64,000 nt of DNA from Limnohabitans sp. Rim8 (GTDB lineage: Bacteria > Pseudomonadota > Gammaproteobacteria > Burkholderiales > Burkholderiaceae_C), in the NCBI RefSeq assembly GCF_945901735.1, contig NZ_CAMDLM010000002.1:171396-235395 (forward strand), given 5' to 3'. This document shows positions 1 through 64,000 of the stretch, in pieces; positions within the stretch are counted from its first letter, which is position 1, and every line of letters begins with the position of its first letter. The notes under the pieces were generated by a model, which was not told the origin of the DNA, made no database searches, and worked only from the letters and a program-made list of their open reading frames with translations. The translations under genes and the position numbers were made by a program.

Positions 1-485
1 GGGGTGTAGCCTTCGGCGTGCCGGTAGTAACCTTGGCACATCCATAAAAACTGACAGCGCACTTGGCGGATGACAGGGTTGCCCTCTGTCGGTGTGTGCA
101 CGATTTCGACGTGCCAGCAGGCTTGGGCAGAAGACCAACGAGCCGAGGTGACACGGTGTCTGTAATGAATCCGACCGGACAGGTCGTGTTCGCCGATGAC
201 CTCGTCCATGTAGTTCAGGATCTGATCGCCAGTGGCGATGGGGTCGCCGCGCCATGGCTTGAATCGGTAGCCAAAGGTGAACAGGTCGCTGTCTGAGCGG
301 ACGCCGGGATAAGTGTGCGTTAGCCAAGTGCCGCCGAAACTGGCCTGCGCCTCGACCAACGCAAAACGCTTGTCCGGGCACTGTTGCTGCAGGTGGCAGG
401 CGGCGCCCACGCCAGAGATACCGGCGCCGATGATCAGCACATCCAATTGCTCGGGCAACAGGTTCATTTCGGGCGCCTCGCTCAT
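1..485 (-). CDS. AlmA/Baeyer-Villiger-type flavin monooxygenase, N-terminal part (cut by window edge)
   Basis: An open frame starts at ATG 485 and runs off the left edge after about 161 codons, so the C-terminus is missing. The translation shows an FAD-binding Rossmann motif (GAGISG) near residue 20, then GGTW and YPGVRSDSD, and further on MCQGYYRHAEGYTP. These are typical of flavin-containing and Baeyer-Villiger monooxygenases, and the order and wording resemble AlmA, the long-chain alkane monooxygenase. The start overlaps the P450 stop by four bases (ATGA), so the two genes are probably translationally coupled. In this operon it could oxidise long-chain alkanes (AlmA-like) or convert a ketone made by the dehydrogenases to an ester. 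The fragment alone cannot separate these. Confidence 0.8.
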   Translation of the reverse strand, partial: MSEAPEMNLLPEQLDVLIIGAGISGVGAACHLQQQCPDKRFALVEAQASFGGTWLTHTYPGVRSDSDLFTFGYRFKPWRGDPIATGDQILNYMDEVIGEHDLSGRIHYRHRVTSARWSSAQACWHVEIVHTPTEGNPVIRQVRCQFLWMCQGYYRHAEGYT

Positions 486-1744
486 GTGGGGATGCGCACC
501 ATGAGTTCGGTGAACCCCCGCACAAAGGGCGAACGCACCCGCACAGGTTCGGCCACGACTTCGATGACGGGAAAGCGCTTTTGAATTTCTTCCCACAAGA
601 TCCGCAGTTGCATCTCGGCCAAGCGGTTGCCCACACAGCGGTGGATACCAAAGCCGAAAGACAGGTGCTGGCGCGCGCGAGGGCGGTCAATGATGAACTG
701 GCTTGCGTTGGGGATGGCCTCCTCGTCGCGGTTGCCCGAGAGATACCACATCACCACCTTGTCGCCTTTTTGGATGTGTTTGCCGCCCAGTTCAGTGTCT
801 TGCAAGGCGGTTCGGCGCATGTGGGCCAGCGGCGTCTGCCAGCGAATGATTTCCGAGACCATGTTGTCCACAAGGGCCGGATTGTTTCGCAGCTTGTCCC
901 ATTCGGCCGGGTTATTGTGCAGGGCCAGCAGGCCGCCTGTCATCGAGTTGCGCGTGGTGTCGTTGCCGCCCACGATCAGCAACACCAGATTGCCCATGAA
1001 CTCCTGCGGTGTCATGTTCCGGGTTTCCGGGTTGTGGGCCATCATGGAAATCAGGTCGGATCCAGGACTGGCATTGACGCGCTCATTCCATAGGCGGGTG
1101 AAATAAGCCGCCATTTTGTGCAGTTCAGCCAAGCGTTCTTCACGCGTTGGCGCGTTGGGGTCCACATCCTTGTTGGCGGTGGCCACATCTGACCAGTGGG
1201 TCAACAGGTGACGGTCCTCTATCGGAAAGTCAAAAAGAGTCGCCAGCATCAAAGTGGTGAGCTCGATAGACACATGCGCTACCCAGTTGAAGCTCTCGCC
1301 ACGAGGCAAGCCGTCGAGAACTTTGCAGGTCCGCTCCCGGATGAGGTGCTGCATTTTGGCCAGGTTGCCCGGCGCTACGATGGGCTGAACGGCCTTGCGT
1401 TGCACGTCATGGCGCGGAGGGTCCATGGCGATGAACATCTGCAACTTCGCTTCACCCGGTGGTGGTTCGGTGATGGCAATCCCACCATTTGTCCAGTCTG
1501 AAGAGTAGATGCCGTGGTGGGTGTCCACCTGCATGATGTCCTGGAAACGGGTCACCGACCAATACGGTCCGTACAAAGCGCTATTGCAGTGGTGGACAGG
1601 GTCGTCACGTCGAAGGCGTTCGAAATAATGACCAACGGTGTCGTTCTCAAAATAAGCAGGTGATCCGGGGTCGATCTGCTCGATCGGCATGGCAAAGGCT
1701 TCGGCACGGGCTGAAGCCTGAATTTCGGCGTGTGACAGTTTCAT
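482..1744 (-). CDS. Cytochrome P450, CYP153-type alkane/terminal hydroxylase
   Basis: A 420-residue soluble P450. The I-helix oxygen-activation motif GGNDTT lies at about residues 259-264, the ExxR pair (EIIR) at about 298-301, and the heme loop FGFGIHRC places the thiolate at about Cys370. Long stretches such as MFIAMDPPRHDVQRK and RWQTPLAHMRRTALQDTELG match what I know of the CYP153 family, which hydroxylates the terminal carbon of medium-chain alkanes, cyclic alkanes and limonene using electrons from a 2Fe-2S ferredoxin. The start at 1744 was chosen because an AGGA ribosome site lies 7 bases upstream; a longer frame to 1810 has no such site. The ferredoxin gene lies 28 bases upstream and the monooxygenase overlaps its end. 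Family assignment is firm; the substrate is not known. Confidence 0.92.
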   Translation of the reverse strand: MKLSHAEIQASARAEAFAMPIEQIDPGSPAYFENDTVGHYFERLRRDDPVHHCNSALYGPYWSVTRFQDIMQVDTHHGIYSSDWTNGGIAITEPPPGEAKLQMFIAMDPPRHDVQRKAVQPIVAPGNLAKMQHLIRERTCKVLDGLPRGESFNWVAHVSIELTTLMLATLFDFPIEDRHLLTHWSDVATANKDVDPNAPTREERLAELHKMAAYFTRLWNERVNASPGSDLISMMAHNPETRNMTPQEFMGNLVLLIVGGNDTTRNSMTGGLLALHNNPAEWDKLRNNPALVDNMVSEIIRWQTPLAHMRRTALQDTELGGKHIQKGDKVVMWYLSGNRDEEAIPNASQFIIDRPRARQHLSFGFGIHRCVGNRLAEMQLRILWEEIQKRFPVIEVVAEPVRVRSPFVRGFTELMVRIPT

Positions 1745-1772
1745 GTTGTTTTCCTGGGGTCTGAGCGCAGCT

Positions 1773-2093
1773 TCAGTGTTGGCCTTCGGGCATATGAACT
1801 TCGATCCCATCGAGCTCGGTGCTCATGATGATCTGGCAGGCCAATCGGGAGGACCCACTGCGCTCATTGGTGAATTCAAGAATATCGTTCTCATTTTTTT
1901 GCATGACGGGCAGGCGCTCAGCCCAAGGTGCAGACACGAACACGTGGCAAGTGGCGCAAGCGCACTGGCCGCCACAATCACCATCGATGCCCGGCACGGC
2001 GTTGTCGGTGGCGGCGCGCATCAGGTTTTCGCCAATGTGGGCCTCAACGCTGCGGCGAGAACCGTCAAAGCTAATGAAATGGACTTGGGACAT
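1773..2093 (-). CDS. 2Fe-2S ferredoxin (adrenodoxin/putidaredoxin type), P450 redox partner
   Basis: A 106-residue ferredoxin. Three cluster cysteines lie in the CGGQCACATC segment (C-x5-C-x2-C spacing), and the fourth in LACQI near residue 85, the usual vertebrate-type pattern. This class passes electrons from a ferredoxin reductase to bacterial class I P450s. The position directly upstream of the CYP153 gene on the same strand makes it the obvious partner. No ferredoxin reductase is visible in the window; it could lie beyond the left edge or be encoded elsewhere. Confidence 0.93.
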   Translation of the reverse strand: MSQVHFISFDGSRRSVEAHIGENLMRAATDNAVPGIDGDCGGQCACATCHVFVSAPWAERLPVMQKNENDILEFTNERSGSSRLACQIIMSTELDGIEVHMPEGQH

Positions 2094-2123
2094 GGAGAAA
2101 AAATCTTTCTGGAAAATCGGAAT

Positions 2124-2996
2124 TCAGGAATGAGCTGACTTGCGCATGGCTTCGATCTGCTCGCGTGACACGCCGAGTGCTTGACTCATGGGGCTTGTTG
2201 TTTGGGGATCCCAACTGTGGCGAGGGCCGATGGTGATCCCGCCGTCCACCGTGATGTGGGTGCCGGTGACGAAGCGCGCGGCATCACTGGCCAGGTACAG
2301 GGCTGCCTCGGCAATGTCCTGCGGATGACCTGCACGGCCAATCGGATTGGCGCTGCTGCTGTGCTCACTCACACGATGGGCCAGCTCTTGCGAGGCCTCT
2401 TGGTCCATGCCAAACAGACCGCCGAAGATCCGCGTGGCAATGAAGCCCGGCACCACAGCGTTGATGCGGATATTCAAGGCGCAGAGTTCGGCCGCTGCGA
2501 CTTGGGTGTAATGCAGCACGCCCGCCTTGGCCACCGAATAGGCCAGTGGGGCGTAGCCAGCTTGTAGTGCAGATATGGACGATGTGTTGACGATGGCGCC
2601 TCCACCGCGCTTGACCATGTGGGGTACGGCGTAGCTCGCTCCGGCTGCGACAGATCGCAGCAAAAGGTTTTGGGTGTCGTCCCAAGCTTGCGCATTGAAA
2701 GCTTGAACGCCACCCATGGTGCCTATGCGACCTGCGTTGCTGAACAGGATGTTCAGCCCACCAAAATGCTCGGCCGCACTGTCGATGGCGGCGCGCAATT
2801 CATTGAGCTGGGTCACGTCACAATGCGCAAAGTGCAGCTGGCCTGCGTATTGCCGTTGCAATTGTTCGCCCACATCGTCCTGTACATCTGCCGCCACCAC
2901 TTGCGCGCCTTCGGACAAAAACAGCTCGGTTGTGGCCAAGCCGATGCCTGAGCAGGCGCCCGTGATCACGGCGACTTTGTTTTGGAGTCGTTTCAT
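2124..2996 (-). CDS. Short-chain dehydrogenase/reductase (SDR)
   Basis: A 290-residue classical SDR. It has the cofactor motif TGACSGIG at residues 12-19, SNAG at 86-89 in place of the usual NNAG, catalytic Ser near 139-140 and the YSVAK pair (Tyr153, Lys157). The C-terminus carries the usual TGTHITVDGG segment. The start at 2996 has GGAG six bases upstream. An upstream in-frame ATG at 3008 overlaps the dehydrogenase stop but lacks a ribosome site. In the operon it probably oxidises an alcohol made by the P450, or a later intermediate, to a carbonyl. The exact substrate cannot be read from the sequence. Confidence 0.88.
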   Translation of the reverse strand: MKRLQNKVAVITGACSGIGLATTELFLSEGAQVVAADVQDDVGEQLQRQYAGQLHFAHCDVTQLNELRAAIDSAAEHFGGLNILFSNAGRIGTMGGVQAFNAQAWDDTQNLLLRSVAAGASYAVPHMVKRGGGAIVNTSSISALQAGYAPLAYSVAKAGVLHYTQVAAAELCALNIRINAVVPGFIATRIFGGLFGMDQEASQELAHRVSEHSSSANPIGRAGHPQDIAEAALYLASDAARFVTGTHITVDGGITIGPRHSWDPQTTSPMSQALGVSREQIEAMRKSAHS

Positions 2997-3007
2997 GGGT
3001 CGCTCCA

Positions 3008-4090
3008 TCAGTCGAAGACGATTATGTTTCGGGCGATGCCGCCGCGCTGCAGAGCAGAAAAGCCGTCGTTGATTTGCTCCAGCTTGAGTCGGTTCGAAAC
3101 CAGCTGGTCGAGCTTCATCCGGCCCTGCATGTGAAATTCGACCAAGCGGGGAATGTCCAGGCGAAAGTGGTTGGAGCCCATCATCGTGCCTTGAATGCGG
3201 CGCTCGCGCAGAAAGTCAAAGCCGTGCAGCTCGATTTTGGTCCCCAGCGGGATCATGCCCACAATGGTGGACAAACCCCGAGGACGCAGCATGGCAAACG
3301 AAGCTTCGGTGGTGGGCTTGAGGCCAATACACTCGAATGCGTAGTGCACACCGCCCTGGGTCATCTCGATGATCTTGGCGACCATGTCTGGTTCTTTGGC
3401 ATCCATGCCATCGGTCGCACCGAAAACCTTGGCCAACGCCAGCTTGGCCGGATCGATGTCAATGGCAATGATGCGTGCAGCACCGGCCAGATGGGCCGCA
3501 TGAATGGTGGACAGGCCCACGCCACCGCAGCCAAGCACAGCCACCGTGGTGCCAGGCTCCAGTTGTGCACTGTGGACCACCGAGCCATAGCCTGTCAGAA
3601 CCCCGCAACCCAGCAGTGCCGCTAAGTCTAAGGGCATGTCTGCGCGTATTTTGACCACAGCATTTTCGTGCACCAACATTTGCTCAGCAAAAGTTGAGAG
3701 GTTGAGGAATTGATTGAGATGTTCGCCCTTCCAGCGCAGGCGTTTGGCCACGCCGGGTGGCATCTTGACTGCGGTGTTGCTGCAGATGGTTTGGTGACCT
3801 GTCACGCAATACTCACAATGTCCACAGAACACCGATAAGCAGGTGACCACATGGTCGCCGGGCTTGACGTGGGTGACATCTTCACCGACCGCTTCGACCA
3901 CACCTGCGGCTTCATGACCCAGCACTGCAGGAACAGGTGTGGGGTATTTGCCTTCGATGAAATGCAAGTCACTGTGGCAAAGCCCGCTGACACGGGTACG
4001 CACCAGCACTTCGTTGCGCTTGGGTTTTTCGATCTCGATGCTCTCGATGGTCATGGGCTGACCTGGGCCATGAAAAACGGCGGCTTTCAT
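3008..4090 (-). CDS. Zinc-dependent medium-chain alcohol dehydrogenase
   Basis: A 360-residue MDR-family dehydrogenase. Catalytic zinc ligands are Cys38 (LCHSD), His59 (GHEAAG) and Cys162 (GCGVLTGYG); structural zinc ligands are Cys89, Cys92, Cys95 and Cys103. The nucleotide-binding glycine motif is GCGGVG, followed by an acidic IDID segment that points to NAD. It would oxidise a primary or secondary alcohol to the aldehyde or ketone, the step after P450 hydroxylation. AGAGGAG sits just upstream of the ATG, inside the 3' end of the regulator gene, and only one base separates the two genes. The SDR follows immediately. Confidence 0.92.
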   Translation of the reverse strand: MKAAVFHGPGQPMTIESIEIEKPKRNEVLVRTRVSGLCHSDLHFIEGKYPTPVPAVLGHEAAGVVEAVGEDVTHVKPGDHVVTCLSVFCGHCEYCVTGHQTICSNTAVKMPPGVAKRLRWKGEHLNQFLNLSTFAEQMLVHENAVVKIRADMPLDLAALLGCGVLTGYGSVVHSAQLEPGTTVAVLGCGGVGLSTIHAAHLAGAARIIAIDIDPAKLALAKVFGATDGMDAKEPDMVAKIIEMTQGGVHYAFECIGLKPTTEASFAMLRPRGLSTIVGMIPLGTKIELHGFDFLRERRIQGTMMGSNHFRLDIPRLVEFHMQGRMKLDQLVSNRLKLEQINDGFSALQRGGIARNIIVFD

Positions 4091-4091
4091 G

Positions 4092-4874
4092 TCATTTTCT
4101 CCTCTGGATTGTGACTTTTTTCTTGGGGGATGCGATACGCAAGCGTGCCCTTTTTTGCTGCGGTATGACGTGTGTTGGTAGCTTGACCTTCATGCAGTGC
4201 ATGACCACTTTAAACAGCCAATGGCTGAGGTTGGGGTCATGCAAGGGTAAGTGGTTGACGGGATGCGTAATGCTGTTGACCAAATGTCCACTGATGATTT
4301 GCAAGCCGACGAGCAGTTGCTGGCGGGATTCTTCATGGTTTAGTTTTCTTGATTTACTGAGGATCAAATCAATGTAGTGGGCATGCAGCATCAACCCGTT
4401 ATCCCGAACGGGTTGCCAGTCATCGCTGTCACTGATGCTGTATTGCACGGCGGCGCGAATAATGCTTTCGTACTGTCGATTGGTCTCCACGTAATGTTCT
4501 ACGCAATGGCGCACCGTTTGAATCAACGTGAGCTCCTTGACACTTTCTTGGGTGAGATTGGCGAGCAGGTCTTCTTGCAAGGATTCGCTGATGCTTTCAA
4601 TGAGGAATTTGAAAAAAGCCTCTTTGTTGCGAAATCTCAGATAGAAGGAACCCACAGAGCATCCTGCTTGGGCAGAAATTTGCGCAATGGAAATATCATC
4701 AAAAATCCCGTCGCGCAACAAATCAAGACCTGATTGCAGCAGTTTTTCGTGGGTTTGCTCGGACCTATGTTGCTTAGCCGGAAAGGCCTTGACGACAGCC
4801 TCGGTGTTTTTTTTTCCGATGTTAGACGTCTGCTTTCTGGACGTTACAGCGGCAGTAAATGGGAGGGTGGACAA
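4092..4874 (-). CDS. TetR/AcrR-family transcriptional regulator
   Basis: A regulator of about 260 residues with an N-terminal extension. The TetR helix-turn-helix reads DISIAQISAQAGCSVGSFY around residues 59-77, followed by FRNKEAFFKFL. The rest is a ligand-binding domain without recognisable sequence, ending in a basic tail (KKKVTIQRRK). It is the first gene of the oxidation operon and is separated from the alcohol dehydrogenase by one base, so it is likely co-transcribed and autoregulated. The start is uncertain: the longest frame begins with TTG at 4874, and no in-frame ATG lies before the DNA-binding domain. Confidence 0.85.
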   Translation of the reverse strand: MSTLPFTAAVTSRKQTSNIGKKNTEAVVKAFPAKQHRSEQTHEKLLQSGLDLLRDGIFDDISIAQISAQAGCSVGSFYLRFRNKEAFFKFLIESISESLQEDLLANLTQESVKELTLIQTVRHCVEHYVETNRQYESIIRAAVQYSISDSDDWQPVRDNGLMLHAHYIDLILSKSRKLNHEESRQQLLVGLQIISGHLVNSITHPVNHLPLHDPNLSHWLFKVVMHCMKVKLPTHVIPQQKRARLRIASPKKKVTIQRRK

Positions 4875-4899
4875 ATGCGGCTTTCAAAACCAAAATAAA

Positions 4900-4917
4900 G
4901 AACATGAATTCTGGTTC
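4900..4917. promoter_or_regulatory. Candidate TetR operator palindrome
   Basis: GAACATGAATTCTGGTTC is an 18-bp palindrome of the form GAAC-NN-GAATTC-NN-GTTC, with only the two NN pairs not self-complementary. It lies 26 bases upstream of the TetR gene start, in the region shared with the divergent alkyl sulfatase. Size, symmetry and position fit a TetR operator; binding is inferred. Confidence 0.55.
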
Positions 4918-5099
4918 ACAATAATTCCGCCGGGCAGCACTTGTCAAGCGTCAGATTTAAGAACCAAGGGAAAACCATGTGTTTGATTTCAATCGGCTCG
5001 CAGATCATGTGATCTCAAAGGGTTCGCAAAGCGCCTTTTCGTATCCATTTTTAACGACCAAACTTCGTCATCTAGCTCAACTTGTTGTCTCTCCCACTT

Positions 5100-7073
5100 A
5101 TGACCTCTGACGTACCTGCTCCCAAGCCTGAAGAAAACCCGGCGGCAGAAATGCCTCAACCGGCCTCGATGCACACGCGCGCCTGCCAAGCCGCCCAGCG
5201 TCTGCATCTACCCTTGCACGACGACCGTGCGTTTGACGATGCGCGACGGGGTCTGGTGGCACCCTTGCCAGCGGAAGGCGTGATGCGCCCGAACGGGCGC
5301 CCGGTCTGGAACTTGCAGGCCTACGGTTTCCTGGCCGATGCTCAGGCGCCCGACAGCGTGCACCCCGGTCTTTGGCGGCATGCCCGCCTCAACATGGTCA
5401 CGGGTTTGTTCAAGGTCTGTGAGCGCGTTTACCAGGTGCGCGGCATGGATCTGGCCAATATGACCATTCTGGAAGGCGATACGGGTTTGATCGTCATCGA
5501 TCCACTCACGTCTACGCAGGTGGCCGCTGCGGCGCTGGCGCTGTACCACCAGCATCGGCCACAGCGGCCTGTGGTCGCGGTGTTTTACACGCACAGCCAT
5601 GTCGACCATTTTGGCGGCGTGCGTGGCGTCATTGACGAAGCCGATGTGCTGGCCGGTCGTGTGCAGGTGATTGCCCCTGTGGGTTTCATGGATGACGCCA
5701 TCAGCGAAACCGTGATGGCTGGTAACGCCATGACACGGCGTGCCCTGTTCCAGTACGGTGCCTTGCTGCCACGCGGCGAGCGCGGTCAGGTGGATGCGGG
5801 ACTGGGCAAGGCGGTGTCAGCCGGTACCGTCACGTTGATTGCGCCCAATCGGCTGATCACCCAAGCAGTGGAGCGCTTCGAGGTGGATGGCATCGAATGT
5901 GTCTTCGAGCTGACACCGGGGGCTGAAGCACCCGCCGAGATGATCATCCACCACCCGGGCCTGCGCGTGCTCAATATGGCCGAGATTACCAGCCACAACT
6001 TTCACAATCTGCTGCCCCTGCGCGGTGCCCAAGTGCGCGACGCCCGTGCCTGGGCGGGCTATTTGGCGGGTGCTCGCCAACGTTATGCTGCTCACAGCGA
6101 CGTGCTGATCGCTCAGCACCACTGGCCGGTCTGGGGCAGTCAGTCCATGAGTGAGTACCTGTTGCGCCAGCACGATCTTTACAAGTTCGTGCATGACCAG
6201 ACATTGCGGTTGATGAACCACGGGCACACCGGTGGCGACATCGCCGAAGCCATTCGCTTGCCAGAGGTACTCCAGCAGGATTGGTCGACACACAGCTTTT
6301 ATGGTCACCTCAAGCACAACGTGAAGGCTGTGTACCAGCGCTACTTGGGTGCCTACGAAGGCCATCCGGCTTTTCTGGACCCCTTGCCGCGTGAAGAACA
6401 GGCCCGCAAGACCATTGATTACATGGGCGGCGTGGACGCAGTGCTGAACAAGGCCCGCATCGACCTGGCTGCGGGTGAATACCGTTGGGTGGCCGATATC
6501 TGTGCCCGTATTGTGTGGATGAATCCAGCATGCACCGAAGCGCGGCATTTGTGCGCCCAAGCCATGGAGCAACTGGGCTATCAGACCGAGTCATCAACCT
6601 GGCGCAACGCTTACTTGCAAGGCGCCCGGGAGCTGCGCCAAGGGCCGCCGCGCATGGCATCGGGTATGGCGGCCAGCCGCGACATGATCCGTGCGCTGCC
6701 CCTGTCGCATTATTTTGATTATTTGGCCATGCGCCTGAACGGACCTCGCGCAGCTCAGCACCGCCTGGTGATGCACTGGCTTTTTAGCGAACCAGACGCC
6801 AGTCATGTGTTGACACTGTCGAATGGTGTGTTGCGTCATTGCAGCGAAGAACCTGTCGGCGAGGTGGATATTCAGTTGCGCCTGAGCCGCGCCACGCTCG
6901 ATGACATTTCACTCGAGCAGCTGAGTTTTTCGCAAGCGCTGGACAGCGGACTAATTCAGCTACAAGGCCCTCGGTCTGCATTTGAGGCGTTCCTGTCTCT
7001 GCTCGATACATTTGACCGAGGCTTTGCAGTGCTAGAGCCTTTGCCACCGATCAGCAGTTTTTCTGGCACCTGA
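5100..7073 (+). CDS. sdsA: Alkyl sulfatase (SdsA1/BDS1-type metallo-beta-lactamase fold)
   Basis: A 657-residue protein. The metallo-beta-lactamase zinc motif THSHVDHFGG lies at about residues 164-173, and a second histidine region (AQHHWPVWG) near 330. The rest matches alkyl sulfatases: an alpha-helical dimerisation region and a C-terminal sterol-carrier-protein-like domain (about 530-650). These enzymes cleave primary alkyl sulfates such as dodecyl sulfate to a fatty alcohol and sulfate. No signal peptide is evident at the chosen start. An in-frame ATG at 5082 is an alternative; neither has a strong ribosome site. It is divergent from the CYP153 operon and convergent with the fatty acyl-CoA ligase, so the fatty alcohol could be processed by neighbouring enzymes (inference). 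Confidence 0.9.
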   Translation: MTSDVPAPKPEENPAAEMPQPASMHTRACQAAQRLHLPLHDDRAFDDARRGLVAPLPAEGVMRPNGRPVWNLQAYGFLADAQAPDSVHPGLWRHARLNMVTGLFKVCERVYQVRGMDLANMTILEGDTGLIVIDPLTSTQVAAAALALYHQHRPQRPVVAVFYTHSHVDHFGGVRGVIDEADVLAGRVQVIAPVGFMDDAISETVMAGNAMTRRALFQYGALLPRGERGQVDAGLGKAVSAGTVTLIAPNRLITQAVERFEVDGIECVFELTPGAEAPAEMIIHHPGLRVLNMAEITSHNFHNLLPLRGAQVRDARAWAGYLAGARQRYAAHSDVLIAQHHWPVWGSQSMSEYLLRQHDLYKFVHDQTLRLMNHGHTGGDIAEAIRLPEVLQQDWSTHSFYGHLKHNVKAVYQRYLGAYEGHPAFLDPLPREEQARKTIDYMGGVDAVLNKARIDLAAGEYRWVADICARIVWMNPACTEARHLCAQAMEQLGYQTESSTWRNAYLQGARELRQGPPRMASGMAASRDMIRALPLSHYFDYLAMRLNGPRAAQHRLVMHWLFSEPDASHVLTLSNGVLRHCSEEPVGEVDIQLRLSRATLDDISLEQLSFSQALDSGLIQLQGPRSAFEAFLSLLDTFDRGFAVLEPLPPISSFSGT

Positions 7074-7091
7074 GTGGGCCTATTCGGTTTG

Positions 7092-8840
7092 TCAGGCCCA
7101 GAGGACCTGACCCGGTTGGGCGTACCACCCGTCCAGACCTTGCCGGATGCTGGCCTCGATGGCGCTGCGCTTGATCTTCAATGTGGCTGTCAGTCGCCCG
7201 TTGTCTATGGTCCATGGCTCGTTCATCACCACCATCATGCGCAGCTGTTCGTGATCGTTTAACGTGGCATTGGTCTCTTCCAGCAGCCTTGCCAGCTCGA
7301 GTTCAATCTGTTCCCGTAAGGCTGGATCTTGCCGATGAGCCTGGTGCTGCTCCGAAAGCTGAACCAGGGCGCAGGCAGCGCTCTGACCGGTGCCGCACAC
7401 CACACTGAGTTCGATCATCGGGTGGTTGTTCAATCGGCTCTCGATGGGTGCAGGGGCCACATATTTTCCCTTGGCCGTCTTGAACAGCTCCTTGATCCGC
7501 CCTGTGAGTTTGAGCATGCCGTTGGACTCGAAATGTCCGCAATCTCCTGTTCGGAAATAGCCGTCATCGGTGAAAGCCTCGGCCGTCAGGTCAGGCCGCT
7601 TGTAGTAACCCACCATGCAGCCAGGGGACTTGACCAAAATTTCACCTTCGGGCGATAACCGCGATTGAACGCCCGGAAGTGCGCGCCCGACATAGCCCGG
7701 TTGGTTGTACTGCGGCAATGAGCCATGTGAATACGCAAAGTCTTCGGTCATCGCGTAGCCTTCCATCAGGTCCAACCCCAGCTTGCGGTACCAGGCAATC
7801 AGCTCGGCCGAGATGGGCGCCGAGCCGCTGCCGGCCGACACCACGGCGTCCAGACCGAGCGATGCCAACACCTGCTTGGCGACCACCTGACCTTTGACTG
7901 GGTCGGCTAGCGCTGCGTCAAGCTTTTTTGCCGGAATTTTTGCGAACACACCATGTTGGAACTTGAGCCACAACCTGGGCACTGAAATGAAGGAGTTGGG
8001 CCGTGCGCGCTTGAGGTCGTCCACAAAAGTGGCCAGCGATTCGGAAAAGAAGACCTGCACATTGCCCGCCACCAGCGACCAGCAGGCGATCTTTGAGCGC
8101 TCGAATATGTGGGACAGCGGCAAGTAAGACAAGACCCGGTGTTGTGACGGGTGGCCTGTGCGCTCGTTGATCAACACCATCGTGCGTTCGGAGGCATCGC
8201 TGATGCCGCCAAAGCTGTGCATGACCCCCTTGGGTTCGCCAGTCGAACCAGATGTGTACGCCAGCAGTGCCAGATCCTGCGAATCGCGCGTGATGCGCCC
8301 GTTCAAGGCTTCGGTGCTGGCCACGATGTCTTCCCAGCAGGGTAGGTTGGGCTGTTGTGCGAGGGCATCTGACAGGGGTAATGCAATGCATGGCAGACCC
8401 TCGGGGACGCCAGTTCGCTGCCTGGCCCAGTTGTCGAGTTTGCCCACAAAAAGCAGGCGCGTCTCGCTGTGCTCCAGGACGAAGCGAAGGTTGTCGGTCG
8501 ACTCGGTTGGGAACAAGGCCACCGTTGTGCCACCGGCCAACCAGATTGCCAGCTCGGCCATGATGAAATGGGCACAGTTCTTCGTGATCAGACCGATTCT
8601 GGCGCCCGGCTCGAACCCTTGCGACTGCAAGTGCCGCGCCATGCGGCGTGCCTCAACGAGTGTTTCGCGCCAGGTGTAATCACGCACTTGCCCCTGACCC
8701 AAAGGCTGGGTCAGGTAGACCTGGTCAGCCCGCTGAACTTCGTGGTCCTGAACATGGTCAAGGATCAGACGGTATGTGGAAGCTGCAGGATCAAGGTGGG
8801 TGGTCATCAGTGACGGCGGGTTGGAAGATGTCAGGTTCAT
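7092..8840 (-). CDS. AMP-forming long-chain acyl-CoA synthetase
   Basis: A 582-residue AMP-binding enzyme. The phosphate loop YTSGSTGEPKG lies near residue 195. A later EGYAMTE motif and the TGD/GRIKE segments complete the adenylate-forming signature. The lid region TAKGKYVAPAPIE is typical of long-chain fatty acyl-CoA ligases. It would activate a carboxylic acid to its CoA ester. It ends 18 bases from the convergent sulfatase gene and begins 29 bases after a DUF1254 gene on the same strand, so it is likely the last gene of that operon. A second in-frame ATG at 8807 is possible. Confidence 0.88.
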   Translation of the reverse strand: MNLTSSNPPSLMTTHLDPAASTYRLILDHVQDHEVQRADQVYLTQPLGQGQVRDYTWRETLVEARRMARHLQSQGFEPGARIGLITKNCAHFIMAELAIWLAGGTTVALFPTESTDNLRFVLEHSETRLLFVGKLDNWARQRTGVPEGLPCIALPLSDALAQQPNLPCWEDIVASTEALNGRITRDSQDLALLAYTSGSTGEPKGVMHSFGGISDASERTMVLINERTGHPSQHRVLSYLPLSHIFERSKIACWSLVAGNVQVFFSESLATFVDDLKRARPNSFISVPRLWLKFQHGVFAKIPAKKLDAALADPVKGQVVAKQVLASLGLDAVVSAGSGSAPISAELIAWYRKLGLDLMEGYAMTEDFAYSHGSLPQYNQPGYVGRALPGVQSRLSPEGEILVKSPGCMVGYYKRPDLTAEAFTDDGYFRTGDCGHFESNGMLKLTGRIKELFKTAKGKYVAPAPIESRLNNHPMIELSVVCGTGQSAACALVQLSEQHQAHRQDPALREQIELELARLLEETNATLNDHEQLRMMVVMNEPWTIDNGRLTATLKIKRSAIEASIRQGLDGWYAQPGQVLWA

Positions 8841-8869
8841 GGCGCAGGCATTCCGGTCAGGCCTGATCC

Positions 8870-10168
8870 TCAGGCGCTGTCATTGACCAACTCGATCAGT
8901 GGGTAGTTGTAAAGACCACTCTGATGAACTTCGTGGGGCAGGTACAGGCGCAGGGCAACGTAAAAAGTATCAGCCGGCGCGGGCAACCAGTTGCTGGTCT
9001 GTGGGGGTGGCGTATGGCCTAGCCAGATCGTCAAACCCCCATCGGGGTCGGTGCATAACCCGGCCGTGCGGTCCCCAATGGCGTAGCGCTGCAGCGGGTT
9101 GTCCACGAACAGATAATCGCTTTTGCGGTAAAGGCTCAGCGACCAGAAGGCATCGACCTGAGGCAAACCCCCTGGCGCGAAACGCAGGCGGTAACGGTGG
9201 CGTCCGTCCAGTGGGTGGCCCTGACTGTCGCGGTGCGCCATCTGGTAGATGACTTCCTGTGTACCCAGTAGACCAATGTAGCAACGGGCCACGCGCGCTC
9301 GGGTGAACCAGTCGCGGCCATAGTGGTCAGTGACTTCGACCGAGGCATTCCAACCCCCCACTAAATCGGAAGAAGCGGGCGCATCCAGTTCGCTCAGAAT
9401 CTCGGACAAGGTTTGTTGCAACAAGGGCAAGTCGGCCTGTGATTTGTCCAGCCCCGCTCCGATGCCCAAAGCTGCGAAGCGCGCAAGGTCGGCCGTTTCA
9501 TCAGCGGGTGGTGGGTTGATGGACAGCTGTCGATTGACCACCTCTAAGAAGGTGGCGGCGTCGCCCAGCTTGTCTTGCCCATTCAGGCTGCATGTCACCC
9601 TAAGGGCCGCGGGCTCTCCAGCCAGAGTGGTCAAGCGAAAGGCGTCCTGAAGTGCGTGAACCGGGGTCAGGTCCTCGTGGGGCATGGCCAGGATGCGCCC
9701 GATCAGCCACACCGTTGGGGTGGCGCAGGCAATGGGCAAAGTCCCGGCAGGCGCAGTGCCTTGCCAATCGGGGCCGTGCAAGAAAAACCTGTGTGCGGCA
9801 TTTCCGTTCGATCGCGTGCCCAGGTGCGCAAAAGGGTTGGTGTAGGAGTCCAACAGGCCCAGCACATAGTAGCGCTCGCCAGTGTCCGGGGTGTGCAACA
9901 ACAAAGGCCCGTTCGACAGATCGATCCAGGTACTGGTGTAGAGGGTGTCGGCGTTGGGTGTGACCACGCGGCGGTCTTTGGCATTGAGCAGTTGGCGCGT
10001 GTGTGAAAACACATTGGCCCAGCGGCGAGTCGATTCGGGACCACCTTGGGGGTCGGCAAACTGCCCCTGCGAGTTTTTGCGTGGACTGCTGGCTGCTTGC
10101 ATGCGCGCTGTTTCATACAAGGGCAGCGAATAAACAATGGCCTCTCGGGCCAGATCGTTTCGATTCAT
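8870..10168 (-). CDS. DUF1254/DUF1214 domain protein
   Basis: A 432-residue protein of the DUF1254 plus DUF1214 architecture. The N-terminal part shows the TPNADTLYTSTWIDLSNGP-like region; the C-terminal DUF1214 part shows LRFAPGGLPQVDAFWSLSLY and the YAIGDRTAG segment. The molecular function of this family is not established. No signal peptide is seen. The start at 10168 has AAAGGTG upstream; a longer frame to 10219 would run into the preceding gene. It is a diverged paralogue of the next gene upstream, only a few bases away, and the two are probably co-expressed with the acyl-CoA synthetase. Confidence 0.85.
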   Translation of the reverse strand: MNRNDLAREAIVYSLPLYETARMQAASSPRKNSQGQFADPQGGPESTRRWANVFSHTRQLLNAKDRRVVTPNADTLYTSTWIDLSNGPLLLHTPDTGERYYVLGLLDSYTNPFAHLGTRSNGNAAHRFFLHGPDWQGTAPAGTLPIACATPTVWLIGRILAMPHEDLTPVHALQDAFRLTTLAGEPAALRVTCSLNGQDKLGDAATFLEVVNRQLSINPPPADETADLARFAALGIGAGLDKSQADLPLLQQTLSEILSELDAPASSDLVGGWNASVEVTDHYGRDWFTRARVARCYIGLLGTQEVIYQMAHRDSQGHPLDGRHRYRLRFAPGGLPQVDAFWSLSLYRKSDYLFVDNPLQRYAIGDRTAGLCTDPDGGLTIWLGHTPPPQTSNWLPAPADTFYVALRLYLPHEVHQSGLYNYPLIELVNDSA

Positions 10169-10172
10169 GGGT

Positions 10173-11474
10173 TCACCTTTTACTGACGCGTTGCACGGGG
10201 GGGAGGACATATTGACCACTCAGCATCTCTTTGCGTGGGTGGTACATGCGCAAAATCAGGTAAAACGGTCCACTTGGCGCGGGTAACCAGTTGGCATCGC
10301 CTTCGGCGGGACGATCGTGCTGGATTTGCAGCGTGAGCGAGTTGTCTTCGTTGCGGCGCAAGCCCTGAGTGCGGTCGCCAATCGCGTAGCGGCCTAATGG
10401 GTTGGCGGCGAAATAGCGGTCTTGGCCATAAAGCGATACCGACCAGAAGGCGTCTGCTGGGGGCATGTGGCCGTCCTCAAAGCGCAAGGTGTAGCCATGC
10501 TGGCCATTCAGGGGTTCACTGTGGGCGTCAAAGTCAGCCTGCGCATAGAGGGTTTCGGTTGCCGCTAACGCACCCAGTCCCTTCATGGCCACGGTGGCAC
10601 GCATCAGGATGTTGTCGCCCCAGATGCCCAAGTGGGGCGTCCAGGTCCAGGGCTTGCGTGTCAGGTTGAAGATGTGCTGCTCGATCAAATGCATCCCCTC
10701 CGAGTGGGCTTGTCGCAAGCCCTCTCTGACACGCTGGCTGCTGCGCTCCAGGGCCTCAAGTCCGCCTGGAGGCAAGCGCAAGCTGCGCATCAGCGGGCGC
10801 AGGTCACTGGCGTTGGAGGGTACCCCGATCTCATCGACCGCCTGCAGCAAGTTGGCAAAGAAATCGTCGGCTGCATTGCCGCTGTCATGCCACTGGTGCA
10901 CACATGAAGGGCGCGGCCCGCTGCCTTGCAACTGCACGCCATCTGCAAATGCGCGTGCGTTCGGCACATCGGAGACATCGCCCACCAACGCACGCCCCAG
11001 CAGCCAGACCAGACGGGTGGGGCAGCGCACCACGCGCGCCGGGTCTATACCCGCTGGCACGGGATCCTCGGCGTGGATCAACCACCAGTCAGCGCCTTCG
11101 GGGGGGGTGTTTCGCAGGCCCACGTTGTGAAAGTTTTCGCTCCAGGCATCCATGAGTTGCACCACGTAGTAGCGACCGTGGTTCGGGGGGATATGCAGTC
11201 GAACCGGGGAATCGCCGATCCAGCCCCAAGCGTTGTAATACAACAGATCGCAAGAGGGCGTGACGATGTCGCGGTCTTCGTGGGTCCAGGGTCGGTCACT
11301 GCCGTGGAATTTTCCAAATGGGCCACGGCCAAAAGCCGGGGTGGCTTGTGGGTTGCTTTGCACCTGGCAGGTTCGCAATACTTCGAGCAGGGGGTAGCCC
11401 CACAACACCAGTGGCTTGGCCATGGCTGTGGTGACAGCGGTCTGCGGTGATTGGTTTTGTGAATTTGTATTCAT
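10173..11474 (-). CDS. DUF1254/DUF1214 domain protein (paralogue)
   Basis: A 433-residue protein with the same DUF1254/DUF1214 order as its neighbour. DIVTPSCDLLYYNAWGWIGD corresponds to the DUF1254 core, and LRFEDGHMPPADAFWSVSLY with YAIGDRTQG to DUF1214. Similarity to the neighbour is clear but far from identity, so the duplication is old. Four bases separate its stop from the next start. Function unknown; the context (acyl-CoA synthetase, alkyl sulfatase and P450 operon nearby) suggests a role linked to hydrophobic substrates, which is inference only. Confidence 0.85.
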   Translation of the reverse strand: MNTNSQNQSPQTAVTTAMAKPLVLWGYPLLEVLRTCQVQSNPQATPAFGRGPFGKFHGSDRPWTHEDRDIVTPSCDLLYYNAWGWIGDSPVRLHIPPNHGRYYVVQLMDAWSENFHNVGLRNTPPEGADWWLIHAEDPVPAGIDPARVVRCPTRLVWLLGRALVGDVSDVPNARAFADGVQLQGSGPRPSCVHQWHDSGNAADDFFANLLQAVDEIGVPSNASDLRPLMRSLRLPPGGLEALERSSQRVREGLRQAHSEGMHLIEQHIFNLTRKPWTWTPHLGIWGDNILMRATVAMKGLGALAATETLYAQADFDAHSEPLNGQHGYTLRFEDGHMPPADAFWSVSLYGQDRYFAANPLGRYAIGDRTQGLRRNEDNSLTLQIQHDRPAEGDANWLPAPSGPFYLILRMYHPRKEMLSGQYVLPPVQRVSKR

Positions 11475-11662
11475 GTTTCCAGCGTAGTCACTTCACACCC
11501 GTCTGACAACATCAAAAACCCTGTGAGTGGCACGCTGGTGACAGCTTTTGCATTAAGTGCAAGACAGCTCTACCAAGCTGAGGTTTGCGGTCTTGGCAGG
11601 GCACCACCTCCCGCAGCTCAAACGGGTGTTTGAACGCCAAATCGCCAGGCGACTTCTGTCTG

Positions 11663-13792
11663 TCAGCGCTGCAACTGAATCAATGCATCGGCCGCCACCA
11701 CACCCTGACCAGCAGGTTTGACGAACAAGGGGTTGATGTCAATGCCCGAGATGTGTTCGCCTACGTCTTGCGCCAAAGCCGCCAGCGCCAAGATGGTGTC
11801 CACCAGCGCGTGCACATCGGCCTTGGGTTGACCGCGTGCACCGTCGAGCAAGGCGAAGGTGCGGATCTCGCGCACCATGGCCTCGGCTTCACTCCGGGTG
11901 ATGGGCAATATCCTGAAGCTCACGTCACGCAGCACCTCGGCGTAGATGCCGCCCAAACCGAACATGATCGCCAGTCCAAACAGCGGATCATTCGTGACAC
12001 CCAGGATCACCTCGACCCCGCCACTGACCATGGCTTGCACCAGCACCCCGTCGATGTTGGCGTGGGGTGCGTGTTGCTGTGCATTGCGCAGGATCTCGTC
12101 GTAAGCTTGGCGCGCGGCATGGGCATCGCGCAGCCCGATGCGCACGCCGCCGGCTTCGGTCTTGTGCGCGATGTCGGGCGAGACCACTTTCAGGGCCACA
12201 GGGAAGCCGATGGCGGTGGCCTGCTGCACGGCCTCATCGGCGCTGTTGGCCAGGGCTTCGGCAGTGACTGGGATGCCATAGTCGGCCAACAGTTGCTTGG
12301 CCTCGTATTCGGTCAGGTCGTTGCGGGCAGTGGCCAGTTGCTGGCGCCGCAGCGGGCGTGAACAGCTGAGCATCGGCTCCCGCGCGCGCTCAGCTTCGCG
12401 ACGGCAGGCTGCGACAAATTGCCACATGGCCCCCATACCAATGGCACAGCGAACCGGGGTGTCATAGCGTGGCACACCCGCTTCAAGCAACGCGTCGTAC
12501 CCGGCCTGCGTGGAGGCTGTGTCGGCGGTCCAAGACACCAGCACCGGCTTGTCGGTCTCGCGAGCCACCTCGGTCACCCATTGCGCCAGCCTGACACCCA
12601 CGGGGCCGGAGACAGCAGCCAGACAGACGGCCATCATGTCCACCACAGGGTCGTTCACGATCAGACGCAGGGCGGTGATCAGCGTGTCTTCTTGCGAAAT
12701 GATGTTGCCTGTCACATCGATCGGGTTGTGCAGTCCGGCATATGGGGGCAGCACGCGCTTTAATGCATCCAAGGTTTGATCAGACAATGGGGGCAGCACC
12801 AAGCCTGCTGGTGCGCAGTGATCGGCCAACAGCACGCCTGCCCCGCCTGAAAGTGTGACCACCGCCACACGCGGCCCCGTGGGCTGGCGTGGCGAGAGCA
12901 GGGCCAGGGCGCGGTCTGCCAGGTCTTGCACGTCGGTGACTTCGATCGCCCCCGCTTGGGCAAATGCGGCTTGATAGAGCGCAGCGTCACCGCCCAAATT
13001 GGCCGTGTGCGAAGCGGCAGCTCGAGCACCAGCCTCGGAGGTGCCCACCTTCCACAGCAACCAGGGTTTGCCAGCCCGTAAAGCCTGACGTCCTACGTCG
13101 ACGATGCGGTGGGCGTCCTTGAAGCCTTCGACATACGACACCACCATGCCCGTCTGTGGATCGTCTGCCCAGGCTTGCACCAGATCCAGACTGGTGGTCT
13201 GCGCCTCGTTGCCGGTGGATTGGTAGTGCTGGAAACCCAGTCCGGCATCGTTGGCCAGCATCAACACCGTGTTGCCCCATGCGCCGCTTTGCGAGCTCAT
13301 GCTGATGGACCCTTTTCGGTAGCGCAGTCCATAGGGCGCACCAAATCCCAAGCTGAAACCCTGCCCGACGCTGATCATGCCCTGGCAATTCGGCCCCATC
13401 ATGGCGATGCCATAGCGATTGGCCAATTCGACCAGCGCCTGCTGGGCGGCCACACCCTCGCCGCCCATCTCGGCAAATCCGGAAGTGATCACGATGACCT
13501 GAGAAATCCCCTTGCGGCCACAAGCTTCCAATTGGGCGGCGACTTGGTCGGCGCTCACCGCGATCAGCGCCACATCGGGCACCTCGGGCAGCGCAGCCAC
13601 GTCCGGAAAACAGGGCCAACCAAAAACTTCGGAGTAGCGCGGGTTGATTGGATAGACCTGGCCCTCATAGCCTAAATTGCGCAGGTGCAACAAGGGCTGA
13701 CCACTGGGTTTGCTGCCCGTGGTGGAGGCGCCTATGACGGCAATGCTGCGGGCGCGGAACATGCGCAAGAGATTGGAGTGGGCAGAGGACAT
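11663..13792 (-). CDS. Acyl-CoA synthetase, NDP-forming (acetyl-CoA synthetase ADP-forming-like)
   Basis: A protein of about 709 residues with the fused alpha-beta architecture of NDP-forming acyl-CoA synthetases. An N-terminal CoA-binding Rossmann domain (SIAVIGASTTGSKPSG) is followed by succinyl-CoA ligase-like domains and a C-terminal ATP-grasp domain beginning at TEYEAKQLLADYGIPVT. Such enzymes interconvert an acyl-CoA with the free acid while making or using ATP. The start is uncertain: 13792 is suggested by similarity of length, and an in-frame ATG lies at 13825. It is the last gene of a minus-strand set with an acyl-CoA dehydrogenase, a Bug receptor and a nitronate monooxygenase. Confidence 0.87.
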   Translation of the reverse strand: MSSAHSNLLRMFRARSIAVIGASTTGSKPSGQPLLHLRNLGYEGQVYPINPRYSEVFGWPCFPDVAALPEVPDVALIAVSADQVAAQLEACGRKGISQVIVITSGFAEMGGEGVAAQQALVELANRYGIAMMGPNCQGMISVGQGFSLGFGAPYGLRYRKGSISMSSQSGAWGNTVLMLANDAGLGFQHYQSTGNEAQTTSLDLVQAWADDPQTGMVVSYVEGFKDAHRIVDVGRQALRAGKPWLLWKVGTSEAGARAAASHTANLGGDAALYQAAFAQAGAIEVTDVQDLADRALALLSPRQPTGPRVAVVTLSGGAGVLLADHCAPAGLVLPPLSDQTLDALKRVLPPYAGLHNPIDVTGNIISQEDTLITALRLIVNDPVVDMMAVCLAAVSGPVGVRLAQWVTEVARETDKPVLVSWTADTASTQAGYDALLEAGVPRYDTPVRCAIGMGAMWQFVAACRREAERAREPMLSCSRPLRRQQLATARNDLTEYEAKQLLADYGIPVTAEALANSADEAVQQATAIGFPVALKVVSPDIAHKTEAGGVRIGLRDAHAARQAYDEILRNAQQHAPHANIDGVLVQAMVSGGVEVILGVTNDPLFGLAIMFGLGGIYAEVLRDVSFRILPITRSEAEAMVREIRTFALLDGARGQPKADVHALVDTILALAALAQDVGEHISGIDINPLFVKPAGQGVVAADALIQLQR

Positions 13793-13925
13793 GTCTTTTA
13801 TTGCAGGACTTGGTGAAGGAGTCAAATGTTTTTCAACGCCATGTTTTCGGATCAGGGATGGCGCATGTCAATGACGAAGAGCCCGTTTTAAGGCATCGAT
13901 GCCGGGCAATTGCTTGGGGTTGAAC

Positions 13926-15089
13926 TCAGGCATCCAAACCTTGGTGAAACACGCGTCGGGCAATGGCCGATCGGTGCACTTCGGAGGCCCCATCGTAGAT
14001 GCGGAAAGGGCGCAGCAGTCGTTGAATCATGGACAAAGGCCAATCTTCGGAAATGCCCAGTGCACCGGTGATTTGTACCGCAGAGTCAGCTATGCGGTTG
14101 ACGGCCTCTGAGACGAAGACTTTGGTCATGGCCGAATGGTGGCGGATCGATTGACCCGCATCGAGCCTTTGGGCTGTGTCCACAGTCATCAGGCGCGCAG
14201 CATGCAACTCGATGTGCGCATCGGCCACCATGGCCTGGACCATTTGGTGCTCGGAAACCCGTGCACCATGGGACTGGCGCTCCTGCGCGTAATTTTGGGC
14301 CAGGCTCATGGCGCGCGAGGACAGGCCGATCAAGCGCATGCAGTGGAACAAGCGCGCGCCCTCCAGCCGCAGTTGCGCATGTTCAAGGCCTTTTCCTTCT
14401 TCCCCCAGCAAAGCCTCGGCAGGAACTTCACAGTCTTGCAGACGAATTTCGGCATGACCGCCCAAGTCAAAGGGCTCGACCGTGGGGACGTCTCGCACGA
14501 TTTGAAAGCCGGGCTGTTGGACATCGACCAAAAACAAAGAGGGACCCATTCCAGTGCGCGCCATGACGATGGCGAAATCAGCCACAGAGGCTGACGTGGC
14601 GAACCATTTGTGGCCATTGAGGCGCCAGCCCAGTGTCGTACGTTCAGCGCGGCTGCTGAGCATGCGAGGATCGGATCCCACGCCGGGGGCGGGCTCGCTC
14701 ATCGCAAAGCACGAGCGCAGAGTGCCTTGCACAAGGGGACGTAAATAGCGTTCGCGCTGCGTCGGTGTGGCCAGTGCTTCGAGTGTGGTGATGTCGGGCT
14801 GACCCGGCGCCGCACACTGCAGCGCACCCGGGCCCAGAAAACTGCGGCCAGCCGTTTCAAGGTAAGCACAGCACTGCACCCAACTCAAGCCCAGACCGCC
14901 ATCGGTGACAGCACCTCGCGGTGCAGTCAAACCCTGCGAAACGGCCATTTCACGCAGTTCTTGCACCAGGGCCAGGTTATGAGCGCGATCGTGTGCTCGC
15001 TTCAGGTTTTCCCGTGGAATGACTTCTTCGTCAATGAAGCGTCTGGCCCGGTCAAGCAAGCCTTGCACCGATGTGGTTTGAGCGGTCAT
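13926..15089 (-). CDS. Acyl-CoA dehydrogenase
   Basis: A 387-residue FAD-dependent acyl-CoA dehydrogenase. CFAMSEPAPGVGSDPRML is the flavin/substrate-binding signature near the middle, and the C-terminal domain ends with the IYDGASEVHRSAIARRVF segment used for FAD contact. It would introduce a 2,3-double bond in an acyl-CoA. The start at 15089 has TAAGGA overlapping the stop of the upstream receptor gene; the longer frame to 15194 lies inside that gene and is rejected. Tight spacing implies co-transcription with the Bug receptor. Confidence 0.9.
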   Translation of the reverse strand: MTAQTTSVQGLLDRARRFIDEEVIPRENLKRAHDRAHNLALVQELREMAVSQGLTAPRGAVTDGGLGLSWVQCCAYLETAGRSFLGPGALQCAAPGQPDITTLEALATPTQRERYLRPLVQGTLRSCFAMSEPAPGVGSDPRMLSSRAERTTLGWRLNGHKWFATSASVADFAIVMARTGMGPSLFLVDVQQPGFQIVRDVPTVEPFDLGGHAEIRLQDCEVPAEALLGEEGKGLEHAQLRLEGARLFHCMRLIGLSSRAMSLAQNYAQERQSHGARVSEHQMVQAMVADAHIELHAARLMTVDTAQRLDAGQSIRHHSAMTKVFVSEAVNRIADSAVQITGALGISEDWPLSMIQRLLRPFRIYDGASEVHRSAIARRVFHQGLDA

Positions 15090-15096
15090 GGCGTCC

Positions 15097-16050
15097 TTAC
15101 TTTTTGAGCATGCGGTTGATGCGTTCCCACATCTGCAAGTCAGTGCGCATGAATTGGCTGAAGTCGGAGGTGGACAAGAAAGCGGCTTCGCCACCCGCAG
15201 TGGTCAGTCTTTCTTTGGTCTCGCTCTTTTGCAAAGATGCCTGCACCCCAGCTTCCAGTTTGCGCACAACCTCGGGTGGGGTGCCCGTTGGCGCATGGAG
15301 GCCGTACCAGGACAACACCGTGACTTCTGGAAATCCTGCTTCGGCAATGGTGGGAACCTCTGGCAGCTGGGGTGAACGGTTGGCACTGGTGTTGGCCAGA
15401 GCGCGCAACTTGCCTGATTTGATGTGAGGATAGGCCACACTGGAGGGCAAGATCCCTACCGCGAAGGTGTTCGTGATCAGGTCTACGGCCATTGGTGGGG
15501 CACCTTTGTAGGGAATCGCGTCGAGCTTGATGCCGGTGACCTGTTTGAGGATTTCGGTGGCCATGGTTTGGGTGGAGCCCGAGCCGCCATCACCATACTG
15601 CAGAGATGGACTGGCCTTGCGCGCCATGTCGACAAACTCACGCACATTGCGTGCTGGTGATGATGCGGGTACGCAAAGGTAGCTGGGAGACAACGAAAAA
15701 CGCGCCACTGGAATGAAGTCTTTGGGTGCCCAGCGGAGATTTTGTTCCAGCAATGGATTGTTGAGCAGGTAGGGTGCTGTCACCAGCAAGGTGTAACCGT
15801 CAGCGCTTGCGCGTGCAACGGCTTCTGCGGCGATATTGGCGTTCGCACCAGGTCGCGCTTCAATCACGATGGGTTGCCCCAACTCCAGTCCTTGTGCCAT
15901 GGCCCGGGTCTGAACATCCACCACACCACCTGCCGGATAAGGCACGATGATTCGGATGGGTTTGACGGGAAAGGCCTCTTGTGCGTGCAAGGCCTTGTAA
16001 GGCAATGTTGCGAGTGCTGCCCCTGAGAGGATCACGGAACGTCTTTTCAT
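15097..16050 (-). CDS. Bug/TctC-family periplasmic solute receptor
   Basis: A 317-residue tripartite-tricarboxylate-transporter-type receptor. It has a signal peptide (MKRRSVILSGAALATLP...ALHA), then PVKPIRIIVPYPAGGVVDV, the hallmark N-terminal segment, and the internal SADGYTLLV motif. The twin arginine could also be read by Tat. Such receptors capture organic acids or other small carboxylates in the periplasm. GGAG lies just upstream of the ATG. No tctA or tctB membrane gene is adjacent, so it is an orphan receptor. Its place between acyl-CoA enzymes and nitronate monooxygenase suggests a substrate linked to that pathway. Confidence 0.92.
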   Translation of the reverse strand: MKRRSVILSGAALATLPYKALHAQEAFPVKPIRIIVPYPAGGVVDVQTRAMAQGLELGQPIVIEARPGANANIAAEAVARASADGYTLLVTAPYLLNNPLLEQNLRWAPKDFIPVARFSLSPSYLCVPASSPARNVREFVDMARKASPSLQYGDGGSGSTQTMATEILKQVTGIKLDAIPYKGAPPMAVDLITNTFAVGILPSSVAYPHIKSGKLRALANTSANRSPQLPEVPTIAEAGFPEVTVLSWYGLHAPTGTPPEVVRKLEAGVQASLQKSETKERLTTAGGEAAFLSTSDFSQFMRTDLQMWERINRMLKK

Positions 16051-16090
16051 GTGTAACTCCTGTGGTGGTGGTTTCAGGCTGGGAAAGTGG

Positions 16091-17191
16091 TCAACTGTTC
16101 AGGCTCTGCAGTTGTTGCATGCTCGCCTGGGTCCCTCGCATCAAGTTGGCCATGATTTCGGCTACCGTCTGAACTTCGTTGAAATAGCCGATGCTTTGAC
16201 CTGCAGGCATGTGCAACAAGGGCTCGATTTGGTGTTCATCGATGGCCCCCAGCAAATCACCCACTAGGATATCTTGATAAGGCATCTTCAGCGGTGTTGG
16301 CGCGTCACGGCTGGCCCATTCCTCAGACCAGGCACTGCGAATCTGTCGCAGTGTTTTGCCGCTGTCAGCGCGCGAAATCACCGTGTCGTCGCTGCCGGCA
16401 CGCAGCAGCTTGTCACGCATCGCGCCCGACATGGGAAATTCTGCCGTGGTCAGCCAGGCTGTTCCCATCCAGACCCCCTGTGCACCCATGGCCAATGCGG
16501 CATGGATGTGCCGACCTGTGGCGACGCCACCGGCGGCCAGCACCGGGATGTCCCCAGCCATGTCCACAATTTGCGGCACCAACGAAAAGGTGCCAATCGT
16601 TCCTGTGTGCGCGCCAGCATCGTAGCCTTGCGCGACCAAAATATCGATCGGCTTGGCCAGTGCAGCACGGGCATGTTTGGGGGAGCCGACCAAGGCCAGG
16701 ACTTTTTTGCCACCCGCCTTGGCGCGATCGATCACGTCTGCAGGAGCGCCAATGCCACAGGCCAAAAGGTTGGCATCTGAACGCAGCACCGCTTCAAGTT
16801 GCTGGTCGGCCACTTCGCTGGAGCGCACAAAGCGTGAGCGCTCACCCGGCCCCGAGCCTGGCGGAACCTGGTATTTCTCGATGAGCCCCTGTACAAACGC
16901 GCGGTGTGCCAATGGCAATTGATTTTCGATGGCTTCGCGGTCGTTGTGCTCGGGCATGCCATCGGGCAGAACCAGGTTCACGCCAAAGGGGCGGGAGCCA
17001 ACTTGCTGTCGAATCCATGCCAATTCTTGCGCAATCTCTTCGGGGGTATGTCGTGTGGCGCCCAGCACGCCGAAGCCGCCAGCATTGCAGATGGCCGCAA
17101 CCACAACGGGGCTGTGGCAAAAACCAAAAACAGGGTTGTCCATGCCCAGTTGTCGGCTCAAACGGGTTTGCAACAAGCGGTCATGTGTCAT
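16091..17191 (-). CDS. Nitronate monooxygenase (2-nitropropane dioxygenase family)
   Basis: A 366-residue FMN-binding TIM-barrel protein. Visible motifs include NPVFGFCHSPVVVAAICNAGGFGVLGA at the N-terminus (given here as its conserved NAGGFGVLGA core), GYDAGAHTGTIGTF and PVLAAGGVATGRH for FMN phosphate binding. Family members oxidise alkyl nitronates, but many act in unknown oxidations or as enoyl reductase-like enzymes. The start at 17191 has GGAG upstream. It is the first gene of the minus-strand acyl-CoA cluster and is divergent from the IclR regulator. Confidence 0.86.
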   Translation of the reverse strand: MTHDRLLQTRLSRQLGMDNPVFGFCHSPVVVAAICNAGGFGVLGATRHTPEEIAQELAWIRQQVGSRPFGVNLVLPDGMPEHNDREAIENQLPLAHRAFVQGLIEKYQVPPGSGPGERSRFVRSSEVADQQLEAVLRSDANLLACGIGAPADVIDRAKAGGKKVLALVGSPKHARAALAKPIDILVAQGYDAGAHTGTIGTFSLVPQIVDMAGDIPVLAAGGVATGRHIHAALAMGAQGVWMGTAWLTTAEFPMSGAMRDKLLRAGSDDTVISRADSGKTLRQIRSAWSEEWASRDAPTPLKMPYQDILVGDLLGAIDEHQIEPLLHMPAGQSIGYFNEVQTVAEIMANLMRGTQASMQQLQSLNS

Positions 17192-17237
17192 CAAAACTCC
17201 TCGAAAATGGCCTGAACGGCTGAGAATGATCAAAAGT

Positions 17238-17256
17238 TTGGCGAATATTTAGCCAA
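17238..17256. promoter_or_regulatory. Inverted repeat in the nitronate monooxygenase/IclR intergenic region
   Basis: TTGGC, nine bases of spacer (gaatattta), then GCCAA, in the short region between divergent genes. It lies 22 bases before the IclR start. Position and symmetry suit an operator for the adjacent IclR regulator controlling both directions. The arms are short, so this is tentative. Confidence 0.4.
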
Positions 17257-17277
17257 CTAATTTAATTATTCGTTTTT

Positions 17278-18144
17278 ATGTTTGACTATATGCCATACCA
17301 AGGGCAAGATCCAGACCTATCCATGCTCGACAACCCTGATATCCCAGTTGAAACTTTGCCCACCGATGGCCAGGACAAAGACCCGCGTTTTGCTTACACC
17401 TTGGCCAAAGGCATGCAGGTGTTGCGGACCTTCGATCCAGTCAGTCCCTTCTTGTCGAATGCCGAATTGGCGGCCCGCACCGGCATCGCGCGGCAAACCG
17501 TGGTGCGCTTGACGCGTACCCTGGCCCTGCTGGGTTACCTGCAGTACCACAGCGAGACCGCACGCTATCGGTTGGCTGCTGCTGTCCTGTCCTTGGGCTA
17601 TCCTTTGCTCAGTCAGTTGAGCGTGCGTCAAATGGCACGGCCGCAAATGCAAGAGCTGGCCAACTTTGCCCGTGGCGCAGTGTCAATCGCCATGCGCTCG
17701 GGAGACTCCTTGGTGATTGTGGAAAGTTGTGTGGATCACATGGGCCATGCGGGCCGACCCGATGTGGGGGCTAAGCGTGATTTTCATGACACCTCACTGG
17801 GCATGGCTTACATCAGTTCTTCGCCGCCCCAAGAGCGCGCCGAACTGATGGCATCGCTTGCGTTGCAACACGGCAATCAGTGGCCAACGGTGCAACAGTG
17901 TCTGGCGCATGCGCAAGCGCAGTTTGACCGGCACCATTACTGCACAGCTTTGACGCCGGGTGTGTTGATAGAAGCCGTGGCGGTGCCCTTGTGCTCGAAC
18001 TTTACGGGCGAGCGGTTGGTCATGAACTGCACGGTGCCTCGTTTTGTGCTGGCCCCCGAGTCCATCGAAACCCATATCGCGCCAAGGCTGCTTCACTTGG
18101 TGCGATCACTGGAGAACACGCTGGGCGTGCGAAGTTCCCACTGA
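17278..18144 (+). CDS. IclR-family transcriptional regulator
   Basis: A 288-residue IclR protein. The N-terminal winged helix-turn-helix reads FLSNAELAARTGIARQTVVR around residues 60-80, followed by LGYLQYHSETARYRL. The C-terminal effector domain includes the conserved SIAMRSGDSLVIVES region. IclR proteins commonly control catabolic genes for aromatic or carboxylic acids. It is divergent from the acyl-CoA cluster and precedes a Bug receptor on its own strand by 31 bases, so it probably controls uptake and catabolism of the receptor ligand. Alternative ATG starts at 17290 and 17323 exist. Confidence 0.9.
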   Translation: MFDYMPYQGQDPDLSMLDNPDIPVETLPTDGQDKDPRFAYTLAKGMQVLRTFDPVSPFLSNAELAARTGIARQTVVRLTRTLALLGYLQYHSETARYRLAAAVLSLGYPLLSQLSVRQMARPQMQELANFARGAVSIAMRSGDSLVIVESCVDHMGHAGRPDVGAKRDFHDTSLGMAYISSSPPQERAELMASLALQHGNQWPTVQQCLAHAQAQFDRHHYCTALTPGVLIEAVAVPLCSNFTGERLVMNCTVPRFVLAPESIETHIAPRLLHLVRSLENTLGVRSSH

Positions 18145-18175
18145 AAACATTGACCCATTCTTGAAGGAGACCTTG

Positions 18176-19174
18176 ATGAAAAGCAGCGCTCATTTGTCTG
18201 TCGGTTTGAATCGCCGTGCCATGGCCTTGGGCGTCATGGGCGCTATGGCAATGCCCCTTGCTGCGCAAACCGCAACGGCTTACCCCAACCGCCCGATCCG
18301 GCTCGTGGTGCCTTACGCGCCGGGGGGTGGGCTGGACACCATCATGCGTTTGCTGGCGCCCAAGTTATCGGAAATTTTGGGTCAGCCCATCACGGTCGAA
18401 AACAAGGCAGGCGGCGGCACCATGATTGCCACCGACATGGTGGCCAAGGCGGCAGGTGACGGTTACACATGGCTGGCCACGGGGGCGCCGATCTTTCTCA
18501 ACCCAGCCTTGGGAATCAAGACGCCCTATGATGCCTTGCGTGATTTGGTGCCCATATCGCTGGTGGTCAACAACCCCGGCTTGCTGCTGGTCAACAACAA
18601 CTTGGGTGTTAAAACCGTCAAGGAACTGGTGGCTCTGGATGTCACCCAAAAAGGGGGGCTGAACTACGGCAGCGCTGGTCAAGGCAGCATCACGCACCTG
18701 GGCGGCGAATTGCTCAAGTCGCGATTGAAACTGAAGATGCAACACATCCCGTTCAATGGCAGTGCCCCAGCGTTGACCAACCTCATGGGTGCGCAAATTC
18801 CGGTTCTTGTAGACGCCATGATCCCTTCCTTCCCGCAAGTCAAGGCAGGCAAGGTCACCGCACTGGCCATTTTTGCCACGGAGCGTTCACCGCTGTTGCC
18901 GGATGTGCCGACCATGAACGAGTTGGGCTATTCCAACATGAACTTTGGCGGCACCTTTGGATTGATGGCCCCAGGCGGTACTCCCCCAGACATCATCCAG
19001 AAGATTCATGTTGCGCTGATGCAAACCTTGCAGGCGCCAGAGATGCGCAAGAGTCTGGTCGACCGCGGTTTTCAGGTGATTGGCAACACGCCGATTGAAT
19101 ATGGCCAATACATCCGTCGCGAAATCGAGGGCTGGACCCAGATCGTCAAGGACAACCAAATCAAGCCCGAGTGA
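18176..19174 (+). CDS. Bug/TctC-family periplasmic solute receptor
   Basis: A 332-residue receptor with a signal peptide ending near PLAAQTATA, then AYPNRPIRLVVPYAPGGGLD, the standard Bug N-terminus. An AGDGYTWLA motif follows near residue 95. AAGGAG lies upstream of ATG 18176; the longer frame starting inside the IclR gene is rejected. It follows the IclR gene closely. No membrane subunits are adjacent. Confidence 0.92.
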   Translation: MKSSAHLSVGLNRRAMALGVMGAMAMPLAAQTATAYPNRPIRLVVPYAPGGGLDTIMRLLAPKLSEILGQPITVENKAGGGTMIATDMVAKAAGDGYTWLATGAPIFLNPALGIKTPYDALRDLVPISLVVNNPGLLLVNNNLGVKTVKELVALDVTQKGGLNYGSAGQGSITHLGGELLKSRLKLKMQHIPFNGSAPALTNLMGAQIPVLVDAMIPSFPQVKAGKVTALAIFATERSPLLPDVPTMNELGYSNMNFGGTFGLMAPGGTPPDIIQKIHVALMQTLQAPEMRKSLVDRGFQVIGNTPIEYGQYIRREIEGWTQIVKDNQIKPE

Positions 19175-19222
19175 GTTCGAAGCCTTGGGGCCCAACTGCT
19201 GCACAGCATAAGCCGCAGACCT

Positions 19223-19402
19223 TTAAGGAATGTGTCCGTTGAACAATGGCTCCGCCTCCAACTTGGGTCGGTTGGGCTTGCCATAGGGTAAGTTGATATC
19301 CATCTGCTTGAGCTGGAAGTTCGAATGCACAGGTGAGGCCGACAGCATGATCGCAATGTGAGGGTGTCTCTGGGCAAAACGGGCGATGCGCTGCATCAAG
19401 GC
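19223..19402 (-). pseudogene. Remnant of a second LysR-type regulator (effector-domain fragment)
   Basis: Read on the minus strand, about 58 codons ending at a stop at 19223-19225 encode MQRIARFAQRHPHIAIMLSA, then HSNFQLKQMDINLPYGKP and LEAEPLFNGHIP. The order (RFxxRHPxIxxxLS, then a D-I-x-x-x-YG block, then AEPLF) resembles the start of a GcvA-type LysR effector domain. The DNA-binding part and the rest of the effector domain are absent. The fragment abuts the 3' end of the intact LysR gene on the same strand, in another frame. I read it as a degraded duplicate; chance similarity cannot be excluded. Confidence 0.4.
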
Positions 19403-20307
19403 CTGGCTGGCCTGAACGCCTCTGCCACAAAGTCCACAAAGGCCCGCACCCGTGCGGCCGATTTGTGTTGGGCCGGATAGACCGCGTAGATGTCGGCATC
19501 GGGCGTGTGGCACTGCACCAACAGTTGCACCAGTTGGCCTTGCGCCAGGTGCTCGCGGATGTCCCATTCGGCGCGCATCAAGATGCCGTGACCATCGAGC
19601 GCCCATTGCACGGCGATGCCGCCGTCGTTGGTGGTCAGGTTGCCGCGTGTTTTGAGGGTCTCGGTTTTGCCGGTGCGACCACGCGTCAGCTTGATCACGC
19701 CATAGGCCTCGTCGCCCTGGCGGATGCTGATGAAGTTGTGCCGCGCCAAGTCGGCCGTGGTTTTGGGCTCGCCGTGGCGCGCGATGTAGGCGGGCGATGC
19801 GCACAGCAGGCGCTGGTTGCTGGCGATCTTGCGAGCGATCACGCGCGCATCGGGCGGCGGGCCAAAGCGGATGCACACATCAAAGGCATCGTCACTCAGC
19901 GAGGGCGGGTCCACCGACAGTTGCAACTGCACATCGACTTGCGGGTACTGCTGCGCAAAGCGGCTGATCAGCGGACCGATGTGACTGCGGCCAAAGCCCA
20001 GCGTGGCATTGACCCGCAGCAAGCCGCTGGGCGTGGAGCGGCTGGCGCCGAGTTGCTCTTCCAGATCGGCCATTTCGGCCAGGATGCTGCGGGCGTGGCG
20101 CAACAAGGTTTCGCCTTCCACTGTCAGGCTCATGCGCCGTGTGGTGCGGTTGACCAAGGGCACACCCAAGCGGGTTTCCATTTGCGACAGGCGTTTGCTG
20201 ACGGCTGCCGTGGTGATGCGCATCTCGCGGGCGGCAGCGCTCAGACTTCCGGCCATGGCCAGAGCCGCAAAAAAGCCCAGATCAGCGGCTTGCAGGCGAG
20301 GTTCCAT
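19396..20307 (-). CDS. LysR-family regulator of the tartrate locus
   Basis: A 303-residue LysR protein. The N-terminal helix-turn-helix (FFAALAMAGSLSAAAREMRITTAAVSKRLSQ, core residues about 8-38) is followed by LGVPLVNRTTRRMSLT. The effector domain follows and the protein ends VDFVAEAFRPARP. The start at 20307 was chosen from the family N-terminus (MEPRLQAADLGFF). It is divergent from the tartrate dehydrogenase gene and a clear T-N11-A palindrome overlaps its start codon, so autorepression plus activation of the divergent operon is the likely scheme. Confidence 0.92.
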   Translation of the reverse strand: MEPRLQAADLGFFAALAMAGSLSAAAREMRITTAAVSKRLSQMETRLGVPLVNRTTRRMSLTVEGETLLRHARSILAEMADLEEQLGASRSTPSGLLRVNATLGFGRSHIGPLISRFAQQYPQVDVQLQLSVDPPSLSDDAFDVCIRFGPPPDARVIARKIASNQRLLCASPAYIARHGEPKTTADLARHNFISIRQGDEAYGVIKLTRGRTGKTETLKTRGNLTTNDGGIAVQWALDGHGILMRAEWDIREHLAQGQLVQLLVQCHTPDADIYAVYPAQHKSAARVRAFVDFVAEAFRPARP

Positions 20308-20330
20308 TGTTGATCTCAGGTTAACAATGG
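20304..20330. promoter_or_regulatory. LysR box (T-N11-A palindrome)
   Basis: CCATTGTT at 20304-20311 and AACAATGG at 20323-20330 are perfect inverted repeats separated by exactly 11 bases. This is the classic LysR-type T-N11-A arrangement. It overlaps the LysR start codon and lies 77 bases upstream of the divergent dehydrogenase start. Confidence 0.75.
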
Positions 20331-20407
20331 ATTGAATTTTAGGGTTTTTATTGAGATTTGAGCGCCGCACAATGTTGGCATTCTTTTTCACCTTAGAAAG
20401 CGCCCCC

Positions 20408-21472
20408 ATGAAAACCTACCGCATCGCCACCATCCCCGGAGACGGCATTGGCAAAGAAGTCATTCCCGCAGGCCAGCAAGTGATGCAGGCCTTGGCCAAA
20501 GCCTGTGGCACTTTCGCTTTTGAGTTTGAAAATTTTGACTGGGGTGGTGACCACTACCGCCAGCACGGCCTGATGATGCCCGCCGATGGCCTGGATGCCT
20601 TGCGTGGCAAAGACGCCATCTTGTTTGGCTCTGCTGGTGACCCGCACATTCCCGATCACATTACGCTGTGGGGCCTGCGCCTGAAGATTTGCCAAGGCTT
20701 TGACCAATACGCCAATGTGCGCCCCACGCGCATCCTGCCCGGCATCGACGCGCCGTTGAAGCGCTGCACGCCTAAGGACCTGGATTGGGTCATCGTGCGT
20801 GAAAACTCCGAAGGCGAATACGCCGGTGTGGGCGGCCGCGTGCACCAGGGCCACCCGATCGAGGCGGCGACCGACGTGTCCATCATGACCCGCGCAGGTG
20901 TCGAACGCATCATGCGCTTCGCCTTCAAATTGGCGCAGTCGCGCCCGCGCAAGCTGCTCACCGTGGTGACCAAATCCAACGCGCAGCGCCACGCCATGGT
21001 CATGTGGGATGAAATTGCGGTGCAGGTGTCCAAAGAGTTTCCCGATGTGAAGTGGGACAAGGAATTGGTCGATGCCGCCACCGCCCGCATGGTCAACCGC
21101 CCGGCCACGCTGGACACCCTGGTCGCCACCAACTTGCATGCCGACATCTTGAGCGATTTGGCGGCCGCGCTGGCAGGCAGCCTGGGCATTGCGCCCACCG
21201 GCAACATCGACCCCGAGCGCCGATACCCCAGCATGTTCGAGCCCATCCACGGTTCGGCCTTTGACATCATGGGCAAGGGCTTGGCCAACCCGGTGGGTAC
21301 GTTCTGGTCGGTGGTCATGCTGCTGGAACACATTGGCGAGATCGCCGCGGCGCAGCGCTTGATGGCTGTCATCGAAAGCGTCACGGCCAACCCGGCCTTG
21401 CACACCGGCGATTTGGGCGGGAAAGCCCTGACCGTCGATGTCACCCAGGCGGTATGCAAGGCCTTGGCTTGA
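20408..21472 (+). CDS. ttuC: Tartrate dehydrogenase/decarboxylase (TtuC-type)
   Basis: A 354-residue beta-decarboxylating dehydrogenase of the isopropylmalate/tartrate family. It begins KTYRIATIPGDGIGKEVIPA and contains LWGLRLKICQGFDQYANVRP, which is characteristic of TtuC/D-malate dehydrogenases. NAQRHAMVMWDE and the nucleotide-binding PIHGSAFDIMGKG segment follow. It uses NAD and a divalent metal to oxidise tartrate (or D-malate). ATG 20408 matches the family N-terminus. The neighbouring LysR regulator, Bug receptor and glycerate kinase reproduce a known tartrate-utilisation gene order. Confidence 0.9.
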   Translation: MKTYRIATIPGDGIGKEVIPAGQQVMQALAKACGTFAFEFENFDWGGDHYRQHGLMMPADGLDALRGKDAILFGSAGDPHIPDHITLWGLRLKICQGFDQYANVRPTRILPGIDAPLKRCTPKDLDWVIVRENSEGEYAGVGGRVHQGHPIEAATDVSIMTRAGVERIMRFAFKLAQSRPRKLLTVVTKSNAQRHAMVMWDEIAVQVSKEFPDVKWDKELVDAATARMVNRPATLDTLVATNLHADILSDLAAALAGSLGIAPTGNIDPERRYPSMFEPIHGSAFDIMGKGLANPVGTFWSVVMLLEHIGEIAAAQRLMAVIESVTANPALHTGDLGGKALTVDVTQAVCKALA

Positions 21473-21553
21473 GGCCATGATGCGCCTTGGATGCAGTTTG
21501 TCCATTTTCCAATTCAATGATTTATTCACCCCCACGCCTTGAAAGGTATGAAC

Positions 21554-22543
21554 ATGCGAGCCAAGTTTCTTCCCGTTGCCACCGCCTGCGCCCTGCTGGC
21601 TTGCGTGAGTGCCTTTGCGCAGGACTACCCTGTTGCCAACAAGACCATTACCTTTGTGTTGCCCTATGCGGCAGGCGGTCCCACCGACAAAGCCGCACGC
21701 GATCTGGCCCAGGCCATGAGCAAGGTCATGGCGGGGCACAGCATCGTGATCGACAACTCGGCAGGCGCCTCCGGCTCGATCGGTGCCAACAAGGTGGCCA
21801 AGGCGGGTGCCGATGGCTACACCCTCTTGTTCACGCACATCGCGCAAGCCACCTTGCCCACTTTTTTCCGCAACCTGCCCTACAACGTGGAAAGAGACTT
21901 TGAGTACATCGGCCTGGTCAGCGAGAACCCGATGAACTTGATCGGTCGCCCCAGCTTGCCGGCCAACAACATGACCGAGTTGGTGAGTTGGATCAACGCC
22001 AACAAAGGCAAGATCAATATCGCCAACGCAGGGCCTGGCTCGGCCTCGCACCTGTGCGGCATGTTGTTCCAGTCCACCCTCAAGGTGGACATGACCTCGG
22101 TGCCCTACAAAGGCACGGCACCGGCCATGACCGACCTGATTGGTGGCCAGGTGGATTTGATGTGCGACCAGACCACCACCACGATCCCGCAGATCGAGGG
22201 CAAGAAAGTCAAGTCCTATGCGGTGACCACGCCCACCCGCTTGACGGCAGCGGCCCTCAAAGATGCACCCACCATGCAAGAAGCCGGGCTGAAAGACTTC
22301 TCGGTCACCATCTGGCAAGGCTTGTATGCCCCCAAGGGCACGCCTGCCCCGGTCTTGAAGAAACTCAATGACGCCCTCAAGGCGGCCGTCAAAGACCCCG
22401 ACTTCATCCGCAAACAAGAAGGCGGTGGCGCCACCGTGATCACGGATGCACGCAATGACCCTGCAGGCCACAAAGCTTTTGTGATGTCTGAAGTGGCGAA
22501 GTGGGCACCTGTCATCCGGGCTGGTGGCATTTACGCGGATTGA
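21554..22543 (+). CDS. Bug/TctC-family periplasmic solute receptor (tartrate locus)
   Basis: A 329-residue receptor. The signal peptide (MRAKFLPVATACALLACVSAFAQ, core cleaved after AFA) is followed by the KTITFVLPYAAGGPTDK segment. An AGADGYTLL motif follows. AAAGG lies seven bases before ATG 21554; an ATG at 21548 is too close to it. The gene sits between ttuC and the glycerate kinase gene, so tartrate or a related C4 hydroxy acid is a reasonable ligand (inference). A strong hairpin follows the stop. Confidence 0.9.
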   Translation: MRAKFLPVATACALLACVSAFAQDYPVANKTITFVLPYAAGGPTDKAARDLAQAMSKVMAGHSIVIDNSAGASGSIGANKVAKAGADGYTLLFTHIAQATLPTFFRNLPYNVERDFEYIGLVSENPMNLIGRPSLPANNMTELVSWINANKGKINIANAGPGSASHLCGMLFQSTLKVDMTSVPYKGTAPAMTDLIGGQVDLMCDQTTTTIPQIEGKKVKSYAVTTPTRLTAAALKDAPTMQEAGLKDFSVTIWQGLYAPKGTPAPVLKKLNDALKAAVKDPDFIRKQEGGGATVITDARNDPAGHKAFVMSEVAKWAPVIRAGGIYAD

Positions 22544-22560
22544 CCTTAAGCTGCAAGCCA

Positions 22561-22600
22561 CAAAAGGGTGCATCGGTCTCTGGGCTGGTGCACCCTTTTG
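22561..22600 (+). terminator. Hairpin after the tartrate-locus receptor
   Basis: CAAAAGGGTGCA (22561-22572) and TGCACCCTTTTG (22589-22600) are perfect 12-bp arms around a 16-base loop. The descending arm ends in only four T residues, so it may act as a weak terminator or as an mRNA stabiliser between the receptor and glycerate kinase genes. Confidence 0.6.
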
Positions 22601-22670
22601 GCCTTCTTGGGCGTTGATCTGAAATGCCTTTATCCTTTGAGCCTGTTTGTTCGCCCAAGACCTTTTGACC

Positions 22671-23978
22671 ATGACCGATCCACAAACCATGTTGCGCCAC
22701 CTCTACGATGTGGCGGTGCAACGTGCCTTGCCGCTGCACAACATGGCGGCCCATTTGCCCACCCCGCCAGATCCTGCCAAGGGCCGCACCTTGGTGCTGG
22801 GCGCGGGCAAAGCTGGGGGCGCGATGGCGCAGGCGGTCGAGGCCCTGTGGCCCCACGACGCGCCACTGTCGGGCCTGGTGGTCACGCGCTATGACCACAC
22901 GCCGCCACGTCCAGCGGGCTTGCCTGCGCGCATTGAAGTGGTTGAAGCTGCACATCCGGTGCCCGATGCAGCAGGGCTGCAAGCGGCTGAGCGGATTTTG
23001 GAACTCACCAAAGGCTTGACCGCCGACGACCTGGTGCTGTGCCTGATCTCGGGCGGCGGCTCGTCTTTGCTGACTTTGCCCGCCGACGGCATCGGCTTGC
23101 AACTCAAACAAGACATCAACCGCCAACTGCTGGCCAGCGGGGCGAACATTGCTGAGATGAACTGCCTGCGCAAGCACCTGTCGCGCATCAAGGGCGGACG
23201 CCTGGCGGCGGCTTGTGCCCCGGCGCGGGTGGTCACGCTCACCATCAGCGATGTGCCGGGCGACGACCCGTCCATCATCGCCAGCGGCCCCACCGTGCCC
23301 GATGCCAGCACTTGCGCCGATGCGCTGGCCATTCTCCAGCGCTACGCCATCACCGTGCCCGATGCGGTGCTGCAGGCCTTGCGGACGGGTGTTTGGGAAA
23401 CGCCCAAACCCGGCTCGCCGGTGTTTGCAGGCCACAGCGTGCACATGATCGCCACGCCCCAGCAGTCGCTCGAGGCGGCAGCCGCTGCCGCGCGAGCCAT
23501 GGGGTTGAATGCTTACATCATGAGCGACGAGATCGAGGGCGAGTCACGCGAGGTGGCCAAGGTGCACGCGGCGCTGGCGCGTGCGGCGGCCAAGGGCCTG
23601 GGGCCTTTCACCAAGCCCTGCGTTATTTTGAGCGGCGGTGAAACCACGGTGACCCTCAAGGCCCAGCCTGCAGGCACGCCACGCGGCCGCGGTGGGCGGG
23701 CGGGGGAGTTTTGCATGGGCTTGGCCGAGGCCCTGCAAGGCCAGAGCGGCGTGTGGGCGCTGGCGGCCGATACCGACGGCATCGACGGCATCGAAGACAA
23801 CGCCGGGGCGCAAGTGGCTCCCGACACGCTGGCGCGCGCTGCCGAAAAAGGGCTAAAAGTGAGCGAGCACTTGCACCAAAATGATGCTTACGGTTTCTTT
23901 GAGCCGCTGGGCGACCTGGTCATCACCGGACCCACGCACACCAATGTGAACGACTTTCGAGCCATCCTGGTGAGGTGA
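22671..23978 (+). CDS. ttuD: Glycerate 2-kinase/hydroxypyruvate reductase-like (MOFRL family, TtuD-type)
   Basis: A 435-residue protein of the DUF4147 plus MOFRL architecture. It shows GAGKAGGAMAQAVEALWP near residue 45, LCLISGGGSSLL near 125, and the C-terminal MOFRL block with LSGGETTVT and GRGGRAGEFCMGLAEAL. The family was first named TtuD in tartrate loci as hydroxypyruvate reductase; homologues have been shown to phosphorylate glycerate. It would take the product of tartrate breakdown toward 2-phosphoglycerate. ATG 22671 is chosen over an upstream in-frame TTG. Confidence 0.88.
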   Translation: MTDPQTMLRHLYDVAVQRALPLHNMAAHLPTPPDPAKGRTLVLGAGKAGGAMAQAVEALWPHDAPLSGLVVTRYDHTPPRPAGLPARIEVVEAAHPVPDAAGLQAAERILELTKGLTADDLVLCLISGGGSSLLTLPADGIGLQLKQDINRQLLASGANIAEMNCLRKHLSRIKGGRLAAACAPARVVTLTISDVPGDDPSIIASGPTVPDASTCADALAILQRYAITVPDAVLQALRTGVWETPKPGSPVFAGHSVHMIATPQQSLEAAAAAARAMGLNAYIMSDEIEGESREVAKVHAALARAAAKGLGPFTKPCVILSGGETTVTLKAQPAGTPRGRGGRAGEFCMGLAEALQGQSGVWALAADTDGIDGIEDNAGAQVAPDTLARAAEKGLKVSEHLHQNDAYGFFEPLGDLVITGPTHTNVNDFRAILVR

Positions 23979-24040
23979 TGGGGCCTCATTGATGTGCGTC
24001 AAAGCCCACAGGCTGGGGCTCTGGCACATTGGGCTCCACC

Positions 24041-24667
24041 ATGTTGGATACCTCTTTGCCCCTTTTGTCCGAGCCCGCAGCCCCCGTGTCAGCTGGCACT
24101 GTGTTGCTGCACCGAGGTGACGCGGTAGACCGCATCCTGCACGTCATGCAGGGTCGGGTGGTGCTGGGGGTGATAGCGGATGGTCATATGGCGCACCAGC
24201 TGGGCGTGGTGGAGGGTCCATTTTGGCTAGAGGCTGCATCGGGTTTGTTGGGCTTGCCGCACGCGGTTGACGCGGTGGCCGAAACCGAGGTACATGTGCA
24301 ATACGTGAGCGTGCCCGATTTTGTGGCCGATGTGCACGCTTTGCCCGAGGCCTCGCAAAACCTGCTCATGGACATGGCGCGTTCGCAGCGCCAACAAAGC
24401 GAACTGGCGGTCAGTCGGGTGGCCAAAGATGCGGATGCGCGATGCGCTGAATGGCTCTTGCGCCATGCCCAACCCGACGAGCTTTTTGGCGGCTTGGCCG
24501 TGAAACTGACTGAGCGCAAGCGCACCATCGCCGCGCAGTTGGGCATCGCCCCTGAGACGTTTTCACGCGTGCTGCGTCACTTGCGTGAGCGCCAACTCAT
24601 CAGCGGTGGCGGCCGGGTGTTGGGCCTGCCCAACCCTCAAGCTTTGCGCGAGCTGGCTGGGGTTTGA
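24041..24667 (+). CDS. Crp/Fnr-family transcriptional regulator
   Basis: A 208-residue regulator. The N-terminal cyclic-nucleotide-binding-like beta barrel covers about residues 15-110 (VLLHRGDAVDRILHVMQGRV). A C-terminal helix-turn-helix, KRTIAAQLGIAPETFSRVLR, lies near 160-180. No N-terminal cysteine cluster like that of Fnr is seen, so it is not an iron-sulfur oxygen sensor of that kind. ATG 24041 is used; an upstream in-frame TTG is less likely. It is 62 bases after the glycerate kinase gene and convergent with the IorB gene. Target genes are unknown. Confidence 0.87.
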   Translation: MLDTSLPLLSEPAAPVSAGTVLLHRGDAVDRILHVMQGRVVLGVIADGHMAHQLGVVEGPFWLEAASGLLGLPHAVDAVAETEVHVQYVSVPDFVADVHALPEASQNLLMDMARSQRQQSELAVSRVAKDADARCAEWLLRHAQPDELFGGLAVKLTERKRTIAAQLGIAPETFSRVLRHLRERQLISGGGRVLGLPNPQALRELAGV

Positions 24668-24680
24668 GCCTGTTGTAGCC

Positions 24681-26258
24681 TTAGGATTTTTGCAGCCGCG
24701 GATTTTTCATCCACAACACGGGTTGTTCCTTGACCGGACGCGCCGGTGCACCGTGTTGCAGCAAGGCCTGGTCCAGCGCCTGACCCGCCTCGTCTTGCAG
24801 GGCCGCGTGGCGGATGCGGGCCACGGCAGCGGCTTGCTCAGCCAAAGGCACGGCCGAAGCCGCGCCGCACACATGGCGCAGGATGTGCAGCAGGTTGTCC
24901 TTGCCGCGCTCGTTGGTGCTGCCATACCCTTTGATGAGTTGGCCGCAGCGTGCCAGTTCCAAACCCAGCGCAGGGGACTGGTGTGTGGCGGTTTCGATGC
25001 CGTGCAGCCATTCTTCGATCAGTGCTTGCTCGGTCTGATAGCGGCTGCCCAGCGGGCGCAGCACGCGCAAGCTGGCCAAAAAGCGCAAGCTGGCCATGCC
25101 CCACAGTGCATGGCGTGCCACCTTGAGCGGCATGGACCAAGGCGCTTTGCCATTGGCTACGCGGGCGCGGTCCCAGCGCAGCAGCCGGTTGGCCAGGCTC
25201 TGCGGTAACAGGGCGGCCAGCTCGGGTACGCCGGGTTTGAAGTGGTCGTACACCTTGAGCACATCGCCCTCTTTGGCTTTGACTTCTTGCGTCACGCGTT
25301 CCCAGCGGCTGGCGCGGCTTTTCAGGTCGGCCACGCGGATGATGTCGTCAAACGCCATCCACAGGGCCAGCCAGCGGGTGGCCTCGGCGGTCACGGTGTG
25401 GGTGGCGTCGGCTGACGCGGATTCAGCCTCCAGCAAGCGGCCGAGCCGCTGCACATACAGGCGGGCATAAGCCGGGCCTTGGTATTCCACCAAGCGCTGG
25501 TGCGCCAAGCCCATCAGAGGGTGCAGCACGGTGGGAAACTGGGCCGCGACAGCGTCGGGCAAAACGGCCGAAGCCACCTGAGCAGGGGCCGCTGGCTTCA
25601 TCACCTGCTCCACATATTGCGCCTGTTCGCGCTGGCGCGTCACCAAGTCAAAAGCCGAGGCAAAGCCGCGCAGGCTGGCTTGAGCCGCCTTGCCAGGGCC
25701 TGCCAACACGGCCTCGTAATGCGACCGCGTGAAGGGCAGCAATCCGCTGCCTGCCATCGCGCCCAACATGACGGCGCTGACCAGGGTGCCGCTTTCCTGG
25801 CACAGGCGTGCCATGTCCATCACATGGTGTCGCAGGCTGTGCGCGGCCACCACATCGAGCAGCGGGCCTTCGGGGCGGCGGCCATCGCCCATGGTCATTT
25901 TTTCGGCGGTGGTCAGCGCTCGCGATGAGGCGCTGATGACCAAGGTGCGGTCGGCTGAAGCCAGGCCGTTGCCGATCTGGCGCGCGGTTTCCAGCAACTC
26001 TGAAGACACCAGCGCATCGAGCCGCCCAGGCAGCGGGTTCAGGCCCAGCACTGGCAAGCGGCCTTGCAGCTGGCTGTGGGGCAGGGGGTAGACCTCGAGG
26101 TAATAGGTGGTGGCCCCGGTGCGCTGCGCCACGCCGGGAATGGAGGTGGCTTGCGCCGGATAGCCCGCGTGGCGTGCCACATCGACCAGCCAGTCGGCCA
26201 GCACGCCGCCGCCTTCGCCGCCCAGGGCGCAGAGCAAGATGGAAATGGGTTGGGTCAT
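24681..26258 (-). CDS. iorB: Indolepyruvate ferredoxin oxidoreductase beta subunit, extended form
   Basis: A 525-residue protein. The first 200 residues form the gamma-like catalytic domain of 2-oxoacid:ferredoxin oxidoreductases (LCALGGEGGGVLADWLVDVA, then GVAQRTGATTYYLEVYP). The C-terminal 300 residues are an extra helical domain of the DUF6537 kind, absent from the short archaeal IorB. With IorA it would convert aryl-pyruvates to aryl-acetyl-CoA and reduce ferredoxin. It starts 27 bases after the alpha-subunit stop and is clearly in the same operon. Confidence 0.88.
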   Translation of the reverse strand: MTQPISILLCALGGEGGGVLADWLVDVARHAGYPAQATSIPGVAQRTGATTYYLEVYPLPHSQLQGRLPVLGLNPLPGRLDALVSSELLETARQIGNGLASADRTLVISASSRALTTAEKMTMGDGRRPEGPLLDVVAAHSLRHHVMDMARLCQESGTLVSAVMLGAMAGSGLLPFTRSHYEAVLAGPGKAAQASLRGFASAFDLVTRQREQAQYVEQVMKPAAPAQVASAVLPDAVAAQFPTVLHPLMGLAHQRLVEYQGPAYARLYVQRLGRLLEAESASADATHTVTAEATRWLALWMAFDDIIRVADLKSRASRWERVTQEVKAKEGDVLKVYDHFKPGVPELAALLPQSLANRLLRWDRARVANGKAPWSMPLKVARHALWGMASLRFLASLRVLRPLGSRYQTEQALIEEWLHGIETATHQSPALGLELARCGQLIKGYGSTNERGKDNLLHILRHVCGAASAVPLAEQAAAVARIRHAALQDEAGQALDQALLQHGAPARPVKEQPVLWMKNPRLQKS

Positions 26259-26285
26259 GGTTTCTCTCTCTGGCGTTTCAGCGGA

Positions 26286-28442
26286 TCAAGCGGGTTGCAG
26301 CCAACGTGTGGCCAAGCCTTGCCAACGGGCCCACAGGCGCTCGTGCAGCTTGGGGTTTTGCACCACTTCGGCGCGGTAAAACGACGGACACAAAGTGGCC
26401 GCATGTGCGTTTTCGCCGCACAGTCCGCAGCCCACGCAGCCATCGATCACAGTGGCCACCGGGTCCACCTTCAGCGGGTCGGGGTTGTCCTTGAGCGTGA
26501 GGGTAGGGCAACCCGACAGGCGGATGCAGGCGTGGTCGCCGTTGCACACGTCCTCGTCTACGCCGTATTTCACGCGTTCGACCCGCTCACCTTTGGACAG
26601 CAGCGAGGCCAGCCAGGGCTTGATGCGGCGCTGGCGCTCGAGCTGGCATTCGCCTTCGGCCACGATCACCTTCAGTCCCTGGAATTCGGTGGTGAAGGCC
26701 TCGGTCAGCGTGGCCTGCATCTGGCTGACTTCGTAAGTGTTCACCGTGCGCAGCCATTGCACGCCCAGGCCTTTGAGGGTGGACTCGATGGTCTGGTTGG
26801 TGTGCACCATGCTTTGGCGTTTGTCACCCGCCAGTTCTTTGGCGATGTCGGTCGGCGTGTTGATGATGTCTTGCGTGCCGGTGGCCGAGGTGTAGCCGTT
26901 CTTGAAGATCAGCAACACCGCGTCGTCGCCATTGAACAGCGCGCTTTGCACGCCGGTCAGCAAGCCGTTGTGCCAAAAACCGCCATCGCCCATGACCGAC
27001 AGCACGCGCCGCTTCATGAGCGGCGATACACCTGCCCGGCTGGCCAGGCTCATGCCATAGCCCAAGATGGAGTGACCAAAGGAAAACGGCTCGAAGGTGG
27101 CCAGCGCATGGCAGCCGATGTCACCCGCAATGTGCACCGGACCCACGTCAAGTTGGGCCAATTTGAGCGCAGAAAAAACCGGCCGCTCAGGGCAGCCAAT
27201 GCACATGCTCGGTGGCCGCGCTGGCACCGGGCTGCCCAGCAGGGTTTGCACTTGCTGGCGGCGCTCGCCATTGGTGGCCAGCCATTGCCGCGTGGCCTCG
27301 GGCACAGCGTCCGCTTGGTGGCGGTCCAAAAATTTCAGCATGCCCTGGGCCATGACTTCGGCGGTGTATTCGCCGCCCGAGGGCAGCATGTCTTTGCCAT
27401 GCAGCGGGGTTTGCAAGTCCAAGCGGCGCAGCATCAGGGCGAGTTCTTGCTCGATGTATTCGGGCTGGCCTTCTTCGAGCAACAGCACGGCCGACTTGTC
27501 CTTGCAAAAATTCACCAATTCATCGGGCACCAGCGGATACGTGACGTTGAGCACCAACACCGACAGGCTGGACACGCCAAAGGCGTCGGCCAGGTCGAAC
27601 TGCTGCAGGGTGCGCATCAGCGTGTTGTACAAACCGCCTTGCACGATCAGGCCCAGGTGGCGGTGGGTGTTGCCTTCAAAGTGCTCGTTCAGGCGCTGCT
27701 CGGTGATGTATTGGCGGGCGGCGGGCAGGCGGTGTTCGACTTTGCGCTTTTCTTGTGCAAAGGTCACCGGTGGGTGCGCCAGGCGCATGTAGTTGAAGCC
27801 TGCGGGTTCGTCCATCAAGTGTTTTTTGGACAGCTGGGGGGCCTGGTTGTCTTTGGCCACAAACTGGCCGCGCACATGGCAAGCGCGGATGCGCAGCTCC
27901 ATCATCACCGGCATGTTGGACGCTTCGGACAGCCTGAAACCGTGCTCCACCATGTTGACCATCTGGCCCAGTTCGGGCCGCGGGTCCAGCAGGCACATGC
28001 CCGACTTGAGCGCATAGGCGTGCGTGCGCTCCTGGATCACGCTGGCGCCTTCGCCATAGTCTTCGCCCACCACGATCAGCACGCCCCCGGTCACGCCGGG
28101 GGATGACAGATTGGACAGCGCATCGGCCGCCACGTTGGTGCCGACAATCGACTTCCAGGTCACCGCGCCGCGAATCGGGTAATGGATGGACGCGCCCAGC
28201 ATGGCGGCGGCGGAGGCTTCGTTGGAGCAGGCCTCCACATGCACACCCAGCTCGTCCATGTAGGGTCTGGCCTGCACCATCACATCGAGCAGGTGCGAGA
28301 CCGGCGCGCCTTGGTAGCCGCCCACATAGCTCACGCCCGACTGCAGCAGCCCCTTGGTGATGGCCAAAATGCCTTCGCCATGAAAGACTTCGCCTGTGCC
28401 CATGCGCAGGGCCTTGATTTCTTCGTGAAATGAAACTTCCAA
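26286..28442 (-). CDS. iorA: Indolepyruvate ferredoxin oxidoreductase alpha subunit
   Basis: A 718-residue protein with the IorA domain order: pyrimidine-binding thiamine-diphosphate domain, transketolase-like domain, PP-binding domain with MGDGGFWHNGLLTGVQSALF, and a C-terminal ferredoxin-like domain with CVGCGLCGENAHAATLC. It catalyses oxidative decarboxylation of aryl-pyruvates with CoA and ferredoxin. The start is a TTG at 28442 with GGAG six bases upstream; the next in-frame ATG would remove conserved N-terminal residues. The 187-bp region upstream, shared with a divergent Bug receptor, holds two palindromes. Confidence 0.9.
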   Translation of the reverse strand: MEVSFHEEIKALRMGTGEVFHGEGILAITKGLLQSGVSYVGGYQGAPVSHLLDVMVQARPYMDELGVHVEACSNEASAAAMLGASIHYPIRGAVTWKSIVGTNVAADALSNLSSPGVTGGVLIVVGEDYGEGASVIQERTHAYALKSGMCLLDPRPELGQMVNMVEHGFRLSEASNMPVMMELRIRACHVRGQFVAKDNQAPQLSKKHLMDEPAGFNYMRLAHPPVTFAQEKRKVEHRLPAARQYITEQRLNEHFEGNTHRHLGLIVQGGLYNTLMRTLQQFDLADAFGVSSLSVLVLNVTYPLVPDELVNFCKDKSAVLLLEEGQPEYIEQELALMLRRLDLQTPLHGKDMLPSGGEYTAEVMAQGMLKFLDRHQADAVPEATRQWLATNGERRQQVQTLLGSPVPARPPSMCIGCPERPVFSALKLAQLDVGPVHIAGDIGCHALATFEPFSFGHSILGYGMSLASRAGVSPLMKRRVLSVMGDGGFWHNGLLTGVQSALFNGDDAVLLIFKNGYTSATGTQDIINTPTDIAKELAGDKRQSMVHTNQTIESTLKGLGVQWLRTVNTYEVSQMQATLTEAFTTEFQGLKVIVAEGECQLERQRRIKPWLASLLSKGERVERVKYGVDEDVCNGDHACIRLSGCPTLTLKDNPDPLKVDPVATVIDGCVGCGLCGENAHAATLCPSFYRAEVVQNPKLHERLWARWQGLATRWLQPA

Positions 28443-28494
28443 AGTGCGCTCCTTGCGTTGTTGCAGTCCATAGACATTCTCTGTGGGCCATCTT

Positions 28495-28524
28495 ACTTAT
28501 AAGTTTATTCAATGGAATGAATAA
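28495..28524. promoter_or_regulatory. Paired palindromes between iorA and a Bug receptor gene
   Basis: ACTTATAAGT (28495-28504) is a perfect 10-bp palindrome. Directly next to it, TTATTCA (28505-28511) and TGAATAA (28518-28524) form a perfect 7-bp inverted repeat with a 6-base spacer. Both lie in the AT-rich centre of the divergent intergenic region. No regulator gene is adjacent, so the binding protein, if any, is unknown. Confidence 0.4.
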
Positions 28525-28629
28525 CGTTCATGCGCCAAAGATATGAGATGTGGCCAGTCATCTTGGTTACAGCAGACCCCGCTGTCAGACGCCACCATGC
28601 GGCATCCCCCAACCAACAGGAGTCGAGAC

Positions 28630-29613
28630 ATGAGCAGCAGACGACAGTGGATTCAATGGGCCGGCCTGGGTGCCGCTTCGCTGGGTGTGATGGGCCGTGC
28701 ATGGGCCGGGCCATTCCCTGAAAAGCCGATCAAAATGATCGTGCCCTACCCGGCAGGCGGCGGTGCTGACCAGTGGGCTCGAATTGTGGCGGGCAAGGCC
28801 GAAAAATTGTTGGGGCAACCCATCGTGATGGATTACAAGCCCGGTGCCAGCACCACCATTGGCGCTGATGCTGCCGCCAAAGCGCCCGCCGATGGCTACA
28901 CCGTGCATTTGATTGACAGCACCGCTTTTGCCTACGTGCCCAACATGCGCAAAGTGTCTTATGACCCGCTCAAATCCTTCACGCCTTTGGTCCATTTGGG
29001 CGACTTGCCATTTGTGTTGGTGGCCCACCCTTCTGTGCCTGTTCGCAATCTGCAAGAACTGATTGCCTTTGCCAAAGCCAACCCCAACAAACTCAATTGC
29101 GCCAGCGCCGGGGTGGGTTCACCGCACCACTTGATTGCCGAAATCTTCAAGCAACGCGCAGGCATCTCCATGAACCATGTGCCCTACAAGGGGGCTGCTC
29201 AGTACATCGCCGATTTGTTGGGCGGGCAGGTGGACTTGGCCGTTTCAACCTTGGGGCCGGCCATGCCGCACATCCAAACAGGTCGCTTCCGTGCTTTGGC
29301 TGTGTCCACCGGCAAGCGTTCAAGCACCATGCCCGATGTCCCTACCATTGCCGAGCAAGGGTTTGAGGGCTTTGATGAAAAACCCTGGAATTGTTTTGTG
29401 ACCAACGCCGGTGTGCCTGCCGAAGCCCTGGACCGCTTGCGCTCAGCCTTTCGCGCCACGCTGGATGACCCTGAGGTGATTCAGGCTTTGCGCAAGACAG
29501 GTGTGGAGGAAATCGGACGCATGCCCCTGGCCCAAATCAGTGAGCAAATGCGGCTGGACAACCTGAAGTGGGGCGATGTGATTCGCCGCGCCAAAATCAC
29601 CATGGACAGTTGA
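28630..29613 (+). CDS. Bug/TctC-family periplasmic solute receptor
   Basis: A 327-residue receptor. The signal peptide starts SSRRQWIQWAGLGAASLG, with a twin arginine that could direct Tat export, and cleavage is likely after RAWA. It continues PEKPIKMIVPYPAGGGADQW and APADGYTVHL. AGGAG lies eight bases before ATG 28630. It is divergent from iorA and is followed 36 bases later by a convergent CoA transferase gene. No tctAB genes are present. Confidence 0.92.
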   Translation: MSSRRQWIQWAGLGAASLGVMGRAWAGPFPEKPIKMIVPYPAGGGADQWARIVAGKAEKLLGQPIVMDYKPGASTTIGADAAAKAPADGYTVHLIDSTAFAYVPNMRKVSYDPLKSFTPLVHLGDLPFVLVAHPSVPVRNLQELIAFAKANPNKLNCASAGVGSPHHLIAEIFKQRAGISMNHVPYKGAAQYIADLLGGQVDLAVSTLGPAMPHIQTGRFRALAVSTGKRSSTMPDVPTIAEQGFEGFDEKPWNCFVTNAGVPAEALDRLRSAFRATLDDPEVIQALRKTGVEEIGRMPLAQISEQMRLDNLKWGDVIRRAKITMDS

Positions 29614-29648
29614 ATGGGCGGGTTTGGCCTTCGGCATGCGCGCTGACT

Positions 29649-30872
29649 TCAGGCTTGGGGTCGCGCCTTGTCGCGGTGCTGATCAAACACCGCGCCTTGC
29701 TGGAACAAAGCCTCGGTGTCTTGGGCTGAATAGCCAAGTTGGGCCAGCACCGAAGCTGTGTGTTGGCCCAGCCAAGGCGCCGGCGTGCGAATGCTGCCCA
29801 GTGCACCACTGGATTTGATGGGCAAACCCAAGGTCTTCATCGGGCCAATGATGGGGTGATCGATGTCATGCACCATTTTCCGGGCCAGGACATGGGGGTC
29901 TTTCAGGGTTTGCTCGTACCCAAAAACCGGACCGCCAGGGATGCCCACGGCATCCAGCAGCGCCACCCAGTGGGCCGTCGTTTGTTGCGTGGTGACCGAT
30001 TCAATGTCGCGTTCTAGCGCATCCACATGCTTGACCCGCAGGGCCTGTGTGCGGTAGTCCGGGCGTTCAAGCCAGTCGGGTTGGGCGAGGACTTTTTCAC
30101 AAAAAGCCACCCACATTTTGTGCGTGCCTGCCCCCACGGTCACATACCCGTCTTGTGTGCGATAGGCTTGGTAGGGTGCAGAGCGTCTGTGCCGTGTGCC
30201 TGTGGCGGTGGGGATTTCGCCCGAGCCAAAAAATGCCCCGAATTCCCAAGGGGTCCAGGCCAGCCCAGCTTCCAGCAAAGAGGTCTCCAGGTACTGGCCT
30301 TCGCCAAAACGCAGCTTGCCGATCAGGGCACCCAAAATCCCCGACAGGGCGGTGACGCCGCTGGCAATGTCGTTCATGGCAATGCCCACTTTGGCTGGGC
30401 GGCCGCCGGGCTCGCCGGTCATCATCATGATGCCCGACATGCCTTGCGCAATGATGTCGTAGCCGCCTTTTTGGCCATAGGGTCCGGTCTGGCCAAAGCC
30501 CGACATGGACGCGTAAATCACACCCGGGTTGTGCGCGCGAATGCTCTCGTAGTCCAGCCCCATGCGCTTGACCACACCGGGTCGGAAGTTTTCCATCACG
30601 ATGTCGGCCTGTGCAGCCAACTGGTGGGCGATCTTGAGAGCAGCTGGGTCTTTCAGGTTCAGGGCGATGCTTTGTTTGTTGCGGTTGAGCACCGCAAAAC
30701 AATACGACTCGCCATTGACCTGGGGCTCAAATTGGCGAGAGGTGTCGCCTTTGTCGGCGTTTTCGAGTTTGATGACATCGGCCCCCATGTCCGCCAGGAC
30801 CATGCTGCAGTAAGGGCCAGCCAGAACGTTGGTCAAATCCAGAACACGCAGGTCAGACAAGGGCAGTTTCAT
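29649..30872 (-). CDS. CaiB/BaiF-family (class III) CoA transferase
   Basis: A 407-residue class III CoA transferase. It begins LPLSDLRVLDLTNVLAGPYC, the family N-terminus, and has the GGYDIIAQGMSG segment, where the aspartate is the expected covalent catalytic residue, followed by GIAMNDIASG. It moves CoA between carboxylic acids without ATP. The enoyl-CoA hydratase gene lies 31 bases upstream on the same strand, so the two likely act in one acyl-CoA pathway. The substrate pair is unknown. Confidence 0.92.
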   Translation of the reverse strand: MKLPLSDLRVLDLTNVLAGPYCSMVLADMGADVIKLENADKGDTSRQFEPQVNGESYCFAVLNRNKQSIALNLKDPAALKIAHQLAAQADIVMENFRPGVVKRMGLDYESIRAHNPGVIYASMSGFGQTGPYGQKGGYDIIAQGMSGIMMMTGEPGGRPAKVGIAMNDIASGVTALSGILGALIGKLRFGEGQYLETSLLEAGLAWTPWEFGAFFGSGEIPTATGTRHRRSAPYQAYRTQDGYVTVGAGTHKMWVAFCEKVLAQPDWLERPDYRTQALRVKHVDALERDIESVTTQQTTAHWVALLDAVGIPGGPVFGYEQTLKDPHVLARKMVHDIDHPIIGPMKTLGLPIKSSGALGSIRTPAPWLGQHTASVLAQLGYSAQDTEALFQQGAVFDQHRDKARPQA

Positions 30873-30903
30873 AGGAGGGCTTTCGTGAATCGGCTAGAAA
30901 GTT

Positions 30904-31701
30904 TCAGCGGCCAGTGAACACCGGCTTGCGTTTTTCCATGAAGGCGGTACGGCCTTCGGTGAAGTCGGCGCTGTTGAAGCACTGCGCCACCAATTCGTCG
31001 CACAGGGCCAGATTGCGCAAAGCTTCGTCTTTGACGATTTCGCCCACAATGGTTTTGATGGACGCCACGGTCATGGGCGCATTGGCCGCAATGGTGTCGG
31101 CATAGTGCTGTACAAAGCCGAGCAATTCATCTTTGGGCACCATGCGGTTGATCAAGCCCATGCTTTGCGCCTCCACGGCACTGAATTGACGCGCGGTAAA
31201 AAAGATTTCTTGCGCAAACGACGGACCCACCACGTCCACCAGTTTGCGCACGCCATCGAATTCGTAGCCCAGCCCCAGTTTGGCTGCGGGCACCGCAAAT
31301 CGCGCGTTGTCGGCCGCAATGCGAATATCACAGTTCAAAGCCACGCCCACGCCACCTCCGATGCAATAGCCCTGAATCATGGCCAAGGTGGGTTTGTTGA
31401 GTTTTTTCAGGGCCTGCGTGCCTCGTTCGGCCACTTCGTCGTAATGGCGGGTGGCCTGCGCCGAGTCACGTTGCTCGGCAAACTCCGAGATGTCAGCGCC
31501 CGAAATAAAAGCTTTATCGCCTGCGCCATGCACCACCACCACGCGAATGTCGTCATCGCGCGCAAAGTCGTTTGCAATGTCTGCCAGTCCCTGCCACATC
31601 TCCAGTGACACGGCGTTGTGGCGGGCCGGGTTGTTGAAGGTGATCCAGCCCACATGTTGGTCTTTGCGGGCGATCATCTTGTCGGTTTTCAAAAGGCACA
31701 T
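30904..31701 (-). CDS. Enoyl-CoA hydratase/isomerase family protein
   Basis: A 265-residue crotonase-fold protein. The oxyanion-hole segments AFISGADISEFA and IQGYCIGGGVGVALNCDIRI are clear. The usual catalytic glutamate position in the second segment region is hard to assign (GLGYEFDG follows), so hydratase activity is probable but not certain. GGAG sits eight bases before ATG 31701. It is divergent from a LysR gene across about 200 bases and co-directional with the CoA transferase. Confidence 0.88.
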   Translation of the reverse strand: MCLLKTDKMIARKDQHVGWITFNNPARHNAVSLEMWQGLADIANDFARDDDIRVVVVHGAGDKAFISGADISEFAEQRDSAQATRHYDEVAERGTQALKKLNKPTLAMIQGYCIGGGVGVALNCDIRIAADNARFAVPAAKLGLGYEFDGVRKLVDVVGPSFAQEIFFTARQFSAVEAQSMGLINRMVPKDELLGFVQHYADTIAANAPMTVASIKTIVGEIVKDEALRNLALCDELVAQCFNSADFTEGRTAFMEKRKPVFTGR

Positions 31702-31897
31702 GAAAGGATCTCCATGTCAAATGATTGCCAGTATGGGCTGCATCCAGGGGCCTGGCGGTTGCCCTTGTGACAGGACGGGGTGCGCATTGCCGTGGTGTGG
31801 CCGAATGGGCAGGTGGTTCCTGTGGTTCAGATTTTGAAGCAGGAGAATGTGGTTTTGTATAAGCTGATTAAATGTTTTAAAAATTGGCATGCATTGA

Positions 31898-32836
31898 ATG
31901 AATATCAAAGACTTGGATTTGAACCTCTTGCGCTTGTTTGATGCCGTTTGGCGCTGCCGCAGCGTGAGCCTGGCCGCTCAGCAGCTGGGCATGTCGCAAC
32001 CTGCGGCCAGCCAAGGGCTGGCGCGTTTGCGGGCCGTGTTGGGCGATGCCTTGTTTGAGCGCAGCGGCTCGGGCGTGCGGCCCACGCCGCGTGCCGACCG
32101 GCTGGCGCAGGGGGTGCAAATGGCCTTGGCCACGATCGAAGAGGCGCTGAATGCGTCACAGGTGTTTGACCCGCAGCGTTCAGTGCGTGTGCTGCGCGTG
32201 CACCTGAGCGACATTGGCGAAGCGCGTTTTTTACCAGAGCTGGTGCTGGCCTTGCAGCGCCTGGCGCCGGGCATGCGGCTCGAGGCCAGGCCTGTGCCGC
32301 ACCATCAAATTGGGGCGGCCTTGGACAGCGGCCAGTTGGACCTGGCGATCGGTTTCTTGCCCGAGGTGGTCGACACTTTGCAGCAGCCCTTGCTGAGCGA
32401 CCGCTATGTGGTGCTGATGCGCCAGGGCCACCCGGTGGCCAAGCGATGGGGCCAGTTGCCAAAAAAAGCTGGGGCGTCTGCCGATGCAACGCACGCCTTG
32501 TTGGCCGAGCTGGAATTTGCTGCCGTTCGCACGCACGCCGACACCCTGCGTATTTTGGAGCTGATGCATTGGCAACACCGCCTGCGCCTGACGGTGAGCC
32601 ATTTCTTGTCACTGCCTGGCATCGTGCGCAGCAGCGATCTGGCGGTGCTCATGCCGCGCAATTTTGCACAAGGCTTTGCGCAGGCCGGCGCGCTGGCCAT
32701 CATTGAGCCCGATTTGCCCTTGCGCGATTTCACCGTGTCCATGCACTGGAGTCAGCGCTTTGACAAAGACCCGTGCCTGCAGTGGTTGCGTGTCATCGTG
32801 GACCAATTGTTCAGCACCCGCAGCCCCACACCATGA
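31898..32836 (+). CDS. LysR-family transcriptional regulator
   Basis: A 312-residue LysR protein whose N-terminus (NIKDLDLNLLRLFDAVWRCR, then LGMSQPAASQGLARLR) belongs to the NodD/NahR-like branch that often controls aromatic or CoA-ester catabolism. The effector domain includes LDLAIGFLPEV. It is divergent from the enoyl-CoA hydratase/CoA transferase pair and is their likely regulator. Its stop overlaps the start of the thioredoxin-like gene by four bases. Confidence 0.9.
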   Translation: MNIKDLDLNLLRLFDAVWRCRSVSLAAQQLGMSQPAASQGLARLRAVLGDALFERSGSGVRPTPRADRLAQGVQMALATIEEALNASQVFDPQRSVRVLRVHLSDIGEARFLPELVLALQRLAPGMRLEARPVPHHQIGAALDSGQLDLAIGFLPEVVDTLQQPLLSDRYVVLMRQGHPVAKRWGQLPKKAGASADATHALLAELEFAAVRTHADTLRILELMHWQHRLRLTVSHFLSLPGIVRSSDLAVLMPRNFAQGFAQAGALAIIEPDLPLRDFTVSMHWSQRFDKDPCLQWLRVIVDQLFSTRSPTP

Positions 32837-33156
32837 GCACTTTCAAACCTTATTTGAGCGCCATCGAAGCCCCCAGTCTGGCCGATGTGCACGCCTGGCA
32901 GGGCCTGACCCTGCTGGAATTTGGCACCGAGTGGTGCGGCCACTGCCGCGCTGCGCAGCCCTTGATCGCGCAGGCTTTGTCCCTGCAGCCGCACTGGCAG
33001 CACTGCAAAGTCGAAGACGGCCCCGGCCGCCCTTTGGGCCGCAGCTACCGCGTCAAGCTGTGGCCCACACTGGTTTTGTTGCGCGATGGCAAGGAGGTGG
33101 GGCGGCTGGTGCGGCCTTCGGGGGCGGATATGGCGGCGGCGCTGGCAGGGAAATGA
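32833..33156 (+). CDS. Thioredoxin-family protein
   Basis: A 107-residue thioredoxin fold. The active site EWCGHCRAAQPL places redox cysteines at 35 and 38 (CGHC, as in protein disulfide isomerases), and the cis-proline lies in KLWPTLVLL. No signal peptide is seen, so it is cytoplasmic. The start overlaps the LysR stop (ATGA), which suggests coupled translation. The natural partner is unknown. Confidence 0.9.
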   Translation: MSTFKPYLSAIEAPSLADVHAWQGLTLLEFGTEWCGHCRAAQPLIAQALSLQPHWQHCKVEDGPGRPLGRSYRVKLWPTLVLLRDGKEVGRLVRPSGADMAAALAGK

Positions 33157-33546
33157 AGTTGAGCGCCTGAAACCGATGAGTCATTGCATTTATCCCCAGT
33201 TTTGCTTCCGGCAAAACGGCATGCAGTTCATCGTGAGTGGGTGTTGGTGGTCTGGTCGCTTGCACTTGACAGGGCCATTTTTTAGACTTGAATCCCAGTC
33301 GTTTGTCGCGCTGATAGAGCCTATCTTCGCCCCGGTCATTAGGGTTTTCATGTGTGTCTCTGCTGGGACAAGAGTTGCCAATGCCCGCCGATAGGATGCT
33401 TTTGCCATGAGTCGCTTGGCTGAAAAGTGGAAGACTCAAGGTGCTGCTCAATGAATGCATTGGGTGCGTTTGAACCTGATCGATGCGCACTGTTGGCATA
33501 TCGGCTCAGGGGTGTGCGGACAGTTCAAAAATCTAGGAGACAAGTG
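33157..33546. other. 390-base intergenic region upstream of the branched-chain ABC operon
   Basis: I find no convincing gene here. Short open frames on both strands lack recognisable features and ribosome sites. The region is more AT-rich around 33230-33330 than its neighbours and probably holds the promoter of the ABC operon. The last bases carry the ribosome site (AGGAG) of the binding-protein gene. Confidence 0.6.
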
Positions 33547-34851
33547 ATGAAACGAAACAAACTGTTGGTGAAGTTGTCAGCGGTCGGTGCGGCCATGTTG
33601 CTTGGTGCTGGTTTGTCCAGTCAAGCGCAGGCTCAGGAAACATTTCGCGTCGGAATTGTGAGCTTTCTCTCGGGGCAGGCGGCGGACAGCTTCGGCATTC
33701 CGGCGGTCAATGGTGCCAAGTTGTTGGTCGAAGCCTTCAACAACGGTCAGGCCCCTGCGCCCTACAACGCCAAGGGCTTTGGCGGCATGAAGATCGAAGC
33801 CATCTACGTCGATGAAGCCGGAGGTGCGACCAAGCAGGTGCAGGAAATGCGCAACCTGTATGACCGCGAGAAGGTGGATGCTGTGGTGGGTTACGTGGGA
33901 TCAGGCGACTGTCTGGCTGTGGCTCCTGTGGCCGAGGAAATGAAGCGTTTTCTGATCCTCTACGACTGCGGAACACCTCGCATTTTTGAAGAGCGCGATT
34001 ACAGCTACGTGTTCCGCACCGCAGCGCACGCGGCCATGGACAACGTGTCGCTTGGCCTTTACCTCAAGGCCAAAAACGTCAAAGTCGACTCCATCAACTA
34101 CATCAACCAAGACTATGCTTGGGGGCACGATTCGCTCAAAGATTTCCAGCTGACAGCCGAGCAACTGTTCCCGCAATCCAAGACGGGGCAGGACCTTCGG
34201 CCCAAGTTCGGTGCAGGCCAGTACGGCACCGAAATCTCTTCTTTGCTGTCCTCACCGGCCACCGTCACGCACTCCAGTTTGTGGGGTGGCGATCTGCAGT
34301 CATTCATTTTGCAAGCGGCTCCGCGCGGTGTGATGCGTCGCTCGCAGCTGATCTTGTCTGCGGGTGACCATGTGCTGCCGGGTTTGGGCAACAAGATGCC
34401 CGATGGCGTGATTTTGGGGGCTCGTGGTGCTTACGGTTTGATGTCGCCTGACACACCGCTGAACCGCTGGTGGTTCAAGTTGTACGAGGACCGCGAGAAG
34501 GTGATTCCCGTGCAGGCCCCCTACCGCATGGCCCAAGGCCTGATGGGTTTGAAGCTGGCAGTTGAAAAGGCCATGGCGGCCAACGGCGGCAAGAAACCCA
34601 ATCACGAGCAACTGGCTGCCGCCATGCGAGGCCTGTCGTGGGAGTCGCCTGCTGGAATGATCCGCATGGTCAATGGCAAGGGCCATCAGGCGATTCAGGA
34701 CACGGCGATTGGTCGCACCAAGTTCAACCCTGAAAAGAAGCGGGTTGATCTGGTGGACATCATGCGATTCCCAGCCGAGTGCGTGAATCCACCTGCCAAC
34801 ATGAAAACCGAAGACTGGATCAAAAGCGGCTTCAAGGGCGCCAAGTGCTGA
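33547..34851 (+). CDS. ABC transporter substrate-binding protein, branched-chain amino acid type
   Basis: A 434-residue periplasmic binding protein. The signal peptide (MKRNKLLVKLSAVGAAMLLG...QAQA) is cleaved near residue 29; the mature protein begins TFRVGIVSFLSGQAADSFG, the family I receptor start. It is longer than LivJ and resembles receptors for aromatic or other carboxylates within this family. The AGGAG ribosome site lies just upstream. It heads an operon with both permeases, both ATPases and an acyl-CoA ligase, so a carboxylic acid substrate that is then activated to CoA is likely (inference). Confidence 0.9.
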   Translation: MKRNKLLVKLSAVGAAMLLGAGLSSQAQAQETFRVGIVSFLSGQAADSFGIPAVNGAKLLVEAFNNGQAPAPYNAKGFGGMKIEAIYVDEAGGATKQVQEMRNLYDREKVDAVVGYVGSGDCLAVAPVAEEMKRFLILYDCGTPRIFEERDYSYVFRTAAHAAMDNVSLGLYLKAKNVKVDSINYINQDYAWGHDSLKDFQLTAEQLFPQSKTGQDLRPKFGAGQYGTEISSLLSSPATVTHSSLWGGDLQSFILQAAPRGVMRRSQLILSAGDHVLPGLGNKMPDGVILGARGAYGLMSPDTPLNRWWFKLYEDREKVIPVQAPYRMAQGLMGLKLAVEKAMAANGGKKPNHEQLAAAMRGLSWESPAGMIRMVNGKGHQAIQDTAIGRTKFNPEKKRVDLVDIMRFPAECVNPPANMKTEDWIKSGFKGAKC

Positions 34852-34879
34852 TCTGAGTCGATCAACGACTTTGCGCATT

Positions 34880-34924
34880 CGTCAGCGTTGTGCCCCTTTG
34901 TTCGCAAAGGGGCACGAACTGACG
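34880..34924 (+). terminator. Long hairpin between receptor and livH
   Basis: GTGCCCCTTTG (34890-34900) pairs perfectly with CAAAGGGGCAC (34905-34915) around a TTCG tetraloop. An outer CGTCAG/CTGACG pair (34880-34885, 34919-34924) extends the stem. No T-run follows. Such hairpins after a receptor gene commonly stabilise its mRNA so that the receptor is made in excess over the membrane subunits. Confidence 0.7.
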
Positions 34925-34938
34925 CGTGAGTTGTCCCT

Positions 34939-34959
34939 GCCGGCACCTAGGGTGCCGGC
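34939..34959 (+). terminator. Second hairpin between receptor and livH
   Basis: GCCGGCACC (34939-34947) and GGTGCCGGC (34951-34959) are perfect arms with a three-base loop, followed by CCCGTTTTC. With the preceding hairpin it probably limits read-through from the receptor gene into livH. Confidence 0.6.
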
Positions 34960-34998
34960 CCCGTTTTCAGCGATCCTCCACCTGGGGCGGAATCCCAT

Positions 34999-35892
34999 AT
35001 GCTTGCACTCACCATTCTTTTTGACGGCATCATTTATGCCTCCTGGCTCTTCATCGTGGCTTTGGGGCTGACGCTGATTTTTGGCGTCCTCAAAATCCTG
35101 AACATTGCGCATGGCAGCTTCTATGCGGTCGGGGCTTACGTCACGGCTTCGTTTGTCGCTTGGTCTGTGGGCGCTGGCATGTCGCCAGCTTGGTCCCTGC
35201 TGTTCATGCTGCTGGCGGCTTTGGCGGTCTCTCTTTTTTTGGCCCCTTTGGTCGAGCGGGTGTTGCTGCGTTCTTTTTATGGGCGCGATGAAGTGTTGCT
35301 GGTGCTGGTCACCTATGCGCTGTTCCTGATCCTGGAAGATGTGACCAAGTTGATCTGGGGGGCGGTGCCCTATTACGTGACAGAGCCCTACATGTTGTTC
35401 GGTGTGCTCGACATCGGTCTCATGTCCTATGTGGGCTACGACTTCATCCTGATTGGCTTTGCGATTGTTTGTGGCCTGGGTGTTTGGTGGGGGCTGAACC
35501 GCACCCGTACCGGCAAGATCGTTCTGGCGGTGATCCACAGCAATGAGATCGCGGCCAGCATGGGCATCAACGTGGCGCGGGTTTGCACGCTGGCATTCAT
35601 GTTCGGAATCTTTTTGGCTTCATTGGCCGGAGCCATGACGTCGCCAATGATCTCTGTTCAGCCAGGGCTGGCCTCCGGCGTGATCATTGTCTCGTTCGCG
35701 GTGGTCATCATTGGTGGACTCGGCAGTATCGAGGGGGCGGCCATTGGGGCTGTGATCGTGGGACTTGCCCGTGCGCTCGCGGTGCACACCTGGCCTGCGG
35801 CAGAGCTTTTCAGCATCTACATTGCCATGGCCGTGGTGCTGATGTTCCGACCCGAGGGTCTCTTTCAGCGCACCCAAGCGAGGAAAATCTGA
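34999..35892 (+). CDS. livH: Branched-chain-type ABC transporter permease LivH
   Basis: A 297-residue membrane protein with about eight hydrophobic segments. It carries the LivH signature (ALGLTLIFGVLKILNIAHGS near the N-terminus) and the C-terminal GSIEGAAIGAVIVGLARAL loop that contacts the ATPase. Its stop overlaps the start of livM by one base (TGATG). It forms the transmembrane pore with LivM. Confidence 0.93.
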   Translation: MLALTILFDGIIYASWLFIVALGLTLIFGVLKILNIAHGSFYAVGAYVTASFVAWSVGAGMSPAWSLLFMLLAALAVSLFLAPLVERVLLRSFYGRDEVLLVLVTYALFLILEDVTKLIWGAVPYYVTEPYMLFGVLDIGLMSYVGYDFILIGFAIVCGLGVWWGLNRTRTGKIVLAVIHSNEIAASMGINVARVCTLAFMFGIFLASLAGAMTSPMISVQPGLASGVIIVSFAVVIIGGLGSIEGAAIGAVIVGLARALAVHTWPAAELFSIYIAMAVVLMFRPEGLFQRTQARKI

Positions 35893-36863
35893 TGACCAAC
35901 AGCTTGAAAAAAACACTCCTCACCGGATTTTTGCTGACCGTGCTGTTTCTTGCGGGCGGGTTGGTGATGCCCAAGTGGTTGCTCTTTCTCTCGACGATGG
36001 CGCTCTCGCACGGTCTGGTGTCCCTGGGCATCGTGCTGCTGATGCGGGTGGGCGTGGTGTCGTTCGGTCAGGGCTTCGTTTTTGCCTTGGGTGGTTACGC
36101 CAGCGCCATGGCCGCCAACCATTTGGGCATCACCGATGCCTTTTTGATGGTCTTGGTTGGCGGTGGTGCGGCGGTGTTGTGTGCGCTGCCGTTTGCACCC
36201 TTGTTGTCGCGTTATCGGGGTATTTTCTTCGCCATGCTGACGCTGGCCATTTCCATGGTTCTGTACGGCATTTTGGTCAAGACCGAAGCGCTGGGGGGCT
36301 CGGATGGCTTCAACGTCAGCCGACCCACCCTGTTTGGTCAAAGCATTGCATCGGAGCAGTCGAACTGGGTGCTGTACAGCGTGGCTGTTCTGGTGGTGGG
36401 TGTGCTGGCCACCCTGGCCCGCATCTACGTGGACTCTGTGCGCGGTCTGGTTTCGCTGGCGATTCGTGAAAATGAGTTGAGGGTCGAGTACCTGGGCGCT
36501 TCGGTCTCACAGGCGGTGGCCACCAATTACCTGCTGGCATCGTTCTTGGGCGGCGTGGGTGGTGCCTTGACCCTGATGTCACTGGGCCACATCGAGCCTA
36601 ACTTCGCTTATTGGACGACGTCGGGCGAGTTTGTCTTTGTGGCGATTTTGGCGGGCCACCACAGCATGTTGGCGGTGTTTGTGGGCTCTTTCGTGGTGGA
36701 GGTGGTGCGTTCGTTCTCGAACCTGTATTTCCCCAACACTTGGCAGCTGGCCATGGGGCTTTTCTTGTTGGTCGTGATCCGCTTTCTCCCCTTGGGGCTG
36801 GGCAGCCTTTGGATCAAAAGGAAGAACAAGCAGAGCGCTAAACAGGAAGGAGATCAATCATGA
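35892..36863 (+). CDS. livM: Branched-chain-type ABC transporter permease LivM
   Basis: A 323-residue polytopic membrane protein. Motifs include VGVVSFGQGFVFALGGYASA, the RYRGIFFAMLTLAISMVLYG segment and the ATPase-contact region SLAIRENELRVEYLG. The start at 35892 overlaps the livH stop; a longer frame starting inside livH is rejected. It overlaps livG by four bases. Confidence 0.92.
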   Translation: MTNSLKKTLLTGFLLTVLFLAGGLVMPKWLLFLSTMALSHGLVSLGIVLLMRVGVVSFGQGFVFALGGYASAMAANHLGITDAFLMVLVGGGAAVLCALPFAPLLSRYRGIFFAMLTLAISMVLYGILVKTEALGGSDGFNVSRPTLFGQSIASEQSNWVLYSVAVLVVGVLATLARIYVDSVRGLVSLAIRENELRVEYLGASVSQAVATNYLLASFLGGVGGALTLMSLGHIEPNFAYWTTSGEFVFVAILAGHHSMLAVFVGSFVVEVVRSFSNLYFPNTWQLAMGLFLLVVIRFLPLGLGSLWIKRKNKQSAKQEGDQS

Positions 36864-37630
36864 CGACAGCCCAAACCCGCACCATGCTGTCTGCCCGAGG
36901 CCTGATGAAATCCTTTGGTGCCGTGACGGCTGCTGACAACGTCAATATTGAAATCCCCACCGGCCAGCGGGTCAGCCTGATTGGCAGCAACGGCGCAGGA
37001 AAGACCACGTTCGTGAACATGGTGACCGGTTATCTCAAGCCCGACGCCGGCACGATCGAACTCGATGGTCAGCCCATTGCGGGCCTGGGGCCCAGGCTGA
37101 TCAATGGCATGGGTGTTGCGCGCTCGTTCCAGATTCCGCAATTGGCACTGGACATGAGCGCCTTGGACAACATGCTGGTGGCTGCTGCCTGCAACGACGG
37201 TCAACAATCGTTTTGGCGTCCTGCGCATGCTTCCGACCGGATCGATCGGGCCATGGCGATGCTGTCCAAGTTCAGTCTTGAGGAACATGCGTACCGTCGG
37301 GTGTCAGAGTTGCCAGGGGGCGTGCGCAAGCTGCTGGACATTGCCATGGCGCTCACCGGAAGCCCCAAGCTCTTGTTGCTCGATGAGCCGACCAGTGGCG
37401 TTTCTGTGGATGAAAAATTCCCGATGATGGACACCATCAGCGCGGCCCTTGCCAGCGAAAACGTGACCGTGCTGTTTGTTGAGCACGATATGGAGATCGT
37501 CACCCATTATTCGGACCGTGTGATCGCTTTCTACAGCGGTCGCGTGATTGCCGATGACCTGCCTTCGAAAGTTTTGGACGATCCGCAGGTCCAGCGGTAT
37601 GTCACGGGTTCACTCAAGCAGGGGCACTGA
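36860..37630 (+). CDS. livG: ABC transporter ATP-binding protein LivG
   Basis: A 256-residue ATPase. Walker A is GSNGAGKTT near residue 41, the signature region is ELPGGVRKLLDIA (a variant of LSGGQ), and Walker B is LLLLDEPTSG. The signature variant is unusual but the other motifs are intact. GGAGATC upstream serves as the ribosome site. It pairs with LivF to power import. Confidence 0.92.
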   Translation: MTTAQTRTMLSARGLMKSFGAVTAADNVNIEIPTGQRVSLIGSNGAGKTTFVNMVTGYLKPDAGTIELDGQPIAGLGPRLINGMGVARSFQIPQLALDMSALDNMLVAAACNDGQQSFWRPAHASDRIDRAMAMLSKFSLEEHAYRRVSELPGGVRKLLDIAMALTGSPKLLLLDEPTSGVSVDEKFPMMDTISAALASENVTVLFVEHDMEIVTHYSDRVIAFYSGRVIADDLPSKVLDDPQVQRYVTGSLKQGH

Positions 37631-37631
37631 A

Positions 37632-38291
37632 ATGCTGAAAATTGATTCGGTGAATGTCACCATCCAGTCTGTTCAAGCCCTTCGTCACTTTTCGCTGAAC
37701 GTGTCTGTGGGCCAGATGGTGGGTCTGGTGGGGCGCAACGGGGCTGGCAAGACCACTTTGTTGCGCACCGTCATGGGTCACCTCAAGCCCACGGCGGGGC
37801 AGTTGATGTGGAACGGCCAAGACCTGGCCGCTATGCCGACCCATGCGCGTGCGGCATTGGGCATTGGGTACATGCCGGAAGACCGGGGCCTGGTGCCTGA
37901 ACTCACGGTGGAAGAGAACATCCTGATTCCCGTCTGGGTCTCGGCCCAACTGCAGCCCGATGCGCGCCTTGCGATGGTTTACGAGGTGCTGCCTGAGCTC
38001 AAGGAAATGAAGGACAGGCGTGCATTGCTGCTCTCGGGGGGCCAGCAGAAGCTTGTAGCTCTGGCCCGCGCTCTGGCAGTCGGTACCAAGCTGTTGTTGC
38101 TGGACGAACCGTTTGAAGGCGTGGCACCTGCTTTGTCGCAACGCCTGTCGGACGTGATTTTTGGTCTGCGAGGCAAAGAAATGACGGTGGTGATTGCGCA
38201 ATCAGAGCTCAATCACGCGGCCTCTATGCTCGACCAAGAGGTGGTGATTGAACGCGGGGCAAATGCGGCACCTCGGAGCGCGGTGGCGTGA
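37632..38291 (+). CDS. livF: ABC transporter ATP-binding protein LivF
   Basis: A 219-residue ATPase. Walker A is GRNGAGKTT near residue 35, the signature is LLSGGQQKLVALARAL and Walker B is LLLLDEPFEG. The start at 37632 follows the livG stop by one base; a longer frame inside livG is rejected. Its stop overlaps the GTG start of the ligase by four bases. Confidence 0.92.
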   Translation: MLKIDSVNVTIQSVQALRHFSLNVSVGQMVGLVGRNGAGKTTLLRTVMGHLKPTAGQLMWNGQDLAAMPTHARAALGIGYMPEDRGLVPELTVEENILIPVWVSAQLQPDARLAMVYEVLPELKEMKDRRALLLSGGQQKLVALARALAVGTKLLLLDEPFEGVAPALSQRLSDVIFGLRGKEMTVVIAQSELNHAASMLDQEVVIERGANAAPRSAVA

Positions 38292-39991
38292 TCCACGCTG
38301 CCATTGCACAAGCGGGTGTATTGAGCGAATCAGACCCTTGGCGCGGGGTTTCAATCCCGGCTCGGCGCCAGGAAGCCCATTTTGGCGACCGCGTACTGCC
38401 TTGCTTTGTTGACCGTGCGGACAGCCTGCATGGCCTTTTGGAGGCGACAGTGGCCAAGCACGGTGAACGCCTTGCGCTGGTCTGCGAAAACCAGCGCTGG
38501 ACTTGGCGTGAGTTGGCCGAACTTTCAGCCCGTGCTGCCAGTGGATTTCTGAAGTTGGGCCTGCAACCTGGTGATCGGGTGGTTCTGTACCAAAGCAACC
38601 ACCCCAGCTTTGTCGTGGCGTTGATGGCCTTGCAGCGGCTTGGCGTCATTGCCGTGGCTGTGGGGCCGCGCGAGCAAAAAGAAGGACTGGCCTGGATCGT
38701 GCAGCACTGCGGCGCTCGCGGTCTGGTGTGTGACGCTGATTTGGTCGAGCGTTTGCCGGGCCCTTCGGAGGCGCCCGAACTGCAGTGGGCAGTCTGGGTG
38801 GATGTGCAGTCGGCCTTGGGGTGCAGCAAAGGCCCTCCAGCGGGAATAGGCCAGGCTGCCCATCGCCTTCACCGTGGGTTTGATGAGCTGCTGGGCGAGC
38901 CAGCGTGCAAGCATGTGCAGCCTGTGCAAGAGGAGGACACGGCGATCATCCTCTACACCTCTGGCACGACCGGGCGGCCCAAAGGGGCGATGCTGACGCA
39001 TTTCAACGTGCTGCATTCGGTTCAGCATTTCATCAGTTGCATGTCATTGACCGAGTTCGACCGTTCGATGCTGGCGGTGCCGGTGACGCATGTGACCGGA
39101 CTGATTGCCAATGTGATGACGGTCATGGCGACCGGAGCTGCACTCTTGGTGCTACCCGTCTTCAAGCCCGAACTTTTTTTACGCTTGGCTGCGAGGGAGG
39201 GGATGACCCACACCCTGATGGTGCCGGCGATGTACAAACTCCTGCTGCTGGAGCCCCGCTTTGCCGAGTTTGACCTGTCACACTGGCGCATCGGCGGCTT
39301 TGGGGGTGCGCCCATGCCCACCTCCACCATCGACGACATGGCGCAGTGCTTGCCGCACCTGCAATTGCTCAATGCCTACGGTGCCACCGAAACCACATCG
39401 CCCACGACCCTGATGCCCATTGGCCAGACCCGCGCCCATGCCGACACAGTGGGTGCCCCTTTGCCCTGTGCCGCTGTGATCGTCATGGACGAGCAGGGCC
39501 ATGAATTGCCTGCGGGCGAAGTGGGCGAGCTGTGGATCAGTGGCCCCATGGTGGTCAAGGGTTACTGGAATGATCCTGCCGCTACAGCCCGAGAGTTCAC
39601 GGCGGGCTGGTGGCATTCGGGTGATCTGGGGACAGTCGATGCTGAGGGCTATGTGCGTGTGCTGGACCGCAAAAAAGACATGATCAACCGGGGTGGCTAC
39701 AAAGTCTTCAGCACCGAAGTCGAGAATGTGCTCTTGCAAATACCCGGCGTCATTGAAGCCGCGGTTGTGGGGGTGCCTTGCCCCGTTCTGGGGGAGCGTG
39801 TGCACGCGTATGTGCATACCCATCGCAAGGAACTGGACGTGCTGGAGCTGAAGGCTTTTTGTGCCGAGCGCCTGGCCGACTACAAAGTGCCAGAACATTT
39901 GACGCTGAGCCCGGTGCCCCTCCCACGCAACCCCAATGGCAAGCTGCTCAAGCGGCAGTTGCGCTCGGCCTTGTTGGAATCGCTGAATTAG
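38288..39991 (+). CDS. AMP-forming acyl-CoA ligase in the ABC operon
   Basis: A 567-residue adenylate-forming enzyme. YTSGTTGRPKGAML lies near residue 220, followed by AYGATETTSPTT and the C-terminal DRKKDMINRGGYKVF hinge. It activates a carboxylic acid with ATP and CoA. The GTG start overlaps the livF stop (GTGA), which ties it to the transporter operon. This arrangement suggests that the imported compound is a carboxylic acid, trapped as its CoA ester. The exact acid is not predictable from sequence by eye. Confidence 0.88.
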   Translation: MIHAAIAQAGVLSESDPWRGVSIPARRQEAHFGDRVLPCFVDRADSLHGLLEATVAKHGERLALVCENQRWTWRELAELSARAASGFLKLGLQPGDRVVLYQSNHPSFVVALMALQRLGVIAVAVGPREQKEGLAWIVQHCGARGLVCDADLVERLPGPSEAPELQWAVWVDVQSALGCSKGPPAGIGQAAHRLHRGFDELLGEPACKHVQPVQEEDTAIILYTSGTTGRPKGAMLTHFNVLHSVQHFISCMSLTEFDRSMLAVPVTHVTGLIANVMTVMATGAALLVLPVFKPELFLRLAAREGMTHTLMVPAMYKLLLLEPRFAEFDLSHWRIGGFGGAPMPTSTIDDMAQCLPHLQLLNAYGATETTSPTTLMPIGQTRAHADTVGAPLPCAAVIVMDEQGHELPAGEVGELWISGPMVVKGYWNDPAATAREFTAGWWHSGDLGTVDAEGYVRVLDRKKDMINRGGYKVFSTEVENVLLQIPGVIEAAVVGVPCPVLGERVHAYVHTHRKELDVLELKAFCAERLADYKVPEHLTLSPVPLPRNPNGKLLKRQLRSALLESLN

Positions 39992-40013
39992 ATGACCCAA
40001 AGAGCTGGGGTGT

Positions 40014-40259
40014 TCAGTGCCCAGCCATCAAAGTCCCAGCGTCCTCGTACCAGAACAGCAGCGCGGCGTCGTAGCTCTCCCACACACAGCCATTGCAGCC
40101 GCGCCCGTAGCAAGATGTGGGCTCGGGTGGCGGCTCTCTGAAGTCGTGGCCAGTGGCTTGCAGGCGCTGTTGGAGTTGCTCAATGCCTCGGCGCACAGAC
40201 GCGCGCTGGGATGCGTAGAGGTCAATGATGGGGTGCGCTTCATTCGAGGTCATGCCCAA
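40014..40259 (-). CDS. Small oxidoreductase-like (PF09791-type) cysteine protein
   Basis: An 81-residue protein. The middle reads PPEPTSCYGRGCNGCVWESY, which matches the short oxidoreductase-like N-terminal domain (P-x-P-T-x-C-x3-GC-x2-CVW). The three cysteines could bind metal or be redox active; the function of this family is not established. It is convergent with the acyl-CoA ligase gene (22 bases apart) and stands alone upstream of a hairpin repeat. Confidence 0.72.
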   Translation of the reverse strand: MGMTSNEAHPIIDLYASQRASVRRGIEQLQQRLQATGHDFREPPPEPTSCYGRGCNGCVWESYDAALLFWYEDAGTLMAGH

Positions 40260-40287
40260 TTGTCGGTCAGCTCAAGCATGCTTTTTT

Positions 40288-40357
40288 GTAGGTCGGTGGC
40301 TTCAGCCCCGACAAAGTGGACCGCCAGCATTTGTCGGGGCTAAAGCCGCCGACCTAC
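40288..40357. repeat. Long hairpin repeat (28-bp arms)
   Basis: Arms at 40288-40315 and 40330-40357 are inverted copies of each other with only two differences, both of which leave G-T pairs in RNA. The loop is 14 bases. The arm begins GTAGGTCGGTGG and contains GCCCCGACAAA. The stop codon of the guanine deaminase gene lies inside the right arm. The first 12 bases recur at 63989-64000. It looks like a REP-like dispersed palindrome that also can act as an mRNA 3' hairpin. Confidence 0.8.
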
Positions 40358-41703
40358 CGATGGATATTCACGGGTTGCCCCTGCACCACCGTGTGCGCAA
40401 TCAGCCGTTCATCGCCCAGCACGATCATCGCAAACAGCCATTCGGCCAGCGTCTCGGTTTGTGCGGTGCGACGGGCCAGCAAGGGCGTGGCTTGGGGGTT
40501 GAGCACCACAAAGTCGGCTTCGCAGCCGGGCAGCAGGTTGCCCACTTGGCCGCTCAGGTCCAGTGCGCTGGCGGCCCCCGCCGTGTGCTGCCACCACAGG
40601 TGCTCGGGCAAGAGGCTGATGCCGGGGCGGCCCACGCCCTGCCTTTCCACACTTTGGCGGGCCACGGTGTAGGCCGCATGCATGGTGTGAAAGGGGCTGA
40701 AGCTGGTGCCGCCGCCCACGTCGCTGGCCAGACCGTAGCGCAGACCTGTCGCATCAGATGCCGCGTAGTCAAAAAAGCCGCTGCCCAGAAACAGGTTGCT
40801 GGTGGGGCTCACGGCGGCTGTCGCGCCCACCTCAGCCATGCGACGGCGGTCGGTCTCGTCCAGGTAGATGCAATGCGCGTAGACCGAGCGCTGGCGCAGC
40901 AGGCCTGCGCGGTCGTACACGTCCAGATAACTGCGCGCCTCGGGAAACAGTTCATGCACCCAGCGGATCTCGTCGAGGTTTTCGGCCACATGCGATTGGA
41001 CCCACACATCGGGGAACTGCTGTGCGATCTCGCCCGCGCCGTGCAACTGGGCCTGTGTGCTGGTGGGGGCAAAGCGGGGGGTGATGGCGTAGCCCAAGCG
41101 GTCCACGCCGTGCCAGCGGCGGATCAGTGCTTCGGTCTGGCGCAAGCTCATGTTCGTGTCGGTGTCGCGCAGGCCGTCGGGGCTGTGGCGGTCTTGCAGC
41201 ACCTTGCCGGTGACCATGCGCAGGTGACGCTTTTGCGCCTCGGCCATGAACACATCCACCGATTCGGGGTGGGCGGTGGCAAAGCACAGGGCGGTGGTCA
41301 CGCCGTGGCGCATCAGTTCGTCAATGAAAAATGCGGTCACTTCATGGGCGTAGGCGGGCTCTGAAAACTGCTTTTCGTGCGGAAAGGTGTAGTGCGTAAG
41401 CCAGGGCAGCAGGCCGTCGGCGGGCGAACCGATCACATCGGTTTGCGGGTAATGGATGTGCAGATCGACAAAGCCGGGCGCGATGCACAGGCCGGGCCAG
41501 TGGGTCACGGGCAGGTCGGGGTAGTGCGGTGCCAACTCGCTGTAGGGGCCGATGGCCTGGATGCGCACGATGCCGTCGGCTTCGCGGGCGGTGACCAGCA
41601 GGCCGTCGGTGTCGTGGCAGGCTTTCGGCTGGGCCGGGTCGGCGAACCAAAGTAAGCTGGCTCGCCAAGCTTGGCATTCGGTCAGTTGGGAGGTGCGGCG
41701 CAT
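40354..41703 (-). CDS. guaD: Guanine deaminase
   Basis: A 449-residue amidohydrolase. The metal-binding HxH lies in GFVDLHIHYPQTDVIGSPA, followed by the guanine deaminase segment LPWLTHYTFPHEKQF. Further ligands are in VQSHVAENLDEIRWV and ASDVGGGTSFS. It converts guanine to xanthine. ATG 41703 is chosen because the protein then begins like other members; an in-frame extension to 41838 is unlikely. Divergent from the nucleoside ABC importer, it supports a purine salvage or catabolism role for the region. Its C-terminal end lies within the hairpin repeat. Confidence 0.9.
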   Translation of the reverse strand: MRRTSQLTECQAWRASLLWFADPAQPKACHDTDGLLVTAREADGIVRIQAIGPYSELAPHYPDLPVTHWPGLCIAPGFVDLHIHYPQTDVIGSPADGLLPWLTHYTFPHEKQFSEPAYAHEVTAFFIDELMRHGVTTALCFATAHPESVDVFMAEAQKRHLRMVTGKVLQDRHSPDGLRDTDTNMSLRQTEALIRRWHGVDRLGYAITPRFAPTSTQAQLHGAGEIAQQFPDVWVQSHVAENLDEIRWVHELFPEARSYLDVYDRAGLLRQRSVYAHCIYLDETDRRRMAEVGATAAVSPTSNLFLGSGFFDYAASDATGLRYGLASDVGGGTSFSPFHTMHAAYTVARQSVERQGVGRPGISLLPEHLWWQHTAGAASALDLSGQVGNLLPGCEADFVVLNPQATPLLARRTAQTETLAEWLFAMIVLGDERLIAHTVVQGQPVNIHR

Positions 41704-41870
41704 AGGGCGGTCGTGGGGCAGTGTGGGGGTCAATACGGGGATAAACACCCGGAAAAAGGAGGTGTTCGTAGTGGTACATTGTCCGGCAATCTCATGGCTT
41801 GCAAGGGGGTGTCCACGGTTGAGGCACAGACTTCGCAAGACACTTATTCAGATCCTCCAACGCATCCGAC

Positions 41871-43421
41871 ATGACCCCCCCCCTTTTGTCTCTGCAAGGC
41901 ATCACCAAACGCTACCCCGGCGTGGTGGCCAACCAGGATGTGTCGCTCACCGTGATGCCGGGACAGGCCCATGCCGTGCTGGGTGAAAACGGCGCGGGCA
42001 AGTCCACGTTGATGAAAATCATCTATGGCTCGGTCAAGCCCGACGAGGGGCAGGTGTTTTTTAATGGCCAGCCGGTGCAAATCCGCAACCCGCAAGAAGC
42101 GCGCAAATTGGGCATCAGCATGGTGTTTCAGCACTTCAGCCTGTTTGACACGCTCACCGTGGCCGAGAACGTTTGGTTGGGGCTGGACAAAAACCTGAGT
42201 CTGGCCGAGGTGACCGAGCGCATCGTGGCCAAGGCCAGCGAGTACGGCCTGGACCTGCAGCCCGAGCGCCCGGTGCACACCTTGAGTGTGGGCGAGATGC
42301 AGCGGGTGGAGATCATCCGCGCCTTGTTGACCGAGCCCAAGCTCTTGATTTTGGACGAGCCGACCTCGGTGCTGACGCCGCAAGCGGTGGAGAAACTCTT
42401 TGTGGTGTTGCACAAGCTGGTCAGCCAGGGCGTCAGCATTTTGTACATCTCGCACAAGCTGCATGAAATTCGGGCGCTGTGCAGCGCTTGCACCGTGCTG
42501 CGCGGTGGCAAGCTGACAGGCGTGTGCGATCCGCGTGAAGAGTCCAACGCCAGCCTCAGCCGCTTGATGATCGGGGCCGAGCCCCCGGCTTTGCAGCATG
42601 TGGCGCGCGAGCCGGGTGCGGTGGTGTTGTCGGTCAAGTGCCTGAGTCTCTCGCGCCAAGACCCGTTTGGGGTGGACCTGGACGGCATTGATCTGCAGGT
42701 GCGTGCAGGCGAGGTGGTGGGCCTGGCGGGCGTGTCGGGCAATGGCCAAAAAGAATTGATGTGGGCCTTGTCGGGCGAAGACACTCGCGCAGGCGTGCAG
42801 TGCGGCGCGGCCAGTGTGAGCTTGTTGGGCCATCCGGTGGCGGCCCTGGGGCCGGTGCCGCGCAGGCAAATGGGCCTGCACTTTGTGCCCGAAGAGCGGC
42901 TGGGGCGGGGCGCTGTGCCCTCGCTCAGCCTGTCGCAAAACCTGCTGCTCACCCGCAGCGAAGCCGTGGGGGCGGGCGGCTGGGTGCGCACGGGCGCGCT
43001 GGCCGAACAGGCGCGCGGCGTCATCGAGCGCTTCAAGGTCAAGGCGTCGGGGCCTGACGCCGCAGCGCAGTCGCTCTCAGGCGGCAATTTGCAAAAGTTC
43101 ATTGTGGGGCGCGAGATCAGCGCGACCCCGAAGCTGCTCATCGTCTCGCAACCCACTTGGGGCGTCGACGTGGGCGCGGCGGCGCAAATTCGCGCCGAGA
43201 TTTTGGCGCTGCGCGACGCCGGTTGCGCGGTGCTGGTGGTGAGTGAGGAGTTGGAAGAATTGTTCGAGTTGTCGGACCGCATGCATGTGATCGCCAAGGG
43301 CCGTTTGTCGCCTTCTGTGGCGCGGGTCGAGGCCACGGTGGCACTTATTGGCGATTGGATGAGTGGCCTGTGGCCCGACGTTGCTGTTCAAGGCCAGGAG
43401 GCGCAGCATGCTCAAGCTTGA
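41871..43421 (+). CDS. BMP-type nucleoside ABC transporter, double ATP-binding protein
   Basis: A 516-residue protein with two ABC ATPase domains. The first has Walker A GENGAGKST near residue 40, signature LSVGEMQRVE and Walker B LLILDEPTSV. The second has a degenerate Walker A (GVSGNGQKEL), signature LSGGNLQKF and QPTWGVDVGAA. This is the YufO/RbsA-like layout used by BMP-dependent nucleoside importers. Codons 2-4 contain a run of nine C bases. It overlaps the first permease gene by 14 bases. Confidence 0.92.
   Translation: MTPPLLSLQGITKRYPGVVANQDVSLTVMPGQAHAVLGENGAGKSTLMKIIYGSVKPDEGQVFFNGQPVQIRNPQEARKLGISMVFQHFSLFDTLTVAENVWLGLDKNLSLAEVTERIVAKASEYGLDLQPERPVHTLSVGEMQRVEIIRALLTEPKLLILDEPTSVLTPQAVEKLFVVLHKLVSQGVSILYISHKLHEIRALCSACTVLRGGKLTGVCDPREESNASLSRLMIGAEPPALQHVAREPGAVVLSVKCLSLSRQDPFGVDLDGIDLQVRAGEVVGLAGVSGNGQKELMWALSGEDTRAGVQCGAASVSLLGHPVAALGPVPRRQMGLHFVPEERLGRGAVPSLSLSQNLLLTRSEAVGAGGWVRTGALAEQARGVIERFKVKASGPDAAAQSLSGGNLQKFIVGREISATPKLLIVSQPTWGVDVGAAAQIRAEILALRDAGCAVLVVSEELEELFELSDRMHVIAKGRLSPSVARVEATVALIGDWMSGLWPDVAVQGQEAQHAQA
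41875..41883 (+). repeat. C9 homopolymer at codons 2-4 of the ABC ATPase gene
   Basis: Nine consecutive C bases directly after ATGA of the start. A change by one base would shift the frame and remove the ATPase. It could be a slippage-prone switch or a site of sequencing error. Confidence 0.9.
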
Positions 43422-44496
43422 AATGCGGCCCCAGGCCTCGCGCCTGTGGACTTTTGCCTCGCCCGTGCTGGCGCTGGTGCTGACGGTGTTGCTGGGTGTG
43501 GCGCTGTTCATGGCGCTGGGCAAAGACCCGGTGCGCGGGCTGCAAATGTTCTTTTGGGAGCCCATCAAAAGTGGCTATGCCTTGGGCGAGCTGATGGTCA
43601 AGGCCACGCCTTTGCTCATCATCGCGCTGGGCTTGTCGGTGTGCTTCCGCTCCAACGTGTGGAACATCGGGGCCGAGGGGCAGTTTGTGATTGGCGCGGT
43701 GTGCGCCGGGGGCATGGCGCTGCTGGCGGACAAAGACACGGGCCGCTGGATCGTGCTGGCCGTATTGCTGGCGGGGGTGATGGGCGGCATGTTTTGGGCA
43801 GGCCTCACGGCGCTGCTGCGCGACCGTTTTAACGCCAACGAAATTTTGGTTAGCCTGATGCTGGTGTATGTGGCCGACATGGTCCTGAGCTATTTGGTTT
43901 ATGGCCCCTGGAAAGACCCGGCGGGTTTCAATTTCCCGCAGTCCAAAACCTTTGAGTCGGTCACGCAAATCCCGCGCTTGATGGACGGCTCGCGCGTCAG
44001 CGTGGGCTTGTTGCTGGCGCTGCTGGGGGCGGGCTTGTTGTGGGTGTTCTTGTTCCGCACCCGAGCCGGTTTTGCCCAGCAGGTGGGCGGGCTGGCCCCG
44101 GCGGCGGCGCGTTATGCGGGGTTTTCTTCGCGCCAGGCGCTGTGGGTGGCGCTGCTCACCTCGGGCGGTGCGGCAGGTTTGGCGGGCGCCTTGGAAGTCG
44201 CCGGGCCCATCGGGCAGCTCACGCCTTATGTGCCTGCGGGCTATGGCTTTGCCGCCATCATCGTGGCCTTTGTCGGGCGCTTGCACCCGGCGGGCATGGT
44301 GTTGTCGGCGGTGCTGATGAGCATGTTTTACATCGGAGGGGAACTTGCGCAATCGCGCCTGGGGCTGCCCAAGTCGATCACCGGCGTGTTCCAGGGTTTG
44401 CTGCTGTTTTGCTTGTTGGCGTGTGACACGCTGGTGGCCTACCGCTTGCGCTGGGTGGCTGCCCACAGTTCAGTGCCAAAGAGAGGAGGCATGTGA
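43408..44496 (+). CDS. BMP-type nucleoside ABC transporter permease 1
   Basis: A 362-residue polytopic protein of the YufP/RbsC-related kind. It shows TPLLIIALGLSVCFRSNVWNIGAEGQ, whose NIGAEGQ core is the permease signature, and YGFAAIIVAFVGRLHP near the C-terminus. AGGAG lies just before ATG 43408. The stop and the next start share one base. With permease 2 it forms the pore for nucleosides or nucleobases. Confidence 0.92.
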   Translation: MLKLEMRPQASRLWTFASPVLALVLTVLLGVALFMALGKDPVRGLQMFFWEPIKSGYALGELMVKATPLLIIALGLSVCFRSNVWNIGAEGQFVIGAVCAGGMALLADKDTGRWIVLAVLLAGVMGGMFWAGLTALLRDRFNANEILVSLMLVYVADMVLSYLVYGPWKDPAGFNFPQSKTFESVTQIPRLMDGSRVSVGLLLALLGAGLLWVFLFRTRAGFAQQVGGLAPAAARYAGFSSRQALWVALLTSGGAAGLAGALEVAGPIGQLTPYVPAGYGFAAIIVAFVGRLHPAGMVLSAVLMSMFYIGGELAQSRLGLPKSITGVFQGLLLFCLLACDTLVAYRLRWVAAHSSVPKRGGM

Positions 44497-45416
44497 TGGA
44501 ATCCTATGCATTGCTGATCGCAGCCACGCTGAATGCGGGTACGGTGCTGGCCATTGCCGCTTTGGGTTTGCTGATCAATGAAAAAGCCGGGGTGGTGAAC
44601 CTGGGCGCCGAGGGCATGATGCTGTGCGCGGCGATTGCCGGCTTTGCGGCCGTGGTGCACACCGGCAACGACTGGCTGGGCTTTGCTGCGGGCATGGGCG
44701 CGGGCGCGCTGCTGGCGGCCATTTTTGGGGTGCTGGTGATTTGGCTGAACACCAACCAGTACGCCACGGGCCTGGCGTTGAGTCTGTTTGGCGTGGGTTT
44801 TTCGGCCTTTGTCGGCATTGGCTATGTGAAAGAAAAACTGCCGGACCGGCCCCATTTTGCGGTGTCTTATCTGGCCGACATTCCGCTGGTGGGACCGGCT
44901 TTGTTCAAACAGCACCCGCTGGTGTACGGTGCCATGCTGCTGGTGTTGGCCCTGATTTGGTTCCTGTACCGCAGCCGCACCGGTTTGGTGCTGCGCGCCG
45001 TGGGCGAATCCCCGGCCTCGGCGCACGCCTTGGGTTACCCGGTGCGCCGCATTCGCCTGGCGGCGGTGGTGGCCGGGGGGGCCTTGTGTGGCCTCGCCGG
45101 GGCGTACATCTCGGTGATCTACACCCCGCTGTGGGTCGAAGGCATGGTGGCGGGCAAGGGCTGGATCGCGCTGGCCTTGACCACCTTTGCCACCTGGCGT
45201 CCGGCACGCGTATTGCTTGGGGCTTACTTGTTTGGTGGCGTGACCATGCTGCAGTTCCATTTACAGGGCGTGGGTGTGCAAGTGCCCAGCCAGTTGCTCA
45301 CGGCGCTGCCCTACATTGCCACCATCGTGGTGCTGGCCCTGATCTCGCGCAACCCGACCTGGATTCGCGTGAACATGCCAGCCTCGCTGGGCAAGCCCTT
45401 TTATCCCGGTTCATAA
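44496..45416 (+). CDS. BMP-type nucleoside ABC transporter permease 2
   Basis: A 306-residue polytopic protein of the YufQ type, with GLLINEKAGVVNLGAEGMML near the N-terminus and GKGWIALALTTFATWRP later. AGGAGG lies seven bases before ATG 44496; a GTG three bases earlier is also possible. The BMP lipoprotein gene follows after 46 bases. Confidence 0.92.
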   Translation: MESYALLIAATLNAGTVLAIAALGLLINEKAGVVNLGAEGMMLCAAIAGFAAVVHTGNDWLGFAAGMGAGALLAAIFGVLVIWLNTNQYATGLALSLFGVGFSAFVGIGYVKEKLPDRPHFAVSYLADIPLVGPALFKQHPLVYGAMLLVLALIWFLYRSRTGLVLRAVGESPASAHALGYPVRRIRLAAVVAGGALCGLAGAYISVIYTPLWVEGMVAGKGWIALALTTFATWRPARVLLGAYLFGGVTMLQFHLQGVGVQVPSQLLTALPYIATIVVLALISRNPTWIRVNMPASLGKPFYPGS

Positions 45417-45462
45417 TTGTTTTTTTCCCAACCCTCCGTAACCCTGTTCTAAAGGAACTGAC

Positions 45463-46608
45463 ATGACAGACCTCTCCAAGCGCTCCATCGTCAAGATGGT
45501 GGCCCTGACCGCTGTGGCCGCCGCCGCGCTGGTCGGCTGTGGCAAAAAAGAAGAAGCTCCCAAAGCTGAAGCTCCGGCTGCTGCGCCCGCCAAGCCCGAG
45601 CCTTTGAAGATCGCGTTTGCGTACGTCGGCCCTGTGGGCGACGGCGGCTGGACCTTTGCGCACGACAACGGCCGCAAGGAAATCGAAAAAGCCTTCGGTG
45701 ACAAAGTGGTCACCAGCGTAGTTGAGAACGTTCTTGAAAATGCAGATGCGGAACGTGTGATTCGTGACATGACTGGGCAGGGCAACAAGCTGATTTTTGG
45801 CACAACTTTCGGCTACATGGAGCCTATGCTCAAAGTCGCTGCAGACAACAAGGGCGTCAAGTTTGAGCACGCCACCGGCTACAAAACCGCCGAGAACATG
45901 CGCACTTACGACAGCCGCACCTACGAAGGCGCGTACATGGCTGGCGTGATTGCGGGCAAGATGACTAAGAATAATATTTTGGGCTTTGTCGCCTCTAAAC
46001 CGATTCCTGAAGTGATTCGCAACATCAACAGCTTTACCATGGGCGCACAGTCGGTCAACCCCAAGATTAAAACCAAAGTGGTGTGGGTGAACGACTGGTT
46101 CAACCCACCGAAAGAAACCGAAGCCGCCACCTCGCTGATCAACGGCGGTGCCGACGTGCTGATGCAAAACACTGATTCTTCGGCTGTGCTGCAGACCGCC
46201 GAGAAAATGGGCAAGCGCGCCTTTGGCTGGGATTCCGACATGACCGCCTACGGCCCCAAGGCCCACCTGGGTTCGGCCGTGATCAACTGGGGACCTTACT
46301 ACGTCAAGGCCGTGGGTGAAGCCCTGGAAGGCAAGTGGAACGGTAATCAGGCTTCCTGGTGGGGCGTGAAAGAAGGTGCGATCGACATGGTCAACGTGGC
46401 CGCTGACGTGCCAGAAGACACCCAAAAGAAAATCGCCGAAATCAAAGCCGGTCTGAAAGACGGCACATTGTCGATCTGGAAGGGCCCGATCGTGGACCAA
46501 GCCGGTAAAGAAATGTTGGCCAAAGACGCTGTCGCTGACGACAAGTTCTTGGGTGGCGTTATGTTCTACGTCAAGGGCGTGGAAGGCAAGGTTCCTGGTG
46601 GTAAATGA
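45463..46608 (+). CDS. BMP-family nucleoside/purine-binding lipoprotein (copy 1)
   Basis: A 381-residue binding protein. The lipobox ALVGC puts the lipid-modified cysteine at 26, followed by a short Lys/Ala/Pro-rich tether (KKEEAPKAEAPAAAPAKPEP) and a BMP domain starting PLKIAFAYVGPVGDGGWTF. Motifs such as FGTTFGYMEPMLKVA and NTDSSAVLQTAEKMGKRAFG follow. It is the receptor of the preceding permease/ATPase set, and AAAGGAA before the ATG gives good translation. Its mature domain is duplicated in the next gene. Confidence 0.93.
   Translation: MTDLSKRSIVKMVALTAVAAAALVGCGKKEEAPKAEAPAAAPAKPEPLKIAFAYVGPVGDGGWTFAHDNGRKEIEKAFGDKVVTSVVENVLENADAERVIRDMTGQGNKLIFGTTFGYMEPMLKVAADNKGVKFEHATGYKTAENMRTYDSRTYEGAYMAGVIAGKMTKNNILGFVASKPIPEVIRNINSFTMGAQSVNPKIKTKVVWVNDWFNPPKETEAATSLINGGADVLMQNTDSSAVLQTAEKMGKRAFGWDSDMTAYGPKAHLGSAVINWGPYYVKAVGEALEGKWNGNQASWWGVKEGAIDMVNVAADVPEDTQKKIAEIKAGLKDGTLSIWKGPIVDQAGKEMLAKDAVADDKFLGGVMFYVKGVEGKVPGGK
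45601..46608 (+). repeat. Direct duplicate of BMP domain (partner 47826-48827)
   Basis: The segment 45601-46608 aligns base for base with 47826-48827 apart from two 3-base deletions in the second copy. My hand comparison of the proteins gives about 33 differences in about 334 residues. Differences cluster in two patches (about 45715-45790 and 45960-46050) while long stretches between are nearly identical. Confidence 0.92.
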
Positions 46609-46651
46609 GCCCTAAGGGCACAGCACTACTGGTGGCGTAAAGCCACTACTG

Positions 46652-46676
46652 AAGCTGCTCTTGGGCAGCTTTTTTA
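46652..46676 (+). terminator. Terminator after the nucleoside ABC operon
   Basis: AAGCTGC (46652-46658) and GCAGCTT (46665-46671) form a stem followed by a run of T bases. It ends the operon and separates copy 1 from the caspase-BMP fusion. Confidence 0.8.
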
Positions 46677-46766
46677 CTGCATCAGCGAGGAGGTTAATTG
46701 CCATCTTTCTTGCACTAGACTTCATTGCAACAGCACAATCTACCCTGAATTGGCCATGTGATTTTT

Positions 46767-48827
46767 ATGTTCAGAGAATTGAAGAAGTTTTTAATTTTGC
46801 TCTTGGCTGGTGTGTGCCTTGCGCTGCCTGCACATGCCAAACGGCTTGCTTTGGTATTGGGTAACGATCAATACACCGCTGTGAGCAAACTTCAAAAAGC
46901 TGGAAATGATGCCTCTGCAATGGCGCGTGAGCTGAGGGCTGCGGGGTTCACTGTCCAGCTTCACAGAGATCTCAATTACCGCGGCATGGTCAAGGCCATT
47001 GAGGTATTCGCTGCCAACATCACCGGTGGTGACGAAGTCGTGGTCTTCTTTGCTGGGCACGGAGTTCAAATCAAAGCGGGCAGCTATTTGCTGCCCACAG
47101 ATATAGAGGCCACTAGCGAGAGCGAAGTAGAAAAGACGGCCTATGAACTTAATGCGCTTATAGACAAAATTAGCGAAGCCAAGCCAGCATTTAGCTTGGT
47201 CATGGTGGATGCATGCCGAAATAACCCATTGAAATCCAAAGGACGTAGCGTGGGTGCCACTAGGGGGTTGAGTGCAGTTGAGCCACCAAAGGGGCAGATG
47301 GTCGTGTTCTCAGCAAGCCGAGGGCAAGAGGCGCTTGATCGACTGAGTGAAAAAGATCCCAATCCAAACGGCGTTTTCACCCGAGAATTTATTAAACGCA
47401 TGAAAAAACCTGGCGTCCGGATTGAAGACTTGATGCGGGAAGTACAGGATGCAGTTGAAAAATTGGCTGATTCGATTAGCCATGAACAGCGACCCGCAAT
47501 CTACAACGAGTCCCGAGGTAACTTTTATTTTTTTGGACCGACGACGGTGCAAACATCGAATAGCACAGAGCCTTTAGTTTCGACTCAGACAAAAGATGAA
47601 AAGTTTTGGGAAGATGTCAAGGCGGCAGGCAACAAAGAAGCCTATGAAGCTTACCTGCTGAGCTATCCCACGGGGCGATACGCCCATTTGGCAAAAGCCA
47701 ACATTGCGCGACTTACAACCTCAAATTCAGCACCAGCACCAGCACCAGCACCAGCACCCGCACCCGCACCCGCACAATTACCGGTCAATAAACCAACTTC
47801 GACCAATAAATTAGTCGCGAAGCAACCTTTGAGGATCGCGTTTGCGTACGTCGGCCCCGTGGGCGACGGCGGCTGGACCTTTGCTCACGAAAACGGTCGC
47901 AAAGAAATCGAAAAAGCCTTCGGCGACAAGGTCGTCACCACCTTCGTTGAAAAAGTGCCAGAAAGCGCGGACGCCGAGCGCGTGATCCGCTACATGGCGG
48001 CCCAAGGCAACAAGCTGATTTTCGGCACCACCTTTGGCTACATGGAGCCCATGCTCAAAGTCGCTGCGGACAACAAGGGTGTCAAGTTTGAGCACGCCAC
48101 CGGCTACAAAACTGCCGAAAACATGCGTACCTACGACAGCCGCACCTACGAAGGCGCGTATTTGGCGGGCGTGATCGCGGGCAAGATGACCAAGACCAAC
48201 GTCTTGGGGGTGGTGGCTTCCATCCCAATCCCCGAGGTCATTCGCAACATCAACAGTTACACCATGGGCGCGCAGTCGGTCAACCCCAAGATCAAGACCA
48301 AAGTGGTCTGGGTCAATGAGTGGTTCAACCCACCGAAAGAAACAGAAGCCGCGACATTACTGATCAACGGCGGTGCGGACGTGCTGATGCAAAACACCGA
48401 CTCGTCGGCTGTGCTGCAGACCGCCGAAAAAATGGGCAAGCGCGCCTTCGGCTGGGATTCCGACATGACCGCTTACGGCCCCAAAGCCCACTTGGGCTCT
48501 GCTGTTAACAACTGGGGCCCTTACTACGTCAAGGCCGTGGGGGAAGCCCTGGAAGGCAAATGGACCACGGGTCAAAGCTGGTGGGGCGTGAAAGAAGGCG
48601 CGATCGACATGGTCAACGTGGCCGCAGACGTGCCAAAAGACACCAAAAAGCGCATCGACGAAATCAAAGCCGGTCTGAAAGACGGCAGCTTCTCGATCTG
48701 GAAGGGGCCGATCGTGGATCAGGCCGGTAAGGTAATGCTGGCCAAAGACACTGTCGCCGACGACAAGTTCTTGGGTGGTGTGATGTTCTACGTCAAGGGC
48801 GTGGAAGGCAAGATCCCAGGCAAGTGA
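46767..48827 (+). CDS. Secreted caspase-like (C14) - BMP solute-binding fusion protein
   Basis: A 686-residue protein. Residues 1-24 are a signal peptide (ending PAHA). Residues 25 to about 255 form a caspase-like domain starting KRLALVLGNDQY, with the catalytic pair His98 (FFAGHGVQ) and Cys150 (MVDACRNNP). Residues 278-316 hold a short helical repeat (KFWEDVKAAGNKEAYEAYLL) often found behind bacterial caspase domains. A (Pro-Ala) linker at about 322-336 leads to a complete BMP domain, 354-686, nearly identical to the preceding lipoprotein. The lipobox of that protein is absent. The caspase part uses noticeably more AT-rich codons than its neighbours, which suggests foreign origin. The start is ATG 46767; an in-frame GTG at 46758 is possible. 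Fusion is in one uninterrupted frame. The role is unknown; ligand-gated periplasmic proteolysis is a hypothesis. Confidence 0.9.
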   Translation: MFRELKKFLILLLAGVCLALPAHAKRLALVLGNDQYTAVSKLQKAGNDASAMARELRAAGFTVQLHRDLNYRGMVKAIEVFAANITGGDEVVVFFAGHGVQIKAGSYLLPTDIEATSESEVEKTAYELNALIDKISEAKPAFSLVMVDACRNNPLKSKGRSVGATRGLSAVEPPKGQMVVFSASRGQEALDRLSEKDPNPNGVFTREFIKRMKKPGVRIEDLMREVQDAVEKLADSISHEQRPAIYNESRGNFYFFGPTTVQTSNSTEPLVSTQTKDEKFWEDVKAAGNKEAYEAYLLSYPTGRYAHLAKANIARLTTSNSAPAPAPAPAPAPAPAQLPVNKPTSTNKLVAKQPLRIAFAYVGPVGDGGWTFAHENGRKEIEKAFGDKVVTTFVEKVPESADAERVIRYMAAQGNKLIFGTTFGYMEPMLKVAADNKGVKFEHATGYKTAENMRTYDSRTYEGAYLAGVIAGKMTKTNVLGVVASIPIPEVIRNINSYTMGAQSVNPKIKTKVVWVNEWFNPPKETEAATLLINGGADVLMQNTDSSAVLQTAEKMGKRAFGWDSDMTAYGPKAHLGSAVNNWGPYYVKAVGEALEGKWTTGQSWWGVKEGAIDMVNVAADVPKDTKKRIDEIKAGLKDGSFSIWKGPIVDQAGKVMLAKDTVADDKFLGGVMFYVKGVEGKIPGK
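47731..47772 (+). repeat. Hexanucleotide tandem repeat encoding the Pro-Ala linker
   Basis: Four copies of CACCAG followed by three of CACCCG, in frame, giving an alternating Ala-Pro linker between the caspase region and the BMP domain. Copy number changes would alter linker length without breaking the frame. Confidence 0.95.
47826..48827 (+). repeat. Direct duplicate of BMP domain (partner 45601-46608)
   Basis: Second copy of the BMP domain, forming the C-terminal half of the fusion protein. The similarity begins abruptly at CCTTTGA, shortly after the Pro-Ala linker, and continues to the stop codon. Confidence 0.92.
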
Positions 48828-48858
48828 CGGCTCGCGCCGCAAAGGCGCTGACCGCACG

Positions 48859-48892
48859 AAGCCGCCCGATGCAAGTCGGGCGGCTTTTTTTT
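48859..48892 (+). terminator. Strong terminator after the caspase-BMP gene
   Basis: AAGCCGCCCG (48859-48868) and CGGGCGGCTT (48877-48886) form a perfect 10-bp stem with an 8-base loop, followed by a run of T bases. Confidence 0.92.
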
Positions 48893-48933
48893 GATACCCT
48901 CAGCCCCTTGCCCACACCACCTAGGCCCAAGCT

Positions 48934-50160
48934 TTGTTCAAAAACCTGGAATCCTCCACAGCCTCGCGCAGAAGCGGGCGGCAAATCCTGTCTGACTTTG
49001 GCAGCACCTACGCCGCCAATGCCTTGATTGGTTTTATCTTTGCCGCCACTGGCCCGGTGGCCGTCATTTTGTCGGTGGGCACTGGCGGTGGCCTGTCGCC
49101 GGAGGAACTGGCGTCCTGGGTCTTCGGGGTGTTTTTTGTCAACGGCCTGGTCAGCATGCTGATGAGCTGGCGCTACACCACGCCGCTGGCGTTTGGCTGG
49201 ACGATTCCCGGCACGGTGCTGGTCGGGCCGGCCTTGCAACACCTGACTTTTCCAGAGGTGATCGGTGCCTTTTATGTCACCAGTGCTTTGGTGCTGGTGT
49301 TGGGCTTGAGTGGTTGGGTCAAGCGCTTGATGGCGGCTTTGCCCATGCCCATTGTCATGGGCATGGTGGCTGGGGTGTTCTTGCGCTTTGGCCTGGACAT
49401 CGTGCGGGCGCTGCAAAGCGATGTGGCCATTGCAGCCCCGATGGTGGCCGTGTTTTTGTTACTCTCGGTGCGTGCCGATTGGGGCAGGCGCCTGCCGCCT
49501 GTCATCGGCGCTTTGTTGGTGGGGGCTTTGGCGGTGGCGGTGTCGGGCAGGCTGGACGCCTCGGCCGTGGGGCAGCTGAGTTTGGCGCAGCCGGTCATTC
49601 AAGTGCCAGTCTGGTCGTTTGCCGCCATGCTGGAGTTGGTGGTGCCGCTGGCCATCACGGTGCTGGTGGTGCAAAACGGGCAGGGCGTGGCGGTGCTCAA
49701 AAACGCGGGGCACGAGCCACCCGTGAACATGATTGCCGTGGCCTGCGGTGTGGGCGCGGCGGTGAGCGCGGTGTTTGGTGCGGTCAGCACATGCCTGACG
49801 GGTCCGACCAACGGCTTGCTCACCTCGTCCGGCGAAAAGCATCGCCACTACATTGGTGCGTTGTTGTTTGGCGTGCTGGCCTTGCTGTTTGGTCTGATGG
49901 CGCCCACTTTCACCGGGCTCATGCTGGCCGCGCCCAAAGAATTCATCATGGTGTTGGGCGGTCTGGCCATGTTGCGGGTGCTGCAAGGCGCGTTTGTGGC
50001 TTCGTTTGGCGCAGGCAAATTCTCGCTGGGGGCACTGGTCAGCCTGTTGGTCACAGTGGCCGACATTGGGCTTTTCAATATTGGCGCGGCCTTCTGGGGT
50101 TTGGTGGTGGGGTTTGCGGTGTCGTGGTGGATGGAGCGGGGTGATTTTCAGAAAACGTGA
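48934..50160 (+). CDS. benE: BenE-family benzoate/H+ symporter-like permease
   Basis: A membrane protein of about 408 residues with roughly 12 hydrophobic segments. Segments such as TYAANALIGFIFAATGPVAV, FGWTIPGTVLVGPAL and NGQGVAVLKNAGHEPPVN match the BenE family, which imports benzoate or other small aromatic acids by proton symport. The reading frame opens with TTG at 48934; the next ATG would remove the first membrane segments, so TTG is kept, though no strong ribosome site is seen. No benzoate catabolic gene is nearby except a carboxymuconolactone decarboxylase-like gene, so the substrate is uncertain. Confidence 0.85.
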   Translation: MFKNLESSTASRRSGRQILSDFGSTYAANALIGFIFAATGPVAVILSVGTGGGLSPEELASWVFGVFFVNGLVSMLMSWRYTTPLAFGWTIPGTVLVGPALQHLTFPEVIGAFYVTSALVLVLGLSGWVKRLMAALPMPIVMGMVAGVFLRFGLDIVRALQSDVAIAAPMVAVFLLLSVRADWGRRLPPVIGALLVGALAVAVSGRLDASAVGQLSLAQPVIQVPVWSFAAMLELVVPLAITVLVVQNGQGVAVLKNAGHEPPVNMIAVACGVGAAVSAVFGAVSTCLTGPTNGLLTSSGEKHRHYIGALLFGVLALLFGLMAPTFTGLMLAAPKEFIMVLGGLAMLRVLQGAFVASFGAGKFSLGALVSLLVTVADIGLFNIGAAFWGLVVGFAVSWWMERGDFQKT

Positions 50161-50255
50161 TGTGTGAGCGTCAGCGCCAATTTTCAGCGTGTAAGCTGGT
50201 GTTCACGGGGTCGGCTTCCCATTGATTTCATTCACCGCACCTTGAAGGGTCTTTC

Positions 50256-51539
50256 ATGCTGGAACGCTTCATTCAAAACAAGCAACTCGATGCCGCCAAA
50301 CTCAGCGCCAAAAAGCTGCTGAGTGCTCGGGGTGAGGCCAATGCGCAGAGCATGGCCGTGAAACTGATCGACCACTACGAGCACCTGGACAAGCGCAGCC
50401 AGATCGACTTTTTCCATTTCCTGTCCAGCCAGTTCAACCCGGACCCGACCATGGTTCTGGATGCCGCCAACAAATACAACGCTGAACGCAACGAAGCCAG
50501 CCTGATTCATTTGTTCCAGACCGTCGAGCCGCCTAGGCAAGAGCTGCTGCGGCGCGTGAACCGGGCGCCTGCGGGCACCTCGACCATCTTGAAGATGCGT
50601 CAGACCTTGCTGACCTATCTGAAAGAGCACCCGGCTTTTGCGGCCACAGATGCCGACATGCACCACCTGCTCAGTTCATGGTTCAACCCCGGCTTTTTGG
50701 AGTTGCACCAAATCACCTGGAACTCGCCAGCCCAGCTGCTCGAGAAAATCATTGAGCACGAGTCGGTGCACGCCATCGATGGCTGGGAAGATTTGCGCCG
50801 CCGCTTGCAACCGGACCGCCGCTGTTTTGCATTCTTCCATCCACAACTGCCAGGTGAACCCTTGATTTTTGTCGAGGTGGCCTTGGTACCTGGCATCGCC
50901 AAAGACATTGCGGGGCTGATCAACAAACAGACCCCGGTGGGTGAACCCAAAAGTTTTAAGGCCGCCATTTTTTACTCCATCAGCAATTGCCAACCCGGCC
51001 TCAAAGGCGTGTCCTTGGGCAACTTTTTGATCAAGCGTGTGGCGCAAAAATTGATTGAGGAGATGCCCTCCCTGAAAACCTTTTGCACCTTGTCACCCAT
51101 TCCCGGCTGGAGTGCATGGCTGGACGTGGGCGCGCCTTTGCCCGAAGAAAAACTCAGTGCGGTGCAGCGCCGAAAATGGCAAGAAGCCCAAAAAACCCTG
51201 TCGGTGGGTGACATGAGCTGGGCCGATCGCCTGAAGACCGGCTGGCACCCTGATCGCTGTGCCGATGATGAAAAAACCGCGATCTTGCGCCTGTGCGCCC
51301 TGTACCTGATGCACAAGAGCCCCGAAGCTCGGGGCGATGCGGTCGGCAAGTTCCACCTGAGCAATGGCGCGACCCTGCACCAGATCAATTGGGCCGCTGA
51401 CCTGTCCAAAAAAGGGCTGCAACAGGCAGGTGGCCTCATGGTCAATTACCTGTACGAGCTGGACAAAGTGGAGGAGCAACACGAGGCTTTCAGTCAAAAA
51501 AAGGTCAGTTTTTCACGCGCCGTGGACAAGCTGGTTTAA
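50256..51539 (+). CDS. Malonyl-CoA decarboxylase
   Basis: A 427-residue protein matching malonyl-CoA decarboxylase over its length. An N-terminal helical domain (about 1-110) is followed by the acetyltransferase-like catalytic domain with HAIDGWEDLRRRL, CFAFFHPQLPGEPLIFVEVAL and FYSISNCQPGLKGVSLGNFL. It converts malonyl-CoA to acetyl-CoA and CO2, and would allow use of malonate or removal of malonyl-CoA. No malonyl-CoA synthetase or malonate transporter is next to it. It is preceded by BenE and followed by a GlcG-like gene. Confidence 0.92.
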   Translation: MLERFIQNKQLDAAKLSAKKLLSARGEANAQSMAVKLIDHYEHLDKRSQIDFFHFLSSQFNPDPTMVLDAANKYNAERNEASLIHLFQTVEPPRQELLRRVNRAPAGTSTILKMRQTLLTYLKEHPAFAATDADMHHLLSSWFNPGFLELHQITWNSPAQLLEKIIEHESVHAIDGWEDLRRRLQPDRRCFAFFHPQLPGEPLIFVEVALVPGIAKDIAGLINKQTPVGEPKSFKAAIFYSISNCQPGLKGVSLGNFLIKRVAQKLIEEMPSLKTFCTLSPIPGWSAWLDVGAPLPEEKLSAVQRRKWQEAQKTLSVGDMSWADRLKTGWHPDRCADDEKTAILRLCALYLMHKSPEARGDAVGKFHLSNGATLHQINWAADLSKKGLQQAGGLMVNYLYELDKVEEQHEAFSQKKVSFSRAVDKLV

Positions 51540-51668
51540 CAAAGCGGTCAGTGTCTGAAGGCGCAGTGCGATGCCACCTTGCTTGGGACCTTTGTCAAGC
51601 ACAAGACAGGCTTGGCATGTGATTCTGATAGGCTGAATCTGTCTTTTATTTCTATCGGGAAATTTGTC

Positions 51669-52094
51669 GTGAATGCTCTGACTTTGAACCAAGCCCATCA
51701 AATTTTGCAAGGCGCCATCCAGGCCGCTCGGGCTGCCAATTACAAACCCATGGGCATTGTGGTACTCGATGCCTCGGGGCAGTTGGTGGCTTTTTCGCGT
51801 GAAGACGGTGCCAGCATGTTCCGCTTCGACATCGCGCGCGGCAAGGCTTGGGGCGCTGTGGGCATGGGTTCGTCCAGCCGTGCGCTGGCCGAGCGGGCCA
51901 AGGACAACCCGAATTTTTTTGTTGCCTTGGCCGCCACGGCCGAGGGCAAGTTCTTGCCTCAAACGGGTGCCGTTCTCATCAAGGACGCAGCCGGTCACAT
52001 CCTGGGTTCTGCCGGGGCCAGTGGCGGCACAGGCGACGAAGATGAGTTGATCTGCATCGCGGGCATCCAGGCTGCTGGCCTGGTGGCCGGTTAA
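51669..52094 (+). CDS. GlcG/HbpS-like (DUF336) protein
   Basis: A 141-residue protein of the GlcG/HbpS family. The sequence VNALTLNQAHQILQGAIQAA, then IVVLDASGQLVAFSREDGA and the C-terminal GHILGSAGASGGTGDEDELI are typical. Relatives bind heme or are encoded in glycolate and other small-acid loci without a known reaction. It starts with GTG at 51669. The dehydrogenase gene follows five bases after its stop, so the two are co-transcribed. Confidence 0.82.
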   Translation: MNALTLNQAHQILQGAIQAARAANYKPMGIVVLDASGQLVAFSREDGASMFRFDIARGKAWGAVGMGSSSRALAERAKDNPNFFVALAATAEGKFLPQTGAVLIKDAAGHILGSAGASGGTGDEDELICIAGIQAAGLVAG

Positions 52095-52098
52095 GCCC

Positions 52099-53052
52099 AT
52101 GGCCGCGTCCGGAAAAGCCCAGGCGACTTTGCCTCGCGTGGGCATTGTGGGTCTGGGCATCATGGGGGGCACCATGGCCGAGGCTTTGCTGAAACAGGGC
52201 TACACGGTTTGCGGTTGCGACATCGATGCCAAGGCCCTGGCTCGCCTTAAGCGTGCAGGTGGCGTGTGCCTCGGCAGTGCGGCCGAGGTGGCGGGTCGAT
52301 CGGATGTGGTGATCGTGTCTTTGTCGACCGCGAAAGCGCTGGCCCAGGTGACCGAATCGATCGCTTCTGTGCCCAAGGCGCAATGGGCCCACAAGCCCAT
52401 CGTCATCGAGACCAGCACCTTGCCCATGGCGGACAAAGATGCCTGTGCCCAAGCCCTGGGCAAGCTGGGCATCGTTACCCTGGATGCGCCCATCAGCGGC
52501 ACGGCAGTGCGCATCAAAGATCGGGCCTGGACGTTTTTTGTCAGCGGCAAGGAAACGGCCCACCGCAAGGTCTTGCCCGTGTTGCAGGTGTTCACCGACA
52601 AGGTGTCCTTTGTCGGGCCTTATGGCAACGGCACCAAAATGAAGTTTGCGGCCAACCACCTGGTGGCCATTTACAACGTGGCCTATGCGGAATCGGTGAC
52701 CCTGGCCCGAAAAATGGGGTTGAACCCCCAAGACGTTCTTGACCTCTTTGGCAACAGCCCCGTGCTGGGCACGGGCGTCATGCGTCTGCGCATGCCCATG
52801 ATGCTGGAGCGCCAATACAGCCCGGCGACCATGAAGGTCGAGGTTTGGCAAAAGGACATGCAGGTGATTGGCGACATGGCCAAGTCGGTGGACTGCCCGA
52901 CCCCGCTGTTTTCGACCTGCGCCGCCATCTACACCAGCGCCATGGCCCTGGGGCTTGCCATGGAAGACACAGCCTCGACTGCCGAGGTCATGTCGGCCAT
53001 GGCGGGCATTGCGCCTGCCAAGGGCCGAGGCAAAAAACCGCTCAAGCCTTGA
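52099..53052 (+). CDS. Beta-hydroxyacid dehydrogenase (3-hydroxyisobutyrate/tartronate semialdehyde reductase family)
   Basis: A 317-residue NAD(P)-dependent enzyme. The nucleotide-binding motif GIVGLGIMGGTMAEALLKQG lies near residue 17, the substrate motif APISGTAVRIKD near 130, and the catalytic lysine region GTKMKFAANHL near 180. It probably interconverts a 2-hydroxymethyl- or hydroxy-acid and its semialdehyde. It overlaps by 11 bases at the 3' end with the convergent decarboxylase-like gene. The natural substrate is not clear; the GlcG-like neighbour hints at a small organic acid. Confidence 0.88.
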   Translation: MAASGKAQATLPRVGIVGLGIMGGTMAEALLKQGYTVCGCDIDAKALARLKRAGGVCLGSAAEVAGRSDVVIVSLSTAKALAQVTESIASVPKAQWAHKPIVIETSTLPMADKDACAQALGKLGIVTLDAPISGTAVRIKDRAWTFFVSGKETAHRKVLPVLQVFTDKVSFVGPYGNGTKMKFAANHLVAIYNVAYAESVTLARKMGLNPQDVLDLFGNSPVLGTGVMRLRMPMMLERQYSPATMKVEVWQKDMQVIGDMAKSVDCPTPLFSTCAAIYTSAMALGLAMEDTASTAEVMSAMAGIAPAKGRGKKPLKP

Positions 53053-53572
53053 TCTTGGCTTGGGCTGTTGGTTTGGCTTTGACTTTAGCGGTGGTTTTGA
53101 CAGGACTTTTGACGGTTTTTGTTTTGGCGGGGCGTGCCAGTTTCTTGGCCTCTTTTTCCGCCGCTTCGATCAAGGGCAATTCGTCCCGCACCGCCTTGTA
53201 GGCGTCCAGTGCGGCAGGGCCGCCGCAGTAAAGGAAGGAGTGCAAAATCAGCTCGCGCAGTTCTTCGCGCGACACGCCATTGCGCACCGCACCACGCAGA
53301 TGAATCTTGATTTCGGCAGGTCGGTTCAAGGCAATGCACATCGACAGCGTGGCCAAGCTGCGCTCTTTCAGGGTCAGGCCCGGGCGGGTCCAGACTTTGC
53401 CCCAGGCGAACTCGGTGGCCAGTTCCTGAAAAGGCATGTTCAGGTCATCGGCGTTGGCAAATGAGCGTTCGACATATTCATCACCCAGCACCTTTTTGCG
53501 CATGGCCAAGCCGGCTTTGTAGCCCTCGGATGGGGCTTGAGTGCTGGGCTTCTTGTTGGTGGTTTTTTTCAT
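53042..53572 (-). CDS. Carboxymuconolactone decarboxylase-family protein with basic tail
   Basis: A 176-residue protein. The core (about 15-140) is an alpha-helical carboxymuconolactone decarboxylase domain with WTRPGLTLKERSLATLSMCI and the HLRGAVRNGVSREELRELIL segment. This resembles PcaC-like 4-carboxymuconolactone decarboxylases. The last 35 residues are rich in Lys, Ala, Thr and Pro (LARPAKTKTVKSPVKTTAKV), unlike the usual family end. ATG 53572 is used; the longer frame overlaps the upstream receptor gene. Seven bases separate it from that receptor. Confidence 0.85.
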   Translation of the reverse strand: MKKTTNKKPSTQAPSEGYKAGLAMRKKVLGDEYVERSFANADDLNMPFQELATEFAWGKVWTRPGLTLKERSLATLSMCIALNRPAEIKIHLRGAVRNGVSREELRELILHSFLYCGGPAALDAYKAVRDELPLIEAAEKEAKKLARPAKTKTVKSPVKTTAKVKAKPTAQAKIKA

Positions 53573-53579
53573 TGGATTT

Positions 53580-54557
53580 TTAATCTGCTTTGATGTTGGC
53601 CGAGCGCACGACAGCGCCCCATTTGGCGATTTCGTCCTTGATGTAGCTGGCAAATTGCTCGGGCGTGTCGCCCACCGGCAAGGCGCCTTGTTGGTTCAAT
53701 TTCTCGGCCACATCGGGCAACTTGAGAATGTCCACAATTTCACGGTTCAGCCGCACCACGATGTCTCTGGGTGTCTTGGCCGGTGCCACAATGCCGACCC
53801 ACGAATAGGCTTCATAGCCCGGCAATCCGCTTTCGGAAATCGTGGGGATGTCGGCCAAGGAAGGCACGCGTTTGGCGCTGCCCACGGCAATCGCTTTGAG
53901 CTGGCCCGATTTCACCTGGTTGATCACGGAAGGGATGCTGCTGTAGAGCATTTGAACTTGTCCAGCCAGCAAATCGGTCAAGGCCGGACCTTGACCTTTG
54001 TAGGGCACATGCACCGTTTGCACGTTGGCCATCGCGTTGAACAACTCGCCAGCCAAGTGGCCCGAGTTGCCGCTGCCGGGCGATGCAAAGAACAACTGTT
54101 TGGGCTTGGATTTGGCCAGGTTGATCAACTCCAGCGTTGTTTTGGCCGGAACGGAGGGGTGCGTGACCAGCAACAGTGGAAAGTTCACCATGTTGGTGAT
54201 GGGGGCGAAATCCTTCAACGGGTCATAAGGTAACTTTTCGTAGAGGCTGGGGTTCACGGCCATGGGCCCAGCCGCTGCCACAGCCAGGGTGTAGCCGTCG
54301 GCCGGCGCTTGCATCAAGGCCTGCAGACCCACAATGCCATTGGCACCGGCCCGGTTGTCGATCACCACCTGCTGGCCCAAGCGTTCGTTCAGTTTTTGCG
54401 CCACCACCCGCGCAATCACATCGTTGCCACCACCCGGTGGGAAGGGCACGATGATGCGGATGGGTTTGTTGGGGAAAGTCTGCGCCATCACAGGTGAGGC
54501 CAAGGCCAATAACAGGCCAGACAAAAGAGCAAACAGGGGCTTGGTCATGCGGGTCAT
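53580..54557 (-). CDS. Bug/TctC-family periplasmic solute receptor
   Basis: A 325-residue receptor. The signal peptide (ending ASPVMA) is followed by FPNKPIRIIVPFPPGGGND and APADGYTLAVA. GGAG lies five bases before ATG 54557. It is the first gene of a two-gene minus-strand operon with the carboxymuconolactone decarboxylase-like gene, so its ligand may be an aromatic-pathway acid (inference). No membrane partners are adjacent. Confidence 0.92.
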   Translation of the reverse strand: MTRMTKPLFALLSGLLLALASPVMAQTFPNKPIRIIVPFPPGGGNDVIARVVAQKLNERLGQQVVIDNRAGANGIVGLQALMQAPADGYTLAVAAAGPMAVNPSLYEKLPYDPLKDFAPITNMVNFPLLLVTHPSVPAKTTLELINLAKSKPKQLFFASPGSGNSGHLAGELFNAMANVQTVHVPYKGQGPALTDLLAGQVQMLYSSIPSVINQVKSGQLKAIAVGSAKRVPSLADIPTISESGLPGYEAYSWVGIVAPAKTPRDIVVRLNREIVDILKLPDVAEKLNQQGALPVGDTPEQFASYIKDEIAKWGAVVRSANIKAD

Positions 54558-54748
54558 TGGAACTCCAGTGAGGTTGTGCCGATGTCAAAGAGAGATAACA
54601 ATGGATACTTGCACAAAGACTGGAATGCGCTGTAATTTGTGCGACAAAACACGACGGGCTTTGGCGCACACCAGGGTTTTAGATGGCCATCTTGAGCTGA
54701 CACTTTCAGGCCATGGTTTTGCAGTCTGCTGTGCATGCAAAATAGGGC

Positions 54749-56037
<1,289 letters not shown>

Positions 56038-56070
56038 GTGACCCAGGGCACTTGCTAAAATCCCACCCCG

Positions 56071-56099
56071 AAGCCCGCCGCCCCTGCGGGCTTTGTTTT
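56071..56099 (+). terminator. Terminator after adenine deaminase
   Basis: AAGCCCGC (56071-56078) and GCGGGCTT (56086-56093) form a stem followed by TGTTTTG, between the deaminase and the third BMP gene. Confidence 0.75.
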
Positions 56100-56130
56100 G
56101 TTCAATCTCGGGGCCATGTAGAGGACTACC

Positions 56131-57216
56131 ATGTATAAAAACCTCGCTGCCACGCTCGTGGCCGCCTGCTTTTTTCTTCCCGCTGTTCGGGCACAAACCA
56201 CTCCCAAATCCACCGAGCCCATCAAGGCCGGTTTTGTTTATGTCTCGCCCATCACCGAAGCGGGCTGGACCCGGCAGCATGACGAGGGCCGCAAGGCGGT
56301 CGAGCGGGCTTTGGGCCAACAGGTCAAGACCACCTTTGTGGCCGATGTGGCCGAGGGCGCTGATGCCGAGCGCGTGATCCGCGACTTGGCTCAGCAGGGC
56401 CACCAAATCATTTTCACCCCCAGCTTTGGCTACATGGAGCCCACGCTCAAGGTAGCCAAAGAATTTCCAAATGTGAAATTTGAATCGGTCACCGGCTTCA
56501 AGACCGCGCCCAACGTGGCCGCGTCGAACGCCCGTTATTACGAAGGCCGCTATCTGGCGGGCATCGCCGCCGGGCGCATGACCCAATCGAATGTGGCCGG
56601 TTATGTGGCGGGTTTCCCGATCCCCGAGGTGCTGCAAGGCATCAACGCCTTCACCTTGGGCATGCGCTCGGTCAACCCCCAAGCCACCGTCAAGGTGGTC
56701 TGGCTCAACGCTTGGTTTGACCCACCCAAAGAGCGCGAAGCGGCCATGGCGCTGTTCAATCAAGACGTGGATGTGATCGCGTTCCACACGGGGTCCACCG
56801 CGGTGATGGCCGCAGCGCAAGAGCGCGGCAAGATGGCCATCGCCTACCACTCCGACATGCGCAAGATCGGGCCGGATGCGCAAATCATTGCCGTGACCCA
56901 CCAGTGGGGCGACTACTACACCGCCCGTGTCAAGGCGGCTTTGGCCGGCAGTTGGAAAAGCGGCAGTGTGTGGGGCGGCGTGAAGGACGGCATGGTCCGC
57001 GTCGGCGACTTTGGCCCCAAGGTGCCCAAGGGCGTGCAAGACGAGATTGGGGCCAAGCAAAAAGCCGTGGGCACAGGCAAGCTGCTGCCGTTTGCCGGCC
57101 CGATCACCGACAACGAGGGTAAGTTGGTGCTGCCCGCAGGCCAAACCCTGAGCGACACCCAGATCCTGAACATGAACTACCTGGTGCAAGGCGTGCAGGG
57201 GCGTGTGTCGCGCTGA
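56131..57216 (+). CDS. BMP-family nucleoside/purine-binding protein (third copy)
   Basis: A 361-residue BMP protein. It has a signal peptide (MYKNLAATLVAACFFLPAVRA) without a lipobox, so it is a soluble periplasmic protein. The mature part begins IKAGFVYVSPITEAGWTRQH and keeps the BMP motifs (FTPSFGYMEPTLKVA, GFPIPEVLQGIN). It is much more diverged from copies 1 and 2 than they are from each other. No permease genes accompany it, so it may share the nucleoside importer encoded at 41.9-45.4 kb. A strong bidirectional terminator follows. Confidence 0.9.
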   Translation: MYKNLAATLVAACFFLPAVRAQTTPKSTEPIKAGFVYVSPITEAGWTRQHDEGRKAVERALGQQVKTTFVADVAEGADAERVIRDLAQQGHQIIFTPSFGYMEPTLKVAKEFPNVKFESVTGFKTAPNVAASNARYYEGRYLAGIAAGRMTQSNVAGYVAGFPIPEVLQGINAFTLGMRSVNPQATVKVVWLNAWFDPPKEREAAMALFNQDVDVIAFHTGSTAVMAAAQERGKMAIAYHSDMRKIGPDAQIIAVTHQWGDYYTARVKAALAGSWKSGSVWGGVKDGMVRVGDFGPKVPKGVQDEIGAKQKAVGTGKLLPFAGPITDNEGKLVLPAGQTLSDTQILNMNYLVQGVQGRVSR

Positions 57217-57264
57217 AGCTGGCGCCCATGTCCGATGGGTTAGCGCACCCCATATCCTGACGTC

Positions 57265-57298
57265 AAAAAAGCCAAGGCCGGTTGGCCTTGGCTTTTTT
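57265..57298. terminator. Bidirectional terminator
   Basis: AAAAAAGCCAAGGCC and GGCCTTGGCTTTTTT are perfect inverted arms around a four-base loop. It sits between two convergent genes and has T-runs for both strands. Confidence 0.92.
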
Positions 57299-57315
57299 AA
57301 GCTGACCCAGATCGG

Positions 57316-58686
57316 TCAAGGCTTGAGCAATGCGAGCAGCCCTTGCAGGTTGGGTGCAGTGCCCAGGCTCCAGCAGCTTTTCAGAATGTCATTGACCCGG
57401 GCCGCACCCAAAATCGGGTCGGACAGGTCACGGAACTTGCCCTCCAGGTCGGTATCGGTCATGGGCTTTTGCAAAGAACCAATGGCGTGTTCCACATGCA
57501 CCTTCACGCTGCGGCCATCTGTCAGGTGGGCCGTGACGTGCACACTTTCTTCACGCACCGAGGTGTCCACCACCGCTTGCACCTTGTTGCGCAAGTTCAC
57601 GACGTCTTCGCGCCGAACGATGTGGTCTGAAAACTCCTCTTCGCCCGCGCGCCCAAAGAGCAGGCCCACCGCGCAGCCGTGGTACACGCTGAACTTGCCT
57701 TGCAAGCCGTCTTGCGGTGTCTTCTTGCCGGTCAGCTCCAGCACCAGTGGGTGCACGCGCAGTTCGATGCTTTGCACTTCTTCAGGTTTGACACCTTGCG
57801 CACGCAGCTGGGCACAAGCGTCGATGCTGGGGTGGATCACGATGCCGCAGGCAAAGGGCTTGTAGGTGTTGAAGCTGATCTCAAAGCGCTGGCCCAATTC
57901 GTCTTGCGCCTCGCGCCAGTCGTATTTGGTCGACAACACCTGGGCCCAACCGCGTGGGGCTTCCAGCGATCGGGGGCTGGACGTGAAGCCATGCTTGGCC
58001 ATCAGCGCCGACATCAAGCCCGCGCGCGCGGCGCCACCCGGGTGAAAGGGCTTGGTCATGGTGCCAAATTGCTCGCGCAGGCCCACGGGTTGCGAAGCCG
58101 CAATGCCCAAAGCCATGGCCGTTTGCTGGGCATTGAGGCCCAGCAATCGGGCGCATGCGGCAGCCGCACCCAAAGTGCCGGTGGAGCCGGTGATGTGCCA
58201 GCCCCGGTCGTAGTGCTCTGGGTACACCAAGTTGCCCATGCGGCAGGCCACGTCAATGCCCAAGACCAAAGCGTCGAGCACTTGCCTGCCCGAGCTGTTT
58301 TGGGTTTCGGCCAAAGCCATCACCGCCGAGGCCACGGGGCCTGCAGGGTGGATGATGGTTTTGAGGTGGGTGTCGTCAAAGTCAAAGGTGTGCGATGAGA
58401 TGCCGTTGATCAGGGCGGCACTGGCCATGTCCACACGTTCTGCACGCCCGGCCAGCGTGGCTTGGGGTGCGGGGGAGAGCATGTGCACGGCGGCCAGAGC
58501 CGATTCCACCGCCTCGTGGCGGGCCGCGCCGATGGCGCAGCCCAGCCAGTTCAGGAAAGTGCGGTGGGCTTCGTGTTCGACGCTTTCGCTCCAGCCTTGG
58601 CTGCGGTGTTCGGCGACAAATTTCGCCAGTTCGGCCGTGATGGGGGGGGCGTTGTGGTCAGCGGCCACAGCGGTGTTGATGGTCAT
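57316..58686 (-). CDS. MmgE/PrpD-family protein
   Basis: A 456-residue protein of the MmgE/PrpD (2-methylcitrate dehydratase-like) fold. Signature stretches are HRTFLNWLGCAIGAARHEAV, then GISSHTFDFDDTHLKTIIHP and KPFHPGGAARAGLMSALMA. Family members include methylcitrate dehydratase, cis-aconitate decarboxylase and several uncharacterised enzymes. It is the last gene of a GntR-Bug-MmgE operon, so it probably acts on the acid captured by the Bug receptor. ATG 58686 is chosen over an upstream in-frame TTG at 58692. Confidence 0.88.
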   Translation of the reverse strand: MTINTAVAADHNAPPITAELAKFVAEHRSQGWSESVEHEAHRTFLNWLGCAIGAARHEAVESALAAVHMLSPAPQATLAGRAERVDMASAALINGISSHTFDFDDTHLKTIIHPAGPVASAVMALAETQNSSGRQVLDALVLGIDVACRMGNLVYPEHYDRGWHITGSTGTLGAAAACARLLGLNAQQTAMALGIAASQPVGLREQFGTMTKPFHPGGAARAGLMSALMAKHGFTSSPRSLEAPRGWAQVLSTKYDWREAQDELGQRFEISFNTYKPFACGIVIHPSIDACAQLRAQGVKPEEVQSIELRVHPLVLELTGKKTPQDGLQGKFSVYHGCAVGLLFGRAGEEEFSDHIVRREDVVNLRNKVQAVVDTSVREESVHVTAHLTDGRSVKVHVEHAIGSLQKPMTDTDLEGKFRDLSDPILGAARVNDILKSCWSLGTAPNLQGLLALLKP

Positions 58687-58713
58687 GTGCAATCCAGTCA
58701 GGGTTTCAAAAAA

Positions 58714-59685
58714 TCAGGCGTCCAGATTGATCTTGCGTTCGCGGGCCAGGTTGGTCCAGCGGGCCAGGTCTTTCTTCATGTAATCCAGAAATTGAGCGGG
58801 GGTCATGGGGGTGAGTTCGACCGCTTCGGCGCTGAGCTTTTCGCGGAAATCGGGCTGAGCCAGCACTTGGGCCATCGCGTCGTTGAGTTGTTTGACGATG
58901 GTGGCAGGCATGCCAGCGGGGCCGACCACGCCGTACCACTGCTGCGCATCAAAGCCCTTGAGGCCGGCTTCTTCCATGGTGGGCACATCTTTCAGTGCGG
59001 GGTGGCGCTGCATGCCCGTGACGGCCAAGGCACGCACGCGGCCACTGCGGATGTGGGGCAGGGCAGCTGCCAAGCCTGGGAACATGGCTTGTGTTTGGCC
59101 TGCGATCAGGTCAGTGGTGGCTGGCGCGATGCCACGGTAGGGAATGTGCACCATGAAAGCGCCGGTTTGGGCTTTGAACAATTCGGCCGTCAAGTGGGTC
59201 AGTGAGCCAGCACCCGCTGAGCCGTAGGAAATTTGGCCAGGATTTTTCTTGACGTATTGGATGAATTCCTTGACGTCTTTGACCGATAAGTTGGCGTTGA
59301 CCACGAGCACGTTGGGTGTGCTGCCGATCATGCCAATCGGTGTGTAGTCATTGATGGGGTCGTAGTTGAGTTTGCGGGTGGCGGGTGCTGTGCCATGCGT
59401 GGCCACATAACCTTGCATCAGGGTGTAGCCATCAGGAGCGGCTTTGGCTGCCATTTGTGAGGCGATCACGCCGCCGCCGCCGCCGTGGTTTTCCACCACC
59501 ATGGTTTGGCCCAGCACTTTGCCCAAGCGGTCGCACAGTTGGCGGCCAATCATGTCGGAGCCGCCGCCCGGGGCCACCGGCACGATGTATTTGATGGGGC
59601 GATTGGGGTAGGCCGCTTGCGCGTTGGCCAGGCCAGGCAAGCCCATCAGCAACGGGGCGGCTTGTATCAGGGTACGTCGTTTCAT
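58714..59685 (-). CDS. Bug/TctC-family periplasmic solute receptor
   Basis: A 323-residue receptor. The signal peptide MKRRTLIQAAPLLMGLPG...NA carries a twin arginine suitable for Tat. It is followed by YPNRPIKYIVPVAPGGGSDM and AAPDGYTLMQ. GAGGAG lies before the ATG, which overlaps the regulator's stop by four bases. It is co-transcribed with MmgE/PrpD. Confidence 0.92.
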   Translation of the reverse strand: MKRRTLIQAAPLLMGLPGLANAQAAYPNRPIKYIVPVAPGGGSDMIGRQLCDRLGKVLGQTMVVENHGGGGGVIASQMAAKAAPDGYTLMQGYVATHGTAPATRKLNYDPINDYTPIGMIGSTPNVLVVNANLSVKDVKEFIQYVKKNPGQISYGSAGAGSLTHLTAELFKAQTGAFMVHIPYRGIAPATTDLIAGQTQAMFPGLAAALPHIRSGRVRALAVTGMQRHPALKDVPTMEEAGLKGFDAQQWYGVVGPAGMPATIVKQLNDAMAQVLAQPDFREKLSAEAVELTPMTPAQFLDYMKKDLARWTNLARERKINLDA

Positions 59686-60413
59686 GTGGTCTCCTCGGGG
59701 GTGGTTGAAATCTGTTCGGTGCTGGGCATGCTTCGCGTCAAGCGCTGGTGAGCCTGAGTCACGTGCTCAGCCAGCAGGCTTTGGGCGCTGGGGGCATCCC
59801 CCTGCTCAATGGCTTGGCTGATCTTGAGGTGTTCTGCGATCGAGGTGGCCATGCCACTGACCTGGGCCAGACTTTGCAATCGTGCCAGGTGCAGCTTTTG
59901 CACCACTTCCTGATAGGTGCGGCTGAGTTGCTCGTTGCGCGCCGCCACGACGATCAGCCAATGGAAGTGCAGGTTTTCCGAGTAATAAGCAGACAGCCTG
60001 TTTTTGTCGTGCGCTTGTCGCATGGCGGCGATGGAGACATTCAGGGCCTGGGTCAGCGCTTGTCGCTCTGCCTGGGGCAAGGTGGCCGCTTTGGCTCCAG
60101 CAAAGCCGTCAAGCAAGCTGCGAATTTCATACAAATCACGTACTTCCTGCGCTTCGATGGCTCTGACAAACACACCCGCATGTTTGCGCGAGACCACCAA
60201 TCCGGAGCTTTCCAATTCACGCAAAGCCTCGCGTACGGGCACCCGGGATACCTGCAAGCGTTTGGCCACATCGGGTTCGTTGATGCGGTCACCCGGTTGC
60301 AAATGACCTTGGAGAATGTGTTCGAGCAGATCCTCCCGCACCAGCTTTGCCAGTGAGGTGTCCCGCATGGTTTTGATGCGGTCAGAGGTGTCCAGGGTGA
60401 TCCAAGGCAGCAT
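59682..60413 (-). CDS. GntR-family (FCD subfamily) transcriptional regulator
   Basis: A regulator of about 243 residues. The N-terminal winged helix includes AKLVREDLLEHILQGHLQPG and DVAKRLQVSRVPVREALREL. The C-terminal FCD domain (about 95-225) is all-helical and usually binds a metal and a carboxylic acid. Start is either ATG 60413 or ATG 60368; the former is kept because related proteins have a similar short leader before the DNA-binding domain. A 33-bp palindrome lies eight bases upstream, which suggests strong autoregulation of this operon. Confidence 0.88.
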   Translation of the reverse strand: MLPWITLDTSDRIKTMRDTSLAKLVREDLLEHILQGHLQPGDRINEPDVAKRLQVSRVPVREALRELESSGLVVSRKHAGVFVRAIEAQEVRDLYEIRSLLDGFAGAKAATLPQAERQALTQALNVSIAAMRQAHDKNRLSAYYSENLHFHWLIVVAARNEQLSRTYQEVVQKLHLARLQSLAQVSGMATSIAEHLKISQAIEQGDAPSAQSLLAEHVTQAHQRLTRSMPSTEQISTTPEETT

Positions 60414-60420
60414 GGTATAA

Positions 60421-60453
60421 AAAGTATTTCGAATATCGTATACGAAATACTTT
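60421..60453. promoter_or_regulatory. 33-bp nested palindrome, probable GntR operator
   Basis: AAAGTATTTCG (60421-60431) and CGAAATACTTT (60443-60453) are perfect arms. The centre contains TCGTATACGA (60436-60445), itself a perfect palindrome of the kind GntR/FCD proteins bind, but offset from the centre of the arms by one axis. It lies directly upstream of the GntR gene. Confidence 0.75.
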
Positions 60454-60588
60454 GAGCTGATTTGTTTGCACAGTCGAGTGCGTGACAAGGGGCTTGGACA
60501 TGAATGAGCGAAAACACCCGGACTGAGCAGATCGCCAAAGGGCTTTGTGCGCGCCCTTAAAATGCCCAAAACATTCAAAGGTTGAGCG

Positions 60589-61164
60589 ATGAGCATCAAG
60601 AGCGACAAATGGATCCGCCGCATGGCGCAAGAGCACGGCATGATTTCGCCGTTTGAGCCGGGCCAGATTCGCCAAGACGCGACGGGTCAAAAAATCGTCA
60701 GCTACGGCACCAGCAGTTATGGCTACGACATCCGCTGCGCCCCTGAATTCAAGGTGTTCACCAACATCTACAGCACCGTGGTCGACCCCAAAAACTTCGA
60801 CGAGCGCAGCTTTGTGGACATCCACAGCGATGTCTGCATCATCCCGCCCAACAGTTTCGCGTTGGCCCGCACCCTGGAGTACTTCCGGATTCCGCGCAAT
60901 GTGCTGACCATTTGTTTGGGCAAAAGCACCTATGCCCGTTGCGGCATCATCGTCAACGTCACCCCTTTCGAGCCCGAATGGGAAGGCTATGTCACGCTGG
61001 AGTTCAGCAACACCACGCCACTGCCTGCCAAAATTTATGCTGGCGAAGGCTGCGCCCAGGTGCTGTTTTTCGAGAGTGACAAAGACGACGTCTGCGAGAC
61101 CAGCTACAAAGACCGGGGCGGTAAATACCAAGGCCAAGTGGGCGTGACGCTGCCCAAAACCTGA
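60589..61164 (+). CDS. dcd: dCTP deaminase
   Basis: A 191-residue protein matching Dcd over its full length. It begins [18 protein letters not shown] and has [16 protein letters not shown], then [20 protein letters not shown] with the catalytic glutamate and [15 protein letters not shown]. It deaminates dCTP to dUTP for thymidylate synthesis. The housekeeping gene has its own upstream region, divergent from the GntR operon. Confidence 0.96.
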
Positions 61165-61372
61165 GCCCTTGTCGCATCGGGTCGCTTATCTTTATTTCTG
61201 CATAAGCAAAGAACAAATCAATGGTTGGAAACCCCGCCAATATTGACCACAATGCCAAGGCTTCATGCTTTCAAGGTTGCCACGAGCCTGCCCGTCTCTT
61301 TCGCATCGGCACTGTCTGTGGTCTTTTGCAGGAAAATCGTGCGGCATATGAGACATTCGACGAAAAGACAAT

Positions 61373-61702
61373 ATGGCCAAAACAGCACCACCCGAAGACA
61401 ACGCCCTGACCGAATCGGAAGAGGTTTTTGAAAAAGCCGCCGATTTGTTTCGCGTCATGTCCGCCCCCATGCGCTTGCGCATCATCAGCGCCCTGTGCAA
61501 TGGCGAAAAGAATGTGGGCGAGTTGCTGGCCGAGATCGACACCACCCAGCCCAACATGTCGCAACACTTGAACACCTTGTACCAAGCGGGCGTGCTGGGC
61601 AAGCGCCGCGAAGGTGTACAAATTTACTACCGCATCGTCAACGAGCGCGTCGTCACGCTGTGCCGCGCCGTGTGTGTGCAGATCGCCAGCGAAAGCGATT
61701 GA
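61373..61702 (+). CDS. ArsR-family regulator with SqrR/BigR-like cysteines
   Basis: A 109-residue winged helix protein. The helix-turn-helix is VGELLAEIDTTQPNMSQHLN, followed by the wing KRREGVQIYYRI. Cysteines at 42 (ISALCNGEKNVGEL) and at 97 and 101 (LCRAVC) occupy positions similar to the dithiol pair of SqrR/BigR persulfide sensors; typical arsenic or zinc ligand motifs are not seen. It precedes DsrE-like, cytochrome c and flavocytochrome c genes, which supports sulfide-responsive control of this operon. Confidence 0.85.
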   Translation: MAKTAPPEDNALTESEEVFEKAADLFRVMSAPMRLRIISALCNGEKNVGELLAEIDTTQPNMSQHLNTLYQAGVLGKRREGVQIYYRIVNERVVTLCRAVCVQIASESD

Positions 61703-61787
61703 AAGATAAACGTCAGTTTGAGACCGGGTTTTCACGGGCTCACATTCGCCCTGGTCGCCGCTAATATCCATACTTAAGGAGAAACGA

Positions 61788-62198
61788 ATGAAGAAACACC
61801 TGTTATGGATGGTCGGCCTGCTGGCCTGCACCCTGAGCTGGGCCGACATCAAGGTGGTCTACCACCTGAGCGAAGGCATCCCCCAGGCATCACGGGCCAT
61901 CGGCAACATCCGCAACCACCTGGCCGCTGATCCGACCGCCAAAATTGTGGTCGTCACCCATGGTCTGGGCATCGACTTTTTGATTGACGGTGCCACCAAC
62001 CAGATGGACCAGCCTTTTGCCGGTGGCGTCAGTGACCTGGTCAACAAGGGCGTGGAGTTCCGTGTGTGCAACAACACCCTGGTGTCGCGCAAAATCTCTG
62101 CCGATAAACTGCTGATGGAAGCCAAAGTGGTGCCCTCCGGTGTAGCCGAAGTGGCCAAGCTGCAGGCCAACGAGAAATTTGTGTATTTGCGCCCATGA
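61788..62198 (+). CDS. Exported DsrE/DsrF-like protein
   Basis: A 136-residue protein. It has a signal peptide (MKKHLLWMVGLLACTLSWA) and a DsrE-like alpha/beta fold with IKVVYHLSEGIPQASRAIGN and VVVTHGLGIDFLIDGA. A single cysteine in the mature part lies at 94 (FRVCNNTL), the position used by DsrE-like sulfur carriers. AAGGAG precedes the ATG. With the neighbouring sulfide oxidation genes it may carry sulfane sulfur in the periplasm (inference). Confidence 0.8.
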   Translation: MKKHLLWMVGLLACTLSWADIKVVYHLSEGIPQASRAIGNIRNHLAADPTAKIVVVTHGLGIDFLIDGATNQMDQPFAGGVSDLVNKGVEFRVCNNTLVSRKISADKLLMEAKVVPSGVAEVAKLQANEKFVYLRP

Positions 62199-62250
62199 TG
62201 GGCAAGAATCGGTTCATTCGCCCCGTCTATTTTTTACGAGGATTTTTCCC

Positions 62251-62559
62251 ATGAAGATTCATCACACTTTGACAGCGGCCGCCTTGGTCGCCTTGTCTGG
62301 CCTGGCGCAAGCCCAGGTCGATCCGGTGCATGTACGCAGCTGGGCCGCTTCGTGCGCCGCCTGCCACGGCACCAACGGTCATGCTCAGCCCGGCATGATT
62401 TCTTTGGCCGGTGTGGCCAAAGAAGTCACCATTCAGAAAATGCTGGATTACAAAGCCGGTCGCGTGCCAGCGGCCACCATCATGCACCAGCTCGCCAAGG
62501 GCTATTCCGACGAGCAAATCGCCGCCATCGCTGGCTACTTTGCCGCCCAGAAGAAATAA
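62251..62559 (+). CDS. fccA: Small periplasmic cytochrome c (FccA-like)
   Basis: A 102-residue class I cytochrome c. The signal peptide ends LSGLAQA near residue 21. The heme motif is SCAACHG (Cys35, Cys38, His39), and the likely axial methionine is in one of the later QPGM or TIMHQL segments. It lies 12 bases upstream of the flavoprotein gene and would accept electrons from it. It is a monoheme protein, unlike diheme FccA of phototrophs. ATG 62251 is chosen for the signal peptide. Confidence 0.87.
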   Translation: MKIHHTLTAAALVALSGLAQAQVDPVHVRSWAASCAACHGTNGHAQPGMISLAGVAKEVTIQKMLDYKAGRVPAATIMHQLAKGYSDEQIAAIAGYFAAQKK

Positions 62560-62571
62560 GGAAGAACTGCC

Positions 62572-63846
62572 ATGCAACGTCGTCATTTTTTGCAGACCGG
62601 CTCCGCTTTGGGTGCCATGGGACTGGTTTCGGGCTGTGCCACCATGGGTGGCGGCAGTGGCCCCAAGGTGGTGGTCATTGGCGGGGGCTACGCGGGTGCC
62701 ACGGCCGCCAAATACCTGCGCATGTGGTCTGAGCACAAGATCCAGGTCACCTTGGTCGAGCCGAGTGATGCCTTCATCTCCTGCCCCATCTCCAACTTGG
62801 TGATCGGTGGCAGCAAGACCATTGCTGACGTCACCACTCCTTATGACAATCTGACCAAGCGCCACGGTGTCAAGATCATCAAGGACCGCGTCAATACCAT
62901 CGATGCCGACAAGCGCATCGTCAAACTGGCCGGTGGCACCGAGTTGACTTATGACCGCTTGATCGTCTCGCCCGGTGTGGACTTCATGTGGGAAACCTTA
63001 CCCGGTATGAACCGTGCAGGCGCCAAAGAGCAAGTGATGCACGCCTGGAAGGCCGGCGAGCAAACCGTGACCCTGCGCAAGCAACTCGAGGCCATGCCCG
63101 ATGGCGGCGTGTTCGCCATGTCCATCCCGCTGGCCCCCTACCGTTGCCCTCCTGGCCCTTACGAGCGGGCTTGCCAGGTGGCCGACTACTTCACCAAAGC
63201 CAAACCCAAGAGCAAGGTTTTGATCTTGGACGCCAACGACGACGTCACTTCCAAGCCTGCTTTGTTCAAGAAGGCCTGGACTGACCGCTACAAGGGCATC
63301 ATCGAATACCGTGGCAAACACAACGTCACCGATGTGGATGTGGCCAACAAAACCTTGAAGTTCGAGTTCAACGAAGACGTCAAGGCCAGCGTTTTGAATG
63401 TGATTCCGGCCATGCGTGCGGGTGACATCGCGGTCAACGCCGGACTGGCCACCGCCAACAAGCGCTGGTGCGAAGTGGACTTCCTCACCTTTGAATCCAA
63501 AGCGGCCAAGAACGTTCACGTATTGGGCGATGCGATCCAAGTCGCGCCCTTGATGCCCAAGTCGGGCCACATGGCCAACCAGCACGGCAAGACCTGTGCG
63601 GCAGCGGTCATCGCTTTGTTGATGGGCAGAGAAGTCAACCCCATGCCCATCTACAACAACACCTGCTACAGCTTTGTCAGCAGCAAAGACGTGGTCCACG
63701 TGGCCAGCGTGCACCGCTACGACGCCGAGAAGAAAACAATGCTGACCGTGCCGGGCTCGGGGGGCGTGTCTAGCGCTGCCAATGAACTGGAAGGGGTATA
63801 CGCTTTGTCTTGGGCGCAAAACATCTGGGCCGACACACTGGCTTGA
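62572..63846 (+). CDS. fccB: Flavocytochrome c sulfide dehydrogenase, flavoprotein subunit
   Basis: A 424-residue flavoprotein. The N-terminus has a Tat motif (RRHFLQTG) followed by a lipobox-like VSGC at 19-22. The FAD motif is VVVIGGGYAGATAAKYLRMW. Redox-active cysteines lie in FISCPISNL and in YRCPPGPYERAC, as in FccB. HVLGDAIQVAPLMPKSGHMA is the FAD-ring contact segment, and the C-terminal FCSD-type domain is complete. It oxidises sulfide to sulfur and passes electrons to the cytochrome encoded just upstream. Confidence 0.92.
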   Translation: MQRRHFLQTGSALGAMGLVSGCATMGGGSGPKVVVIGGGYAGATAAKYLRMWSEHKIQVTLVEPSDAFISCPISNLVIGGSKTIADVTTPYDNLTKRHGVKIIKDRVNTIDADKRIVKLAGGTELTYDRLIVSPGVDFMWETLPGMNRAGAKEQVMHAWKAGEQTVTLRKQLEAMPDGGVFAMSIPLAPYRCPPGPYERACQVADYFTKAKPKSKVLILDANDDVTSKPALFKKAWTDRYKGIIEYRGKHNVTDVDVANKTLKFEFNEDVKASVLNVIPAMRAGDIAVNAGLATANKRWCEVDFLTFESKAAKNVHVLGDAIQVAPLMPKSGHMANQHGKTCAAAVIALLMGREVNPMPIYNNTCYSFVSSKDVVHVASVHRYDAEKKTMLTVPGSGGVSSAANELEGVYALSWAQNIWADTLA

Positions 63847-63856
63847 TGCACCATGC

Positions 63857-63875
63857 GCGTGGCCGTGTGCCACGC
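63857..63875 (+). other. Small hairpin after fccB
   Basis: GCGTGGC (63857-63863) and GCCACGC (63869-63875) form a 7-bp stem with a five-base loop, directly before the strong terminator. Confidence 0.6.
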
Positions 63876-63880
63876 CAATG

Positions 63881-63919
63881 AAAAAACGCCGCAGTCCTTG
63901 AGACTGGCGGCGTTTTTTT
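63881..63919. terminator. Terminator after fccB
   Basis: AAAAAACGCCGC pairs with GCGGCGTTTTTT; AGTC and GACT extend the stem with a single bulged G, loop CTTGA. T-runs exist for both strands. Confidence 0.9.
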
Positions 63920-63988
63920 ATCGATTGGTAAGTGCTTGGTTAGCCCTATTGGTCCGGTCCGGAGAAGTTTTCAAGGGTCAAAGAAGTT

Positions 63989-64000
63989 GTAGGTCGGTGG
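63989..64000. repeat. Start of a second hairpin-repeat copy (cut by window edge)
   Basis: GTAGGTCGGTGG, identical to the first 12 bases of the hairpin repeat at 40288. The window ends here, so whether the palindrome continues cannot be seen. Confidence 0.6.

What the first reader, a model, noticed from the sequence alone, without database searches (positions are those of the whole stretch)
46767..48827. Secreted caspase-like protease domain fused to a BMP nucleoside-binding domain
One uninterrupted frame encodes a signal peptide, a caspase-like domain with an apparently intact His98/Cys150 pair, a short helical repeat, a Pro-Ala linker and a full BMP solute-binding domain. BMP proteins normally serve ABC importers or act as lipoproteins; I know of no described protein that joins them to a C14 peptidase. 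The gene lies directly after the importer operon whose receptor it copied. A plausible reading is a periplasmic sensor in which purine or nucleoside binding controls proteolysis, or a decoy/competitor for the importer.
Basis: partly seen in the sequence, partly recalled or inferred. Interest (0 to 1): 0.93.

Follow-up and report, generated by a model that had tools for sequence, protein, structure and literature searches.

The report
Secreted caspase fused to purine receptor
A bacterium carries one gene that joins a caspase-type protease domain to a domain resembling purine-importer receptors, a pairing also found in 17 other database proteins with several different caspases, and it is likely an exported protease whose cutting would be controlled by purine binding.

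The parts
46767..48827 (+). caspase-BMP fusion gene, 686 aa
   Evidence: one open frame; PF00656 + PF02608
46767..46838 (+). signal peptide, residues 1-24 (MFRELKK...ALPAHA), type I by its shape
   Evidence: sequence by eye; N-terminal helix 2-17 in the model; no signal-peptide predictor was run
46839..47540 (+). caspase (p20+p10) domain, residues 25-258
47058..47060 (+). catalytic His98
   Evidence: FFAGHG; invariant in 20 rows; motif in 18 of 18 fusions
47214..47216 (+). catalytic Cys150
   Evidence: VDACR; invariant in 20 rows; motif in 18 of 18 fusions
47583..47720 (+). helical hairpin connector, residues 273-318
   Evidence: helices 273-287, 290-299, 306-318; similar connector in other caspase subfamilies
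47727..47816 (+). disordered Pro-Ala linker, residues 321-350
   Evidence: pLDDT under 50; repeat length differs from P0002
47829..48824 (+). BMP/AtzT-type solute-binding domain, residues 355-686; positions of AtzT's ligand contacts: W370 T422 F423 E490 W519 N543 D545
45463..46608 (+). standalone importer receptor (BMP) with lipobox-like LVGC
   Evidence: 90% identical to the fused domain; lipobox by eye
46651..46672 (+). hairpin followed by a U-run after the BMP gene, possible terminator between importer operon and fusion gene
   Evidence: fold -12.1 kcal/mol but z only -1.21; not found by the pattern scan
48858..48887 (+). terminator-like hairpin after the fusion gene
41871..45416 (+). ABC importer genes: ATPase (41871-43421) and two permeases (43363-44496, start unsure; 44493-45416)
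   Evidence: PF00005, PF02653
40354..41838 (-). guanine deaminase, divergent
   Evidence: TIGR02967 above cut-off
48934..50160 (+). BenE-family transporter that follows the fusion
   Evidence: PF03594

Best explanation
The gene encodes one 686-residue protein with a caspase domain and a domain of the purine-receptor (BMP, AtzT-like) family, and it likely works as a periplasmic receptor-protease in which binding of a purine by the BMP domain would switch the caspase's activity. Shown by sequence or model: one frame, intact His/Cys dyad, conserved receptor pocket, flexible linker, the same pair in 17 other proteins, repeated assembly. Inferred: export by the Sec route, proteolytic activity, a purine ligand, and the coupling between the domains. 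The coupling I favour is induced proximity: closing or self-association of the liganded BMP domain would bring two caspase domains together, as dimerisation activates MALT1 (recalled, not tested). Its natural role would be to answer a rise or fall of purines, for instance from lysed neighbours, by cutting envelope proteins.
For: Intact single frame and both domains. Confident model with MALT1- and AtzT-like folds and a flexible linker. A second fused protein, P0002, 96% identical over residues 1-350. 17 caspase-BMP proteins besides the window's among the 87 listed, with the dyad motifs in 18 of 18. Of seven AtzT ligand contacts, 5 are invariant across the 18, one is T (12) or S (6), one is N in 17 of 18; mean column entropy 0.175 against 0.864 for 332 columns, 80 of 20000 random draws as low. 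Fused BMP under purifying selection (dN/dS 0.04-0.08 against 11 genus orthologs). Repeated assembly: one BMP clade rejected, AU p 1.08e-5; caspase domains 26-47% identical between subfamilies; BMP before the caspase in P0167 and P0168. The same BMP domain joined to protein kinases: P0141 and P0142 (precomputed Pfam). Other caspases carry TctC receptors: P0036, P0207, and L048 by eye. Caspase and kinase outputs paired with ligand-binding C-lectin domains are in print (passages of PMC7517822).
Against: pTM is 0.53 and the linker is disordered, so the model does not fix how the domains lie to each other. The pocket is equally conserved in the standalone importer receptors compared, so conservation does not separate sensing from docking. 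Three of seven contacts differ from AtzT (Y45 to W, S97 to T, N220 to D), so the ligand may not be guanine. The fusion is rare: a match over both parts only in the window's genome among 90 of its genus, 399 of its family and 274 of its class, sets that overlap; no plasmid record of 590 with a match covers 80% of the protein. Substrate, partner and promoter are unknown (one search found no promoter-like site). No experiment was seen on any caspase-BMP protein.
Confidence: 0.5

Rival explanations
1. The BMP domain is a docking module: it likely holds the caspase at the purine importer's permease, where it would cut importer or neighbouring envelope proteins or compete with the lipoprotein receptor.
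For: The fused domain is 90% identical to the importer receptor beside it and 94-95% to 11 BMP genes of the genus, and the gene lies beside importer genes.
Against: The fused protein has no lipobox, unlike the standalone receptor (by eye). The same BMP domain is also joined to kinases and to FGE domains, which docking on this importer would not explain. Whether the other fusions lie near importers was not seen.
Confidence: 0.17
2. The BMP domain is an integrated decoy: a copy of a surface receptor that phages, bacteriocins or predators might use, fused to a suicide caspase that would fire when the copy is bound.
For: The domain is a near-native copy of a host receptor. Receptors were captured repeatedly, TctC receptors too. 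The caspase matches the PADLOC caspase model at E 1.9e-13. A nucleoside-binding surface lipoprotein of an ABC transporter is the recipient factor for ICE uptake in mycoplasmas (abstract of PMC12892991).
Against: The ligand contacts are kept in nearly every fusion, which a decoy would not need. Pfam and NCBIfam name the neighbours tested as purine, transport and metabolic genes; PADLOC was run on the fusion alone. An envelope caspase would act outside the cytoplasm, unlike the suicide effectors that I recall.
Confidence: 0.1
3. The two halves have no functional coupling: a secreted caspase gene landed in front of a second BMP copy and read-through left a tolerated chimera.
For: Composition breaks at the linker: GC3 0.50 in the caspase, 0.77 in the BMP part. 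The fusion is rare. BMP genes are also found joined to a permease from the same kind of operon (P0138), as read-through would give.
Against: The same pair was assembled several times with different caspases and in both orders. Both dyad motifs are kept in 18 of 18. The fusion persists in a second sequence (P0002), with purifying selection on the window's BMP part.
Confidence: 0.2

Closest known systems
AtzT, guanine/2-hydroxyatrazine periplasmic binding protein (6pi5, 6pi6, 6pii; PMC6834077)
   Different: AtzT is a single-domain importer receptor; contacts Y45, S97 and N220 are W, T and D here
Prokaryotic metacaspases/orthocaspases with accessory domains (PMC3501461)
   Same: C14 domain with dyad and accessory domain; FGE, Sel1 and, once, an ANF_receptor ligand-binding domain are reported partners (passages and one section)
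   Different: The terms bmp, substrate-binding, periplasmic binding and ABC transporter do not occur in that paper's main text
DGR variable proteins of cyanobacteria: caspase or kinase + C-lectin domain (PMC7517822)
   Same: A ligand-binding module shared between caspase and kinase outputs (passages)
   Different: C-lectin instead of BMP; no diversity-generating element was looked for here
MALT1 paracaspase
   Different: Eukaryotic, with other partner domains; Pfam finds no Ig or death domain here
BMP-fold activator of comK from Bacillus halodurans (2hqb)
   Same: A BMP-fold protein named for a regulatory role
   Different: Only 22% identity; no caspase in the solved chain's name
P48 nucleoside-binding lipoprotein of mycoplasmas (PMC12892991)
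   Same: Nucleoside binding, not transport, is what matters for its second role (abstract)
   Different: Not compared by sequence here

Membership tests
Peptidase C14 (PF00656), prokaryotic caspase homologs | Profile match above the curated cut-off | tested here: met
   103.3 bits against 21.4
Peptidase C14 (PF00656), prokaryotic caspase homologs | Catalytic His-Cys dyad | tested here: met
   H98, C150
Peptidase C14 (PF00656), prokaryotic caspase homologs | p20/p10 caspase fold | tested here: met
Peptidase C14 (PF00656), prokaryotic caspase homologs | Cleavage after Arg/Lys | not testable with these tools
   needs an enzyme assay
EACC1-associated caspase (NF047832) | Score above NCBIfam cut-off | tested here: not met
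   54.2 bits against 140
BMP / PnrA-like solute-binding domain (PF02608) | Profile match and two-lobed fold | tested here: met
BMP / PnrA-like solute-binding domain (PF02608) | Ligand pocket intact | tested here: met
   same residues at nine pocket positions as the standalone receptor and 11 orthologs; binding itself untested
ABC importer receptor lipoprotein | Lipobox cysteine | tested here: not met
   no lipobox in the fusion by eye; LVGC in the standalone gene
AtzT guanine receptor | All seven ligand contacts identical | tested here: not met
   4 of 7 identical; Y45W, S97T, N220D
DGR variable protein | C-lectin variable domain and reverse transcriptase | not tested
   only this protein's Pfam domains were scanned
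Anti-phage caspase systems (PADLOC caspase) | Model match and system neighbours | tested here: inconclusive
   model E 1.9e-13, no cut-off given; neighbours were scanned with Pfam and NCBIfam only

The most novel reading that the evidence does not exclude
Solute-gated receptor-proteases: bacteria have repeatedly turned nutrient-importer receptors (BMP, also TctC) into sensors that gate secreted caspases, a protease counterpart of receptor kinases that use the same BMP domain.
Probability: 0.4. Interest if true: 0.87.

Novelty: new variant of a known kind. Interest (0 to 1): 0.74.

Why it matters
What switches bacterial caspases on is largely open (recalled). Here the presumed input domain has a known fold, a mapped pocket and a short list of candidate ligands, so activation can be tested with purified protein and a handful of purines. 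The repeated assembly with different caspases argues for a selected function. If confirmed, it adds protease output to the ways in which bacteria read periplasmic solute receptors.

Tried and rejected
Assembly artefact or frame break: rejected, since the junction recurs in P0002 with a different Pro-Ala repeat length. Recent tandem copy of the neighbour: rejected by synonymous divergence. One ancestral caspase-BMP fusion: rejected by AU test. The counts are softer: 10 label changes on the best tree when standalone rows are counted, and only 3 forced by starred branches in the count that leaves them out; several fused rows have long branches.

General capture of neighbouring genes by these caspases: not supported. 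Of 109 loci given (L016-L124, some of them the same place twice), 61 by my count have 60 or more residues after the caspase match; only the window's own fusion has there a part homologous to a non-caspase gene in the locus. L016-L045 hold only about 1.5 kb on each side, and partners N-terminal of the caspase were not tested. L048, with a TctC part, had no such neighbour.

Source of the diverged patches in the standalone BMP gene: the best match to the first patch in 90 genus genomes (own copy aside) is 80%; unexplained. Plasmid carriage: no plasmid record covers 80% of the protein. The order-wide search with P0160 found no row over both parts, but it also failed to join the two parts of the window's own fusion, so it is no test of rarity.

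Papers: searches with caspase and BMP, substrate- or solute-binding, periplasm or integrated-decoy terms, a general one on prokaryotic caspases (20 of 71 papers listed) and one on BMP sensors. I saw titles and abstract starts in those listings, and none describes this pair; one search listed 12 of 17 papers, and the library lacks most subscription papers. Seen further: passages of PMC6834077 and PMC7517822, passages and one section of PMC3501461, abstract and outline of PMC12892991 and PMC4933709 (the last not used). The fold tables were not used to exclude any family.

Full report

Surroundings. On the left lie a divergent guanine deaminase (40354-41838), an ABC ATPase, two permeases and a BMP gene with a lipobox-like start (45463-46608). 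On the right lie a BenE-family transporter and malonyl-CoA decarboxylase and, further on, adenosine deaminase and a third BMP gene (56131-57216). I read this as a purine-salvage neighbourhood. A hairpin with a U-run follows the standalone BMP gene, but its fold is not unusual (z -1.21) and the pattern scan does not list it; whether the fusion gene has its own promoter is open. A terminator-like site follows the fusion gene. Titled loci point to Limnohabitans as the genus: L055 (Limnohabitans sp. Rim8 by title) has the contig number and caspase match of the genus-mate hit G072:C117.

It is a chimera. GC at third codon positions is 0.50 in the caspase plus hairpin, 0.77 in the fused BMP and 0.70-0.81 in the four neighbouring genes measured. 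In the genus, caspases near this one (66-76% identity) appear among the listed rows in 3 of the other 89 genomes (G045, G072, G076, whose row list is cut at its weak end), so the caspase looks like an accessory gene. The BMP part is 94-95% identical to 11 genus orthologs and 90% to the standalone copy beside it. Synonymous divergence from that copy is 0.62, or 0.44 outside three diverged patches of the standalone copy. The median between the orthologs is 0.36, and the closest of the 11 to the fused domain is L005 at 0.29. So it belongs to the genus lineage (100/97 support) but is not a recent copy of its neighbour. dN/dS of the fused BMP against the 11 orthologs is 0.04-0.08, where the median between orthologs is 0.045: the domain is still under strong constraint.

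It is not alone. A search with residues 1-350 found P0002, a 684-residue metagenome protein with both domains and 96% identity over that region. It differs in Pro-Ala repeat length and in the first part of its BMP domain, so it is a separate sequence. A search with the BMP part of P0088, which admits only proteins of 587-1869 residues, returned 87 proteins, of which 17 carry both PF00656 and PF02608 (P0002 and P0088 among them; each stands for a cluster at 90% identity). With the window's protein that makes 18. All 18 show the GHG and DACR motifs of the dyad. P0172 looks truncated at its N-terminus, and P0150 and P0167 show no clear signal peptide as given (by eye).

Repeated assembly. The caspase domains fall into several subfamilies, 26-47% identical to one another and 70-98% within. 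On a tree of 80 BMP sequences the fused domains are scattered among standalone ones. Forcing the 18 into one clade costs 258 log-likelihood units (AU p 1.08e-5), and the best tree needs 10 label changes. Caveat: several of those rows have long branches, and the starred branches alone force only 3 changes in the narrower count. P0167 and P0168 carry the BMP before the caspase. The window genome's second caspase (L004, about 5 kb left of the window) has MORN-like repeats, coiled coil and caspase (by eye and by similarity to P0168). It is 74% identical to P0167 over 281 residues of coiled coil and caspase, where P0167 has a BMP domain in place of the repeats. Connectors are shared across caspase subfamilies: the window's hairpin is 29/45 identical in P0144, whose caspase is 33% identical; of the 18 fusions, 6 (P0154, P0155, P0160, P0168, P0170, P0172) and also P0156 and P0167 show no such hairpin. 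A second connector is shared by P0156, P0170 and P0172 (46-58%).

The receptor pocket. AtzT binds guanine through Ser97, Phe98 (backbone), Glu165, Asn218 and Asn220, with the ring between Tyr45 and Trp194 (passages of PMC6834077). In that order the window's fused domain has T422, F423, E490, N543, D545, W370 and W519. This is the same set as in its standalone neighbour and all 11 orthologs, 4 of 7 identical to AtzT. Across the 18 fusions five contacts are invariant, one is T (12) or S (6), and one is N (17) or S (1). Mean entropy is 0.175 against 0.864 over 332 columns; 80 of 20000 random draws are as low. The exact ligand is not known; a purine is inferred from AtzT and from the neighbouring guanine and adenosine deaminases.

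Parallels. The same BMP domain is attached to protein kinase domains in P0141 and P0142 (precomputed Pfam), with a hydrophobic stretch between the two in P0141 (by eye). It is also attached to FGE domains (P0123, P0124; precomputed Pfam). Of the 120 closest relatives of the caspase part listed, 83 by my count carry FGE or Sel1 domains. In three cases a secreted caspase carries a TctC receptor domain: P0036 and P0207 by Pfam, L048 by eye. Caspase and kinase domains paired with ligand-binding C-lectin domains are described in cyanobacteria (passages of PMC7517822), and one ANF_receptor-metacaspase is reported (passage of PMC3501461). This pattern, an input domain swapped against a constant output, is the main ground for reading BMP as a sensor.

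How it likely works. Inferred chain: export to the periplasm, purine binding between the BMP lobes, a change in self-association or exposure, caspase activation, cleavage of envelope proteins. Only the anatomy and conservation are shown. Rivals are docking on the importer, an integrated decoy, and an uncoupled chimera. Pocket conservation speaks against a pure decoy but does not separate sensing from docking; recurrence speaks against an uncoupled chimera.

Rarity. A match over both parts was listed only in the window's genome: 1 of 90 in the genus, 1 of 399 in the family and 1 of 274 in the class. These sets overlap, and searches scored at most two and four candidates per genome, so they could miss fusions with other caspases. 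The order-wide search (399 genomes, query P0160) listed no match over both parts, but not even for the window's own fusion, so it says little. None of 590 plasmid records with a match covers 80% of the protein.

Novelty. Searches for caspase with BMP, solute-binding or periplasm terms listed no description of the pair. The parts are known families and modular caspases are known; the recurrent caspase-importer-receptor architecture appears undescribed as far as those searches reach. I score it a new variant of a known kind.

Noticed in passing
window 45463-46608: The standalone BMP gene carries two clear short patches (BMP codon-alignment bases 90-180 and 360-450: 72-80% identical to the 11 orthologs) and a weaker one (720-810: 80-83%), against 81-98% elsewhere; no genus genome matches the first patch above 80%.
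   Followed up: partly
P0002 (metagenome fusion): The first third of its BMP domain differs from the window's fusion as if exchanged with another BMP, while the rest shares the fusion-specific residues.
   Followed up: partly
G000:C2:166006-166623 (L004), about 5 kb left of the window: A second caspase with MORN-like repeats and coiled coil, the architecture in which P0167 has BMP in place of the repeats.
   Followed up: yes
P0141, P0142: Protein kinase joined to the same BMP domain, with a hydrophobic stretch between them in P0141: candidate purine receptor kinases.
   Followed up: partly
P0036, P0207, L048:7965-10373: Secreted caspases joined to a TctC tricarboxylate receptor domain (L048 by eye).
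   Followed up: partly
L053:166-1692: Caspase of the same subfamily with a C-terminal part that looks rhodanese-like by eye.
   Followed up: no
window 54982-57216: Adenosine deaminase followed by a third BMP gene, 46% identical to the fused domain.
   Followed up: no
P0166: A BMP domain in a record named as a pangolin retinol-binding protein, probably bacterial contamination.
   Followed up: no
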